NCBI RefSeq assembly: GCF_918797505.1
Contig: NC_092801.1
Span: 11,594,001-11,658,000 of the forward strand
Reading direction: 5' to 3'
Source of the DNA: Bemisia tabaci
Lineage: Eukaryota; Arthropoda; Insecta; Hemiptera; Aleyrodidae
DNA length: 64,000 nucleotides
Below, one piece after another: positions 1 to 64,000 of the stretch. The translations under genes were made by a program, and so were the position numbers. How positions within the stretch are numbered: the stretch's first letter is position 1; each line of letters opens with the position of its first letter. The notes beneath the pieces were generated by a model that did no database searches, was not told the origin of the DNA, and saw only the letters and a program-made list of their open reading frames with translations.

Positions 1-15
1 GTATGATTTTTTAGG

Positions 16-483
16 TTATTCTTTTGCCGAAACGCGGGTCAAGGAGAGCGTGGAGCCTCCTCTGAGGGTTGGGCCGCGTAGCGGCCAGGGGGCCCAGGGG
101 CACACCCCCCAGTTGAACTGTATTGGTGTTACACTATGGTGCATTACCTGGAAAAAAACATGAACGGGAGGAAAGCGCACGAAATGATGTTTGCTGATGG
201 CCAACATGAGCCGCCCGCTATCGGTGACCAGGAGGTCACCGGGGGTGAATTTCGTTTTCGAGGATTTGAGTTGCAACGTTGGCCACTCCTCCTGTATGTT
301 GATGGAATCTATTTCTTCCCGCGATTTTTCCACAGGGACGGTTCCTTCGCTTTGACTCCTACTCCTTTTCATTCGCGAAAGCAAGTCACCTACCCCTTGC
401 CACCTTTGTGATTTAGCGCTCGCAAGTCTTCGCATCGGTCGGCTGTCACCGATCAGCGACGTCAGGATGATTAACCCCAACAA
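16..483 (-). other. Unrecognised open frame, 155 codons
   Basis: This minus-strand frame is open for 155 codons and is not low-complexity, which sets it apart from the other long frames here. It has no ATG at its 5' end (it opens at a TTG; the first methionines are internal, near residues 17 and 38) and it stops close to the window edge. The residues include an Arg/Ser-rich stretch (about 17-48) followed by a mixed segment. I recognise no domain. Near its last third the minus strand reads TTTTTTTCCAG followed by GTAATG, so splice signals could interrupt it. It may be a decayed transposon ORF, an exon, or chance. Confidence 0.2.
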
Positions 484-634
484 AAAGGAGACCCATGAGC
501 CTGCAACAAATTTTCACCGTATGAGAATGCGCCGCACACTGGATATCGAGTCAATGGGAAGGGTCGGACAAAATATGGAAACTTTAAACGCTGATAACTC
601 CGTTCGTACAAAACTTTGAGGTTGCCGGCCAGGT

Positions 635-645
635 TGGCCTAGTGG
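635..645 (+). promoter_or_regulatory. Pol III box A of the SINE
   Basis: TGGCCTAGTGG fits the tRNA A-box consensus TRGYNNARNNG and sits about 11 bases into the tRNA-like head. Confidence 0.85.
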
Positions 646-678
646 TCAGCGCGTCTGACTCTAGGCCAATAGGTCCCG

Positions 679-689
679 GGTTCGAATCC
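679..689 (+). promoter_or_regulatory. Pol III box B of the SINE
   Basis: GGTTCGAATCC matches the tRNA B-box consensus exactly and is the T-loop of the tRNA-like head. The anticodon arm does not pair well, so this is a tRNA-derived promoter and not a functional tRNA gene. Confidence 0.9.
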
Positions 690-873
690 CGGTGGTGGCA
701 ACAAATTTTCACGGAACTGACGAGTGGATCTGCAGAAACAGATTCCACTCGGCCTTAATCCCTGAAAATTTGGAAGCCTGGAGCATGGATGTGCTTAAAT
801 CCCATGATGTCTAAGGACAATAAATACTGTCTATCGATGGCTGTAGGTTCCAACGGAATATAAGCCACTAAAC

Positions 874-935
<62 letters not shown>

Positions 936-1145
936 ATTGAGGTTCTGAAAGTGGATCCATCGGTTTCCTCGTGAAATTTTCTTCTGAAAGCACCCCTTGA
1001 AATGCAAAATGTGACGAAATAAACATCAAAATTTGCAGTTTTAGTCAAAAATTTAATGTCCGACCTATCTAATTGACTCGATCCACTGTGCGCCGGTCGA
1101 ACTTTTAATTATTTTTGAAAAGGAGACAGAGCATTTAGTTCACTT

Positions 1146-1213
1146 AAGGTGATTCGATGGAAGCTATATCTTGTGTCAGAACGATATGCGATAAATCGCA
1201 TCGATTGGTTGCA
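1146..1213 (+). repeat. Family N fragment
   Basis: The stretch starting AAGGTGATTCGATGGA and ending near GCATCGATTGGTTGCAC matches the start of the longer N copies at 1800-1975 and 40083-40257. It is truncated directly before a family M element. Confidence 0.6.
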
Positions 1214-1221
1214 CACAGAAT

Positions 1222-1385
1222 CAATGGCGTGGCGTGAATTGCGATGTATTGATTGGTATGCCATTTAAACCTATGGTAAATAATCGATTATTAGGTGTTC
1301 GCTGCAAACACCCTGTCCATCGATCTTTTTCTATAAGTTTAAATGGAATATCAATCGATATATTGCAAAGCACGCCACGCCACTG
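1222..1385. mobile_element. Family M element, uninterrupted copy
   Basis: The ends CAATGGCGTGGCGTG and CACGCCACGCCACTG are inverted repeats. The interior carries inverted motifs such as ATTTAAACCTATGG / TAAGTTTAAATGG and ATCGATTATTAGGTGTTCG. The flanks CACACAGAAT and CACGCAGAAT are nearly identical and could be a target duplication. CAGTG-type ends suit hAT elements, but this is inference. It is non-coding and is the reference for the interrupted copies at 7408, 35513 and 38370. Confidence 0.75.
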
Positions 1386-1443
1386 CACGCAGAATAAGAG
1401 ACACGCAGAGAGAAGAGTAATCACCATGTTTTCCTTCCCGGGA

Positions 1444-1680
1444 CGCACAGTGGTTCGAATCAGTCAGAGAGGTCGGACATGACATTTTTAACTAAAATTG
1501 CAAATTTCGATGTTTAATTCGTCACATTTTCAATTTTAGGGGTGAATCTGGAAGTAAATTTCACGAGGAAACCAATGGAGCCACTTTCAAAACCTCAAAG
1601 TTTCGTATGAACGAAGTTATGAGCTTTTCAAGCTTCAAAATTTTGTCCGACCTCCCCCATTGACGCGTTCCATTGTGCGA
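1444..1680 (+). mobile_element. Family O element, copy 2
   Basis: This is an intact relative of the copy at 531-1092. Inner inverted ends GGTCGGACA (1471) and TGTCCGACC (to 1652) lie inside an outer imperfect inverted repeat (CGCACAGTGG / CCATTGTGCG). It shows what the SINE-interrupted copy looked like before insertion. Confidence 0.7.
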
Positions 1681-1799
1681 CGGAGCGAAAGTTACAGGAT
1701 TACGACGCGCAATAATACATGCTTCCAAGGCACTCATATTGCCATTACAGTTATTGAAGGCGAACTAGACGATTGGAGACACGCAAGGATGCAAGTCAT

Positions 1800-1975
1800 T
1801 AAGGTGATTCGATGGACGCCATATTTTGCGTCAGAACGACCTGCTATATATCGCATCGATTGGCTCCATTTTTCAGCCACTGGTCATTTCTCTCGAATTT
1901 TGAGATCGCAATTCTGTTGTCAGGAGACTAAAGAATTCACTTACCAACTTTGACAAACAAATTCAACGTAATAAA
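1800..1975 (+). repeat. Family N repeat, plus copy
   Basis: About 175 bp running from AAGGTGATTCGATGGACG to ATTCAACGTAATAAA. It matches 40083-40257 in reverse orientation over its whole length, including ATCGCATCGATTGG and CAATTCTGTTGTCAGGAGAC. It has no coding content and its class is unknown. Confidence 0.7.
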
Positions 1976-2396
1976 CCTAACCTAACAGATTACCTTGATT
2001 AAAAATACCTAAATTTTGCCCAGGTTCAGTATGAATATGAATGCATTGACGCGTGCAAACCATGCAATTAAGTGGGACGAGACACATTTTGAGATCGAAT
2101 TCAAAAGTTTCGTAGTAAGAATTTTATAGGACTCGAAGAAAAAATCACAAAAACAGCCATCGAAAGTTACGGATTGAGAGCGGATTTTTCACGTGAAATT
2201 GTGTACACGTCACATGTTCAAAAACGTTAGCGTTAATTCGTTGTTAAGTTTTCAAAATAATTGTTCATCCTTGTGCAACATTTGAAGTACGTGCAATGGA
2301 TGGAAAAAACTAAATACAGAAAATTCGTAAAATTGACCAAAACAAAGTTATAACAAATTCAAGTGGTGTTCAAATAATGCAAGAAAACATACTTGT
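1976..2396. other. Unassigned AT-rich stretch
   Basis: I see no gene, inverted repeat or tandem repeat here. The last 8 bases (ATACTTGT, 2389-2396) are the left target duplication of the next element. Confidence 0.5.
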
Positions 2397-3260
2397 CAGG
2401 GCCGGATTAAGGGGGTGGCCACATGGGCCGCGGCCCATGGCGGCAAATCTAGAGGGCGGCAAATTTTGCAATTTTTTTAAATGTAGGTATAAAAAAATAT
2501 CGGATTTAGAAAAAAAAATTACAAACGAGGTAAGGGGACAAAATCTCTCATTTCCTGAGAGTGTTGTAATTTTTAATTTTGTCGTCTTTCAGTGATACAA
2601 GAGACAGCACCTTTAATTAGTCGAGTTAAAAGAGGAACCAAACACGCCACTTGGCCTGGAACGGCGCGGCGCAGAGAGCAATGATGACGAGGACTCGAGA
2701 TGAAAAGGAGAAGGCATCGGCGCGGCGATCGGCATGTAACACATATCAGCGCCTACAAGACTGCACGAATACTTCACGCATTGCATCAAACACAGTGCGG
2801 TCATTGCGGTCAGCGTGAAACGGATAGCGCCTACAAGAATGCATGAATACTTCACGCATTGCGCCAAACACAGTGCGGTCAGCGTGAAACGCATAGCGCC
2901 TACAAGACTGCGTGAATACTTCACGCATTGCGCCAAACACGGTGCGGTCTGCGCGGCGCGGCGGCGGGAGTTAAAATCATTAAACCACATTCATGTTTGT
3001 TCTTTCATAATTTTTTCCTACATTTCTTATGAATGGAAGGCCTTGTCCACACAGAGATAGGTTTACAAAACTTAACTTTTGCTAGTAGTGTTGACAGGGC
3101 ATCCCCAAAAAATGTGTTAAACACGAGTAAACGCGTCTTATGCACCCCACCCTCGCTGGCACGTTCACTTGATGGTTTTTATTGATGTTTCAATACGAAT
3201 GAGAAGGGGGCGGCAAAATCCAGGCGGCCCATGGGCGGCAAGTAGGTAAATCCGGCCCTG
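2397..3260. mobile_element. Family D hAT-like non-autonomous element, copy 1
   Basis: The element starts CAGGGCCGGATT and ends AATCCGGCCCTG, and it is flanked on both sides by ATACTTGT (2389-2396 and 3261-3268). CAGGG-type ends with an 8-bp duplication are characteristic of the hAT superfamily. Sub-terminal segments repeat inversely (GGCCCATGGCGGCAA on the left, GCGGCCCATGGGCGGCAA on the right). No transposase is present. The middle (about 2750-2955) is a minisatellite listed separately. The duplication is perfect, so the copy is fairly recent. Confidence 0.88.
2750..2955. repeat. Internal 66-bp minisatellite of family D
   Basis: Three units of about 66 bp contain AGCGCCTACAAGACTGC, ACTTCACGCATTGCGCC and CAGTGCGGTCAGCGTGAAACG. 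Unit number differs among D copies (three here, two in 31960-32782, about three in 36715-37303), so it behaves as a variable-number repeat inside a transposon. The short frames running through it on both strands are by-products of the repeat. Confidence 0.8.
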
Positions 3261-3854
3261 ATACTTGTTAGAAAAGTTTCCTAATGTGAATATTTTACAG
3301 TTTTCCCCCTGAAATTTTTCACTTTAGAACTGTCGAATTTCTCATTTTTTTTTCTTTCTTATGAAAACCGTCAGTGTAACTAAGACGAATATCGTATTTC
3401 ATTGAAGATGAAATATTAAAAGCAAAATCAAAACGTAATTGGTTACCGTTTTTCCAAAAAGGCCATTGAGTTCTGTGATCGGAGGATATCTGCATGTTCG
3501 AAAAACTCTAGAAGGATTGATCATTCATAAAACAATGATTCAGGATGGAGAAGGTTCTTGAATGAAAAGCCACGACCTTATGATAAATTTTGCGCAGTTT
3601 GCTCCCTTTCCGATGAAAATGGGGGCCATTTTTGAGGTGGAGCGGCGTGGCCTCGGAAATATTTTTGACGTAGTTTTGTTTTTTGTGACAAACGCAAATG
3701 TCAACAAAGTGGATTTTTTAAGTGCTGTGCCCCAATATCTGCTAATCAAACGAACTGAGAGCTCTACTGGTTTTTTAAAATACATTCCTTGACTGGTTAC
3801 AGACAGACACGCTACTGTTTTACTGGTATTTACGTCATTAAAATTGTATGCAAT
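3261..3854. other. Unassigned stretch
   Basis: Apart from the 8-base duplication at 3261-3268 I see no gene or repeat. Overlapping frames near 3540-3790 on both strands are short and not gene-like. Confidence 0.4.
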
Positions 3855-4060
3855 GCTGCCTTCCTAAGGAAGAACGCCGTATGAACATTCGAGAGTTGCC
3901 AAATTTCCTTCGATGAAATGTTAATTTTCGAGGAAAGTTATGAATATTTTTCCTTGACATTTTCAGAAACTTCAGATGAAATTGCAAACAACATTATCTG
4001 AAAAATTGGAAGAAAAATATTCACAAGTGTACCAGGAAATTCTAGAGTTAACTAATAAGT
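3855..4060. mobile_element. Family B left portion
   Basis: CTGCCTTCCTAAGGAAGAACGCCGT followed by a GAGAGTTGCCAAATTTCC-like segment is the left end of family B. It breaks off after about 200 bp, before a second B start at 4151, so this is a truncated copy. Confidence 0.65.
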
Positions 4061-4150
4061 TGGTGCGAACACGTCTCTTCCTCTTTGGTTTTTTTTTAAC
4101 GGTCTGTGTATCTGCCAGACATCCCGCCAGACAAGAAGCATCTAAGTATG

Positions 4151-4403
4151 CTGCAACGCTAAGGAAAATCGCCGTATGGGCCCTCAGAAGTTGCTACATT
4201 TCCTCTAATAAAACACAATTTTTTAGGAAAGTCATGAATATTTTTTCTTGAATTTTCCATAAATTTAAAATCAAATAGCGAATGAAATTCTTTGAAAAAT
4301 TGGAGGACAAATATCGAACAATTTTTTTTTTCAAAATTCGTATTTTATCGTAGGAAATTTGGCAACGCCTAAAGGCTCATACGGCGTTTTTCCTCAGCAC
4401 TGC
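4151..4403. mobile_element. Family B element
   Basis: It begins CTGCAACGCTAAGGAAA and ends TTTTTCCTCAGCACTGCA, with sub-terminal GTTGCTACATTTCC and GGAAATTTGGCAAC in inverted positions. Length agrees with other B copies. It is non-coding. Confidence 0.7.
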
Positions 4404-5241
4404 ATCATGACCCTACCCCGAGTACCCCGGGGCCGTTTGGGGGGGGGGGGGGCATTTGGGGGCCGTTTGGTGGCAAAACTCGATTCCTGGGGCTGCCCCG
4501 GAAGTGTCCCTAATCTGTGCTGTGGCGACTTTTACTAGGGATATTCACCGCTCTCAAGACTTTGAGAAAGCTGTTTTGCCCCGAATTTCTCCTCACTTGG
4601 GTCCTCTGAGAACATTTTGTTTCTTTCTGTCAAAACTCCTTGAACACACTGTGCGCTTGCTATTCTTGGGTGTCAAAAGAATTCATGGAGGCCGCGAAGA
4701 AAAACACCCTATGATAGAGGATAATGGGGCGTATTTATGTTGAAAAGAACCATGGACAAAGACATAAAATAAAGGAACACAACATACATAGGTTTTGCTT
4801 CCTTCATAGTACCTTTTGATGTAAATGATTCTCGCATAAGTGCTTTTAGCGTAAATACGTCCAATAAAAACAAATAGCGAGAAGTCACGATGTTCATCTT
4901 CAGTCAACGGTCTTGCCCCCGCTCTCATGTAAAAACCTCGCATCGCAAGCCTGTTGTCATTGGAGATAAGCGCTTTTGCCATCGAAAGCGGAGTGTCGGG
5001 CAACGGAGCGCCAGGTGACCCAGGTATATCATCATCGACACGCTAACCGATTCGCAAACTCGCGAAAATCCGCCCCCTCTCCGCTGTCCCTTCACATCAA
5101 GTGTTATTTACGTCCTTTTTCGCACCTGAGCTTCCCGGATCGAGGAGGAAGAAGATAGCTCTTTGGGAAGAAAAACGGCTAATCCGTGGGACCTGATGGT
5201 GGAACCGGTTGGAATTAAGAAACGGGACATAACCTGGGCCA
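4404..5241. other. Unassigned stretch with poly(G)
   Basis: A run of about 14 G (4439-4452) lies in a G-rich patch. Around 4735-4875 there are traces of a dispersed motif (GGACGTATTTACGCTAAAAG on the minus strand) also seen near 15478, 30215 and 33729. No supportable gene was found. Confidence 0.4.
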
Positions 5242-5658
5242 CACTGAAAAAAAAAAACTCGGTGTATTTACTAAGAAAAGGGTAAAATTACCAAGAATTT
5301 AGGGTTCTATTTGATCCCAGTTTTTCTTGGTAAAATTACCATTTATGGCATTGGTAATTTCACCGAGAAATCTCGGTAAAATTGTTGAACTTTCTCGGTA
5401 ATTTTACTGGACCTTGGTAAAAATGCCAATATTTTTTATCGACTGTGGTAAAATTACCGGAATAAAATGGCAAAGTTACCGAGAATTGATTACCAATAAA
5501 AGTGGTATTCTTACCTGAAAAAAAAACAGTAAAAATACCGGTTTCTAGGTAAGCTTACCAGTCTGTCTTGGTAAAATTACCAATAATTGGTAAAAAAAAG
5601 TGAGATGGTAAAGGTACCAACGGACCTTGGTAAAAACGCCGAGATTTTTTTTTCAGTG
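5242..5658. mobile_element. Family S element, copy 1
   Basis: The ends are CACTGAAAAAAA and TTTTTTTCAGTG. Nearly all of the 417-bp interior is built from a self-complementary motif of the type GGTAAAATTACC and its variants (for example TTGGTAAAATTACCAA and CTCGGTAATTTTACTGG), spaced irregularly. A second copy lies at 56046-56454 in opposite orientation and matches along its length. It is non-coding. Confidence 0.85.
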
Positions 5659-5757
5659 CGATGTAAAACTAATATGTCAAAAAAATCAAAAAGAAAAACG
5701 TTCATTTGCCCCTAGGTTAATATATTCTGGTTTTTACTGTTTCTGGCAATGTACATG

Positions 5758-5986
5758 CACTGGAGAAAAGACACATTGGATCTAAAGTCCAGACTCTTAA
5801 AAACATCGACGAGAAAAAATACTCTTGATTCAATCAGATTTAAGCTTAAATCAAGAACCAACCTCTTAATTTGAGCGGATTTCCTTTCGATTTAAGCTTG
5901 GATCTGATTGAATCAAGAGTCCTTTTTCTTGTCAATGTTTTCAAGAGCCTAGACTCTAGATCCAATGTGTTTTTTTTTTCCCAGTG
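5758..5986. mobile_element. Family A hairpin MITE, copy 1
   Basis: It starts CACTGGAGAAAAGACAC and ends in a T run followed by CCCAGTG. The two halves are inverted copies: ATTGGATCTA / TAGATCCAAT, AGTCCAGACTCTTAAAAACA / TGTTTTCAAGAGCCTAGACT, and AATACTCTTGATTCAATCAG / CTGATTGAATCAAGAGTCC. The centre is an AAGCTT-containing loop. The whole element can fold into one hairpin of about 100 bp. There are no coding bases of its own, although it opens short frames in both directions. Confidence 0.85.
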
Positions 5987-6097
5987 TGGAGTAGTACACC
6001 AATGGGTTATTTTGCCAGGGGGCCTTGCCCTCATACCACCGGGAGGTCCAGGGGGTATGGAATACCACTCAGTTTTGAGGAGGGCCCCGAGGGCCTA

Positions 6098-6440
6098 CCC
6101 CGAGAAATTTTCGAAATTTTAAATCTATTTGGACGCAATTTAAGGCTCCCATGACGCAGATTTGCCATCCATTTCTGCGGAAAAATTACGTTTATTTTTT
6201 TACCGTCAGCAAAGAATACTTCCGCATTTTTGCATTCAAGATATCCGGACAATTTTTGAAATTTTGAATCTACATATATTTGAACATTAGGCTTCCGTGA
6301 CGCAGATTTGTTATTAATTTCTGCAGAAAAATGTTGCTTTTTTACTTTCAGCACAAGATACTTGCGAATTGTTAACACACCTGGAAAAATCTTGAAATTT
6401 TAACTCTATTTAGACGCAATTTGAGGCTTCATGATGAAAA
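6098..6440. repeat. Tandem repeat, unit about 140 bp, 2.4 copies
   Basis: GAAATTTT with a following TCTA..TTGGAC-like stretch recurs at 6113, 6258 and 6394. The first two units also share GACGCAGATTTG, TTTCTGC and a TTTACTTTCAGCA-like stretch. Divergence is substantial, so it is old. Confidence 0.65.
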
Positions 6441-7407
6441 TTTTAGAAAATACTGACCGATTAATTACGGTGTTTTCATTTAAGACTCTACATTAAGAGA
6501 GATATAATCATCCTCGACGAAGGTTTATTCCTACCATCCAAAATTTCGGGGGGGGGGGGGGCGCAGATGATACTATTTTCAATTCTAATGGAAGCCAGGC
6601 CCCCTTCCCCCCTCCTTCGTACGCTCATGGCAAAGTAGGTGATCCCACTATTTTAACTTTTATTTATCTTGTGAGTTGAGTTACTTATTTAAAATTAAAA
6701 TTAGGACAAATTCCCGTCAAAAAAAGCCAGCAGGACATTTCATTTTTGTATGGCTATTTATAATGGGATAAAAAATGAGGAAAAATGTACCCGGAAAGCT
6801 ATTGGTAGGAAACTTTTTTTAAGGAATAATGACACTTGCCTCTTGTTAGAAGTAATTGGACGGAAGAGATTTCAGTAAATCGTGTTCATCGAATCTATTT
6901 TCATTGCGAGTACTATAGTGCTATATTTCAACCAAAAAATTAAGTAGTAGAAGTGGACATAGCGACATAGCTTACGTGTAAAAGAATTATAACGAGTGAA
7001 TTATATTGAAAGGAACTATGTTCATGCATAGGCTTTGAATTCTTCCTTGTTTTTAGTGTATACCTGCCGAAAAAATACAATATTTGTGCATGGTTTTTTT
7101 CAGCGAGGAGTTATGTGCAAATGAACTGGCGTGACGAAAAAAAAACGTGAAAAAATAGTAAAGTTTTTCCTGCTAAATTTTTTCGGGTTTATCACGCACG
7201 CACAAGTCTGAGTAAATCCATCTGCAGTTGATGCTATGCTATAATGCTTTTAGTTTCAAACTGCGCGACAGAAACATTTCTGCCTGGTAGGAAGTGCGTT
7301 GCTTTCTCCTCACTTAATTTTCAACAAATGTTGTATGCTAGAGAGCAAAAAGTATGTTCGCTCCAACACAGGTGTGGATATTAACTGCTATAATTCATAT
7401 TTTAGAC
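6441..7407. other. Unassigned AT-rich stretch with poly(G)
   Basis: A run of 13 G lies near 6549-6561. No credible gene, inverted repeat or tandem array was seen. Confidence 0.4.
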
Positions 7408-8515
7408 CAGTGATGTGACGTGACTTGCGATGTATCGATTGATCTGTCATTTAGGGTCAGTTGGGGTAATTCCGGACGATTTTGACGGTTGTAACCTAAT
7501 TTTTACTTTGACCCTTGGTTTGGACCAGTTAAACTGAATGAATTCAACATTTTTTTGGATCTGCCAGCTCCTTATATTGTTGAAAGCTAGTTAATATAGT
7601 ATTTGTCGAAAAAAAGTTTTTCAAAAATTTTTGGTGAATTTTTTTGTAGCGTCCGGAATTACCCCGTTGCAAACGGAATTACCCCACCGACGGTGGGGTA
7701 ATTCCGGAGGCGTATCTAAGTCCACGGCTATGTCTCTTTAATGAAATTATGCACACATACATATTAATAACTTAATATAATATACATTATAAATACTTAA
7801 TATAATAATATAATTAACATAATGTTATAAAATTGTGCCGCGGCAACAATGGTAAGATTTTGATTGGATACATCACGAACGGCACTGGCCAGATCACATT
7901 GCGTATAGAGAGGCTCACTCAGCTTCTTTTTTTTGTAATTCCTTGGCATTTTAGAAGCTAAAACAGATCAAAAAGTAAATTAATTATCAAATTTAAATTG
8001 GAAAATTGAATAAACGGAATTACCCCACCGGTGTTTTTCCGATGGGGTAATTCCGGTTTAACCTCAATCTGGACAGAGGTTCATTGATCATTCGAAAAAC
8101 AGGCAAAATTGTTTATTCATAAACAGAACAACTTATAGAAATAATGGTTGTTGGAATATAAAGATAATTTCTCTTACCTGTAACACTTTGCAGAGACGTT
8201 CCGAGTTTGGCGATTTGCTTTTTTTTCGCACCTTTACGACCGATCTCCTTATCACGCGTAAACAAACAAGAAATGAGAACCAAATCACTCAGGGTGACCA
8301 ACTGAACGTTGGCAACAACATACTAGCGCGAAAATTCCCTAACCTCAATTTTACGACCTCCATGATGCACATCCGGAATTACCCCGTGACGGAATTACCC
8401 CAACTGACCCTAAACCTATGGAAAAGGATCGCGAAGCTGGGTGTTAGCAACGAACACCTTAATAATCGATTCTTTGCCGTAGTTTCAAATGGAGAAATGT
8501 CGATAATCTATCATC
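7408..8515. mobile_element. Family M element interrupted by family K
   Basis: The left part (7408-7453) reads CAGTGATGTGACGTGACTTGCGATG and then CATTTA. The right part (8411 onward) resumes with TAAACCTATGG and includes CGAACACCTTAATAATCGATTC. Joining the two at the TA gives the M sequence CATTTAAACCTATGG. The far right end is degraded near 8515. Confidence 0.75.
7454..8410. mobile_element. Family K, TA-duplicating element with internal copies of its end motif
   Basis: The termini are perfect inverted repeats, GGGTCAGTTGGGGTAATTCC and its complement, and the element is flanked by TA on both sides inside an M copy. The motif GGGGTAATTCCGG recurs inside: inverted pairs at about 7652-7710 and 8016-8055, and a doubled copy at the right end (8370-8406). 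A TA duplication suits the Tc1/mariner group. The internal motif copies look like protein-binding sites. No transposase is encoded; the interior is AT-rich. Confidence 0.85.
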
Positions 8516-8814
8516 GACATTCTGCAAAGAGGACAATGGGCTTTAAGTCAAATCTCTAATTGCAATTTACAAACAAATATTGCAACCAAAACGTGCATAA
8601 CCAAAACTCAAATCCCCCTCTTTCCAAAGGACGAAGAGCCTGACGTCATCATCAAGCCAAACAATCCGTAGAGACAAAACGAAGGTGTATAAACGTCCAA
8701 TAAATCAAACAATGAATCATATCACGCCAGCCGTGGGAGAGGGGAGGGGCGGGGGAGAGGCTCGAAGACTGAGCAAGCGCAGAAGTTACAACCTTGGGGT
8801 CGGGAACGAGACGC
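8516..8814. other. Unassigned
   Basis: No gene or repeat recognised; a G/A-rich patch lies near 8730-8765. Confidence 0.35.
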
Positions 8815-8950
8815 TAGGACCAGTAGAATCGATTGATCCGTCATTAAAACCCATGGGAATAGATCGAGTTCGAAACGAACACCTCGGTAATCGATTCTTA
8901 AGCACGGATTCAAACGGGGAAATATCGATAGCCGATCATTCACGCGAGCG
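8815..8950. mobile_element. Degenerate family M copy
   Basis: AATCGATTGATCCGTCATT, CGAACACCTCGGTAATCGATT and GATAGCCGATCATTCACGCG align in order with M copies. The termini are lost. Confidence 0.5.
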
Positions 8951-9245
8951 CTAATTGCGGAGTGCTTTCGAAGCTTAAGTAAAATTTCAAAAGCGATATT
9001 ATTAGCGTCTATTACAGGATGATCTATGGACCGGACAGCCCGGGTTGAGGGGGGATGGGGGGAGGGGGCCCAAAGGTCGCGCCCCTGTTAGCAAGCTCCG
9101 TACTCGCATATTTCACCGGGCGCTTATGAATAAAGTCCCGCTCAATTATATTTACCCGCCGGCCGGATCGGCTATGCGCTGCGATTGCCAGATGTAACTC
9201 GAATTGCAGAGGTTTTGTACGCGGGTTTCACAGACTCGGTTCGCA
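8951..9245. other. Unassigned, G-rich patch
   Basis: A G-rich segment lies near 9040-9080. The last 8 bases before 9246 (GGTTCGCA) are a target duplication for the next element. Confidence 0.35.
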
Positions 9246-9634
9246 TAGAGTACCTGTATGTATAGGGAGAGTATGGACAGATCTGAAACTCCGAAAGTCC
9301 ATCAGGCCTTCACCGATGCCTCCGCGAATAAAGTTAGGGCCCAAAAGGGCAGCCAACCTATGAATTTCAATTATCCAGAGCGATTTACTGATTCTATTGT
9401 TACGAACCGTCCTTTATTAAGCACGTGTTTGACTCAGTTTTTGCATAAATTTACTCAATTTCGCGGAAGAACGCTCATTTCTGTACATTCTTAACCATCT
9501 TGGTTAGAATTGGAATCTGCAGACTGGCAGTGAAATTTTGTGCGTTAGAAGTTGGTTAGAAGGGTGGCTGCACTTTTGGGCCCTAAGCCCTCCATGAACC
9601 GATCTGTCGGTACTCTCCATATACAGGTACTCTA
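9246..9634 (+). mobile_element. Family G hAT-like element, intact copy
   Basis: The ends are TAGAGTACCTGTAT and ATACAGGTACTCTA, flanked by GGTTCGCA on both sides, an exact 8-bp target duplication. TAGAG-type ends plus 8 bp fit the hAT superfamily. Interior landmarks are GGGCCCAAAAGGGCAGCC near the left, CGGAAGAACGCTCATTT in the middle, and GGGCCCTAAGCCC near the right. Non-autonomous; no transposase. Confidence 0.88.
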
Positions 9635-9666
9635 GGTTCGCACGACGCCGAACTTATGTCAGACAG

Positions 9667-9941
9667 GCGGGCTGATTATTGAAATCGATGGACAAAGCAA
9701 TAGACAAAGAAGACAAAAAGGATATCGAGGGATTTGATTGGTGGAAGCGGGTGATTGAAATGGACAAAGGACGTAGGTAATAGACTAACTAAAGGCAACC
9801 CACGAGAAACCCGATAGTCAGTCCATCATTTACCCTCTTAGTCTAAAAGAACCACCCGATTCAACCAATAGGATCGCTCTATACGCCTCATGTCTTCTTT
9901 GTCTATAGCTTTGTCTATACATTTCAATAATCGGCCCGCGG
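9667..9941. mobile_element. Family E element, copy 1
   Basis: It opens GCGGGCTGATTATTGAAAT and closes with ATTTCAATAATCGGCCCGC. Sub-terminal AGACAAAGCAATAGACAAAG / CTTTGTCTATAGCTTTGTCT are inverted, as are GGTAATAGACTAAC-type and GTTAGT-type motifs at the centre. Length about 275 bp, non-coding. Confidence 0.8.
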
Positions 9942-10257
9942 GTCAGTGCTCTCATTTCCCGGAACTTATTCCGAATTTCGCAAATTTTGAGATTTTCCCG
10001 AAATTTTTCCCGAACCTTTTGAAATTCCCAAAATGTTCCGAATCTTTTGCATGTTCCGGGGCTTTCTCGGAACATTTGGAACATCTACCAGGAATCTTGG
10101 AACTTTTGCCAGTCATGGAGTGGAGACATTGGAATAAAAAAGTTCCGAATCCCGGAACTTTAGACGGACATGGAATGGGAGCCCTGAGATCAGGGATGGA
10201 GCTTTTGCGTGTGCGGTGGATTTGAGATTTAAGTACTTTTTCCTTTAAAAGTATACG
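9942..10257. repeat. GGAACATTT-type microheterogeneous repeat
   Basis: Between about 9955 and 10165 short words related to TTCCGAATTT, TTCCCGAA and GGAACTTT recur on both strands, giving a degenerate short-period repeat. No gene. Confidence 0.45.
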
Positions 10258-10632
10258 TAAAATTTTGCGAGAAACACGATGGAGCCATTAGGTTTCTCTG
10301 AAAAAAACTCCAAGACTCAAAATAAGCTCTCAAAGTTGAGGTCGTAATGGAGAGGATATCAAACGCTACTGTGAGAGTCTACCTCTGTATCAAGTCTAAC
10401 TCTCAATGCAAAGTTAGGGAGCAAAACAATAAACAAGGTTGCCACTTCCTCTGGGGATTCCAAAGCTGAAAGCGCGGCAACCTTGCTGATGTATTTGCTC
10501 CCAATCTTTGCATGGAGAGTTTGGCTTGACATGGAGGTGGACTCTCAGGGTAGCGAGGGATACCCCGTCCATTATCTCAACTTTGAGAGCTTTTTTGAGT
10601 TTCGGAGTTTGTCAGAGAAAACCAGTGGAATC
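10258..10632. mobile_element. Family F foldback, truncated
   Basis: The left arm has GCGAGAAACACGATGG, AGCTCTCAAAGTTGAG and GGAGAGGATATCAAACGCTA. The right arm has the inverses (TATCTCAACTTTGAGAGC, CAGAGAAAACCAGTGG). The middle carries GGTTGCCACTTCC / GGCAACCTTGC. It is cut at 10632 by the start of a G fragment. The intact copy is at 31118-31614. Confidence 0.75.
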
Positions 10633-10794
10633 AACGATGGTTCGTAACAATAGTAGTAAATCCTTCTGTATAATTGAAATTCACAGGTTGGCTGCATTTC
10701 TGGGCCCTAACTTTATTCGCTGAGGCATCGATGAAGGCCTGATGGATTTTCGGAGTTTCACATCTGTCTATACTCTCGCTATACGGGTACTCTA
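10633..10794 (-). mobile_element. Family G half-copy
   Basis: ATGGTTCGTAACAATAGTAG through GGGCCCTAACTTTATTCGC to CGGGTACTCTA matches one half of the intact G at 41422-41816. The other half is replaced by family F. Confidence 0.75.
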
Positions 10795-10924
10795 GGAATG
10801 ACTAAAGAAACGACCCTAGAATAAAGGAATTCGAGTGCCCAATCTGGCATTCGATGATTGGAGGAGTTTAAGTCTTGACTTATGAATGAATGAATGAGCA
10901 CGATTAGCGGAGGGCTCGTTAAAA

Positions 10925-11145
10925 GTCGGTTGTCGGTCGTTGGCTGTTGAGAGGCGAGTGTTGAATGGTTGTTTTCGCCGTTGCTCTGCGCCTGCGCCGA
11001 GTCGCGATCATTGTCACCTCCGCGCTATTCCGCGGTCGTATTGGTCGTCGCGCTAGACGAGTCGCTGTCGCCATTACGCTCGCTCCGACATAGAGCCGCC
11101 ATTCTTTCGAACTCAGTTGCTCAGTTTTACGAGCACCTCGCTCAA
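10925..11145. promoter_or_regulatory. CpG-rich segment, possible promoter
   Basis: This 220-bp stretch is much richer in CG dinucleotides than its surroundings (GCGCCTGCGCCGAGTCGCG, CCGCGCTATTCCGCGGTCG). That is seen, but a promoter role is only inferred. No initiator, TATA box or following coding frame was identified. Confidence 0.25.
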
Positions 11146-11376
11146 CACTAAGGAAAAAAAAACACATTGGCTCTACAGTCCAGACTCTTGAAAACATTGA
11201 CAAGAAAAAATACTCCTAATTCATTCAGATTTTTGCCTAAATCAAAAGGAAATCCGCTCAAATTAAGAGGCTTGGTTCTTGATTTAAGTTTAAATCTGAT
11301 TGAATCAAGAGTATTTTTTCTTATCGATGTTTTTAAGAGTCTGGACTCTAGATCCAATGTGTTTTTTTTTCCAGTG
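11146..11376. mobile_element. Family A hairpin MITE, copy 2
   Basis: It begins CACTAAGGAAAAAAAAACAC and ends TTTTCCAGTG, with the usual inverted halves (CAGACTCTTGAAAACATTGA / TCGATGTTTTTAAGAGTCTG). It abuts the right end of a B copy, and its CACTAAGGAA start resembles a B end, so this junction is probably nested or recombined. Confidence 0.82.
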
Positions 11377-11430
11377 AGGAATTTTGGCATCGTCTGAAGG
11401 ATCATACGGTGTTCTTCCTTAGCACGGCAG
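11377..11430. mobile_element. Family B right end
   Basis: GGAATTTTGGCATCGTCTG, then CATACGGTGTTCTTCCTTAG, then CACGGCAG is the right terminus of family B. The rest is missing or displaced by the adjoining A element. Confidence 0.75.
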
Positions 11431-11840
11431 TACGGGTGATATAGAGGGGTTCAAAGGTAAACAATTGAAGAAAAATGAAGATTCGTGTGGGAAATTCTAG
11501 TCTGAAAGAGGGGGGAGGGAGAGGAGTCTAGATCCACTAGATCTCCTCTAGCTACGTCATTGTATCCAGGTTTTGATCAGAGAGTTCGTCTCTATTCTGC
11601 CCATACGTTTTCGACGAATGATAAAGCAGCATAACTCTAGATAGAGTAAAAATTCCACGCATGCAACGACTTGAAGTGCGCGCATCAAACAACTTCACGC
11701 AATGCAGAGCTGGAAAGCCAATGAGCGTGGAACTGCGACAAGGCTGTAATTAGCTGTGGGATTTAGAGTGGGTATCGCCCGTCGCTACCTGGCGAACGGA
11801 GAGACACGCGTTCGTGGCCGATCACTCATCCTTTCAGGCC
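11431..11840. other. Unassigned
   Basis: No repeat or credible gene seen. Confidence 0.4.
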
Positions 11841-12084
11841 GCACCGTCGCTCAGTGGATCAAGTCAATTCGAGAGGTCGGACATGAAATTTTTAACTAAA
11901 ACTGTAAATTTTGATGTTTAATCCGTCACATTTTAAATTTCAAGGGGTGCTTTTAAAAGAAAATTTTACGAGGAAACCAATGGAAACACTTCTAGAACCT
12001 CAAAATTTTGCATGAACGGAGGTAGAAGCATTTAAAGTTTCCAAATTTTGTCCGATCACTCCTATAGACTCGATCCATTGTGCG
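11841..12084 (+). mobile_element. Family O element, copy 3
   Basis: GGTCGGACATGAAATTTTTA at 11875 and TTTTGTCCGATC ending 12057 are the inner ends, with outer inverted TCAGTGGATCAAGTCAATTC / GACTCGATCCATTGTGCG. It matches 1444-1680 along its length. Confidence 0.7.
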
Positions 12085-12999
12085 TCGAGCGGTGGCCATT
12101 GGCAACGACTCATTTCCGAAGGCGTAGTTTGCACAGTGCACCTCCACAACCACGCAGCAAGTCGCATTTAGGAGAAAAAATAAGCTGATAGCGACGTGTT
12201 TTACTTGATGCAATCGGTTTTCATGAATTTTCACCGGCGTGAAAGTTACAGACACTTGACTGTCGTGATAGCGAGGAAAGCAGTAAGAGTCAAATTTTCG
12301 AAATCGAGTTTCCTTCAAAATTCGTCCCATCTCTTTTACATGAAATGACTGAAATAGCTAAAACAGCAAAATTTATCTTAAGTGTGGGAGAACGACACAT
12401 AAGAAAGCCGCAAGCGTCCCCACAGTCATTCATTTGAAATATTCTTTTTTTGATCCTAAAAGTCGGCTATCGGCTGAGCGCATAAAGTTTAGGAACTAAT
12501 TTTAGGTAACAATATCATGATAATTTTAAGAATACTATGAAACAGATCACGGGTCTTGATCTCAATTCTTATCCTATCTGGTGGTGAATTATAGAGAAAA
12601 GAGATGCGGCAACACCTCAACAGTCCTGTTACACTCATCTGAAACGTAATTAAGAGCTCTTCCGTGGTCGCGGCTCGCAAGAATCCAATCAGCGTGAAAA
12701 ATTGCCGGCAATAATCCGACGGTGTGGATTCCGAAACAATTTTTCAACAAATCGAGTGTGAAATCATCCCCCGTTAGTGAATGAAATATCACACGAAATG
12801 GGACTTCGCAGCTCTCGTTCAGTGAACCGCGGCACTGCGGCAGGCAATGAGTGTTCCCGCGCGCCCGACATCTCACAAAACCTTGTAATGAAGCTCTTGC
12901 ATGTAGCAAGGATATGCAGTTTAATTATGTTTACTCGCGTGAAATTTCGCGAGGTACAATAATATGCCACTGGTTTTCTCCGAAAATCAAAAGAACCCA
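12085..12999. other. Unassigned
   Basis: Short overlapping frames occur on both strands (12490-13030) but none is gene-like. Around 12930-12985 (CTCGCGTGAAATTTCGCGAG, CCACTGGTTTTCTCCGAAA) there is a small trace of family F. Confidence 0.4.
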
Positions 13000-13263
13000 G
13001 CGGGCTGATTGTTGGAATTGATAGACGAAGCAATAGATAAAGAAGGCATAATTAAGTATGGAGCGATCCTATTGGTTGTGGTTCCTATAGACTAAAGAAG
13101 AAAAGATGAACTAACTATAGGGTCGTTCTAGGGTTGTTATTAGTTAGTATATTACCTACCTTCTGTGTCCATTACCCACCCGCTTCCACCAATAGGATCC
13201 CTTTATATCCCTCTTGCCTTCTTTGTCTATTGCTTTGTCTATCAATTTCAACACTCAGCCCGC
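13000..13263. mobile_element. Family E element, copy 2
   Basis: GCGGGCTGATTGTTGGAATT at the left and ATTTCAACACTCAGCCCGC at the right are inverted ends. The central GGGTCGTTCTAGGGTTG and GTTAGTTAG motifs agree with other E copies. Confidence 0.8.
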
Positions 13264-13299
13264 TCGGCCAGGGTTACATTGGTCCAAGCTTTTGAATCC

Positions 13300-13920
13300 A
13301 GAAAGGAGAAGAAGGTAAGAATTTTGAAGACAAGGCGTAGGAGCAGAATAAGGATGTGTTATACTTTTTGATAAGGGGAGGTTAGGGAGCTTTGCGGAAG
13401 AGATTATAGCGGGGGAGGGGGAGCTGAAAACGAGCTGTTGATAACTGCACGAAGGAGGGGGCGAGGAGAACAAGACGTGACGGAAGCAGGAGATAGAGAA
13501 GAAAGAAGAAGAAAAATATAGAGACCTACAGAAAGGAAGATAAAGAAGACCAAGGCGAAAATATGAAAAGAGAAGATGGAGAAAAAGGTGACGAATATGA
13601 ATAAGAATAAGAAGAGAAAAAGAAGGGGTGAATGAGAAGAAACAAAACATGACAAGGAATAGAAGGGAAGTATAGAAGTAGGAAGAGAAGAAAAGTAGAA
13701 GAGAAGGAGACGTAGTAGAGGGGAAAAAAAGTAATCACTGAGGACCAAACGAGAAGGAAGGAGAAGAAGGTAAAAATTTTGAATACAAGGCGTAGGAGCA
13801 GAATAAGGATGTGTTATACTTTTTGATAAGGGGAGGCTCGGGAGCTTTGCGGAAGAGATTACAGCGGGGGAGGGGGGAGCTGAAAACGAGCTGTTGATAA
13901 CTGCACGAGGGAGGGGGGTA
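13300..13920. repeat. Direct duplication about 455 bp apart, purine-rich
   Basis: A 160-bp segment at 13300-13458 (GAAGAAGGTAAGAATTTTGA, GGCGTAGGAGCAGAATAAGG, AACGAGCTGTTGATAACTGC) is repeated with few changes at 13755-13920. The spacer (13440-13750) is almost pure A/G on this strand. It looks like a tandem duplication with one and a third units. The long frames on the minus strand are Ser/Phe/Leu-rich by-products of the purine tract. Confidence 0.75.
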
Positions 13921-14293
13921 GGCGCGAAGGGGGGGGGGGGGCTAGGAGAGCCGGGAGTCTATTAAGGAGGCGGAGTGATGAAGACATCAGTTGGCGAGAA
14001 AATGGGAAGGAAACGCGGGTTCGGGTTCGCGGGTCGAAGCCGCAGCCGCGACTGTCAGCTTGATAAACAGCTCTCATTACGGGTAACTATGTAAACATAA
14101 CCGTTGCGAGCTCCGAGCTCCGAGCTTGCTCCGCCACTCATTATCCGGCTATGATACGGCCAATACGGCCTCCGCCTCACCCCCTCCCCCTCCTGGGCGG
14201 TGGAGGGCCCCGCCCTGGGTCGCTCCAGGTCGGTTGTCGGATCGTAGCGTAGGCCCGACCTCGCGGATTTCGCTGAGAAGGCCCGAGTCACCC
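13921..14293. other. Unassigned GC-rich stretch
   Basis: A run of 12 G near 13930-13942 and several CpG-rich patches lie here (13990-14060, 14100-14280). No supportable gene. Confidence 0.35.
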
Positions 14294-14385
14294 TAGAGTA
14301 CCTTCATAGGGAGAGTATGGACAACTCCAAAATTTGGTAGTTAGGTTTGATTAGAGTAGGTTAGGGCCCAAACTGAATTGCGTCA
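14294..14385 (+). mobile_element. Family G left-end fragment
   Basis: TAGAGTACCTTCATAGGGAG and the following TATGGACA and TTAGGGCCCAAAC parts match the left end of G. The element runs directly into TTAGG repeats. Confidence 0.6.
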
Positions 14386-14458
14386 GGTTAGGACAGGTTA
14401 GATTAGGATAGGTTAGGTTAGGTTAGGATAGTTTAGGTTAGGTTAGGTTAGGTTAAGT
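14386..14458 (+). repeat. Interstitial (TTAGG)n telomere-type block
   Basis: About 14 units of GGTTA/TTAGG, mostly perfect toward the right (GGTTAGGTTAGGTTAGGTTA) with point changes on the left (GGTTAGATTAGGATAGG). TTAGG is the canonical insect telomere repeat. The block is short and flanked by transposon ends, so it is interstitial. Confidence 0.8.
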
Positions 14459-14459
14459 A

Positions 14460-14700
14460 CACTGAAAAAAAAAACTCCGGCCGTGGGAGCCGCAATTACC
14501 GGCTATATAGACATACCGTCCGTTCCGGGCTCAAAGGCCGAAAATTCCGGCTGCTGGAGCCGTAGCTTCGGCCTCTGAACCCGGAGCAATCGAAACTACG
14601 CCTCCAGCAGCCGGAATTTGCGGCCTTTGAGCCCGGAACGGACGGTATGTCTATATAGCCCGTAATTGCGGCTCCCACGGCCGGAGTTTTTTTTTCAGTG
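14460..14700. mobile_element. Family T, CACTGA-ended GC-rich hairpin
   Basis: The ends CACTGAAAAAAAAAACTCCG and CGGAGTTTTTTTTTCAGTG enclose long inverted arms (GGCCGTGGGAGCC, CCGTCCGTTCCGGGCTCAA, CCGGCTGCTGGAG). TA lies immediately outside both ends (14458-14459, 14701-14702), a TA target duplication. The arms are almost perfect, so the 241-bp element would form one strong hairpin. A damaged relative is at 58503-58772. Confidence 0.85.
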
Positions 14701-14721
14701 TAAAAGTAAGTTTTAATTCTT

Positions 14722-15460
14722 ATGACCCCACACGGACGGGGAGACTGGGCAGAGAGAGGAAAAGAGAGGGAGAGGGGAAGGAGAAGAGGAAGAGAGAGTG
14801 TGAGAAGAAAGATAGGGGTGGAAAAAGAGGAGGAATCAGAGGAAGAAGAAGAGGATCACGATGACAATGATGCAGAAACAGACGAAGAGGGAATTGATGA
14901 ACTTAAGTAGAGGTGAGAAAAGTAATAGTAGAGTAAGAAGACGAGAAAGGAAATGAACAAGAATAAAAATATGAAGTACTAGAAGAAGGAAATAAGGAGA
15001 ATAAAGAAAAGGAGACGTGGACGGAGAGGAAAAAGATAAAAAGGAATAAGAGGACTACACAACGACGACAACAAAGGAGCAGACGAAGTGGAAAAATATG
15101 GTCCAGATAAGAGACTGAAGATGAGGAGCAGAAGGTCAGGAAAAATATGAACAAGATTAAGTACTAGGGGAAGAGGAGGAAAATAGAAAATGAAGAGAAG
15201 GAAGAAGAAGAATTGGACTACAAAGAGAACGACGAAGACGACCACGACGGTGATGGGAATGCAGATGCAGAGGGAGAAGACGAAGGTTAGGTGACGTTAG
15301 GTTCGGAAGAAACAGTAGAAAGGAGAGAGGACAATTTGAAAGATGAGCTGGATGCAAAGTATGAAGAAGGAGAAGGAGAAGATGGGAAAGACCAGGAGGA
15401 AAATGGGGAAAGGAAGGAGAAAGAAACAGTATCAGAGAGGATAGTTGAGAAAAATATGCA
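14722..15460 (+). repeat. Purine-rich (GA) tract
   Basis: For about 700 bp the plus strand is overwhelmingly A and G (GAGAGAGGAAAAGAGAGGG, GAGGAGGAATCAGAGGAAG). A Glu/Arg-rich frame on the plus strand and Phe/Ser/Leu-rich frames on the minus strand are consequences of this bias and are not called as genes. Such mirror-like purine runs can form triplex DNA. Confidence 0.7.
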
Positions 15461-15477
15461 AGACACAGTACAAAATG

Positions 15478-15600
15478 GACGTATTTCTGATAATTGGAAC
15501 TGTGTGCATTTAGACATGAGCCCTCAGACCTATGAGAATATATGCATAGCAGGGCTCACGTCATAATGCACACAGTTCCGTTTGGCAGAAATGCGGCCAA
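15478..15600. repeat. Small foldback with GGAACTGTGTGCATT arms
   Basis: GGAACTGTGTGCATT..TGAGCCCT and AGGGCTCA..AATGCACACAGTTCC are inverted. The outer GGACGTATTTCTGATAATTG resembles the ends of the element at 33729-34116. Confidence 0.65.
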
Positions 15601-15868
15601 ATGAAGAGAGGTCTAGGGAAACTTTTTTTTAACTCTCTCCAAAGATTTTTATACGGGATGTTGGAGTTTTTTAGCCAACGTGCGTAAAAAGTTCAGCTTA
15701 AAGCTGAAATCTTTTTTACAGAGGGAAAAAGCTCACACACAAGTACAATTTTCACTCAAAGAGATATGCTATTTGGAGCAACACTAGTTACGTCCATTCA
15801 GGAAGGCAACTGCAGACGCGTTTCAGCCTTGAAAAAATCGGTTGTGAAAGATTTTTATCACCAACTAG
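15601..15868. other. Unassigned
   Basis: Short hairpin near 15690-15710 (TTCAGCTTAAAGCTGAA). ATTTTTATCACCAACTA near 15853 has look-alikes near 24983 and 37961. No gene. Confidence 0.35.
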
Positions 15869-15951
15869 CCGCTGTGGCTCGCTTCGCTCGCCTCGCGTCT
15901 AGCCGGGGGCTCCGCCCCCTGGACCCCCGGTCACTCGCTTCGCGAGTGACT
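15869..15951. repeat. GC-rich serial palindromes
   Basis: Three adjacent palindromes, GCTCGCTTCGCTCGC-type, GGGGGCTCCGCCCCC and CACTCGCTTCGCGAGTG, lie just outside the left terminal repeat of the 6-kb unit. No counterpart was seen at the right side. Confidence 0.6.
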
Positions 15952-16135
15952 TACGGCTCGCAACCCAAGTAAAAATGTTCCTTGACTTTTTCCCAAGGAA
16001 ATCAGAGTCATGGAATTTTCGGACAGAAAATTTTCCATGACTTTGATTTCCGTGGCCGTGATTTCCGTGACCGTGATTTCCGTGGCCGTGATTTCCTTGA
16101 AGCTAGTTTCTGTGCTGAAGCAAGAAACTAGCTTA

Positions 16136-17223
16136 AGGTGAAATCACTAGTTATAGACACCTTTAAGAGAGTTTCTATCTTTGACTGGCTGTAATATGTA
16201 ATCAAAAGCTGCGAATTCAACATTTTTAGTCTTACATGAAAGTGTAAACCCTTTTTCACATAAATTTTATCTTATCCTTTCAATTTTCATAAACATTTAG
16301 GTTGAAAAGGTCGGAAAAGTAATAAATTCCAAAATGAGGGAGTGCCTCAGTCATGGACACCCTGGGTCCCAGCTATAGACATCGTCTCTGCTCCGGTAAC
16401 AGACACTCCCTTAAAATGTCATTACCTTAAATGCAATACTGATTTTTGTGAAAAATTATGGGGAAAGAAACTTTGTACACATTGAAGGTATGATTCAAGA
16501 ATGATATACTCCATTCAACCGTACTTTTTTGCCATTTTTATCTCAAAAATCTGAACTGCTTTTGAGGTTATAAACTCCAGTGTCTGTAACTAGAAATTAC
16601 ACATTTTCACTATGAGTGACAGACACCGTTTTTGACTAAGGTTTTTGCTGCATTTAAAATGGACTGATATAAAAATAAACCAATTACAAAGGATTAATGA
16701 ATTATTGACAAACATTATGGCATAACTAAATGACTTATAGGAAATTATTTATTATCAAATCCTTGAAGCTACGCGCGTGTCTGTCTGTGGTCGCTACCTC
16801 ATTTTTGGCACCAGTTACAGACACCCCCATTAATTAAAATATTCTGACATCCAAACGACAAATAACCACAAAAACCACTCTATAAACCTCCCTCAACAAA
16901 TAGTAGTATCAAAGTTACCTCAAAAGTAATAATGTATATCCATTTTTACTTCATTTCTAAACCGAGTTTCTTAACTGAACTGCTAAGAAATTAGTCGTTT
17001 TACAACATTTTAGAACGGCCAATTTAAAAGTATTCTTTTGCAATTTTAAATTCATAACAAATCCCTGCTTTGTACATCAAAATGCTCTTCAGAATGTCAA
17101 TAATCTACTAAAAATATTAAAAAGCTCCTAGTTGTCTTCAAATTTTTATGTTTTTAATGTATATGAGAAGATGTCAGTCACTGGTCCTATTTTTTGGGGT
17201 GTCTATAACTGGTGACTTTACCT
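16136..17223. mobile_element. Family J, TA-duplicating element with internal GTTATAGACACC motifs
   Basis: It starts AGGTGAAATCACTAG and then TTATAGACACC, and ends GGTGTCTATAACTGG and then TGACTTTACCT, flanked by TA on both sides. Variants of the end word (AGTTATAGACACC, AGCTATAGACATC, GGTAACAGACACT, AGTGTCTGTAACTAG, GAGTGACAGACACC, CAGTTACAGACACC) recur through the 1.09-kb interior in both orientations. This is the same plan as family K. No transposase frame was found. Tc1/mariner relationship is inferred only from the TA. Confidence 0.75.
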
Positions 17224-18644
17224 TACATGGTTTACCAAACCAACAAACCGAAGGAAAAAAATGCAGGATTGATTCAATTTCAAGGGCATTTTTGCATTTT
17301 ACTTCATTTATTGACGGTTTCCCGTGACGAAATTGCATGCAAAAGGAAGATATAATGGGCATGACTCACCAAATTCAACTGATCCTTCATCAAAAATAAA
17401 ACCTGTATAAGACACCAATGATGCTATTTACGCACACTTCACCACAGCGCACTCACTTTCATTTATTTTCTCATTAAGATTAGAGCAATGCATGTTAAAG
17501 GTAACTAATTGAACTTCACACCACTTCAAATTTTTTAACACATTTTCGGTCACACATAAAATTTTTAGGGAAACTGTTGGTAGGTACTATGTTTATTCTC
17601 TCTGAATACACTGCAACTTCTTTTGATGATGTTGTTTTGAGGCGATTCATGGTGAATTTCTCAAAACCAGATGATTTTTAGTCGCTGCTAATTTCCTATC
17701 GGATGACTGCTCAGATGAGAAACTGACAGCCATGTCATAGAATAGTAGCCGCTTTCTTAATCCAGAAAGAGGGAGCAAGCTGGAGTGCAGGAAGCCCTTC
17801 AAAAACCTGAAAAACAGACAAATAAACAGCATTATACAAGGCATGGTGACAGTTCAATGAGGTGACTTGTGATTGTTTAGCTCTTAGATTTTATTCATAC
17901 TTGACATGCAAATTTTATCCGTTGAAAAAAAAAATTACCTAGATCTCAAGCTGTTTCATTTAAGTAGAACGAAATTTTAAAATAATCATAAAATTGCAGT
18001 TCTTTCAAGAACTACAAATCGGTGTAAGTAACTTCTCAATTGTTGATACCAGAGAATTTTTCTTAAAAATTAGATTTTTTTCACAGCTCTCTTGAAACTG
18101 AGGATTTGAATTTTGTGCCCTGTCTAATGTAGAAAACAGGTACTTAAGTGAAGTACAGGTAAGAGGAACACTTACCAAAACTGAGTTGCCAACAATTTAT
18201 TTTCAACCACTTTCAGCAAATATTTAAACTGAGAAAAAGTAGGCATCTGAAATCGGACTTAAATTATCTTCTTTTCTTCCCCTCCAATCAAACACGAACA
18301 ATTAAAATTGTTACATCATTAACACATATCTCTTTGAAAATTGACCTTATAAGTTCCCAAAATTTAGGTTAGTGCAATGTAACATGATTTTTCTCATTTA
18401 TTGTGCTCTTGGAGAAAACAAACATACTGTTTACAGCACTCTAGTTCATTTGTGTAATAATGCCCTAGCATTCAGTACAAGTAAAACGGAGCCTGAGAGA
18501 CGATAAACTGGCTCGCTCTGAACGCTTGGGTACTTTCATATCTTGGTCCTTACGCGCAGTTTAATGAAATGCTATTCCGATGTGATGATTGATCAAGCTT
18601 AAGTTTTACGGCAATCTACGTTGCTTTGGTGGTATAGTAAATAA

Positions 18645-18827
18645 TCAAGGGACAAAGAGCCGGAGAGGTATCGTTTTACATTCACTGAGAGAATTAGAAG
18701 AGGTTATGTGTTGGATCAACCTAATGAAAACGTGCCAGATAGTGTGGGTAATAAAAATAATAGAGAACGGGACATATCATCACTCCTAGGACAAATGGAC
18801 GCAACTTTGTATTGTACTGAGCCATAA
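18645..18827 (+). other. Unrecognised open segment, 60 codons
   Basis: This frame is open between two stops and has a balanced, charged composition (words such as RDKEPERYRF and DISSLLGQMDATL), unlike the lysine- and phenylalanine-dominated chance frames nearby. It has no start codon at its 5' end, and the only AG before it (AATCAAG) lacks a pyrimidine tract. It may be an exon or a decayed transposase piece, or chance. I recognise no family. Confidence 0.2.
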
Positions 18828-19114
18828 TGTTCATATAACTTGGTGCGTACTTGCAGGGCTCGTGTGAAAATGGAGGTATGATCATAATAAAGAAGTGATG
18901 AGATGTTTTAATAGCAAGATGAGCTTGGCCCAAATTATTGAGTGGGACATTGGTCAAATCAGGACGAAGGTCTAAATTTGCGCACCTTTCTGCCATGATG
19001 GCGAAGAAAGCCATAAGCGCATTTCTGCATGAGCCATGATTAGCACATGATGATTTTATTTGTTTTGAGGTTCATTCCAGCCTGCACTTATCGCTCTCTT
19101 CGCTATCACTGCAG

Positions 19115-19176
19115 GGTTGTCTCATGAGAGTAATGGAGACTCAAACTTGTGAGACAAAAGTATTTCATGGTTTCCA
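19115..19176 (+). other. Candidate short exon, weak
   Basis: A pyrimidine-containing acceptor (CTCTTCGCTATCACTGCAG) precedes a 62-base segment that is open in only one frame and is followed by the strong donor GTGAGT. The peptide is 20 residues and is not recognised. Length and composition give no independent support. Confidence 0.2.
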
Positions 19177-21589
19177 GTGAGTCCTAAACGATACCTGCCC
19201 TCTCCATGTTTTCCAGAACGACTTTTCTTCTCATAATAATGACACTGTGACAGGTATGTCAAATCATGTGAGGAAGTGAGAACAGAAATTTCGTCGCTGG
19301 AGGGCGGAAGATCTCAGTAGATTTAGATCATTAATTTTGGGTAAGGTCCGTCGATCTACATTTCCTGAATGATATACTAACAAAATTTAAGTACTTACAT
19401 TTATTTTTGAGGCTCCATTTGAAGAGAGACTGGAAAAATAGACCAACATCGTCTCTGGCTCTAAACAACGAGGTAACGGCTATTCAAGTTGCATCCTGAA
19501 AATTCCTCAACGTTGTACGCGGAACGCGGACGCGGATCATCGGACCAAAAGGGAATTTCGTTCCCGGAACACGAACTGAACTGAACTGAGAACTCGTGAT
19601 AACAATTTGTAAACAAATCAAATCACAATCACAATTTTTCACCACTTCACCACTCACTACAGTTTTCACGAAGGAAATATGAAAATGAAAAAGAAATGAT
19701 TTCGTGTATCACCTCAACAGCACGTAGGGCTTTCCCGAGATATATACCGAGGCTTTAAGGCGTAACCAGTCGAAGTGTTACACTTCGTTTCCTGAATATA
19801 TTCCTTCCTATTATCAGTGCGAACAGCCAGCAAATTCCCACAGAATTTTATTATTACCGTTCTTCGTATGAGTTTGGAAGGAAATGTCTGTGATCGGCAA
19901 TTGAAACATCCCACTGCCAGTGAGTAATTTTCCTTGTCAATCATCTCTCTTCTTTCTTCTCTGGAGGGCTGCGATCCAACTGTCACTATACTCATTGAAC
20001 CTCTGTACCTAATTAGATTTAATCAGAGACTTTAATTTTCTTGCAATTAATGCATGAAATTGTCTCAATTAATTCACTAACTAGATACCTTATTTTACTG
20101 GAGAGTCATGTCAGGAAAGGATCAATATCTACTGATAGTCTGACCAGAATATTATCTCAACAGTGTTTACCTATGAAGAAAGAACCAACTTTTCTGGCTT
20201 ATCTCAGAAATGATATTACCTGCGATTAATTTCTTCATGTAAGATAGGTGCTTCTGTAAATGCCATCATGTACTTGGCCATTTTTGATCAATGTTATCCT
20301 CTTATTCTCTACCGTTATCTATAATATTAGTCTCGGCAAACAGTGAGCAAATCTTGATAATAGAAATGTTGATCATTCAATTTGATCATGATCTGCAACG
20401 GTATCTATAATATCTGATTTTCTGGATGGTTGTGCCTGTGCATGAGTGATTGTGTTACCTACTGTTACATGTGTATTATGTCTTGAAGTCTGGTTTTGAT
20501 GGCCTCTCAAAAGAGGAAGAGCTGACAACAAGGTGTATATCTGCATGTAGCAGTGGTGCGAGCGCAAGTTGACATTTTGTAACTCACTGGCTGTTTCCCT
20601 GATTGTGAGTTACCTTGGAATCCTCAAGTGTGGAGAAAAGAGATGAGGCAATCAGCATTTTGTCTCTTTCCTCTATGTTGCATGGGTCCAAGGGTCAGCT
20701 AGGTGAAGCGAGAACGAAAAGCATTTTAGCTCACACCACTGTATTTTTTTGTGCTGTCCCCGTTTTGAGAAGAAACTGTGTTTAAAGGAAGTTATAAATA
20801 AATGAAATAACTAGGAGTTTGTCCAGCTGATGATTTAACACTGAAGAAGCATAATATACAGGGTAGTGTTAAGAAACTAACACTACCGTGGAAATCCTCC
20901 TAACGGTAAAATTTCTTTGTACAGCTCAGAACTCAGTAAATTATTATGAATAATGATAACCGCTCTCTAATAGTTTAAACGAATATTTTTTTGAAGAAGA
21001 AAACCAAACCTTCTGCCCATTAACCACGAGTATTTCAAAATTGGTGTATCGCATTTGGTGTATGCACATATTTAGGTTAAATAGACTTTGCCAATCTGGC
21101 ACCGCGATCCAAGTTCCACCGAGCAAGACTTAATTCAATAAATATTTGGTAATTTAAGAAGAAAAAAAAAACTGAAAAGTAGGTAACAGATTAACATCTC
21201 ATTTAATTGTTCATGTAGTGCAAAAATTGATCATTTTTTTAAATTGTAGATCAGATATTTTTTTTTTCAAAAAATAAAGTAAATACAGTACTTTTTTTAT
21301 TGTCAGATCTCTATGAAAATGCCGAAAATCTTGAGTGGGAAATGTCAAAGACACTTATTAGTTTTGAAGAAAATTTCTGAGTCTTATCTCTACAGTTCAG
21401 AATAAAAAACTATAAATGAGGGCTTTAAAATGCGTGTTTATTTTTTATTCTGGTTTTCTCATTTTTTATTTTTTTAAATTTATTTGTATTTATTTTTTTC
21501 AAGCCCCCCCCCCCCCCCCAATTCTAGGCTATCATAAATTATGTAAACTCTTTTACTCGTGAGAACCAGTTTTTCAAGTTTGAAGTAGT

Positions 21590-21975
21590 TTCCATGACTG
21601 ACTTTTCTTGACTCCAGGGAACTCGCCTGAGTTCCTTGACGGTATCAGGGAAATCGCGTCATTTCCATGACTGACGTTCCTTGACTCCAGGGAACTCACT
21701 TGACTTCCTTGACAGTGTCAGGGAAATCGCATCATTTCCATGACAGCCAGGGAAATCGCGTAATTTCCATGACTGACGAGTCAAGGAAATCATCCGATTT
21801 CCTTCACTCGTCCAAGGAAATCATTTGATTTCCTTCACTGGTCCAAGGAAATCATTTGATTTCCTTCACTCGTCCAAGGAAATCATCTGGTTTCCGTGAC
21901 TTTTCCAAGGAAATCAAGTGATTTCCTTGGAAAAGTGAAGGAAATCAGCTCATTTCCGTGACTAAGTCAAGGAAC
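21590..21975. repeat. GGAAATCA-type short-motif array
   Basis: Words such as TTTCCATGACTGAC, CAGGGAAATCGC, CCAAGGAAATCATTTG and GATTTCCTTCACTCG repeat in both orientations over 385 bp. The motif is itself partly palindromic (GGAAATCA..TGATTTCC). It faces the shorter array at 15974-16110. Confidence 0.75.
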
Positions 21976-22000
21976 GTTTTTACTTGGGAAGCGAGCCGTA

Positions 22001-22779
22001 TTCCGTGCCGTAAATGCAAAAAGATGATAAAGTAATGTAATCCAATAAGAACTCTTCTGAATACATGAATACGAGAGGCATTCCTTCCTAAATTAGTTTA
22101 CCTGTTTTCAGTTCCGTAATGATCTTCCTTGTAAATTTTCAAAAGAAAAACGAAATTACGCGAAATTGCCAAGAAGCATTATGGATAGTTTTCCTGTAAG
22201 GGATTTTTCTTCGAGGGGGGGGGGGGGGGCGGCATTAACTGTGATATGGCGTACTGATGCATAAGGCGAAGTCCCTCCGGAATATGACAATGTAAGCCCT
22301 GCGCACTTGGTATTGGCCAGGAGGAGTAGCTCACTGGCGTCCTCCAGGACTCCAGCCAACACCACGCCAAAGCTACAGACTTAAACAATCATACGTCGGG
22401 TGGCGCCAGTAGTAGAGAAGTTTAGGACTTAAGAAAAGAGACAATTTCGAATGTTACATGAAAAAAAGCATCTCATGCATTTGGCCATCATATAAATGGA
22501 TGTATTTTCAAATGAATTTCGCGCAAAAGTATGAACGAACGGGGTACAAAACGTATTACCTTATAAAAGAAGGATTTTCGGTTACTCGGCACTGACCGGC
22601 AAAATACATGTAAATTTGGAGTTACTCCTCCTAGTCGTTAGCTACTCACTCAAGGAACATTCTGCGTAAAAAATTCGAGTGAATTGTTTGAATGTGTAAA
22701 TTATTAGACTCATTAATTAGTATACGCACTAAAAAGAGACAAACTTCATGCACAGGACGCAACAATCTCGCACATTTGC
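22001..22779. other. Unassigned with poly(G)
   Basis: A run of about 14 G lies at 22215-22229. No gene recognised. Confidence 0.35.
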
Positions 22780-23135
22780 ACCCAGAAAATATGAGTAGAA
22801 ATTGTGTAGAACGTTTCTGGCGAAAACAGGTGTACAATAGCCTCGCACTGGGTTGGACACTAAAAAACCGAGGATATTCCGTAAAAAAAGAAAGGAAAGA
22901 AAGTATGAGTAGAAATTGCTAAATATCCATTCATCGACTGGCGCGGCCGCAAAAGAACGTATCTCGCGAATACAGAGGCAAAATAGTATCACTCAATATC
23001 GGACACTCACAAATCGGAACTGTTCCGTGAAAAAAGAAAGAAAAATTGAGCAGATATTGTTAAGTACCCATTGATCAACTAACATAACCGTAAAAGAACG
23101 TATCCGACGAAAGCAGATGAGCGATGGGCAACCTC
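22780..23135. repeat. Degenerate tandem repeat, unit about 150 bp
   Basis: ATGAGTAGAAATTG is followed by similar downstream sequence in successive units (22790, 22904), and a diverged unit has TTGAGCAGATATTG at 23045. AAAAGAACGTATC-type words recur at 22952 and 23094. Confidence 0.55.
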
Positions 23136-23367
23136 TCAAAAAGTTGCGAGATTTCGAAATCTAATCAGTGTTGCTCTCGAGGTGCAGGATGCAGCTAAGT
23201 TGGCAGCGTACACGAATAGACTGATTTTCGGAGCAACTCAGAGGAAGCAATTCAAAGGAAGCAATTCAGTCCTGAAAACATTTTGTTTCCTGTTTTTTCC
23301 CACGGTTTTCCTTTGCTCTTCGATAAAGGTAGCTGATGTAGGGGTAACGGGAGGGACAAACATAATT
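23136..23367. other. Unassigned
   Basis: AGGAAGCAATTCA is repeated twice near 23240-23270. Nothing else seen. Confidence 0.3.
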
Positions 23368-23607
23368 CTGCATTGGTAAGGAAGAACGCCGTATGAGTCT
23401 TCAGACGTTGCCAAATTTCCCCTGGAAAACCACTAAATTTCAGGAAAATTTTTGAAAATTTTGGATACTTTTGTTTTTAATTTGATCTAAAACGTCTGAA
23501 AATTTCATGGGGAAAATATTCATAATTTTCCTCAAAAATAAACATTTTATCGAAGAAAATTTGGCAACTCCCGAATGTTCATATGTCGTTCTTCCTTAGC
23601 AGGGCAG
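23368..23607. mobile_element. Family B element, complete
   Basis: It starts CTGCATTGGTAAGGAAGAAC and ends GTTCTTCCTTAGCAGGGCAG. AATT lies on both sides, a 4-bp target duplication. The sub-terminal GACGTTGCCAAATTTCC and GAAAATTTGGCAAC are inverted. Confidence 0.82.
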
Positions 23608-24465
23608 AATTGCAAACACTACGCTTTAAAAAAGAGACCATTTTCGGTTTTCTTCAAAGTATTCGGACATAACTCCAATAAAAATACAATGAGAGGATTA
23701 GCGCGAGGTTTGGATGTCGCTCCCTGGTCGGAAAATCATGTTTTGACTCGTCTGCCGACAAAATCTCGTCAAAGCGTTCAAGAACAGCTGGGCCTGGACA
23801 GTCAGGAGACCAGGCGGCAGCAATAGATCTCAATTCGTCATCCTTTTTTCCCTTCCTGCTCGGCCTATTGGAGCTCCAAAAAAATTGATGAAATTTCTCT
23901 CATCGGGTTCGATTTCAACTTTCTCAGTAAATTTACGCTCTGCTAAAAAAGTATATTACAATGAACTAAATTTCGTCGTGATATGTTGATAAGTAACGGA
24001 AATATCGTTCAGCAAGTTATAAATGCAGCAGTTGTGGTATCGATCTTAGTGTACCGTAGAATCATGTATTTTCATTAGTTTGACCACCATTCTGCTCAAA
24101 ATTTCACCGCGAATCGAAAAATATACACTGTAAAAACAATTTCCGAATGATAGAAAAAATTGCATTTTTACTGTCTTTAAATTTTGAGGGTCAGATTTTG
24201 TTTGGCATATGAGACAATAGGGCTGCGATCCCGTAGCGAGCAGTCTCGGGCTCGAGGGTTGTTAGACAAAAGGACGGGAAAACCCATGTCATCGCACCGC
24301 TTCGACAGTTTTATGGAACCACGTATCTGGGGCGGCTTCCTTTTATTCAGACAGAGCAGTGCTGAGACTGAGTCCGAGTTTGACCTTCGGCGTTGGGTGA
24401 AGGCTGTGTAGTAGTAATATGGAGAGGGGTCTATTTGCATCTCTCAGCGGTTTACACAGATATGG
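23608..24465. other. Unassigned
   Basis: Overlapping frames near 23575-23826 and 24177-24440 have no recognised domain. No repeat family seen. Confidence 0.35.
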
Positions 24466-24970
24466 CTGAAAAATTGGAAATTCTCATAGTTTTGCGAGCA
24501 TCTAGGAGCTAGAAGCTTTCAATCGACCCAAAAATCGTAAAAATCGCCCCGGTAGATCTCTCAAAATAGGCGTTACAACAGGAACATAACCAATTCCCGG
24601 GAACTTAAGGCCGGAGGGGGGTGGATTTGGCTTTAAGAGCGTCTCAGGAAGAAGAGTCTGAAAAATTTGGAAGTCTGACAATTTTGCGAGCATCTAGAAG
24701 CTAGGAGCTTGCGGTCGACCCAAAAATCGTAAAAATCGCCCCGGTAGATCTCTCAAATTAGGCGTTACAACGGAAACATACCGCAACTCTCGGAAACTTA
24801 AGGTCGGAGGGGGGTGGATTTGGCTTTAAAAGCGTCTTAAGCGAAAGAGGCTGAAAAATTTGGAAGTCTGAAAATTTTGCGGACATCGGGACGTCAAGGG
24901 CTTTAACCAGAGTCAAGCATCGTCGAAATCGGTCCGGTAGAACTCCAGAAATAAGCGTTACAGTGAAACC
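24466..24970. repeat. Tandem repeat, unit about 192 bp, 2.6 copies
   Basis: CTGAAAAATTTGGAAGTCTG recurs at 24466, 24658 and 24851, and CGTAAAAATCGCCCCGGTAG and GGAGGGGGGTGGATTTGGCT recur with it. The third unit is more diverged. The copies are similar enough to look fairly recent. Satellite-like, non-coding. Confidence 0.85.
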
Positions 24971-25048
24971 CCCAACGATTTTATTTATCACCAACTAACC
25001 AGTGTATCGATGAGAATAGTATCGAGCTTTAATAAAGCTGGAACATTA

Positions 25049-25275
25049 CACTGGAAAAAAACACATTGGATCTAGAGTCCAGACTCTTAAAAACATCGAC
25101 AAGAAAAAATACTCTTGATTCAATCGGATTTTTGCTTAAATCAAGAACCACGCCTCTTAATTTGAGCGGATTTCCTTTTGATTTAAGCAAAAATCTGATT
25201 GAATCAAGAGTATTTTTTCATGTCAATGTTTTCAAGAGTCTGGACTCTAGATCCAATGTGGTTTTTTTTCCAGTG
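25049..25275. mobile_element. Family A hairpin MITE, copy 3
   Basis: Ends CACTGGAAAAAAACACATTG and TTTTTTTCCAGTG. The halves are almost perfect inverted copies with ATCGGATTTTTGCTTAAATC opposite GATTTAAGCAAAAATCTGAT. Confidence 0.88.
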
Positions 25276-25686
25276 TTATTTTAAAAAGAAAACAGAAGTC
25301 TGCAAATTTGGTAATTTTAAGATATCAGATATTGTGAAGATACTCTGCTGATTTGGCACATCTGTTCCGGATACGGGGTCGTCCAATCACCTTCCTCGGT
25401 TCTGGGAGTCATATACGTATGGCTAGCGGAGGGTTAGGGGGCAGGGGAGTGTTAATTGCTGGAGGAAGGGCTTACTCATTTGGATAGCTAACGTAATTAG
25501 CTGCAACTGAGATGAGAGTCGGAGCTACGTTCATGGAGCATTGAAATAGGAGAGCCAGAGAGTGATTCATTTTACTGCAAAATTTCTCCGGAGAGAGCGC
25601 TTCCATCGACGCTATTCGACCGGGAAGTTTGAATTAGAGTACCTCCATATTAAAAGTATAGACAGGAGACCCCATTGTGCTTTTTA
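25276..25686. other. Unassigned
   Basis: No gene or repeat recognised. Confidence 0.35.
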
Positions 25687-25927
25687 CTGCCGTGCTAAGG
25701 AAGAACGCCGTAGGAGCCTTCAGACGTTGCCAAGTTTCTTTTGATAAAAACTGAATTTATTAAGAAAATTTTGAATATTTTTTTCCAAAATTTTGAGACA
25801 TTTTTATTTAATATATCTGTGAATTTCAAGGATAATTTTGCATGAATGTGGTCAAAAATATATGTTTTATCGAGATAAATTTGGCAACTCTCGAATGTTC
25901 GTACGGCGTTCTTCCTTAGCACGGCAG
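25687..25927. mobile_element. Family B element, complete
   Basis: Ends CTGCCGTGCTAAGGAAGAAC and GTTCTTCCTTAGCACGGCAG are perfect inverted repeats, and TTTA flanks both sides as a 4-bp target duplication. It is one of the best preserved B copies. Confidence 0.88.
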
Positions 25928-26051
25928 TTTAGGACACAGAAAAATGGCGGCAACTTTGGATGGGAGGGGAGTGTTGCCATCGTCCGACGATTAACACCTG
26001 CTGTACCTGTTCCTGTTGTCAACCTCGTCAAAGAGGACGCACATACTGATG

Positions 26052-26301
26052 TTGATCGTATTTTGCAAAGAGGAACCAAGAGCATTGTAATGTTGCTAAG
26101 ATTGTGCAACTTCTCTTGTCTTGGAAGAGAAACCTGATCATCTAAACAATTTCTATTTTACACCCTAAAAACTGTAAATTTAATATAAATTACCATGTAA
26201 ATTTCACATTTTTGCATGATTTTAGTACGTTACAAAGGATTAATTTGCACAATCGTAGCAACATTGCAATGCTCTTGGCTCCTTTTTGCAAAATCCAATC
26301 C
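26052..26301. mobile_element. Family C element, copy 1
   Basis: Left GTATTTTGCAAAGAGGAACC and right GGCTCCTTTTTGCAAAATCC are inverted, as are GCTAAGATTGTGCAACTTC and TTTGCACAATCGTAGCAAC. The centre holds AAAAACTGTAAATTTAA. Its left end is mutated compared with the copies at 37429 and 40676. Confidence 0.8.
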
Positions 26302-27139
26302 ATTTATCAGTCCGACTTAAGATCACTTTTTGTTACAAGTCTCTGACATAAAAAACTCTGCACGAGATTTCAGCACTTTGTATAGAGGGGCTGCTTTCAC
26401 GGCATTATTGACGATTATTTTTGATATGGGAAATTGGAGGTACATAGTTTTGAGCATGAAAAAAATTCCCGCTTTGTGACGTCACAAAGTGGAATTTCTC
26501 ACTCTAACACATGTATGACTTGTTTAAAAGAACTCCTAATTGTTCAATTTCGCGACCGAGTTTATCCTTGTGCTTATCTACAATACATAACTCAGGGTGA
26601 TTATTATGTATTCGAAAAATTTTAGAAGCTGAAAAATTCTTGATCGATTCTATTGGATCCTGATTATCATGGCAACTATCGGTTCTCTTCAAAAGGGCGT
26701 GACACAAAATACCGTTAAACTGGAGTTCCTCGTTTAAATTGGAGGATTAAATGCGATGAAATTCCTATGAAGCCCAGCACCTTGATTTTGACAAAGTATT
26801 ACTTTTAGCGGCCGTTAACGCGATTTTAAATTCGTTTTTGTGCCTATAATTTTCTAGGGTCTACAGTATCTATCTCAAAACTTTGCCTGTATCAGCACCA
26901 ATAAGCTTGCAATAAAACAAAACATAATGGAAGAAATAAAGGCTGAAATAAAATGCACCGCACCTAACGTTTTAGTCGACCACTTTGCCATTCTAAAGAC
27001 ATTAAAAAAAAAAAAAAATCACGATATCAAATTCAGTAAAAATACCTGAATGACCAAGGATCAAATGGAAAACCAACCATGAACTTGTCACCTTCCTCTG
27101 AATAGATATGACCCTTTTTGCCGTAAGAAATGAGGTAAA
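26302..27139. other. Unassigned AT-rich stretch
   Basis: A perfect short palindrome, CCACTTTGTGACGTCACAAAG-like, lies at about 26472-26494 and contains TGACGTCA, a CREB/ATF-type site by sequence alone. A run of 14 A lies near 27004-27018. No gene. Confidence 0.35.
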
Positions 27140-27575
27140 AAGTTATTGAAAAATCGAGAAAAAAAGGACGATTCACGCAGTATTTATTGTTTATTGATAG
27201 AGTATAAGGAATCAAAGTCTATAAAATTGCCTATAGTTTAATTATTGAAATTTAATTTTCTTGTAATGATAAATTTAGGTAATTACATAAAAATGTATTG
27301 AAGAATCGAAAAAAAGGATGATTCTCACAGTACCTATATGGCTTTTTTGGTGGAATATGAAAAATCAAAGTTTATGAAATTTTCCATCGTTTAATTATTA
27401 AAATTTAATTTTCTTGTAATGATAAATCTAGGTAATTAAGTAAAAATTTATTGAAGAAACGGAAAGAGGATGATTCTCGCAATATATTTGCCTTTCGTAG
27501 TGGAGTATAGAGATCAGAGAATATAAATTTTTCCAAAATTTAATTTGCTTTCAATAATAAATCCTAGCAATCATT
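27140..27575. repeat. Tandem repeat, unit about 152 bp, 3 copies
   Basis: TATTGAAGAATCG-type starts recur at 27144, 27296 and 27449, each followed by AAAGGATGATTC and ending TAATTTTCTTGTAATGATAA and TTTAGGTAATTA. AT-rich, non-coding. Confidence 0.75.
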
Positions 27576-28075
27576 TAATGAACGGGGTAATCTATAAAAA
27601 AACAGATCCGTTTCCCCCAAAAAACCTGGTCCCTGTCTGCTGAACTCAATCTCCATCATAGAGCGATAACCCATCAAACCAGCTGACGCGCGTCTGAATT
27701 CGGATTTGAGTCGTAAATTATTAGCATGAACAAAGCGGTGAGCTCATTAATAAAATCCAAGGTCCTCGCGAAATGAAATAAACGATATTTAAATGGAGTC
27801 ATCTTATGGAGGCGGTGAGAGACAGGCCTCAAAGCGATTCGAATTTGGACTTGATCGGGCGAAAAAATTGTGAATGGCTCGTCTTTTAGAGTCGCCGCGC
27901 CGTTAAATTTGCGGCCTTAATTATGAGGAAGATCGGCGCGGCATAAATTCGCGAGGAATTCAAATAATAAAGTGGCGGTGAGCGGAGTTGCCTCACCGCT
28001 ACGATATTTCACCGTCGTCAGGATTATGACGAGTTCGATTAAAAGAAAATTGTTAAAAATACATTTTTTAAAATT
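27576..28075. other. Single-copy-looking stretch, possible regulatory DNA
   Basis: From about 27650 to 28030 the sequence is not A/T-simple, shares nothing with other parts of the window, and contains several TTAATTA/AATAAT-type homeodomain-like cores. This is the sort of stretch that can be a conserved non-coding element, but no conservation data are available. Confidence 0.2.
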
Positions 28076-28303
28076 CACTGGAAAAAAACCACATTGGATC
28101 TAGAGTCCAGACTCTTGAAAACATTGACAAGAAAAAATACTCTTGATTCAGTAGGATTATTGCTTGAATCAACACGAAATCCGCTTAAATTAAAAGGCTT
28201 GGTTCTTGATTTCAGCTAGATTCTGATTGAATCAAGAGTACTTTTTCTTGTCGATGTTTTTAAGAGTCTGGACTCAAGATCCAATGTGTTTTTTTTTCCA
28301 GTG
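28076..28303. mobile_element. Family A hairpin MITE, copy 4
   Basis: Ends CACTGGAAAAAAACCACATT and TTTTTTTTCCAGTG with the standard inverted halves. The centre (ATTATTGCTTGAATCAACAC) is more diverged than in other copies. Confidence 0.85.
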
Positions 28304-29727
28304 TGAGATAAAATTTTTCTTTGATTAAGATATTTTTTTAAAATTTGTATACCCCTGTTTATATTTTATTTTTATTTATTTCATTTTTTATTTTATTGTT
28401 AATTTTTTATTTTCTTTTATTTATTTTTAAAATTTGTTTATTTTACTTGTTTATTTTTTTTGTTGTTGTTGGATGGACGTTTTTTCTCAATTTAAAGAAA
28501 ATCAAATATGTCATCGGAGGACTACGTTAATATTCTTTGAATCAAAAACTTCATTCAAATGAAAAAAAAATACATTACACTCGAACCGTTTTTCCATTAC
28601 AATTAAACAAACAACAAAATTACAGGTATTCCTTCAAGTAATAAATACGGCCACTTTCTTGAGAGGCTTCCGTAATTAATTCACTGTCATTTTAAAATTT
28701 ACGAGGCATTTTTTATTTACGCATTTTCAATGGCATCAAAAGAAGGGTTCGAATTAGCATATAATCGATAGAATCGTTCGAAAGTAGCCAAATCATACTA
28801 CGCGTGTCCTACAACGACGTCCACTTTTACCTATTTTAGTTTCTTAACAAAAAAAAATCAGCAACATTCATGCAGCCTTGATATCCGATGCATGAGTTCT
28901 TCATAATCTGAGGAAAGTTTACGAAAAGTTTACGGCATGATGTTGTTCACTTTTTGATAGGTAGTCTCTACTCGAAGATCACCATCTTTGCTTCTGAAAG
29001 ACTAACGTTAGATTCTCATCCCTTGTGTTGTGTGAAACTAAAAAGAGTGTTCTACATAATAATCAATCGTTCTCTCTCTTTTCTACCCTATCGTTAAATT
29101 CTCCTGTAAGAGCACTGGTATGATATATCTTACTTGAATTCTAGAGTTTGCTCAGATGAAACTATTCAAAACAAAAAGTCAAAAGTTTAATTAATTGAAG
29201 ACTTGAAATCATCATTGAAAACTTGTATACCTAATTTTACTTTCAAATCACTATCGAATACGATCCATACGTCCAAACGGTGAAAAAACAGTGATATACC
29301 AACTAGCGAGATTGCCACTGAATTCCACCTTCCAGGGAGCACGGCTTTTGTGGGAAGCGAGAAGTATACGCCTGCTATGCTTAGTTTGCGGTTGCAAGGT
29401 TTAAACTTGCAAATATCCTCAGAGAATGCTCTGATATAGGACGAACAGCAAATCAACTGGGGTCTTGGATTTGACTTGAGCTGTTTTAGTCGGTGGACAT
29501 TAATGATGGAGAATTCCGGTCGGTGTGGCAGAGGCAAGTTTGATTCGAGCCGGTGCAAAAATCTGTCGGGGTCAATTAAAAAATCGTGGAAGACAAGCTA
29601 TAAAACATATCAACAGGTCCATTGCCGGATGCCTGGATGGTGATGAGTTATCTGCGTCGCCTTCCAGAACCGACAGCTGCCGGTTGCTAATTCGACTCTA
29701 CATTTCGCAATAGGGAACTACTATTTT
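28304..29727. other. Unassigned, T-rich then mixed
   Basis: 28325-28480 is T-rich with ATTTTTTATTTT-type runs. A 123-codon frame on the minus strand (29187-29558) and a 62-codon plus frame (29525-29713) have mixed composition but no domain that I recognise. No transposon family identified. Confidence 0.35.
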
Positions 29728-30206
29728 CTGCCGTGCTAAGGGATGCCGTATGAACATCCGAGAGTTGCCAAATTTCCCCTCTTACTTATTAATTTTTGAG
29801 ACAAATAATGAATATCTCAACTGGAAATTCTCTGATACCTTCCATCACAATGTGCACTGGAAAAAAAAACCACATTGGATCTGGAGTCCAGACTCTTGAA
29901 AACATTGACAAGAAAAAGGACTCATGATTCAATCAGATCTAAGCTTAAATCAAAAGAAAATCCGCTCTAATTAAGAGGCTTGGTTCTTGATTTAAGCTTA
30001 AATCTGATTGAGTCAAGAGTATTTTTTCTTGTCGATGTTTTTAAGCGTGTGGACTCTAGATCCAATGTGTTTTTTTCCAGTGTAGGGAAAATTCTCTGGA
30101 AATTGGACGAAAAATTTGCACAAGTTTTCCCTGAAAATTCGTATTTTACCAAAAGAAATTTGGTAACGAACGAAGGTTCAAACGTCGTAATTCCTTAGCA
30201 TAGGGT
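29728..30206. mobile_element. Family B element interrupted by family A
   Basis: The left part (29728-29854) has CTGCCGTGCTAAGG and GAGAGTTGCCAAATTTCC. The right part (30083-30206) has GAAATTTGGTAACGAACG and TAATTCCTTAGCATAGGG. A complete A element lies between. Confidence 0.8.
29855..30082. mobile_element. Family A hairpin MITE, copy 5, nested in B
   Basis: Ends CACTGGAAAAAAAAACCACA and TTTTTTCCAGTG. The insertion splits a B copy, so A was active after B arrived here. Flanking dinucleotides are TG and TA, which does not give a clean target duplication. Confidence 0.88.
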
Positions 30207-30924
30207 TTGCTTACAACATAGTTCCTTTTAGCAAAAATACGTCCAATTTAGGGTCTGAGAGGACGAAAACCCTGAATTTTCTAGGTCATTACACAATACT
30301 CTTCATCTAAGGAAGAGCACGCAGTTTATCCGAAAGTATTACAAGTCAGAGTAGGATGCGATTACAACTCGATTACTAAACCAATCAGGATGAATCACAA
30401 AAGGGCGTAGATTACTAGAAGCCCTTGTTAAGCGGTTATCAGCAAGAGTATATTACCAGAAGGCGTAGATTCTAGTAATGGGCGTAGATCACCGGTAGGT
30501 GTAGATTGAGCCGGACCTTAAACTGAATATACATATGCGCCTATAATGAAAATAGAGCCAGATTAATCAGAACTCAATTACATAAAGGGTTGCCCCTTTC
30601 CGTTTGCAACTGTGTGTCGCGTTTGTGCTACAACTTGAAATTAGAAATTTAGACGACTAACTGCCCGCGAACATAATCCCTCGGATATTTCATTGGAGCG
30701 CTCTTGAAAACAAATTTACAGAGCTATCGTAAGTGTCTAGGGCGTAAAGTGGTTACTATGAGCGTAAACATGAGTATCTGACCGTTCTGACATTCTAGTT
30801 AGTCAAGTCGCGAGGTGCGAAAATTAAAAAGGATGATTGCACGAGGCTTAGCGAGCGCGGGGTTGCCACGTTTACGATGGACAATGTTTAAAGAATGTCA
30901 GGTTAGAAGGATGGAGATGTTGCG
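30207..30924. other. Unassigned
   Basis: CTTTTAGCAAAAATACGTCC near 30222-30243 is another copy of a dispersed word. GGCGTAGATTACTAG-like words recur three or four times at 30403-30500. No gene. Confidence 0.35.
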
Positions 30925-31117
30925 TTGATTGAAAACGTCCATTGCTTTGAACAAAGATTCTTGAAAACCAGCTTTGACAAATTTAATTGGGCGTTTCAAT
31001 ATTTACATGAAAACGCTTGTGCGGATTTTTTTTTTTTTTTTCAAATTAAAGTGAATTTTCTGCTTAGTACGTAGCAAATTCCTTAAATGGAATCCGCACA
31101 AACGTTCTCTTGTAAAT
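30925..31117. mobile_element. Degenerate family P copy
   Basis: GACAAATTTAATTGGGC, AAAACGCTTGTGCGGATTTT and CGCACAAACGTTCTCTTGTA align in order with P at 42916-43169 and 38785-39034. Termini are lost, and a run of 16 T has expanded inside. Confidence 0.55.
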
Positions 31118-31614
31118 AATGGAGATGTTGCATGTGTGAGGAATTTGCGATTTGACTCTTGATTCTATTGTAAAAGTTCGCGAGAAACACAATTGTGCCA
31201 CTTGTTTTCTCTGAAATCAACTCCAAAGCTCGAAAAATGCTCTCAAGTTAAGCCCAAAATGGAGGGGATATCCCACGCTATCCTGAGAGTCCACCTCTAC
31301 ATCAAGACAAACTCTCCATGCGAAGATAGGGAGCAAATACATTGACAGGGCTGCCACTTTATTTGGGGACTCCAAAACTGAAAACACGGCATCACTGCTA
31401 ATGTGTTTGCTCCCTATCTTTGCATGGAGAGTTTGTCTTGATGCAGAGGTGGACTCTCAGGATAGCGTGGGATATCCCCTCCATTTTGGCCTCAACTTTT
31501 GAGCTTGGGAGTTGATTTCAGAGAAAACCAGTGGCACCATCGTGTTTTTTGCAAACTTTTACATAAAAATCAATAATCAAATCGCAAGTTCCTCACACAT
31601 GCAACATCTCCATT
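31118..31614. mobile_element. Family F foldback, intact copy
   Basis: Ends AATGGAGATGTTGCATGTG and CACATGCAACATCTCCATT. The arms, about 200 bp each, are inverted almost throughout (AACTCTCCATGCGAAGATAG opposite CTATCTTTGCATGGAGAGTT; GGAGGGGATATCCCACGCTA opposite TAGCGTGGGATATCCCCTCC). The loop contains GGGCTGCCACTTTATTTGGG. Non-coding, about 495 bp. Confidence 0.85.
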
Positions 31615-31836
31615 GGAGTCATTTTTGTCTTTTTTTCTGAGAGGAAAGATTCGCTCCACGGGAAGGGTGCTGAATCGCCACCCCATATAAGGCGTCCAAT
31701 ACCGGTACGACACGGCAGCAGCCATTAGGCGAAGGACCGCCAGGGCGACCCCTAAAACCGAACCAGCCACCGAGGCTGTTACGATCCGGTTATGTGGGGT
31801 TGGTACACGTCGCAGTGTCCTCATTAAACGACCTCT
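31615..31836. other. Unassigned
   Basis: A minus-strand frame of 89 codons (31570-31839) overlaps the F end and has no recognised domain. Nothing else seen. Confidence 0.3.
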
Positions 31837-31837
31837 C

Positions 31838-32830
31838 ACTGGAAAAGAAAGTCGCTTGGATCGAGATACCAGACTCCTAAAATCGACAAGAAAAAAACTC
31901 TCGATTCAATCGGACCTTTTGCTTAAAACAAATGAAAATCCGCCTAGTTCAAGAGGCTCCAGGGCCGAATCTAGGGGATGGACACATGGGTTGCGGCCCA
32001 TGAAGGCAGATTTACGGGGCGGCAAATTTTGTAATTTTTTCAAATGTAGGTATCAAGAAAAAAATCTGATTCAGAATAAAAATTACAAACGAGAACTGGC
32101 GAAAAAATCTCTCATTTCCTGAAAGTTATAGTATAATAATTTCTAATTTGTTCGTCTTTCGGTGATATAAGAGACAGAGACTTTCATTAGTCTCGTTGAG
32201 AGAGAAACCAAACACGCAATTTGGCTTGGAGCGGCGCGGCGCAGAGAGCAACGATGACAAGGACTTGAGATGGAAAGGAGAAGCCATCGGCGCACCGGTC
32301 AGTATGAAACACATATTAGCGCCTACAAGACTCCATGAATACTTCACGCATTGCTTCAAACGTAATGCAGTCAGCAGCGGTTGGCGAGAAACTCATAGCG
32401 CCTACAAGACTGTGTGGATACTTCACGCATTGCGCCAAACACAGTGCGGTTGTGCGGTGGCGGAAAATAACATCATTAAACCACATTCATGTTTATTCTT
32501 CCATAATTTTTTCGTTCTTTTCTTGTAAATGAAATGCCTCGTCCACTCAAAGATAAGTATACGGAACTTAATTTTCGCGCAACGTTCCGAGAAATTTTGC
32601 TAGTTCTAACAGGGCTTTCACAAAAAATGTGCCCAACACGAGTAAACGCGTCTTATGCACCCCTTATCCTCTGGCACGTTCACTTGATGGTTTGTATCGA
32701 TGTTTCAAAACGAATGAGGAGGGGCGGCAAAACCGCAAAATACCGGCGGCCCATGGGCGGGATGTAGGTAAATCCGGCGATGAGAGACTCGGCTCTTTGA
32801 TTCAAGGAAAACTCATTTTCTTGTCCCAAA
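31838..32830. mobile_element. Family A remnant split by family D
   Basis: CACTGGAAAAGAAAGTCGCT and the following CAGACTCCTAAAATCGACA to CAAGAGGCTC (31838-31959) are the left half of an A element. A D element follows. After it, AGAGACTCGGCTCTTTGATTC and a decayed tail ending near TTTTCTTGTCCC resemble the continuation. The right terminus is gone. Confidence 0.6.
31960..32782. mobile_element. Family D hAT-like element, copy 2, nested in A
   Basis: It starts CAGGGCCGAATCTAG and ends TAAATCCGGCGATG. The flanks AGAGGCTC (31952-31959) and AGAGACTC (32783-32790) are an 8-bp target duplication with one mismatch. The internal minisatellite has two units (about 32318-32455). The ends are mutated relative to copy 1, so it is older. 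Confidence 0.85.
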
Positions 32831-33728
32831 ATATACGCAGAATAATCCTACTCACTCGTGGATCTCAATTACTTAATTTTGAGTTTCCGTTGACTATAGG
32901 ATTCCTTTTCCATGGCCGTTCACAAATTATGATCTACACTATAGCTCTACTTAAACTCTGATCACCTCATGAGCAGAAATTCCAGCACGAAAAAACGTCT
33001 CTCCACGTCCCAGAATGAACCACCCCGCCCCCCGCCCCGCTCCACAAGGGCCCCCTCCGTCTCTAAAATCCCCCCTTTAACACGTAGTCCAACCTAATGG
33101 AGCTTCTCTCTGGAGCGGGGAATTACGGCTTGTCTACGAGGGTGTGTGAGTGTGTGTATGTGTCAGCTTACGTGCATGTCGGTGTGAGTGTGTGTGCGCG
33201 CATAGGTTACATTGATAATTTATAAAACATGAATGAGGCGAATGAATGGATCTCCAGGCCCCGCCCCGCGGAACCTACAATTATAATCAACTTATCACAT
33301 GCCTCCAACGATGCCGGGTCGTCGCAGCAGTGCATGGAACTAGACGGAAAAGTCGGGATTTTGTGCCAAGTTTGACAACGGTGCCCGCTCACTCCAGTCA
33401 TGGCTCGCCAGTATTTAGGCTGCCCGCGTCTTTAATGATTCTTGTTAGTGATGATTTAGATAGCCCTCTCACACGGTAGCTCTGTTGCCGCCGTGGCTAC
33501 AAAATAGAAAATTGTACTTTGTTAAACCGAAGTCGGCATGTGCTGTCTTCAAATCGACACCTTACATAGTGTTAGGTAAAATCTGTTGACAGCACAGGAC
33601 ATGGATCTTAGGTTAGGTAACCATTGGTTCAGAAAGGATATTTTGTGGCCTACGAGGCAAAATGAAGGAGAAATAAAAATGTTTGTAACTTTAATACCTC
33701 ATCGTTCATGTCAATTTTACTTACCTCT
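32791..33728. other. Unassigned
   Basis: A CCCGCCCCCCGCCCCG patch lies at 33020-33045 and an impure (GT)n stretch at 33125-33200. Overlapping frames near 33207-33479 are not recognised. Confidence 0.35.
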
Positions 33729-34116
33729 AATTGGACGTATTTCTACCAAAGAGACCTATGTGTAAGTGAGAAATATGGGGTATGCTCGTTAGTTCTCTTT
33801 GCGTAGGAGTGAATGAGAATAATAAAGCGCCAGTGACGTCAGCGGCAATGATCGAGCCCCAGAGCGGGGGCGCGATCTTCGTCTGGGCGCTTTAACTCAT
33901 GAGCCCTGTCCACAACGCTCTCTTGCCATGCCCGCGGCTCATGAATCTCGCATTCAGTTGGCACATAGGTCTGTTTGATAGAATGCAATATCCCGCTTTT
34001 CCAATTCTTCAAAAGGAACCACGCCCTCTTTTACATTGCTTCTTATACAGATTTCTAGAGCACACCCCATATTTCTCACCTCCACATAGGTCTGTTTGGT
34101 AGAAATACGTCCAATT
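33729..34116. mobile_element. Foldback with AATTGGACGTATTTC ends
   Basis: AATTGGACGTATTTCTACC with AGACCTATGTG and GTGAGAAATATGGGGT on the left is mirrored by ACCCCATATTTCTCACC, CACATAGGTCT and GGTAGAAATACGTCCAATT on the right. The middle is GC-rich (GAGCCCCAGAGCGGGGGC) with CATGAGCC / GGCTCATG. Non-coding, 388 bp. Confidence 0.8.
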
Positions 34117-34760
34117 CTTAATAAAAAAAAAAGTCCATTGAATTATTTAATGAATGTTCATTATTTCCATTTTTGTAGACGTCAAAGAAGTACATGCGTG
34201 TTCTTACTAGAAAGAATCTCACGGGAAGCATGCATCCTGAGTTTAAGGCATTTAAACTTTCAAGGATAGGAAAGTGTGAATTGCTAATGTATGTTGAATG
34301 TGGAACCACGAGACATTGACAAATTGTCAGGAGCATGGCAAGATCCCCTGTTTCGTTGCTAGCAAAATCAACTGAAGACTTTTTTAAGCTAGAGATATTT
34401 AGTTTTTCTCAATGCACATGACGCAAAATAAGTATACTACACGAGAACTTGGGTAATACATCCGTCTGCTCTAGAACAGTCGTTTTATATTTTTAATAAC
34501 TGCAACTTTAGTTTATGGCAGCTCCTGGGTATATAGAAAATTTGCCATGCGTCAGTTCTCAAACTCTAACCATAATATCCGATCAGGTAGGTGTTTTTCT
34601 CCGATATAATCCAATGTAAATAGACGTCTTCAGCAAAAACTCTTACGATTAAAATACTTATCCCATAAATTCAACCAATTTTTCCGTGTATTTTTTAAAA
34701 ATTTTATGAAATTATCCAAGTCACTTTTATTTTGAATTATCCTTCTGACAAAGAAACTTT
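34117..34760. other. Unassigned AT-rich stretch
   Basis: No gene, inverted repeat or tandem repeat seen. Confidence 0.35.
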
Positions 34761-34985
34761 ACAGGAAAAAAACACATTGGGTCTAGAGTCCAGACTCTTA
34801 AAAACATCGACAAGAAAAAATAGTCTTGATTCAATCGGATTTTTGCTTGAATCAAGAACCAAGCCTCTTAATTTGAGCGGATTTCCTTTTGATTTAAGCA
34901 AAAATCCGATTGAGTCAAGAGTATTTTTTCTTGTCAATGTTTTCAAGAGTGTGGACTCTAGATCCAATGTGTTTTTTTTGTTTTG
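34761..34985. mobile_element. Family A hairpin MITE, copy 6
   Basis: The inverted halves are nearly perfect (ATCGGATTTTTGCTTGAATC / GATTTAAGCAAAAATCCGAT), but the terminal CACTGG/CCAGTG are altered (ACAGGAAAAA; TTTTTTTTGTTTTG). Confidence 0.82.
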
Positions 34986-35009
34986 TGAATTGTCGCACCT
35001 TTGTTTACG

Positions 35010-35212
35010 TTCAGGATGAAAACATTGAAAACATTGACGAGAAAAAATACTCTTGACTCAATCGGATTTTTGCTTAAATCAAGAGGAAATCCGCTCAAAT
35101 TAAGAGGCTTGGTTCTTGATTCAAGCAAAAATCCGATTGAATCAAGAGTATTTTTTCTTGTGAACATTTTCAAGAGTCTGGACTCTAGATCCAATGAGTT
35201 TTTTCCCCAGTG
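35010..35212. mobile_element. Family A hairpin MITE, copy 7, left end lost
   Basis: It lies 25 bp from copy 6. The left end starts inside the arm (AAAACATTGACGAGAAAAAA) and the right end is complete (GATCCAATGAGTTTTTTCCC then CAGTG). Two neighbouring copies in direct tandem could be a recombination product. Confidence 0.78.
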
Positions 35213-35512
35213 TTTCGTATATTTAAATGGCAACGCCGCTTTGATGACCACCTCCTCTGGCCGCTCATGAGACGCAACTCCAAGCTCAGCAGCAATAACT
35301 TACCGTTCAGGCTGACTCGCTCTCCTCACATCCACGTTGCCACCCAACAAATTAAATCAAATCCGCTAAATTAAACGCAAATATCCTCCCGTACCAAAGA
35401 ATATTTCACCACCTGGTAATCCTCAAGCATCCACGGATAGGTTCCCCCTTTTTTGTTGATGAATGCTGTTTGTTTTTGTAGGAATAGAAAATATATTAAT
35501 TTCATCCAGTGG

Positions 35513-36240
35513 CGAGGCGTGAATGGTCGATTATCGATAATGGACCACTAGACAAGGTACGAATTTAAGCAATCTGATACATGTCTCTTAACCAGAATTT
35601 CACGTAGAACACGGTCCACACAACGAAATTTACTGAAACTAACTCCTAACGAAGATATTAACGTTTTTATTTCACATTGGTTACGAGGAATTTGAACTGC
35701 CAGCTCACAAGAAACTCAAAGCTCTACGTGAGTCAAATCGCACACTACAACAGTTTGAGCAAGCTTCTCAATCGAACAATGTTCATTTCCCACCATGTGT
35801 TGTTCAGACTATTAGCAATTTGCTATAGCTGAGCCAAAGCGTCAAGATTGATGTTGCGAGATTTTTATATCGCAGAGGCTGTCATGATAACGTTTATAGC
35901 GCGCGATGTGAATCACGTAGAGCATTGAGTTTTCATGAGCGGGTGGTTTGAATTCACGCATCAAGAATCATTAAATATCTTCGGAAGGAGTTAATTACGG
36001 TAATTTTTGTTGTGTGCATCGTGTTGTTCTACGTGAAATTTTAGTTACGAAACATGTATCAGAATACTGAAATTCGTACCTTGTCTAGTGGTCCATTCAA
36101 CATTTGAAGCCGTGGTGAAGAATCGATTATTGAGGTGTTCGTTGGGAACATCCTGTTTATCTATCCTTTTCCTTATGTTTAAATGGAAGATCGATATATA
36201 TAACCATTTGATTTGTCGGTGGTGCTGTTTAGACTTGTCG
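35513..36240. mobile_element. Family M element interrupted by family R
   Basis: The left part (TGGCGAGGCGTGAATGGTCG, ATTATCGATAAT) and the right part (ATTCAACATTTGAAGCCGTG, GAATCGATTATTGAGGTGTT, TGTTTAAATGGAAGATCGAT) align with the M copies at 38370 and 56573. The R element sits between them. Confidence 0.75.
35541..36095. mobile_element. Family R element with TIRs of about 75 bp
   Basis: The ends TGGACCACTAGACAAGGTAC and GTACCTTGTCTAGTGGTCCA are perfect, and similarity continues for about 75 bp (CTGATACATG, ATTTCACGTAGAACA). Joining the M halves implies a 2-bp AT duplication or none. The interior encodes nothing recognised. Superfamily not assigned. Confidence 0.82.
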
Positions 36241-36305
36241 ACGGATGTTGCACCTCTATTTGAAAGACCCAACAAAATACGTCCCGTTCCCAGAGTGAGC
36301 CTCTT

Positions 36306-36579
36306 GCGGACTGATTATTGAAATTGATAGACAAAGCGATAGACAAAGAAGACATAGAGAGTACGAAGCGGTCCTGTAAGTGGAAACGGGTGGCTCTTGT
36401 AGATTAAGGGAGAAAATGATGGACTAATTATCGGGTCTCTCGTGGGTTGCCGTTAGTTAGTCTATCACCCACGTCCTTTGGCCACTGCAACCACCCGCTC
36501 CTACCAATAGAATCCCTCCAAATCCCTTTTGTCTTCTTTGTCTATAGCTTTGTCTATCAATTTCAATAATCGAACCGCT
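36306..36579. mobile_element. Family E element, copy 3
   Basis: GCGGACTGATTATTGAAATT and AATTTCAATAATCGAACCGC are inverted ends. The centre GGGTCTCTCGTGGGTTGCCG then GTTAGTTAG is well preserved. Confidence 0.8.
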
Positions 36580-36714
36580 GCTGCACTTACAGCCTCGGAA
36601 AAAAATCTGCACCATAGAATTCAACCCAAGAGCTGAAACATCTTGTTTCATTGCATAATCCGATCGGAAAATGGAAAACTTTGAAGGTGTTTTTCGAGAA
36701 TTATTTGTGGAGGT

Positions 36715-37303
36715 CAGAGCCGGAATGGGGGGGGGGGGGTGGCCATATGGGCCGCGGTCCATGGCGGCAAAATGTAGAAGGCGGCAAATTTTGCAATATT
36801 TTTTAATGTAGGTATCAAAAAAAGAGAGGAAAAAATCGGATTCAGAAAATAAATTACAAACGAGAAAAGGCGACAAAATCTCTCATTTCCTGAGGGTGAA
36901 AGTATAGTAGTTTTGTCGTCTTTCGGTGGCACAAGAGACAACACCCTTAGTTAGTCGAGTTAAGAGAGAAACCTAACACGCAATTTGACCCGGAACGGAG
37001 CGGTGAGGCGGTCGGCATGAAACGCAGAGCGCCTACAAGACTGCATGAATACTTCACGCATTGCGTCAAACACACTGCGGTCAGCAGCAGTCGGCTTGAA
37101 ACGCATAGCGCCTACAAGACTGCATGAATACTTCACGCATTGCGCCAAACAGTGTGGTCAGCAACGGTCGCCGTGAAACGAACAGCGCCTACAAGAATGA
37201 ATAAATACTTGACGCATTGCGCCGACACAGTACGGTCGGCGCGGCGGTGGAAGTTAAAATTATTAACCACATCTATGTTTGTTCTTTCATAATTTTTTCG
37301 TCC
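36715..37303. mobile_element. Family D hAT-like element, copy 3, right end lost
   Basis: CAGAGCCGGAATG starts the copy, followed by a 12-G run (36727-36739), GGCCATATGGGCCGCGGTCC and the D minisatellite (about 37028-37240, three units). The match to copy 1 stops near TAATTTTTTCGTCC. Confidence 0.75.
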
Positions 37304-37428
37304 ACATCTCCATCGCAAGATTTTGAAAACATTAGAATCGCACTGGTTTCTTCTTACTAAATACGAACCAATTTTGGTTCAGAATTTAATGATATCTGCA
37401 GAAGATCGGAAGAAAATTAAGCACAATT

Positions 37429-37685
37429 GGATTGCATTTTGCAAAAAGGAACCACTAGCATTGCAATGATGCTAAGATTTTGCAACTTCATCCTTTGCAA
37501 TAAAATTGCGGAAATCGTGAAAAACTATGAAATTTAGATGGTAATTTTTGTCTTAAATTCACAGTTTTTAGCGAGTAAAATAGAAACTATTAAGGGATAA
37601 TCGGAGTTTTCCTCCAAGACAAAAGAAGTTGCACAATTTTAGCAACATTGCAATGCTAGTGGTTCCTTTTAGCAAAATGCAATCC
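37429..37685. mobile_element. Family C element, copy 2
   Basis: Ends GGATTGCATTTTGCAAAAAG and CTTTTAGCAAAATGCAATCC, flanked by AATT on both sides, a 4-bp target duplication. The interior is inverted relative to the copy at 40676. Confidence 0.88.
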
Positions 37686-37799
37686 AATTTTCAGTCAGAA
37701 ACGTCCAAAAATTTTCCGATAAAAATGCAATTTGTGAAGGGACATTCGGCAACATTGTAATGAGGTTAGGTTTTTTTTTGGGAAAACGACGATATTTAC

Positions 37800-38042
37800 C
37801 CATAGATGGCGCATGAATCGGAGCCGGGTGCTTACTGTTCGTGTCATGCGACACGCGCCGCGCCGCGCGATGGCCGCGTCGCATCGACGTCGGTCCCGGG
37901 TTTAAATTAACGCCGCTTGCCGTCGCGTCGCCGCACCGCCCTGCGTTAGCGCTAACGATTTTATCACCAAGCCGCGACGACAGGGCTCGGCCCTGAACGC
38001 AGAAACCCTGCCGCCCGTAAATTAGTTGCGCACGCCTACTCC
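37800..38042. promoter_or_regulatory. CpG-rich segment, possible island
   Basis: About 240 bp is dominated by CG-rich words (ACACGCGCCGCGCCGCGCG, CGTCGCGTCGCCGCACCG) in a window that is otherwise AT-rich. The frame running across it on the minus strand is not gene-like. Island or promoter status is inference from composition only. Confidence 0.25.
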
Positions 38043-38294
38043 GCTGTACTAAGGAAAAAAAACCGTATAAACATTCAAGAGTTGCCAAATTTCCTCGAAT
38101 AAAATGTTTAATTTTGAGGAAAGTTATGAATATTGTCCCTCGAAATTTTCAGACACCTTAGATCAACATTCAAGTAAGATTACGTAAAAGGTTGGAAGAA
38201 AAATATTCACAAATTTCCTGAAAATTAGTGATTTGTCGGAGGAAATTTGGCAACGCCTGAAGGTTCATACGGCGTTTTTTCCTTGGCACGGCAG
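38043..38294. mobile_element. Family B element
   Basis: GCTGTACTAAGGAAAAAAAA at the left and TTTTTTCCTTGGCACGGCAG at the right, with GAGTTGCCAAATTTCC and GGAAATTTGGCAACGCC inverted. Confidence 0.8.
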
Positions 38295-38573
38295 TACTGC
38301 GTTGTCGGATCAAGCATCGCAGTGATGTCCTTCTATCTAGCGAGTAATGGGTCGCTTACAATTTACACACCTGTGGCGAGGTGTGAATTATTGATTATCG
38401 ATCATTCCCCCATTTGAATCTATGGTAAAGAATCAAGTATTAAGGTGTTCGTTGCGAACATCCTGCCTGTCGATCCATTTCTGATTTTCCATTTGTCTCC
38501 ATTTGTCTGAACAACCGCCAAAGTGCAAAACCACGAATTTCCTTTGCAGTGTAATAGTTGTAAAGTTGTAAGT

Positions 38574-38778
38574 CACTGAAAAAAAGATTGGTAGAATTTA
38601 CCATTCCGTCACGCTGTATTTCACACAGCGTGAATTCAAAGTCGATTCTGCCAGAGGAATATACCAGTATATATAGTAACTTTTACCTTTCTTCATGCAG
38701 GATTGACTCTGAATTGACGATGTGTGAAATACAGCGTGAAGAAATGGGAAATTCTACCAATCTTTTTTTTTTTCGGTG
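38574..38778. mobile_element. CACTGA-ended hairpin element
   Basis: CACTGAAAAAAAGATTGGTA and TACCAATC then a T run and CGGTG are inverted ends. The arms contain GTATTTCACACAGCGTG / TGTGTGAAATACAGCGTG and AGTCGATTC / GATTGACTC. The interior is unrelated to A, S and T although the ends agree. Confidence 0.78.
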
Positions 38779-38784
38779 ATAGTT

Positions 38785-39034
38785 GGACCGTGTTAAACAG
38801 AAAGGAACTAAACCACATCAGCCATTGCCAAAAATCGGGCAATTTAATTTTCTACATAAAAACGGTTGTGCGGATTTTTGTGCAAATTTCTATGAATTTT
38901 CTCCATAATACAAAGCAAATTTCTTAAAATTTTTAAAGGAATCCGTACAAACGTTCTCTTGTAAAAAATCAAATTCCTTTGTTGAATTTGGCAATAGCTG
39001 ATGTGGCTTGGTTCCTTTCTATTCAACGCGGTCC
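38785..39034. mobile_element. Family P element, copy 1
   Basis: Ends GGACCGTGTTAAACAGAAAG and CTTTCTATTCAACGCGGTCC, flanked by AGTT on both sides (38781-38784, 39035-39038), a 4-bp target duplication. Arms include CACATCAGCCATTGCCAA / TTGGCAATAGCTGATGTG. Confidence 0.87.
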
Positions 39035-39156
39035 AGTTATAACCTTGTAGTGCTTCAAAATTGCCGCTCCTGTTCTATTTTCCCAGCAGCAACAAGCTTT
39101 TCCATAGGTTCAAATGGCAGAACAATCGATATATTGCAAATCACACAACGTCACTG

Positions 39157-39567
39157 ATGCCAATGACCACTTTTTTAAAGAGAGAATCATAGTTTGCTCT
39201 CCTCATTCCTCAAAGGCCACGAAAATTCGGTCGCACTAACGGAACATCATCGAGTAGGCTCTCGAAAAGGAGTACCATCATTTACTTGGGCTGTCGAATT
39301 ATCGCGTCCGAAGATCACGGCAAGGCTGCCTCCCCTCGGATAATCAATCATTCGACTAAATTTTCGAACCGATTACATTCCTTCACCTTCTCTATTTATT
39401 TTATTCTCTCTACCTCCAGACGATACCGTCTGATTTTTTCAAGTGAGGTGGACGGTATATGGAATCGATCCTGATCCGATCTTAGAATTTCTGTTCAGGA
39501 GAGCGCTATTGGTCAAATTTTTAACCGCGAAAATTGCCCTACTGGCATCATCGTCAAATGAAAAGTT
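39157..39567. other. Unassigned
   Basis: No gene or repeat recognised. Confidence 0.35.
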
Positions 39568-39804
39568 GGATTGCATTTTGCGAAAAGGAACCAAGAGAAT
39601 TCCGATGTCGCTAAAATTTTGCTACTTTTTTACCTCGCAAATATAAACTGAGCATCTTAACAAGTATCTTTGCTCCCAATTCACAATCTTTTCGAGACGA
39701 AAATTGCCTCTGTAAATTTGTTGCATAATTCAGGAATTTTATTGCAATGAATGTAAGTTGCACAATCTTAGCAACGTTGAATTGCTCTTGATTGCTTTTT
39801 GCAA
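39568..39804. mobile_element. Family C element, degenerate copy 4
   Basis: GGATTGCATTTTGCGAAAAG and CTTTTTGCAAAATGCAATC are inverted ends. GCTAAAATTTTGCTAC and TGCACAATCTTAGCAACG match other C copies in order. Confidence 0.7.
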
Positions 39805-39958
39805 AATGCAATCGGATTGATGTAGGTGCACTATAATCCATGCGCTTGACTTCTCCCAGTGGAGATTCTTGAAAGTTAGCTACATTGTTTTTCCTCCATT
39901 TAAATGTATGTAAAACAATCGATTCTTGGTGAGACAGCTTGCCTTTAACATGGTCTTT
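39805..39958. repeat. Dispersed repeat shared with the window end
   Basis: GATTCTTGAAAGTTAGC, TTTTTCCTCCATTTAAATGT and ACAATCGATTCTTGGTGA align with 63908-64000 (GATTCTTGTAAGTTGGC, TTTTTTCTCCATTTAAATGT). Confidence 0.55.
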
Positions 39959-40110
39959 GAATTTTAACAAAGAAATTCAACGTAATAAAGGCATGGTTTT
40001 TTCAGAGGGAAAATATCGCATTCGAGTGCAGTTTCGATATCAGTATCGAATGCGATGTTTTTCTCTGAAAAAGCCACGCCTTTTATTACGTTGAATTTCT
40101 TTGTTAAAAT
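39959..40110. repeat. Near-perfect palindrome, arms about 70 bp
   Basis: AATTTTAACAAAGAAATTCA, ACGTAATAAAGGCATGG and TCGCATTCGA on the left mirror TCGAATGCGATG, CCACGCCTTTTATTACGT and TGAATTTCTTTGTTAAAATT on the right. The loop is about GTTTCGATATCAG. The right arm runs into a family N copy. Confidence 0.82.
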
Positions 40111-40257
40111 TGGGATGTGAGTACTTAAGTCTCCTAACAACAGAATTGCGATCTCAAAATTGGAGAAAAATGACGAGTAGCCGAAAAAATGGAACCAATT
40201 GATGCGATATATCGCATGCCGTTTTCACACAAAATATGGCGTCCATCGAATCACCTT
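40083..40257 (-). repeat. Family N repeat, minus copy
   Basis: The sequence from TTATTACGTTGAATTTC to ATGGCGTCCATCGAATCACC matches the plus-strand copy at 1800-1975. Confidence 0.7.
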
Positions 40258-40675
40258 GATCTTTTTAAATGCTCGACGGATGATTTTTGAACGGAACTAG
40301 AAGTACCATTCTTTATATGCACAATTTTTCCCGAGTATATTTGATTGAATTTCAAATAATCAATTCTTTGCGAAGAGAGACACCAGTACTCATATCAATA
40401 ATAGTTTACTTCTAGTTTTAGTTATTCGAATTGGTATCATGGAATCGCCCATCAGAAATCAGCGATTAAAATTCGGTTTACTTTCTTAGCGCTGCGTTTA
40501 AGTCTCCTCGATACTTAAATGGAACTGTTGACAGGGCGGGAATCAAAACATTACAAGCTATGTCTTACCATCAAATATTCATGCAAAACAAGTTTAGCCT
40601 GTTCAACAAGTCAAATTGAGTTGAGGAGTAAGAAATTAATGAATAAATATAATTAAACCTCTACTGGATTGCATT
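40258..40675. other. Unassigned
   Basis: No gene or repeat recognised. Confidence 0.35.
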
Positions 40676-40922
40676 TTGCAAAAAGGAACCACTAGCATTG
40701 CAATGTTGCTAAGATTGTGCAACTTCTTTTGTCTTGGAGGAAAAACCCGATTATCCCTTAATAGTTTCTATTTTACTCGCTAAAAACTGTAAATTTAAGA
40801 TAAAAATTACCATCTAAATTTCATAGTTTTTCACAATTTCCGCAATTTTATTGCAAAGGATGAAGTTGCACAATCTTAGCATCATTGCAATGCTAGTGGT
40901 TCCTTTTTGCAAAATGCAATCC
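40676..40922. mobile_element. Family C element, copy 3
   Basis: Ends GGATTGCATTTTGCAAAAAG and CTTTTTGCAAAATGCAATCC are perfect inverted repeats. The flanks TACT and AACT are a 4-bp duplication with one mismatch. Confidence 0.87.
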
Positions 40923-41368
40923 AACTGACAAGGAGTATCACAGATAGAATGACGTCATCATCAAATCTGTTAAACGGTGTACGTATATGCAATGCTGGTC
41001 ATGGATTCCCTGAGTTTAAATGAGACAGTAGCAATAAATAGCGGACCCCGGTTCATTCGGCTGTGTCTTCCACTTGGAGTCAGAGGCGAGAAGTACTCGC
41101 TGGAAATCTGGCTGCTTACACGATAAGCCCAGCGCAGACTCATAAAGAAGACCGACTCGGAGAATAAATAATAAAACTGGAGAATGTAACTCGATTATGG
41201 GTGTCATTATGGATACAGCTATATTTGTTCGGACACTCGGCTATTAGGCCCAACAGAGGGAATTTTGCAAGTAGCATCGAAAAGCATGACGCCACCCTAC
41301 GCCAGGCATGAATGCCCGACATGGTTCTTGCCACAGGGGGCTCCAGAGGTTCCAGGCCTAGGCATACT
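40923..41368. other. Unassigned
   Basis: Two overlapping minus frames (41016-41334) are not recognised. No repeat family seen until the H ends. Confidence 0.35.
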
Positions 41369-41905
41369 TAGAGTCCCTTTATAGAGAGAGTATAGAGTCC
41401 CTTTATACTGAGAGTCAAGACTAGAGTACCTGTATAGAGAGAGTATGGACAGATCGCTTCATGGAGGGCTTTGGGCCCGAAAGAGCAGCCACCCTTCTAA
41501 CCAACTTTTAACGCACAAAATTTCACTGCCAGTCTGCAGATTCCAATTCTAACCAAGATGACCAGGGATGTACATAAATGAGCGTTCTTCCGCAAAAATG
41601 AGTAAATGTATGCAAAAACTAAGTCAAATACGTGCTTTATAAACGATGGTTCGTAACAATTGTATTAATAAATCGCTCTGGATAATTGAAATTCATAGGT
41701 TGGCTGCATTTCTGGGCCCCAACTTTATTCGCGGAGGCATCGGTGAAGGCCTGATGGATTTTTGGGGTTTCACATCTGTCTATACTCTCGCTATACAGGT
41801 ACTCTAGTCAAGACAACCCCTCTCATGGATAGCCAATAGTAGACGTGGTTGTAAAGAAGCTTCATTTTTTGCTTTTAACGCTCCGTCTTTATGTCTTTGC
41901 TTCCT
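41369..41905. mobile_element. Family H left end(s) interrupted by family G
   Basis: TAGAGTCCCTTTATAGAGAG (41369) and TAGAGTCCCTTTATACTGAG (41393) are two H-type ends in tandem. The second continues to GTCAAGAC, is split by a G element, and resumes GTCAAGACAACCCCTCTCAT. The H right terminus is missing. Confidence 0.65.
41422..41816 (-). mobile_element. Family G hAT-like element nested in H
   Basis: Ends TAGAGTACCTGTATAGAGAG and CTATACAGGTACTCTA. GTCAAGAC lies on both sides, an exact 8-bp target duplication. It is the inverse-oriented relative of 9246-9634. Confidence 0.88.
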
Positions 41906-41917
41906 ACATATGTACTC

Positions 41918-42094
41918 TTCCAAAACTAAGCCAATCACGTGCTTTACAATGGATGGGCCGTAACAATTGTAATAATGAATCGATCTGGATAATTTGATTT
42001 CATAGGTTAGGTTTCCTTTTTGGGCCCTAAATGCTCCATAACCTAACCTCAAAATCACTGACATATCTGCACACTTCCTACATGGGTATTCTAT
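41918..42094 (-). mobile_element. Family G half-copy
   Basis: AAACTAAGCCAATCACGTGC, GGGCCGTAACAATTG, GGGCCCTAAATGCTCC and GGGTATTCTATA match one half of G. It follows the intact G after about 100 bp. Confidence 0.65.
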
Positions 42095-42449
42095 AGGTAT
42101 GATCGGTTTGCTGAACGCCTTGCATGTTTCTTCGGAGCATACTGTGCTAGCAATGAGGCTCACCAGAGAGCGCTGAACGTAACTCATCCAAGAGGCTTGA
42201 ATAAAATGTTGATGCTGAGGTAATGTCGGGAGTCGAAAACACGACTAATACACCATCCCAGCCCCCCCCCGACCCTGGACGGGGCCCGGGGCCCCCCGGG
42301 GGGCACGCAACGTCCGTGCGCCCCCCTCACGTCGTGAGAGATTAAAATCGACCGAATATTAAAAAAAACCCAGCCTTTATTCAATCATTAATTTCTCGCA
42401 CTTCATACACTTTCGTGGGCTCCCATCTCGCGTTGCCGCTTCTCCACCA
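42095..42449. other. Unassigned, GC-rich patch
   Basis: 42255-42335 is very GC-rich (GGGGCCCGGGGCCCCCCGGG, a strong palindrome). No gene. Confidence 0.35.
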
Positions 42450-42552
42450 GCAGGCTGATTATTGACATTGATAGACAAAGCGATAGACAAAGAGGACATA
42501 GATAGATGATTAATATATATATTATTCTACCTCTCCTTCTCTATTGCTAATG

Positions 42553-42556
<4 letters not shown>

Positions 42557-42608
<52 letters not shown>
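42557..42608. repeat. (AT)n microsatellite
   Basis: About 25 uninterrupted AT units, flanked by a local duplication of TTCTACCTCTCCTTCTCTAT. Confidence 0.9.
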
Positions 42609-42612
<4 letters not shown>

Positions 42613-42746
42613 CTACCTCTCCTTCTCTATTACTAACATACTATCATTAGTAAATATTTAAATCTAAAATATTTTCAGTATGGAGCAATTCTATTGGTTG
42701 AGGTGCATGGTTTCTATAGACTAAAAGAGAAAATGATGGACTGACC

Positions 42747-42882
42747 GGACTGCATTTTGCAATTTGAAGCTATAAATTCTGGCTCATCTGTAAAAACGCT
42801 TATGCGCATAAGGAAACTAATGGCACACGCGTTGTTTTAAACCGGGTCAGAATTTATAGTTCCAAATTGCAAAATGCAGTCC
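42747..42882. mobile_element. Short GGACTGCATTTTGC element nested in E
   Basis: Ends GGACTGCATTTTGCAATTTG and CAAATTGCAAAATGCAGTCC are inverted, with ATAAATTCTG / CAGAATTTAT next. The first 14 bases resemble family C. Flanks GACC and AACT may be a worn 4-bp duplication. Confidence 0.82.
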
Positions 42883-42915
42883 AACTGTAGGGTCTCTCGT
42901 GAGGTGCTGTTAGTT

Positions 42916-43169
42916 GGACCGCGTTAAACAGAAAGGAACCAAGCCACATCAGCCATTGCCAAATTTAATTGGGCAATTTAATTTTTTACATGAAAACAGT
43001 TGTGCGGATTTATGTGCAAATTTTCAGTGAATTCGCTCCATGTTACGAAGGGAAATCCTGAAAATTTTCAAAAGAATAAGCGCAAACGTTCTCTCGTAAA
43101 AAATTAAATTTCTCAGTTAAATTTGGCAATAGCTGATGTGGCTTGGTTCCTTTCTGCTAAACGCGGTCC
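42916..43169. mobile_element. Family P element, copy 2, nested in E
   Basis: Ends GGACCGCGTTAAACAGAAAG and CTTTCTGCTAAACGCGGTCC. AGTT flanks both sides, and removing the element with one AGTT restores the E sequence GTTAGTTAGTCTAT. Confidence 0.9.
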
Positions 43170-43291
43170 AGTTAGTCTATTATCTATCTCCTTTGTCCAT
43201 TGCGACCACCCTCTTCCACCAACAGGATCGCTTTATTTTCAGTTTGTCTTCTTTGTTTATCACTTTGTCTATCAATTTCAATAATCACCCC

Positions 43292-43567
43292 GCAGGGTTC
43301 TGATTGTTGAAATATATAGACAGAGCTATAGACAAAGAAGACAAAAGGGGTATGAAGGCATCCTATTTGTGGGAGCAGGTGGTTTAAATGGACGGAGAAA
43401 TTAGGTAATAGACTAACCAACGGCAACTCACGAGAGCTCTTTTAGTTAGTCCATAATTTTCTCCTTTTGTCTATAAGAACAGCACATATCAACCAATAGG
43501 ACCGCTCCATACTCGTTATGTCTTCTTTGACTATTTCTTTGCCTATCAATTTCAACAATCAGCCCGC
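43292..43567. mobile_element. Family E element, copy 5, adjacent to copy 4
   Basis: It begins GCAGGGTTCTGATTGTTGA and ends TTTCAACAATCAGCCCGC. Its start overlaps the end of the previous E copy, giving two E elements head to tail. Confidence 0.75.
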
Positions 43568-44487
43568 ATTTGCGATTCTCAAGCGTTGGACGTCGTAAAA
43601 TTACAAAACCACGCATGTTACGTTGCAAATCACCTATCACATTTTGCTGTTTGTAAGATACTTGATCATCGTTACGACACTTTCCTCTCAATTTTATTTA
43701 CTCCTCCTGCTAATCATGATTTTTGAAAATTGCGTAAAATACTGAGTAGCAATTTACGGCAAAAAAAGGTTCATCAAATATTATAGCATTATTAAAACAG
43801 TGATAATTTTTTTTTTCATTTTCGCCATTCATTTATGCTACGTATAGTCAGTGAAATTACCAGACCACGTATCTTATTGTTTAGTGCATCTCTGGGAGAG
43901 CAAATTAGTGGCCTGGAAAACAAGGTGTATAAGTTCAGTTTTTGAAAAAATTGAGATGTTCCTGAACTCAACTAAAACTAGTTTAAAAATATATTCTGTG
44001 AAAAAGTCACAACTAAAATCCAACTTTAAAGCGTCAGCAAGTGAGTTTAAACTTCCTTTTTGCCGTAAAGCTCCATGTAATTTTGAAACTTCAAACACGT
44101 ATTTCTCGAAATAAAAGCTCTTGTCCTTCAAGCCCCTCAAATACAGTCTACTTCTGTGTCTGAGAAGATGATTTACCCATCTGACCGATAAACTGGCGGG
44201 AATTCCTCCTAAGAAGAGGGGACATAATTAAAACGGTGAGAATCATCAGTAGCGGCCGCACTGCGCCGCAAGAGAGCTGACTATTCGACTAATATACACA
44301 TCACTACAAGAGGAGTAAATAAACGGACAAAAAACACAATAAAAAAGGTTCGGGTCCTCTTGGGCACTTGAGGACCGCTCTGCGGGGGACACAGACCCTA
44401 CCTGTGCCCTGCATCCTCAATCTTAGTTGTCACATAGGGCTTTTTTTAAAAATATATATCCATATTATCCATGTGACCCTCGCTGAA
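43568..44487. other. Unassigned
   Basis: Two fully overlapping frames on opposite strands (43851-44140) have no recognised domain. No repeat family identified. Confidence 0.35.
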
Positions 44488-44733
44488 ATTTTTTTCTTGA
44501 GATATTATATCGACTTACAGCGTCGTTTCTTGTCGAAAAAATTTGGTATTTCTGAGTTCAAAAGCGTCGTTTTGCTATCGTTAGGTTTAAATAAGAAATT
44601 ACTAACAAAATAACGTTCCTTTAACTAAAAAAAGTGACTTTAAGTTAAACCCAGACGACTTTAACTCTGAAAAACCAAATTTTGTTGACAAGCAACGACG
44701 CTTTAAGTCAAAATAATATCTCAAGAAAAAAAT
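44488..44733. mobile_element. Foldback, arms about 60 bp
   Basis: ATTTTTTTCTTGAGATATTA, CGACTTACAGCGTCGTT and AAAAAATTTGGT on the left mirror ACCAAATTTTGTTGACAAG, AACGACGCTTTAAGTC and TAATATCTCAAGAAAAAAAT on the right. A related end (AAGTCAAAATAAAATCTCAA) appears near 57473. Confidence 0.75.
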
Positions 44734-45373
44734 CTTTTCTGTGCTAAGTTTGCTCTGCTTTATGAATGTGTACGAAGATACATGTATGAGACTGTTTGTG
44801 GGTCATAAGTACTCTGACACTAATCCTGAACGTTTCTCGTTACATAGATACTTCTCTTTTTGCTGATATCAATAGGGGTTAGAATTTACTTCGTAGGCGG
44901 ATCCATGTTTGGAGGGGGTGTACGCCTCTCCTAAGAGCAGAAAGGACGCTTCTTTTTTGTTTATTAAGTTATTTTATTGTCCTATGTTAAAAGAAACAAT
45001 AAGAAAGGACGCTTATATATGGTAATTATTTCTGACGAAATTGACTAAAGAACTTCATATTGGTGCTTAAAAACTTCGAAATTTTCTTCTGACCCCCCCT
45101 CTTCTGGTGAATAGGGTTTAAATCAAATCTGCCCCTCCAGTTCGAATGTCTGGATACGCGCATATGACAGATTTTAGTATGCATCTAAATTATTATTTTC
45201 CATAATACGAAGAAACCCCTTTAAATAGATGATTGGCCTTTAAGAGCAATCCTCATTTGACATAGACGTAATGTTGGATTCTGCAAATTTTGTCTGCCTT
45301 TATCGGAGACGTCACATTCGTAAAGTTGTCATGAAAAATCTGGCATCTCGAGAAAATATTGCATCGTTAAGAG
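44734..45373. other. Unassigned
   Basis: No gene or repeat recognised. Confidence 0.35.
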
Positions 45374-45595
45374 CACTGGGAAAAAGTCTTTTGGAACCAG
45401 AGTCCAGACTGTTGAAAAAATTGACACGAAAAATCCTTTTGATTCAATCGGATTTCTATTTGCATCAGAAGGAAAACTGCTTAAATTAAGAGGATTGACT
45501 CGATTCGAGCAAAAATCACATTGAATCAAGAGTATTTTTTCTTGTCAAATTGTTTAAGAGTCCAGACTCTAGATCCAAGAACCTCTTTTCCAGTG
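45374..45595. mobile_element. Family A hairpin MITE, copy 8, diverged
   Basis: Ends CACTGGGAAAAAGTCTTTTG and AACCTCTTTTCCAGTG. AGAGTCCAGACTGTTGAA / TTTAAGAGTCCAGACTCT and CTTTTGATTCAATCGGATT / ATTGAATCAAGAG are inverted. It is more diverged than the other copies. Confidence 0.78.
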
Positions 45596-46853
45596 AACTC
45601 TACAATTGTTTATCGGTCAATTTGATGTGAGTAGATTTTGCTCATTTTGGGTACCGGGCTACCGAGGTTTTGAATTGATGGAAACAGAAAATTCGCTGAT
45701 TTTTCCCATAATCGCCAGTTGAAATTTTTGATGCTCCCACCGTATACTGCAGAAATTTTAACGAGGAAAAATAGGTGCATGGTAGTTAAAGACAAATGGT
45801 GGTGCTCAATACCTTACCGTGCTCAGTGGCCCATTTACGAAATGAACATAAAAATGAAGACAATTGGCAACGCTTTTGTGAGGTATCAACACGACTTCAT
45901 TAGCATGACAAACGTCACGGGGACAGAGCTCAGGAGGAATAAATGACAAAATAGGCAGAACCCACAACCGATTGAGATCACAGATTGGGGGCTTCTTTTT
46001 TTAACCCCGGATTTGGAGAACGTGCAAGAGAGAGGAGTCAACTCCGGTGCATTGAAACCAACGAAATGATCTCTAACTTAAAAAGTAATCACCGAGATCC
46101 AAAGGTCAGATCGCAGCACAGATTTCCTCGCCCCCTGTGAACCCTCCCTGCTTCGCTTCAAGTCCCAGATCCTTGGTCAATGTTGTCAAATCGTAATTTC
46201 CCGGAAAATGGAACGTAACTCCACTCCTAGGTTGCAAAATTGACTCAAACAATTTGATGTTTACGAGAATACACCTGTATAATTTTTGTCCAAAATTTTT
46301 CTGATTTTGGCATAGATAAGATGAAAAATCAGCGAAATTTTTTTTTATAAAATGGCCAAAAATGATGTACGTCATTTCGTACAAACCAATTAATACTAAA
46401 ACTACTGATAGCTTTACATACTTGAGATAAGAGAATCAAGTGGCAAATGGTCTATAACTGAAATATGAATCCAATAGCTGTAAAAATTGACAATCCGCGA
46501 AGGCACTCGATAAAATGCCTAATTTTGCCTGCTACGGACATTAAAATTAATGTCAAAAGAGGTCTTCACAGGCATCTCTCCTCTCGACCATATCATTGGT
46601 AAAAACGATAACATCTCTCTCTCTCCTATTGACCCGAAAAAGACCACGAACAACAAATTGCTTTAGAGAAGATCACGCATGAACACAGATCTAAATAACC
46701 CCGATGAAAATCCAATACGAAGTCCTCTACTCTAAAACATTAAATGGACCCAAAATTACGAATTTCCCATAAACCCAAGATTTGAGCGGATAAACCGACT
46801 TGGAACCCCGCAGTCTCCTCAGAAGTGACAGCCCGACTTCAATTCCGAAACTG
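45596..46853. other. Unassigned
   Basis: A plus frame of 75 codons (45719-45946) and a minus frame of 92 codons (46106-46384) have mixed composition but no recognised family. No transposon ends seen. Confidence 0.35.
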
Positions 46854-47102
46854 CTATAGAAAGGAAGAACATCGTAAACGACCTCACTTGTTGCCGAACT
46901 TCCACTAATTAATCGTGAATTTTCAGGGAAACTTGAGGGTATTTCTCCTTCGATTTTTCAGAGAATTTTATTCGTAATTTGATATGAAGTATCCACGAAT
47001 TTCAAGGAGAATTATTTATGACTTTCATTGAGATATAAATATATTTTGGGGCCAATATTTGGCAGCGCTTAAATGTCCATCAGACGTTTTCTCTAAACCC
47101 CG
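46854..47102. mobile_element. Family B element, degenerate
   Basis: GAAAGGAAGAACATCGTAAA and CACTTGTTGCCGAACTTCC on the left, and ATATTTGGCAGCGCTTAAAT and GACGTTTTCTCT on the right, keep B order and spacing but have many changes. Confidence 0.6.
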
Positions 47103-47656
47103 AGCAATAAAACCGTTTAGGACCGCGATGGGATACGCTGTCGTTTTGGGAAATTATACGAATTAAGCTGTTGGTATTAAAGAAATTTGAAAGCCGTTAA
47201 TGTCATGCGCTAAAATAAGTAATGTGGGCGCTCGAAGTGAATGTGTTCATTGTTAAGTTATAATTTACAGGTGCTCGTGGAGCTATGAGGAGTTAAATTC
47301 TTGGAAGGGGAAAAGGGACGGCAGGTCCCGCCTTTACCTTGCTGCCAGGTCAAAATATATAGGTATATCCCTAGACAGAGAGGACCTCGGTTGTACGAAC
47401 CGAATAGTTCAATGAGCACTTTTCGATTTGGAGGACTAAGCTTTTACTGATGTGATAGCGAAGAGAGCAGTAAGTGTCAAATTTTCGAAATGGACACGGG
47501 AAAAAAATAGGGTAGTCGACACAGCCAGCGACTAGTTAAATATGCGCCAGCTACCGTGCGGTAGTTACGATAACTACCGCGGTGGAGGTCGCAACTAACC
47601 CGGTAGTTACATCAACATTCATGGTTGTTGATGTAAGTGCGCCAGTCCAATTTTAG
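47103..47656. other. Unassigned
   Basis: Small GCGGTAGTTACGATAACTACCGC palindrome near 47559-47581. No gene. Confidence 0.35.
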
Positions 47657-48166
47657 TAATTATTATCTGTAAACTATCTTTACGTCCCGTTTTTCTTCAG
47701 TAATTCCTTGTCTTAGACGATGTACATTTCGAAAAAATTATTTCCTTCTCCAGGCCACGAAATTTTTTGACTAGCACTTTTACATTGTGCGCGTTCGAAA
47801 ATTGCGAGACACGTTATAATATTAAAATCCGAAAAATAAAAAATGAAACACACGTAGACTAAACATAAATTAATTGACTATGCAACCGCACCGGGTCGCG
47901 ACCGACTTATTATAAATCGGTCGCGACCCGGTGCAGTTATAATATAGTCAATTAATTTTTGTTTAGTGTACGTGTGTTTTATTTTTTATTTTTGCGATTT
48001 TAATATTTTAACGTGTCTCGCAATTTTCGAATGCGTACAATGTAAAAGTGCAGTCAAAAAATGTCGTGGCCTGAAGAAGAAAATAATTTTTCCGAAATGT
48101 ACATCGCCTAAGACAAGGAATTACTGAAGAAAAGCGGGACGAAAAGATAACTTACAGGTAATAATA
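47657..48166. repeat. 510-bp palindrome with arms of about 245 bp
   Basis: The left arm (TTATTATCTGTAAACTATCT, CAGTAATTCCTTGTCTTAG, TCGAAAATTGCGAGACACGT) is mirrored in order by the right arm (ACGTGTCTCGCAATTTTCGA, CTAAGACAAGGAATTACTG, AGATAACTTACAGGTAATAA). The centre is GGTCGCGACCG / CGGTCGCGACC with an 11-base loop. Similarity is high over the whole arm, so a transcript would form one long double-stranded hairpin. No coding content or clear target duplication. Confidence 0.88.
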
Positions 48167-48721
48167 TCCGAACCGGCAAAATGAAAAAATCCATAAAATC
48201 CAATTTTAGTAACCTTTTGACAATCTACTGTAGTTTTTCGGCGGCAATCATCAGCTAATTTTTTTCCCAAAAGCTTCTTTTATCCTCAATCCGTTGACTG
48301 AGCCTGCGGGACTTTCTCATCCTTCGAGTTCAGGACGAACCAAGCAAAAAGGAAGCATATGCATGCATCCGTGTATAAAAAAACCTATCCCCAAGGACTA
48401 ATCAACTGAAGATTAGTCGTTTTGTGGACAAAATAAAGGAGATGGTTCCTTGCTACCATGCTCAACCTAATTAATGAGCACATTTGGAAGCTAATTTTGC
48501 AAAATTAATGCCAAGACAAGTATTTCATTCATTAAAATTTATAGAAACGAGGACGGAAATGAGCGGATGAAGAGGACAAGAATAAAAATTGCCTCATAAA
48601 ACTCGGTCAGAGATCAATCAGCGCTGCTTCTAACGATCGATTGTGACGGACAGAACTACCAAATTCAATTTTTTCAGCTGCGATGTTGCGGATTCTGCGA
48701 ATAATTCTTCAATTTTTGCAG
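48167..48721. other. Unassigned, presumed intron
   Basis: Nothing recognised except the acceptor tract (CTTCAATTTTTGCAG, ending 48721) of the candidate exon. Confidence 0.3.
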
Positions 48722-48802
48722 GTGGTGGCACGTCAAAAGAGAAGGAAACCATGTACACGGATCATGGCATCAAAGATTTTATTTTGAGTCAGTTCATACG
48801 TG
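48722..48802 (+). CDS. Candidate internal coding exon, 81 bp
   Basis: A clean pyrimidine-rich acceptor (TTCTTCAATTTTTGCAG) precedes an 81-bp segment, and the donor GTAAGA follows directly. Only one of the three frames is open across the whole segment; it begins after two bases and ends with one base carried over, so the exon keeps phase. The 26 complete codons encode a hydrophilic then mixed peptide (GGTSKEKETMYTDHG, then IKDFILSQFIR), unlike transposon low-complexity frames. I do not recognise the protein. The length divisible by three would allow alternative splicing. If real, the surrounding DNA is intron of a long plus-strand gene. Chance cannot be excluded. Confidence 0.4.
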
Positions 48803-48913
48803 GTAAGAAATACATTTATTAAAATTATGAAAGGTTATTTTAAAAGAAAACAAAAAATACTTTCAAAAAATAGCAAATAAAATTGACTCGTGAGGTTAAA
48901 AATTTTGTCTCTG

Positions 48914-49165
48914 CACTGAAAAAAAAGTATGGTAACATCTACTTTAGGTCTACCTGATTTTTTATACAGTAATACTATTCAGTGAAAATGATCAGAATCA
49001 TAGCATTAGGTATTCACCAGAACTCTGGTGATACTAACTACAATATAATAAATGCCACCTTAGAGTCTGGTGTTTATCACCATACTCGTATCATTGTGTC
49101 AGAGTATTGTAAAATCCACCATATTATGGTATTTCATCACTGAAAAAGAAATCTCTTTTTCAGTG
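48914..49165. mobile_element. CACTGA-ended element with TATGGTAACATC-type arms
   Basis: It opens CACTGAAAAAAAAGTATGGT and ends with a perfect small palindrome TTCATCACTGAAAAAGA / TCTTTTTCAGTGATGAA (49131-49169). Interior words ACTCTGGTG, ACCATACTC and CACCATATTATGG repeat in both orientations. The ends agree with the S/T group. Confidence 0.6.
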
Positions 49166-50235
49166 ATGAAGCAGCAGTGGCATGTCTGGCAATAAAGGCC
49201 TAACTCTTACATTTACCAGAGACTTCCATTTGCTCCTTGAAAAATGATTGCGGGGAGAATCCATGTGACTTGGCATCGCGAATTTGGACGGTTGAAAATT
49301 CTCTATCCGTCCCAAACTCAGAATCTGAAAAGACAAGATGAATGAAAGGATGAAAGTCGTGTAATGGGCACTTATCCGTCCTTTACCGGGGCATTAGTTT
49401 AAGGGCGGTAGAAACAGTGATAAAATAACTTCTAGGTCCACCACAACCTATTACGAAGACGGGGTTTGCATTTAAATCAGCCCGAAAACCAACAGACATT
49501 CGGGCAGCAACCGATGGGATCAAATAAGGATGGACCCCGCATCCCGTAAGGCTGCACGTTCCCCAGGGTCCACCTTTGAGAATTATTCCCTCGCTCTTTA
49601 AACGATGTAGGAATACCTGAAGAGCCTAATGACTCCTGGAAGCTGTTGAAAATATCAGAAAAACAGTTCCCCCGGACCGATTAAAAACCACGCTGAGCAG
49701 AATGAGTTTATCCACGAGGCATTTTCGGAAGAGGCGCGTATCTCTCAAGGCACGATGTCGGACTTTCCGTGGTTTCTTGAAAATCCTGCTCCGGATAGAT
49801 TCTTTCCGCTTGATTGAGACGTCGCAAGAGCCCCGACAAATTAACGATGGACCTGATTTCTTTGAATTGATTTGGCTGATCCGAATCTCGGTGATATACG
49901 TTATGATTCCCGCTGACGTATCGCCTTGCGGATCTCATTTTCGGGCTTCGGATTTCGTCTTTTCCGGCTGTCACTTCTAGACCCGCGGCCGCACTGTGGG
50001 AAACTTACGCTATTATTTCTGTAGGTATGGATTTGGACTTCCGGGAGGACACCGTGAGAAGTAGTTATTGGTTTCCGAAGATTTGTTGAATAGAGAGAGG
50101 TTTCGATCGCAAAACCAAATAAGAGGACATTTTGACTGCATTTTCTGGGCAGGATATCATACCTCAGGTCCATTACGGCACAACGTGGTTATGGCCAAAG
50201 TACGAAACCACCCATCTTGTTTTTCCTTTTTTCCG
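49166..50235. other. Unassigned, mixed composition
   Basis: Two overlapping frames of about 90 codons on opposite strands (49702-49980) are unrecognised. The stretch shares nothing with the repeat families. It could be intron of the gene implied by 48722-48802. Confidence 0.3.

Positions 50236-50265
<30 letters not shown>
50236..50265. repeat. Poly(A) run
   Basis: About 28 consecutive A followed by a pyrimidine-rich stretch. No SINE-like head was found upstream. Confidence 0.8.
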
Positions 50266-50267
<2 letters not shown>

Positions 50268-51060
50268 CCTCTACCCATCCTCTTCCTGTTCTAAACTTTC
50301 CTTCTTTCCATATTCTCTTTATTTTTATTTTTCCATGTCCTTTTTTCATATTTATCTCCTCCTCTTCCACTCTCTATTTTCTCTCCTCTGTGTATTACAT
50401 ATTTGGACTGAGTTAAGCAGAAAGGAACCAACCCACATTTTGGAAAAAATTGAGTTATGAGTGGTTTTGAACTCAACCACTGCTCTACTATCTATCGCCG
50501 AAAATTCAAAGTTTTTGTTGGAGCAAATTTTGCAGAAATTGAACTTGAAGCTTATCTTTTACAGTGAGTCTTATGCAGGAGCCAATCTTTAAACCTATTT
50601 TTCTCGGTTCGATCCCGATGTGGCTTGGTTCCTTTCTGTTTAACTCCGTCCATTTGTCTCTCTATGTTGTTCATCCTCCTCCTTTTTCCTCCCTTCTACC
50701 TTTTTTCTTCTTCCTTCTCCTTTTCTCATGCCTTGTCTCCCTCTTTTCCCTCTTCTTCATTCTCGTATTTTACTTCTCATTTTCCTCTTCCACCTTTTAT
50801 TCTCCTTTCTTTCCTTCTATTCCCTTCTCCTCTTTCTCTTCCCGTTCTTTACACTGTTCTGTTTCTCATTTTTCTATTTCCTTCTTCCTATTCTTCTCCC
50901 CCTCCAACTTCATTTTCCTATTTAGAGGTGTTTTTATGGACGGGTCAAAAATTGTAGTTCCTCCCTGCTACATTTGGACTACATTTTTTTCTCATTTTTT
51001 TATTTCCTTCTTCCTGTTCCTCTCCTCCTTCAACTTTATTTTCCTATGTAGAGGTGTTTT
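50266..51060. repeat. Pyrimidine-rich tract
   Basis: The plus strand is mostly C and T (50266-50390 and 50655-50930). A 180-codon plus frame (50564-51106) is Phe/Ser/Leu-rich because of this bias and is not called as a gene. A duplicated segment (GGTGTTTTTATGGACGGGTC then AAAAATTGTAGTTCC) lies at 50929-50972 and 51052-51096. Confidence 0.6.
50405..50651. mobile_element. Family P element, copy 3
   Basis: Ends GGACTGAGTTAAGCAGAAAG and CTTTCTGTTTAACTCCGTCC. ATTT lies on both sides (50401-50404, 50652-50655), a 4-bp duplication different from the AGTT of the other P copies. The interior is largely different from copies 1 and 2. Confidence 0.78.
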
Positions 51061-51100
51061 TATGGACGGGTCAAAAATTGTAGTTCCTCCCTGCTACATT

Positions 51101-51235
51101 TGGTAATTAGGATAACTAAAATTTCCGGCTCATCCATAAAAACTTTTGTGTACACAGGAAAACTACTGGTGCGAACATTCTTTCTAACCTAAACCAGAAA
51201 TCGTAGTTCTTATTGCAAACTGTAGTCCATTTAGT
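51101..51235. mobile_element. Half-preserved relative of 42747-42882
   Basis: TTTCCGGCTCATCCATAAAA, GGAAAACTACTGGTGC and TTGCAAACTGTAGTCC match the nested element in E in order. The left end is changed. Confidence 0.5.
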
Positions 51236-51989
51236 ACTCATGATCGTCCATGAAACTAAAGGCGAGGAGAACAATTTATTACGTGGGTCACGTTGAGTTA
51301 GTTATACCTACATTATAAAAGGAGACTCTTCAAATACCGTGACACGGTACATATATGTAAACGAAAATAAATGATGAGAGTAAAAGTCGTTTTAATAAGT
51401 AAAACATTATTTTAGTGGTTGCCTCTTTGAGAACTTGCGAGGAACTTTCTCACTGTGCGGAACAGCATTATGGGATGGTGCCTCATCTGGGTCAGGGAGA
51501 GTCCCTGTTGGAAGAGTTCAATCACTGTCATCGTCCAATTTTCGCGAATACCATTAATAATGAGGCATCTCAAACAAAACTCGGATTAATTTCGCACGAC
51601 CTTTTAATAATTCGTTTTCGCCTTCGGGCGACTGAGGCGTAGAACAATGCGCGGTCGAATCTTGAAGTGACATGTCAGAGTTAATAGCTGACTTTAATCA
51701 CGAAAAGATAATGTTTACGGAAACCAAACATCGGAGCCTCGACGAATGTCATGTATCTAACTTTTAACAGTCATCAGTTAGTACTAGTTAAATGGAATTG
51801 GTTTTGCTAAGGGTGATGATGAATTTTATTTAAAACTAGGTTGTGAGCGTCATCTGGAATTCTTCCCTAAATTTACTCTTTGGCCAATTTTGGACTAAAT
51901 TTCTCTCAGATGGGATGAGATATTAAATATTTGGGAGACATCCGGACAAAATTGGAAAACAGGGTATAGATATATAAACAAACGCAGAA
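51236..51989. other. Unassigned
   Basis: A 75-codon plus frame (51415-51642) opens at GTG and is not recognised. No repeat seen. Confidence 0.35.
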
Positions 51990-52310
51990 AAAGTAGTAGA
52001 ATCCGACCTTGAGAAGATCGCAAAAGCCCGCGAAAAGTTCACCCCATGATGCCCTCAAAACTGAAAAAATTCACAAAATTGCCCGTTTTTTCCTCCAAAA
52101 TTACCAATTCACGCCAAAAATATTACTTACAGCGCCAAATATTCCTGGAAAATATATGTAGAGGTTAAATAAGCGGGAAAGCTCGTGGAAATTTCACCCC
52201 ACAATACCTCAAAAACTGAAAAAAATCCAAAAAATTTGCCCGTTTTTCCTCCAAAATTCCCAATTTAGGCGCATGTTATTACTGTAAGCGCCAAATGTTT
52301 AATGTAGTGT
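51990..52310. repeat. Tandem repeat, unit about 155 bp, 2 copies
   Basis: TTCACCCCATGATGCCCTCA at 52038 and TTCACCCCACAATACCTCAA at 52193 start two units that both contain GCCCGTTTTTCCTCCAAAAT and AGCGCCAAAT. Confidence 0.7.
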
Positions 52311-52945
52311 GAAAAATATGAAACCTTATCCTGGTAGCATTGATTGTAAACGTTGGAATCAGCCCCAAGCCGGTTCGCTGACTCCATTCCTCAAACCCGA
52401 TCCATCCCCTACAGAGACACGCTCTCATTTTACTGTGGATGAGTTTCTTTCGAATTAGGGCGTCCAATTTATTTACTGTATAAAGTTTTACAATTCAAGT
52501 AATATTCGATAGATATCTGATACAGTAGATCACCAAAATTGCAAAGGACGAAACAGTAGGACAATGTAAGATATTGAATTTTTTTCATTAAAAGTTTTCT
52601 CCCTCGGGGAATTTGTGAATATTTCTTCAGATATTTTCCTGAAAATGTTTGATAATTTCGTGAAGATATCATGAGCCATCGGGAGTTGAAGGGCACTCAC
52701 CTCACCATACCACCACTCACCAGCTATGCGATTATGAAGGAGGGGATGGGGGTGAGGGGGGTGAGGGGGGGTGAGAGCAACTGCTGGGACTGTGAAGAGC
52801 GTTGAGATTTATTGGGCGCGAAGGGAATGCTTGGTACCCAGTTTGCGCATATTGACGCGGAACATTGTGCGCAATTGAGAAAACAAGAACGGACGCCATA
52901 ACTCAACTTTTTCGCCTTTCCTCCACGTCATAACTTTGTCGAACG
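52311..52945. other. Unassigned
   Basis: A GGGGTGAGGGGGGTGAGG-type microrepeat lies at about 52745-52780. No gene. Confidence 0.35.
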
Positions 52946-53198
52946 CTGCCGTGCGAAGGAAGAACGCCGTATGAGCTTTCAGATGCTGCCAAATTTCCTC
53001 GTATAAATCACGAATTTCTCAGGCATATCAATTGACATTTTCCTCCTGATTTTTTAGAGAATTTTGGTCGTATTTTGATCTATTTTGTCTGAAAATCCCA
53101 AGAAAGAACATTCATGTCTTTTCCTTAAAATAAATATTTTCGAAGTGGAGATTTTGCAGCATTGAAATTTTTATACGCCTTCTTCCTCAGCATGGCAG
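52946..53198. mobile_element. Family B element
   Basis: CTGCCGTGCGAAGGAAGAAC and CTTCTTCCTCAGCATGGCAG are inverted ends. The interior matches other B copies with moderate divergence. Confidence 0.8.
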
Positions 53199-53231
53199 GA
53201 TGGGTGAGCCTCTTCTTCATTCAAGGCTGTT

Positions 53232-53487
53232 CTGCCGTGCTAAGGAAGAACGCCGTATGTACCCTCCGGCGTTGCCAAATTTCCTTTGATAAAATAGGAA
53301 TTTCCTGGTAAACGTATGCATATTTTCCTGTCTAATTTTTCAGATAATTTTGTTTGCAATTTCGCCTAAAGTTCCTGAAAATTTCAAGGAAAAATATCAA
53401 TAACTTTCCTCAAAAATAAATGTTTTATTGCAGGAAATTTGGCAACTCGCGAATGTTCATACGGCGTTCTTCCTTAGCACGGAACTG
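53232..53487. mobile_element. Family B element, 33 bp after the previous copy
   Basis: CTGCCGTGCTAAGGAAGAAC and GTTCTTCCTTAGCACGG. It is closer to the copies at 23368 and 25687 than to its neighbour, which argues for an independent insertion. Confidence 0.82.
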
Positions 53488-54191
53488 CATGTTGCTGTTC
53501 ACAACGCTCGGTGATGGTTCTTCCAGGTTTGTGGTACTGGGATTGAAGGAACTCCCGTATTATTTTAGAAGCACTCCGGCCATCTTGTCGTCTTCAGTGA
53601 TTTTAGCTGGTCTAACGTGCCTTTAATAAAATTAATACCGACGGCGCAGCGTACTTAAGTCCGCAATCACATCTCTCAATTGCGGTGTCTGAAAATCTCC
53701 GCTTCAATGTTATTTTTTTAAAGGAGAAGAAATTGACATCATTCCTTGAGGTTTTTGCAGAATTTTCTGCGCACAGAGAGGAAAAATTATGGCTGTTTTA
53801 AAGAATTGCCGTTGAGTATAGTTTTCGGTTTATAAAATAAAGTATGACTGGAAGTCTGCGACGTCGCAAATCGAGTCATGTGATTGCCGATTTACACTGT
53901 CAATATGCTGCCAGTAATCTTACCGCGTTTTAGCCATTTTACTAACAATAAGTTTTCGGTATTTTAGTAATTGTTTTGACTTAGGTACATCTAGCAAACA
54001 TGGTAAAACTACCGGAAACGCGGTAAATTAAGTGGAATTTTAAGTAGTACTCAATCACGGTGAAAAGCTGTTAATTTTACCGGTATTTACGTCGCTCTTT
54101 TTAACGCGTTGAATCATAGTGAACTAGGAAATTATACCTAGGGAAGGAAATCTACTTATACAAGGCACTCAATTGAGGCAAGAGAAGTATA
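53488..54191. other. Unassigned with a partial inverted pair
   Basis: ACCGCGTTTTAGCC / GGAAACGCGGTAAA and related words near 53920-54090 form a weak foldback resembling S motifs. No gene. Confidence 0.35.
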
Positions 54192-54445
54192 CTGCCGGGC
54201 GGAGGAAGAACGCCGTATGAGAATTCCAGAGTTGCCAAAATTACCTTGATAAATCATGTATTTTTCAAGAAATCTATGAATATTTTTCCTCAAAATTTTT
54301 CAGATGTTTTACATTAAATTCCGTACAGAATCGTCTGAAAATTTTGGGGAAAAATATCCTCAAATTTCCCATTAATTTCGGATTTTATCGAAGGAAACTT
54401 GGCAACGTCAAAAAGCTCATGCGACGTTCCTCCTCAGCGCGGCAG
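54192..54445. mobile_element. Family B element
   Basis: Ends CTGCCGGGCGGAGGAAGAAC and GTTCCTCCTCAGCGCGGCAG. TATA flanks both sides, a 4-bp duplication. Confidence 0.83.
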
Positions 54446-54876
54446 TATAGGACGAACCGACAAAAGGTTGGACGAGGCCCGATGTAAACTGGAGGCGGCA
54501 TTTAAGAGCGTCCGCACAACGGAAGTTAAGCCTGATATATTGGATTGGAAATGATGCAATAAAGGTACGATATTTTACGATTATCGCCGCGGGACCGGCG
54601 GAGCAGTCCGCTCTTATTAGGTGATTTTTTTTATTGAGGGTTAGCGAGCTAATCATCTTTGGGTGGCTTGGCTCCCCGCTCGCTCATTCAGGATACCTAA
54701 GTGCCGTGAATTAGGTATTTACACGCTTCGACAAGGACTTGTGGCCCTCTTGAATGGGGCCACTTCAAAAAGGAGAGCGCGAGCACCAAGCATACGTGTG
54801 AAACCAACACGAGGCAAATGGGCTCTTTTTGACGAGACCAGGATAATCGCACCGATTAATAGTGGTTTTTAGTCCG
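54446..54876. other. Unassigned
   Basis: A 69-codon plus frame (54663-54872) is Arg-rich and unrecognised. No repeat seen. Confidence 0.35.
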
Positions 54877-55086
54877 CACCGAAAAAAAATTGAAGTTAAT
54901 TTAACATTCTGGATATAAAAAAAGTGTGCGAGAACTTACAATATGCTAAAATACCTGCCACAGCAGTTACTTCAGCAATGCCAAGATGTAAAATTAAGTG
55001 CTGTGGCGGGTAATTCAGCATTCATGAGTTCTCGCACACTTTTTTCACATTCAGAATGTTAATTTAACTTCCCTTTTTTTTCGGTG
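54877..55086. mobile_element. CACCGA-ended hairpin element
   Basis: Ends CACCGAAAAAAAATTGAAGT and CTTCCCTTTTTTTTCGGTG. Arms include TTAATTTAACATTCTG / CAGAATGTTAATTTAA and AAGTGTGCGAGAACT / AGTTCTCGCACACTT, with CTGCCACAGCAG / GCTGTGGCGGG at the loop. Ends are one base from the CACTGA group; the interior is unique. Confidence 0.82.
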
Positions 55087-55117
55087 CGAGTCTTGTATTT
55101 GATACAAAAAATATATT

Positions 55118-55527
55118 AAAGTTCCTTTATAGAGAGAACAAAAAAGACTACGGAGAGTATGGAAAACTCGAAAATTTGGAGATTAGGTTTGATCAGGTCA
55201 TGTAGCTCTTGGGGCCCAAAAAGGCAGCCAACCAATGAACTCGAATTATCCAGTGGTACTAATTCGACTCCGAGACTAGGTACACTGATCAAAAATTATA
55301 CAAGCAAGTATAAAACTTCGATCTGGCATAAATTTTCTCAGTTCCGAAGTCTTAATCCTTAAAAACGCTTGTTTACAATGCGCTGTCGGCCCTATTGATT
55401 GATCTTTCAAATGCATAGGTTGGCAGCGGTACAATTCTACTTATTTTTGTTTTTCACTTTGTCGCCCTTTTGGACCCTAAGAACTACATAAATCAAGCTG
55501 TCCATACGCTCCCTATAAAGGTACTAT
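55118..55527. mobile_element. Family G element, diverged
   Basis: AGTTCCTTTATAGAGAG, GAGAGTATGGAAAACTCG and TTGGGGCCCAAAAAGGCAGC on the left, and TTTTGGACCCTAAG and CTCCCTATAAAGGTACTAT on the right, keep G order. The terminal TAGAG is mutated. Confidence 0.7.
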
Positions 55528-55564
55528 GATTAGGACAACGCACAAGAATCGATTACTTAGCATA

Positions 55565-55788
55565 CACTGAAAAAAAACCCCACTTGAATCTAGAGTCCAA
55601 ACTCTTAAAAGCATCGACAAGAGAAATGTGCGCTTGATTCAATCGGATTTTTACTTAAATCGAGAGCCAAGCCTCTTATTCTAAGCGGATTTCCTTTTGA
55701 TTCAAGCAAAAGTCCGATTGAATCAAGCGTACATTTGCCTTGTCGATGCTTTTAAGAGTCTGGACTCTAAACTCGGTTTTTTCCAGTA
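55565..55788. mobile_element. Family A hairpin MITE, copy 9
   Basis: Ends CACTGAAAAAAAACCCCACT and GGTTTTTTCCAGT. Its left terminus has CACTGA like families S and T, but its arms are A-type (AGAGTCCAAACTCTTAAAAG / CTTTTAAGAGTCTGGACTCT). Confidence 0.83.
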
Positions 55789-55794
55789 AAGGTT

Positions 55795-55845
55795 TAAATA
55801 TAGGAAATTCGATGTTACCAAATTGCTGGATCCGCCTTTGGCGCT
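55795..55845. mobile_element. Family Q half-copy
   Basis: GGTTTAAATATAGGAAATTC, GTTACCAAATTGCTGGATCC matches the right half of 57883-58036. Confidence 0.6.
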
Positions 55846-56045
55846 GATTATACGAGTGTATCAGATTGGATCAAACCAATAACCTGACCTCTTTCAATAC
55901 ATCAAATTCAGATAAATCGATTTGTGTTGTATACTCGCCGTGGCGTTGTTCCTGTCGGATTCAGTTGGTAAAACTTTCGGGAATAAATCGAATTCCGATA
56001 GATCGAGGTCCGAGACTCCTGCAAATTCGGGTCGGAGTGGCGATA

Positions 56046-56454
56046 CACTGAAAAAAAATTCTCGGCGTTTTTACCAAGGTCCGTTGGTACCTTTACCATC
56101 TGACTTTTTTTTACCAATTATTGGTATACCAAGACAGATTGGTAAGCTTACCTAAAAACCGGTATTTTTACTGTTTTTTTCAGGTAAGAATACCACTTTT
56201 ATTGGTATTCAATTCCTGGTAACTTTGCCATTTTATCTCGGTAATTCTACCACAGTCGATAAAAAATATTGGCATTTTTACCAAGGTCCAGTAAAATTAC
56301 CGAGAAAGTTCAATAATTTTACCGAGATTCTTGGTAAAATTACCAATTCCATAAATGGTAATTTTACCAAGAAAAAACTGGGATCAAATAGAACCCTGAA
56401 TTCTTGGTAATTATATCCTTTTCTTAGTAAATGCACCGAGATTTTTTTTTAGTG
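56046..56454. mobile_element. Family S element, copy 2
   Basis: CACTGAAAAAAAATTCTCGG and TTTTTTTTTAGTG are the ends, flanked by TA on both sides (56044-56045, 56455-56456). It matches 5242-5658 in inverse orientation, including the repeated GGTAAAATTACC-type motifs. The TA duplication is visible here but worn in copy 1. Confidence 0.87.
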
Positions 56455-56572
56455 TAACGGCGCGCGAGAGGTGAGAGGTCTCCTTCTTTCCTTGATTCTG
56501 CTCAAGCCACCACTCCGGACTTTACCACTTTCAAGCCACGGCTTCACAAGCAGCGCGCGACGCAAAAACAAC

Positions 56573-56821
56573 CGCGCGGCGTGAATGACCGATTATCGAA
56601 ATTTCCCAATTTGAAGCTGCGGTATAGAATCGATTATTAAGGTGTTCGTTGCAAACACCCTGTTTATCGATCCTTTTCCGTAGGTTCCAATGACAGATCA
56701 ATCTATGTATCGCAAAGCACACCACGCCACTGTTACAAACTTAAACACCCTCTATATCGATCATTTTCCATAGGTTTAAATGGCAGATCGATAGATATAT
56801 CATAGAGCACGTCACGCCACT
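56573..56821. mobile_element. Family M element with a duplicated right end
   Basis: An M copy ends CACACCACGCCACTG at 56732 and is followed at once by a second right half (56742-56821, ending CACGTCACGCCACTG). GACGCAAA occurs just before the left end and just after the second right end, which suggests one insertion whose right half was duplicated. Confidence 0.7.
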
Positions 56822-56854
56822 GGACGCAAAGACAATTTCTCGGCGGCCAAGTGC

Positions 56855-57214
56855 AATGGTCCTCCCTATATGGGGAGAGTACGGACTTGTCAGTGATTTT
56901 GAGGTTAGGTCATGGAGCTTTTGGGGCCCAAAGGACAGCCAACCTATGAGTCCAAATTATCCAGAGTGATTTATTATTGCGATTATTTCAACCCATCGTT
57001 TCTAAAGCACGCCTTCGACTTAATTTTTGCATATATTTTCTCATTTTGGCGGAAGAACGCTCATCATGAATGAATATATTCTTGGCCATCTTGGTGTGCT
57101 ATTGGAATGTGAAGAAAGGCAGCGACAATTTTCTAGTGATTTTAGTGGTAGGAGGTTGGCTGACAATTTGGGCTCCATTTTTCGACGTGTCTGTACTCTC
57201 TCCATAGACTCTAC
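56855..57214. mobile_element. Family G element, diverged
   Basis: CCTCCCTATATGGGGAGAGT, TTTTGGGGCCCAAAGGACAG, GGCGGAAGAACGCTCATC and TACTCTCTCCATAGACTCTA align with G in order. Confidence 0.7.
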
Positions 57215-57882
57215 CCCAGTCTTGAGTTTTGTGTCTTTTTTTTTTTTTTTTTTTTTAAGGAGCTAGTGAGGCAATTGGTTTGCCAAAATTGACACAAGAT
57301 TATTTCAGAGGGTGTTAGCCATGGTAAGGAGACTGATTGTCTGCAGAAATTATGATATTAATAAGCGCTATTCGAGCGTTTCATTCTAACGTTTAAATCT
57401 TGCCGCCTTTATCTTCTTCTTCTTATCCGTGCGTTTAAGTCTTCTGGCTTATATTTTATCTGAACTGATATAAGTCAAAATAAAATCTCAAGCTATTTTT
57501 TTTTCAGTGCACGTTAGGAGCCGCACAATCTGAGTGCATTTAACCGGAGTGAACTTTGCGTGTCGCCACTTTCAAGGAGATTTGCATCGTCAATGTCTGA
57601 GGCAACGGACTCGCGCGGTTCTGTTTCATGTCGCACGTCGCTTGTGGAGCCGCGGCTTCTCGGAGCTGTGTTCGCGCCAAGGCGCGCGCGTTGACTGTTC
57701 AATTATCTCATCCAGTCTCTGTCCCTCTGTTGCCACTCCACTGTTTTTAGTCGCCTCCTCACCCAAAGTTGCAAACTGCAGTAGAAAGCTCAAAGTTCTA
57801 ACATGTATTTGGGATCTCGGAAATTTAGATGTTCCATGAAATGTCCTTGGAAGGTGGCGGGTTTTCGGATTTGTTGACATTG
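57215..57882. other. Unassigned
   Basis: A T run (about 20) lies at 57237-57256 and a GC-rich patch at 57610-57690. Frames on both strands near 57514-57895 are unrecognised. Confidence 0.35.
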
Positions 57883-58036
57883 GCGGATCCAGCAAATTGG
57901 CAACATTTTCTTTTCTCCCTTTAAACCTAAGGAAATGTATCGATTTTTGAAGGGGCCATGTGCTCCGACAAGTATCGATTATTTAGCATAGGTTTAAATG
58001 GAGGAAATCCTGTGTTGCCAAATTGCTGGATCTGTC
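57883..58036. mobile_element. Family Q element
   Basis: GCGGATCCAGCAAATTGGCA and TGCCAAATTGCTGGATCTGT are inverted ends, with CTCCCTTTAAACCTAAGG / CATAGGTTTAAATGGAGG inside. About 154 bp, non-coding. Confidence 0.75.
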
Positions 58037-58502
58037 TCTGTTTGTTGACCAGAAGTGGAAGAACTTTCATGGCAAATTTGCCAAGCCTGTTTGTTGTAAC
58101 TGTTTGACTAATGTGTAAGAATTGCAAAGCTGAAATGACGTTTCCAAATCCTGTTCGTCAAAAGTGCTAAAAGTCCCGTGCTAAAATGAGTTATGGTGAA
58201 TTCATTTACCGAGTTTAGGTACTAAAAATGCTAGAAATGACATTCGAGGATGGCGTTCAGCGGACCCACTTGCTGAACGCTACAAAACAATCACGTGTAC
58301 TTCGGCAATCTTACGAGTTTTGCTGCTGCTGCTGCTTTCCTTTTTTGGCTTCATTCCGTCTTGTAATCGAGCAACTACTCGGAAAAGTTTAGGATCTCTA
58401 ACATAAATATCTAGGGTCACTAAATATCACTTCTCTTGGACTTCGCATTTATACCTTCAATGAAGATAGCTCCGTGCTCTCTTACTTACCTCTCTTTCAT
58501 CC
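58037..58502. other. Unassigned
   Basis: A (TGC)5 run at 58322-58337. No gene. Confidence 0.35.
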
Positions 58503-58772
58503 AAACTCTGCATCAAGAAAAAAAAAGTTACGGGCTATATGAAAATACCGTCCGTTCCGGGCTCAGAAGCTGGAAGTTTCAGGCCCTGGAGCCGTAGCTT
58601 GGATTACTCCGGGTGTCGCACGCCCGAAACTTTCGGCCTCCAGGCCCGGAACGGACGGTATATTTGTACAGCCCGTAACTTTTTTTTGTTCAGAGTTTGA
58701 ATAAAGACGGTATGTCTATTAAACCCGTAATAACGGCTTCCATGGCCGGAGTTTTTTTTTTTCGTCCAGTGT
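58503..58772. mobile_element. Family T relatives, rearranged
   Basis: A hairpin of T type runs 58503-58696 (AAGTTACGGGCTATATGAAA, CCGTCCGTTCCGGGCTCA and the inverse CCGGAACGGACGGTATATTT). It is followed by a right half of T (58700-58772, GACGGTATGTCTATTAAACC to CCAGTG). Confidence 0.7.
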
Positions 58773-58781
58773 GCCCACGAG

Positions 58782-59093
58782 TAGAGTCCCTTTATACTGA
58801 GAGTCGAGACAACACCCCCTCATGGAGTCACAAACGGGAATAAAGATTACAGAAATTGAATGTTCTTTGTAATCTTTGATCGGCCCATTCTCAAATTCCT
58901 TTCTTCGTTCCTTCTCTCATTCCGTGTGTTCCTTGCCGAACCCGTATTTCCTTGGTCAATACCAGATTACAATCTTTGCAATCGGTGAAAATGTAATCTT
59001 TATTTCCGTTTGTGACACTGTGAAGGCCTAAAATACGGGAACCAATCAGAAATGGATTCACATTGTCTTGACTCTCAGTATAAAGGGACTCTA
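58782..59093. mobile_element. Family H hAT-like element, intact
   Basis: Ends TAGAGTCCCTTTATACTGAG and CTCAGTATAAAGGGACTCTA. The flanks CCCACGAG (58774-58781) and CCCACGAT (59094-59101) are an 8-bp duplication with one mismatch. Interior inverted words TCACAAACGG / CCGTTTGTGA and AAAGATTACA / TGTAATCTTT. Non-coding, 312 bp. Confidence 0.87.
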
Positions 59094-59596
59094 CCCACGA
59101 TTAAACCTAATAATGCACAACGTGCGCCACTGCTACGAACGTGGCAACACTACCTGGTCCGTTTTGCTGCGCGAGAGCGCGAGAGTTACCAGTTCCTGAA
59201 AAAAAAGAAGAAGAAAAAAAATGTTTATTTAAATTGGCGGGAGGCGATGGTATCGCGTGGCGGTATCGTCTATTGCGCGCGCCTTGCGTTTCGGTGCGTT
59301 CGTTTGTGTGCGTCGGATTTTTCCGCGCCGGCCGCACCGCCGCGCTAGCGTCGCGCCTCGATGACAACTTAATCGGAGCCGATCGGCACCGCCATTTTGG
59401 TTTTGTTCCTTTTGTCGCGGTCTTTATGATCGATGGTTGGATCGATGCATCGATAGACTCCTATCTTAGAAAGGCTATTTATCGAAGCGTTCGATATCGA
59501 TTCTACAATCCCGACCAGAGAGAATCGGTATCCAAGCGGTGACACCTCAAGCGCACTCGTAGGGTCACTAGATCCTTGTACTATATGTTGTGTTAA
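59094..59596. other. Unassigned, CpG-rich in the middle
   Basis: 59230-59420 is CpG-rich (TCCGCGCCGGCCGCACCGCC). Frames on both strands (59052-59608) lie over it and are not recognised. A promoter or first exon is possible but unsupported. Confidence 0.3.
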
Positions 59597-60272
59597 TAGT
59601 CCAGGCAATAGAGCTCAAAATAGGAGGTTTGAGGGAAAGTTTAGTCGAACTAGCAATTATGAGTTAACTTTATGTTTTTTGGGTCGTAGAATCCGAATTT
59701 AGACTTGCCTGACAGATCCAACCCTCCCCCCGGCCGCCATTTTGAAAAAACGACTAAAATTTACGGTTTTTCCCCATTTTTTGCTCATAACTTTTTTTCT
59801 GTTCAAAATTTCGAAAATCTCGTCACTTTTGTGGAAAAACGATTAAATTTGCAAGAGATTGGTATATACATATGTACACTTAACGTGAAAACCGCGAGAA
59901 TGGGAGCGCGACGAAGGCAGCGGGAGATATCGATCTTGCGCCATTAGATACTTAACACCCTGCATCCTTGCAACCCTTTGCGTGTAATTCATATGAAACA
60001 AGCGGTTATTTCAATGTTTTATTTTATTAATCCCATTACATAAATGACTGGTTACGGGTTTAGACAAAATCAAAAATATTTTCAAAATGTGGACATGTTT
60101 GATAGGTAAGTAAGTGAGTTAGTCCAATCGTGGGCGTTTGGCAGCTCGGTGCAACGAAGTTCTAACTTTTGGTGACGGACAGGTGGATGGGCCTGGTTTT
60201 CCTCCATAGACATCACGGCCGGCGTTGATCTCCGACTCTAACACAGTATCCAGAATATGAAGCTAGAAGTCA

Positions 60273-60276
60273 GACG

Positions 60277-60307
<31 letters not shown>

Positions 60308-60375
60308 GGGAAGGGAAGGAAAGAAAAGGGAAGGGAAGGGAAGGAAAAAAAAGGGGGAAAGAAAGGAACCTAAAT
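60273..60375. repeat. (GAAAA)n/(GGGAA)n microsatellite in the left arm
   Basis: Runs of AAAAG change to GGGAA and then to an A run. The equivalent part of the right arm (about 61000-61053) is half as long, showing expansion after the arms formed. Confidence 0.8.
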
Positions 60376-60481
60376 TGAAGGAAGATTAAAATTTTCGCAT
60401 CACTAATCCCAAATAGAAAAAGCATTCTGGTTTACTGTATCAAGCAGTCTGGTGTTCATATATGATGTGTATTTCTGATAA

Positions 60482-60743
60482 TCCTGCAAGTGCAAAACGA
60501 GTTGTCCAGGCGCGTGCGGTTGCAGGAAATGTGGGCTTAAATGCTCAGCATTGTGCATCAACTGCAGTGATACATGCGAGAACATGCCTGAAATTGCTTT
60601 AGCGGACTCTGAAGACGAGGATGATGTTGAAGCTTATGACTTTTTCGACAAGCCAAGTACAGAAGAAGATTTTGAAGCTGTCATGACTGAAGTTCAAGAC
60701 CTTCCAGAAAGCCCACATTCAGAAATAAACAATGTACCTAAAG
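60482..60743 (+). pseudogene. Captured cysteine-rich exon fragment
   Basis: The frame is open from just after in-frame TGA TAA to a donor-like AAAG/GTTTGT at 60743, about 87 codons. Residues 2-36 have regularly spaced cysteines: CKCKTSC, then CGCRKCGLKCSALC, then INCSDTC. This layout (CxC..C, CGCRK.GL.C...C..C) is like the short zinc-binding cysteine-rich tail of many hypothetical arthropod proteins, some close to the CXC/tesmin type. An acidic segment follows (ADSEDEDDVEAYDFF). No start codon and no complete protein. The fragment sits exactly where the element's inverted arms stop, so it looks captured from a host or transposon gene. It might instead be the last relic of the element's own protein. 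Confidence 0.6.
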
Positions 60744-61668
60744 GTTTGTTATTTCTTTTACACTGCTCGCTTGTCATAAAAAACTTCTTGCATAGAAAAA
60801 ATACCATGGCAAGCTTTATTAAACAATCAGGTGTTCGTTAGTGACATGTACTCCTGATAATCATTACCAAAAATTTGGGTAAGGATTATCAGAAATACAC
60901 ACCATATATGAACACCAGACTGCTAGATACAGTACGCCAGAATGCTTTTTCTATTTGGGATTAGTGATGCGAAAATTTTAATCTTCCATCAATTTAGGTT
61001 CCTTTTTTCCCCTTTTCTTTTCATTTCTTTTTTTTTTTTTCGTCTGACTTCTAGCTTCATATTCTGGATACTGTGTTAGAGTCGGAGATCAACGCCGGCC
61101 GTGATGTCTATGGAGGAAAACCAGGCCCATCCACCTGTCCGTCACCAAAAGTTAGAACTTCGTTGCACCGAGCTGCCAAACGCCCACGATTGGACTAACT
61201 CACTTACTTACCTATCAAACATGTCCACATTTTGAAAATATTTTTGATTTTGTCTAAATCCGTAACCAGTCATTTATGTTATGGGATTAATAAAATAATA
61301 CATTGAAATAACCGCTTGTTTAATATGACTTAAACGTAAAGGGTTGCAGGGATAAAGGGTGTTAAGTACGAGGGTCATCCAAAAAGTAAGGTTCCCTACC
61401 TTTGTGCCTTCCGAGCGAAACAAGATAAATTAAATCGGTAAAAAATCACATATCAGGCATACTCAAAGCTTTAAAACAAGCTCAAGTTTTTGAAAATCGG
61501 TCAAAGGATTCGCGAGTAAACTTAATTTTACAGAGACGACCTCCTGTCGGCGCGTGCCCACCTCCGGGGTCAGGATGCGCGGAGAGTCGATTATTGAAGA
61601 CTCGGGTTATCGCCTTTATACATCACATCAACAAGGAATTTTAAAGTTTTCATTGAGTAGGCCTTACC

Positions 61669-61825
61669 TTACTTTTTGACGTAGTCTCCACATCTTTTTT
61701 TGACATTTCTGGTAACATTACAGCCTCCTCAGCTCTTCTTGATGCCCTCCGGGTATAGAAGCTTTCGCCTTGACTCTAACACCAATATCCAGTCTTTGAC
61801 AGCTATCTGTACCTCTGAATTGGTT
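61669..61825 (-). pseudogene. Mariner transposase C-terminal fragment, minus copy
   Basis: On the minus strand the sequence SEVQIAVKDW is followed by a worn ESRRKLLYPEGIKK-like segment and ends near GDYVKK-type codons and a stop at 61669-61671. This matches the C-terminal part of mariner transposases (WF..QG.SFF..GIKKL). Catalytic residues lie upstream in a full protein and are absent. Confidence 0.75.
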
Positions 61826-61943
61826 GAAAATCGCTTCCATCGTGGAAGTTGTTCCGCTCGGGAACAAATGAAGTCACATGAAGCTAAAGTAAGAGAGTTT
61901 GAAGGATTGGGGGAAAATTTCCCTACGCAAAGCAACTGCTTTG

Positions 61944-62073
61944 GAAGTGCAGATAGCTGTCAATGACTGGTTTTGGAGTCAAGGCGAAAGCTTCTTCTCG
62001 GGAGGCATCAAGAAGCTGCTGTAATGATACCAGAAATGTCAAAAAAAGATGTGGAGACTACGTCAAAAAGTAA
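61944..62073 (+). pseudogene. Mariner transposase C-terminal fragment, plus copy
   Basis: EVQIAVNDWFWSQGES and FFSGGIKKLL are readable, then a frameshift with in-frame stop, then CGDYVKK and the stop TAA at 62071-62073. It is the mirror copy of 61669-61825. The DDD catalytic domain and DNA-binding domain are absent. Confidence 0.82.
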
Positions 62074-62722
62074 GGTGAGGCCTACTCAATAAAAACCTTA
62101 AAATTCCTTGTTGATGTGGTGTATAGAGGCGATAACCCGAGTCTTCAATAATCGACTCTCCGCGCATCCTGACCCCGGAGGTATGGGCTCGCGCCGACAT
62201 AGGAGGTTGTCTCTGTAAAATTAAGTTTACTCGCGAATCCTTCGACCGATTTTCAAAAACTTGAGCTTGTTTTAAAGCTTAGAGTATGCCTGATATGTGA
62301 TTTTTTACTGCTTTGATTTATCTTGTCTCGCTCGGAAGATACAAGGTAGGGAACCTTACTTTTTGGATGACCCTCGTATCTAGTGGCGTAAGATCGATAT
62401 CTCCCGCTGCCTTCGTCGCGCTCCCATTCTCGCGGTTTTCACGTTAAGTGTACATATGTATATACCAATCTCTTGCAAATTTAATCGTCTTTCCACAAAA
62501 GTGACGAGATTTTCGAAATTTTGAACAGAAAAAAAGTTATGAGCAAAAAATGGGGAAAAACCGTAAATTTTAGTCGTTTTTTTCAAAATGGCGGCCGGGG
62601 AGAGGGTCGGATCTGTCAGGCAAGTCGAAATTCGGATTCTACGACCCAAAAAACATAAAGTTAGCCCATAATTGCTAGTTCGACTAAACTTTCCCTCAAA
62701 AATTCTCTATTGCCTGGACTAT

Positions 62723-63494
62723 AAAGAAAAACGTCGCATGAACATTCGAGGGTTGTAAAATGTATACCATTTTTTTTCTTCTTTTTTTTCTTTTTTTCTT
62801 TTTTTCTTTTTTTCTTTTTTTTCTTTTTTTTTCTTTTTTTCTTTTTTTTCTTTTTTTTCTTTTTTTTTTTTTCTTTTTTTTTTCTTTTTTTTTCTTTTTT
62901 TTTTTTTTTCTTTTTTTTCTTTTTTTTTCTTTTTTTTCTTTTTTTTCTTTTTTTTTCTTTTTTTTCTTTTTTTTCTTTTTTTCTTTTTTTCTTTTTTTTT
63001 TCTTTTTTTCTTTTTTTTTCTTTTTTTTCTTTTTTTTTTCTTTTTTTTCTTTTTTTTCTTTTTTTCTTTTTTTTCTTTTTTTCTTTTTTTTCTTTTTTTT
63101 TCTTTTTTTTCTTTTTTTTTTTTTTTTTTTTTTTCTTTTTTTTCTTTTTTTTTTTTTTTCTTTTTTTTTTCTTTTTTTTCTTTTTTTTTCTTTTTTTTCT
63201 TTTTTTTTCTTTTTTTTCTTTTTTTTCTTTTTTTTTCTTTTTTTTCTTTTTTTTCTTTTTTTTCTTTTTTTTTCTTTTTTTTCTTTTTTTTCTTTTTTTT
63301 TTCTTTTTTTTCTTTTTTTTAGAGAAAAGTTTTGAATATTTTTTCTTTGAAATTTCAATTATTTCACATCCAATTCGATTAAGTTCTACCGAAAATTGGA
63401 AGAAAACTATTCGAAAGTTTCCTAGAGAATTTGCGTTCTGTTAAAGGTAATCAAGCAACACCCGAAGGCTCGTACAGTGCGTTTCTTCGTTGTG
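62723..63494. mobile_element. Family B element swollen by a microsatellite
   Basis: The left end AAAGAAAAACGTCGCATGAA then CATTCGAGGGTTG, and the right end AATCAAGCAACACCCGAAGG then CGTACAGTGCGTTTCTTCG, are B termini. Between them lies a 551-bp (T)nC tract in place of part of the interior. Confidence 0.7.
62769..63320. repeat. 551-bp (T5-12 C)n polypyrimidine tract
   Basis: Runs of 5 to about 20 T separated by single C. It creates a Lys-rich frame of 220 codons on the minus strand and a Phe-rich frame of 191 codons on the plus strand, neither of which is a gene. Confidence 0.95.
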
Positions 63495-63519
63495 GATCCC
63501 GTGGCTCTGATTAAGCCTT

Positions 63520-63755
63520 CACTGGAAAAAAAAAAAAAACACATTGGATCTGGTGTCCAAACTCTTGAAAATATTGACAAGAAAAAGGACTCTTGATTCA
63601 GTCAGATTTAAGCTTAAATCAAGAGGAAATCCGCTTAAATTAAGAGGCTTGGTTCTTGATTAAAGCTTAATTAATCTGATTGAGTCAAGAGTCTTTTTTC
63701 TTGCCGATGTTTTTAAGAGTCTGGACTCTAGATCCAATGTATTTTTTCTCCAGTG
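63520..63755. mobile_element. Family A hairpin MITE, last copy
   Basis: Ends CACTGGAAAAAAAAAAAAAA and ATTTTTTCTCCAGTG. The arms are well matched (ACTCTTGATTCAGTCAGATT / AATCTGATTGAGTCAAGAGT), and the loop contains AAGCTTAA. Confidence 0.87.
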
Positions 63756-64000
63756 TATCATTTAAATATGAATTAAATTTAGAGACTTTGACAAAAAGAT
63801 ATAGACGTTAAAATAAATTGCATTAAATCAGTCAGCAGTGAACTTATTGTTTTCGATGAACGGGTTTGAATTTTAATGGTCTAGAGACTTTAACGAAAGG
63901 GTAGAAATGTAGGCAGAGGCGATTCTTGTAAGTTGGCAACACTGCAGTTTTTTCTCCATTTAAATGTATGTTAAACAGTTGATTCTCGGTGAATCAGTTT
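63756..64000. other. Unassigned, with a dispersed repeat at the edge
   Basis: 63908-64000 matches 39830-39930 (GATTCTTGTAAGTTGGC, CTCCATTTAAATGTATGT) and runs off the window. Confidence 0.45.

Follow-up and report, generated by a model that had tools for sequence, protein, structure and literature searches.

Architecture of the palindromic element

Within the window, a stretch of 64,000 nucleotides of Bemisia tabaci DNA, a palindrome was located at positions 59597-62721, comprising inverted arms that are 97% identical and a loop of approximately 400 bp. Its features are as follows (window coordinates).

59594..59596, no strand: target site duplication TAA, left copy
59597..60485, plus strand: left arm
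59597-59952: outer left arm, the natural terminal inverted repeat, beginning TAGTCCAGGCAATAG
59953-60485: inner left arm, apparently the 3' gene end copied in inverted orientation
60119..60237, minus strand: the transposon gene's last coding exon in antisense (tblastn with the predicted protein P0002, 60238-60122; same 39 residues as the right-arm copy)
60486..60881, plus strand: loop, 396 bp
60491..60743, plus strand: predicted penultimate coding exon, encoding the cysteine-rich CXC-like tail and the acidic region of the transposon protein (predicted splice sites: acceptor AG 60489-60490, donor GT 60744-60745)
60744..61079, plus strand: predicted last intron, crossing the boundary between loop and right arm (gene model P0002 joins both coding pieces across it)
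60882..61368, plus strand: right arm, inner part
61080..61198, plus strand: last coding exon, ending in KRPRLD and a stop
61367..61368, no strand: TA duplication of the mariner-like insert, left copy (the left arm represents the empty site)
61369..62376, no strand: palindromic mariner-like insert, 1008 bp (arms 61369-61815 and 61944-62376, 94.4% identical, gaps left out)
62377..62378, no strand: TA duplication of the mariner-like insert, right copy
62379..62721, plus strand: right arm, outer part, the natural terminal inverted repeat
62722..62724, no strand: target site duplication TAA, right copy

After removal of the insert and one TA, 804 of 829 aligned arm positions match (97.0%, K2P 0.031), a figure that leaves out six gaps totalling 61 nt. 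The comparison of arm against arm by BLAST yielded E values of 0.0 and 2e-158. The longest exact inverted match reached 229 bp in the palindrome versus 12-64 bp in the 18 other 3125-bp tiles of the window, and a 227-bp exact block covers the last exon, which was a post hoc observation. The two facing arms with long identical blocks described in the initial annotation were recovered by these measurements, as was the loop of about 400 bp, and the coordinates proved correct to 1 bp. The arm length of about 850 bp given there held in part: arm sequence of approximately 850-890 bp is present, but a second palindrome (61369-62376), which had been overlooked, splits the right arm. A continuous arm of 889 bp exists only on the left, and the right arm is the same sequence split by the insert. 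The cysteine-rich open frame said to mark the start of the loop was also found, extending from stop to stop over 60482-60841 and beginning 4 bp ahead of the loop.

Two further structural readings were rejected. A third copy of the arm end within the loop scored 35 compared with a best score of 36 among 500 shuffles, and no claim is made for it. A separate TTAA-type element formed by the inner arms (start CTTAACACCC) was discarded, as the arms are continuous once the mariner-like insert is removed. With regards to the neighbourhood, a T/C-rich simple repeat of approximately 560 bp (62766-63321) lies within the repeat that the palindrome interrupts, and a palindromic repeat family of approximately 230 bp occurs at 63530-63758 and at about ten other places in the window, its copies being roughly 72-95% identical.

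Genomic copies, mobility and the nested insert

A search of the 610-Mb B. tabaci genome with the loop returned at least 40 matches, which makes the palindrome multicopy. The loop lay between inverted arms in 36 of 37 further stretches that were fetched (35 distinct, L063 and L064 being identical and counted once among independent copies), some of which are rearranged or interrupted, and L074 was the exception; all copies were located through the loop sequence, and the figure of 36 of 37 rests on that route. Equal 3-bp target duplications flanked 27 of the 27 copies with both ends found (26 independent), one end having escaped the pattern used in 10 of the 37 stretches. TAA flanks the window copy at either end. 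The repeat into which it is inserted also occurs elsewhere in the window, there with its sequence intact. A mobile element of the foldback type, as had been proposed for this locus, agrees well with the multiple copies and the target duplications at their borders.

Some copies are nearly identical. L045, L046 and L048 differ by 1-4 substitutions in approximately 3075 bp, and L052, L054, L055 and L066 by 1-9 substitutions in approximately 3068 bp (gaps left out in both cases), and the left 400-bp flanks are mutually unrelated in nine copies of these two young groups. Since the 3-bp duplications match and near-identical copies have unrelated left flanks, the palindrome moved as one unit, and recently. 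No near-identical autonomous partner of the young non-autonomous copies (e.g. L045-L048) was seen in the assembly; a mobilising copy could be absent, could have gone unscored or lie outside the assembly, or could be a diverged relative. No match was found when phage sequences were searched with the left arm, and a 15-base end pattern with one match in each of 32 stretches was taken as chance.

The two parts of the arms were compared within and between copies. Outer arms differ by a mean of 2.8% within a copy versus 5.4% between copies, and inner arms by 7.25% within versus 7.6% between copies; inner left and inner right arms fall into largely separate groups, and the insert is situated at the boundary of outer and inner part. 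This pattern suggests that the outer part of the arm was homogenised within copies by conversion. The window copy shows no such homogenisation (3.2% for the outer and 3.1% for the inner arms).

The insert in the right arm is called mariner-like on the grounds of its TA duplication, its terminal repeats and weak PDB matches. The TA target duplication of Tc1/mariner elements is present at the window insert and also at a second site in L073. Both insert arms hold remnants resembling the C-terminus of a mariner transposase, and all five PDB matches of these remnants were to C-termini of Mos1 or SETMAR, at weak E values of 0.4-1.5. The sole Pfam match of the insert was a sub-threshold DUF (E 0.12), and an exact match to its end pattern was not found in viral contigs. 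Because the insert arms have diverged more (K2P 0.059) than the arms of the host palindrome (0.031), the insert was probably palindromic already on its arrival in the element.

The insert was found in 33 of the 37 fetched stretches, at one site in the right arm in 32 of 37, and is not present in L051, L063, L064 and L074. The common site is uninterrupted in L051, in L063 and in the first right arm of L056; the latter combines this uninterrupted right arm with a second right end carrying the insert, an arrangement that needs recombination or conversion. In L073 (3336-4317), a separate insertion of the palindromic mariner-like element occupies a right-arm position 34-36 bp away from the common site; it has TA flanks and matches better in reverse. 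Because of this second, independent insertion, we conclude that the insert was once a mobile palindrome in its own right. Of the 32 inserts at the common site, 15 have lost part of the left end, the alignment beginning at base 7, 8 or 14, and an insert with such an end presumably moves only as a passenger. The insert is old.

The loop exon and the parent transposon

Two full-length open frames of the B. tabaci genome align at their C-terminus with the loop exon (27 of 51 and 23 of 52 residues match). Judged by these alignments, what had been taken for a captured exon encodes the cysteine-rich C-terminus of a protein of approximately 1550 aa that belongs to the transposon family itself. In P0002, a protein predicted from B. 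tabaci, the loop sequence is spliced to the last exon ending in KRPRLD, which is present in both arms; as it reads the cysteine-rich part in another frame, P0002 supports the splice, not that reading. A second gene model (P0004, nr, B. tabaci), which is glyoxylate-reductase-like, opens with the loop exon of the transposon family, and this fusion reflects either exonisation or an annotation error.

Three relatives inform on the parent. The first, L074 (C2:85635-90863), is a non-palindromic element of 5.2 kb with TAC duplications. The outer arm is matched at either end and, in addition, the loop in the right part; inner-arm sequence is absent at both ends, and hence this element says nothing on the position of the last exon in the parent. 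Its N-terminal coding piece matches open frames of 1576 aa (51%) and 1527 aa (40%) elsewhere in the genome, and both of these proteins have a similar cysteine-rich, acidic and basic-tailed C-terminus. The L088 element contains a frame at 3063-7790 between terminal repeats at 2276-2637 and 8197-8568 (346 bp at 97%), with a TAA duplication, and the L089 element (C10) a frame of 1527 aa at 1701-6281 between terminal repeats at 432-1214 and 6751-7543 (a 761-bp stretch at 100%), with a CTT duplication. The termini of the two full-length relatives, TAGTCCAGTCAATAG and TAGTCCAGTCAATCTA, are almost like those of the palindrome. As an observation in its own right, the AcademX-like element L089 (432-7543), whose repeats are identical over 761 bp, looks young.

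The coding region lies outside the terminal repeats in both L088 and L089, and for this reason the preferred reading is that the loop and the inner arms derive from the 3' end of the gene belonging to the transposon itself, the inner left arm as an inverted copy of it. An intact autonomous copy of the same subfamily was not seen among the 150 of 444 candidates scored, where the best other N-terminal match was 51%. Among 37 sequences (36 distinct stretches and the window), 24 keep the exon frame intact, 10 have it broken and 3 contain it in part. Since the young group L045-L048 lost one motif cysteine (as did L049), coding function appears unnecessary for spread, which tells against an active role of the protein, and the coding pieces seem to be passengers. 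The loop frame had no match in Pfam, the loop yielded just two unrelated PDB matches by sequence (E 2.1), and no relatives of the loop protein were found in viral and prokaryote contigs.

The palindrome is best filed as a non-autonomous derivative of an AcademX-like transposon; we write AcademX-like, as it is not a proven member. A cysteine-rich C-terminus, known from insect relatives, may be typical of AcademX; both full-length relatives have one, and the loop exon aligns with it. AcademX elements are described as having target duplications of 3 or 4 bp and as encoding a nuclease (PMC10045372). The duplications observed here are of 3 bp and within this range in all 27 copies, as well as in the window copy (TAA) and in the relatives L088 (TAA), L089 (CTT) and C2:85635-90863 (TAC), and the large protein of the parent family with its nuclease-like region would be a further likeness. 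The defining nuclease domain of AcademX is of XPG type; the nuclease-like region of L089 matched models of 5'-3' exonuclease (E 0.025) and flap endonuclease (E 0.071) as well as PF02739 (E 0.086), each below threshold. None of these matches was obtained with L088. For L088 and L089, the Pfam XPG model was not matched at E 1 or 10, and the nuclease-like region had no PDB match by sequence. A query of the genome with this region returned at least 146 matches, pieces of one copy being counted apart (141 of 516 candidates scored). The AcademX elements differ from the palindrome, which is a coding-deficient derivative and itself lacks a nuclease-like part.

Three other assignments were rejected. 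The Galileo or P superfamily has 7-bp duplications, compared with 3 bp in 27 of 27 copies. PIF/Harbinger elements target TWA; here the targets varied (CAA, TCA, CAG, TGG, ATC and others), with TTA in 1 and TAA in none of the 27 copies and TAA in the window copy. CACTA transposons have CACTA termini, compared with TAGTCC in the palindrome. Classic Foldback (FB) elements, a fourth candidate group, have terminal repeats made of short tandem repeats.

Origin of the palindrome and related systems

We consider it highly probable that the palindrome is a recently mobile, non-autonomous DNA transposon of B. tabaci with an AcademX-like parent, and that it gained its two like ends through the inverted duplication of a single end, the 3' end, of that parent. 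The parent would have been an AcademX-like element with terminal repeats of a few hundred base pairs and one protein of approximately 1550 aa with a cysteine-rich C-terminus. Its central and 5' portions would have been lost, and the 3' end, comprising the last intron, last exon, 3' flank and terminal repeat, would have been duplicated in inverted orientation, which would leave two like ends around a loop of approximately 400 bp holding the penultimate exon. The palindromic mariner-like element entered the right arm of one lineage and has been carried along since, its site being common to 32 of 37 stretches. The ends would be recognised and the unit cut and pasted in trans by a related AcademX-like transposase, leaving 3-bp duplications. 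As an intact autonomous copy of the same subfamily was not seen among the candidates scored, we infer this enzyme, whose source may be a diverged relative or an unseen copy.

A transcript through the palindrome had been expected to form a very long hairpin, and the predicted folding agrees: the read-through RNA folds at -2289.5 kcal/mol versus -797 to -828 kcal/mol for four mononucleotide shuffles, with a longest helix of 249 bp and 466 inner-arm, 334 outer-arm and 454 insert pairs. Mu killer, a MuDR derivative of maize, is described as having both ends from the same parent end, a partial inverted duplication of the transposase gene and a proposed hairpin transcript (PMC3440606). The two like ends and the partial inverted copy of a transposase gene are shared with the palindrome, and together with the predicted fold, far below those of the shuffles, this layout speaks for a long hairpin RNA by which the palindrome would silence the transposon family it belongs to, an explanation that is compatible with the duplication origin. 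However, the recent copies show that movement was not shut down, and we regard such silencing as unlikely. The more specific scenario, that a read-through hairpin with approximately 800 arm-to-arm bp supplies Dicer with substrate and acts against the last exon of AcademX-like transposases, which would make the palindrome a mobile, multicopy animal counterpart of Mu killer, is quite doubtful; if it were true, the parasite family spreading the palindrome would also be held in check by it. The two systems differ in that Mu killer is a locus silencing MuDR in which the mudrA-adjacent end is duplicated (PMC3440606), whereas the whitefly palindrome is a multicopy mobile family in which the 3' gene end is duplicated, and in that another transposon and another kingdom are concerned.

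Alternatively, the terminal repeats of the parent could always have measured approximately 890 bp and included the last exon, and the palindrome would then be a simple internal deletion that involved no inverted copying of the gene end. The long repeats of L089, a member of this superfamily, lend some credit to this idea, and the absence of inner-arm sequence at both ends of C2:85635-90863 is compatible with it; as the open frame lies outside the repeats in both L088 and L089, we judge it rather improbable. Capture of a host exon by a foldback transposon, as suggested in the initial annotation, would account for the frame, which is open, resembles an exon, has splice-like borders and is enclosed by long inverted arms, and the P0004 model does fuse the loop exon to a host dehydrogenase. 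However, the frame aligns with the C-terminal part of a protein that the transposon family itself encodes, the exon that follows is located in the arms, and the same loop recurs between the same arms in 36 of 37 palindromic or related stretches (all found via the loop), which makes capture very improbable and led us to abandon it in favour of the duplicated 3' end. The other earlier suggestion, a recent inverted duplication, taken here as a local and immobile one, would fit the high arm identity, but can practically be dismissed given the TAA duplication and the empty site in the interrupted repeat family, the dozens of loci sharing the structure and the unrelated left flanks of nine compared copies.

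For derivatives with long terminal inverted repeats (TIRs), insects offer a published precedent. Long-TIR copies of Galileo in Drosophila mojavensis are described as non-autonomous and nearly all long terminal repeat (up to approximately 1250 bp), and in some of them internal sequence was duplicated and inverted and so extended the repeats, as with 441 bp of F1 (PMC3573991). Galileo belongs to the P-element superfamily with 7-bp duplications, in contrast to the 3 bp and the AcademX-like protein of the whitefly palindrome. With respect to two like ends, artificial Mos1 mariners with two right ends are reported to show the most excision in vitro, and Mboumar-9, which is related to Mos1, to prefer two left ends (PMC4505599); two like ends therefore need not handicap transposition. 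The nested whitefly insert resembles the Mos1 construct in being a mariner-like element with two like ends, but the latter was engineered, whereas the insert is old and often truncated at its left end. A palindromic Academ-type family did not appear in titles and abstract openings of the open-licence literature, among the matches listed, and the word foldback is absent from the main text, as accessible, of two B. tabaci transposon papers (PMC9017028, PMC9143410).

For annotation of the species, it matters that exons of the palindrome appear in the B. tabaci gene models P0002 and P0004. Near-perfect palindromes of two to three kilobases are usually regarded as unstable. The element described here shows that a near-perfect palindrome can spread recently through an animal genome as a transposon, with a second palindromic transposon as its passenger. 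In an insect, it allows two questions to be put to the test: how a single parent end gives rise to long-TIR elements, and whether such palindromes silence their parents.
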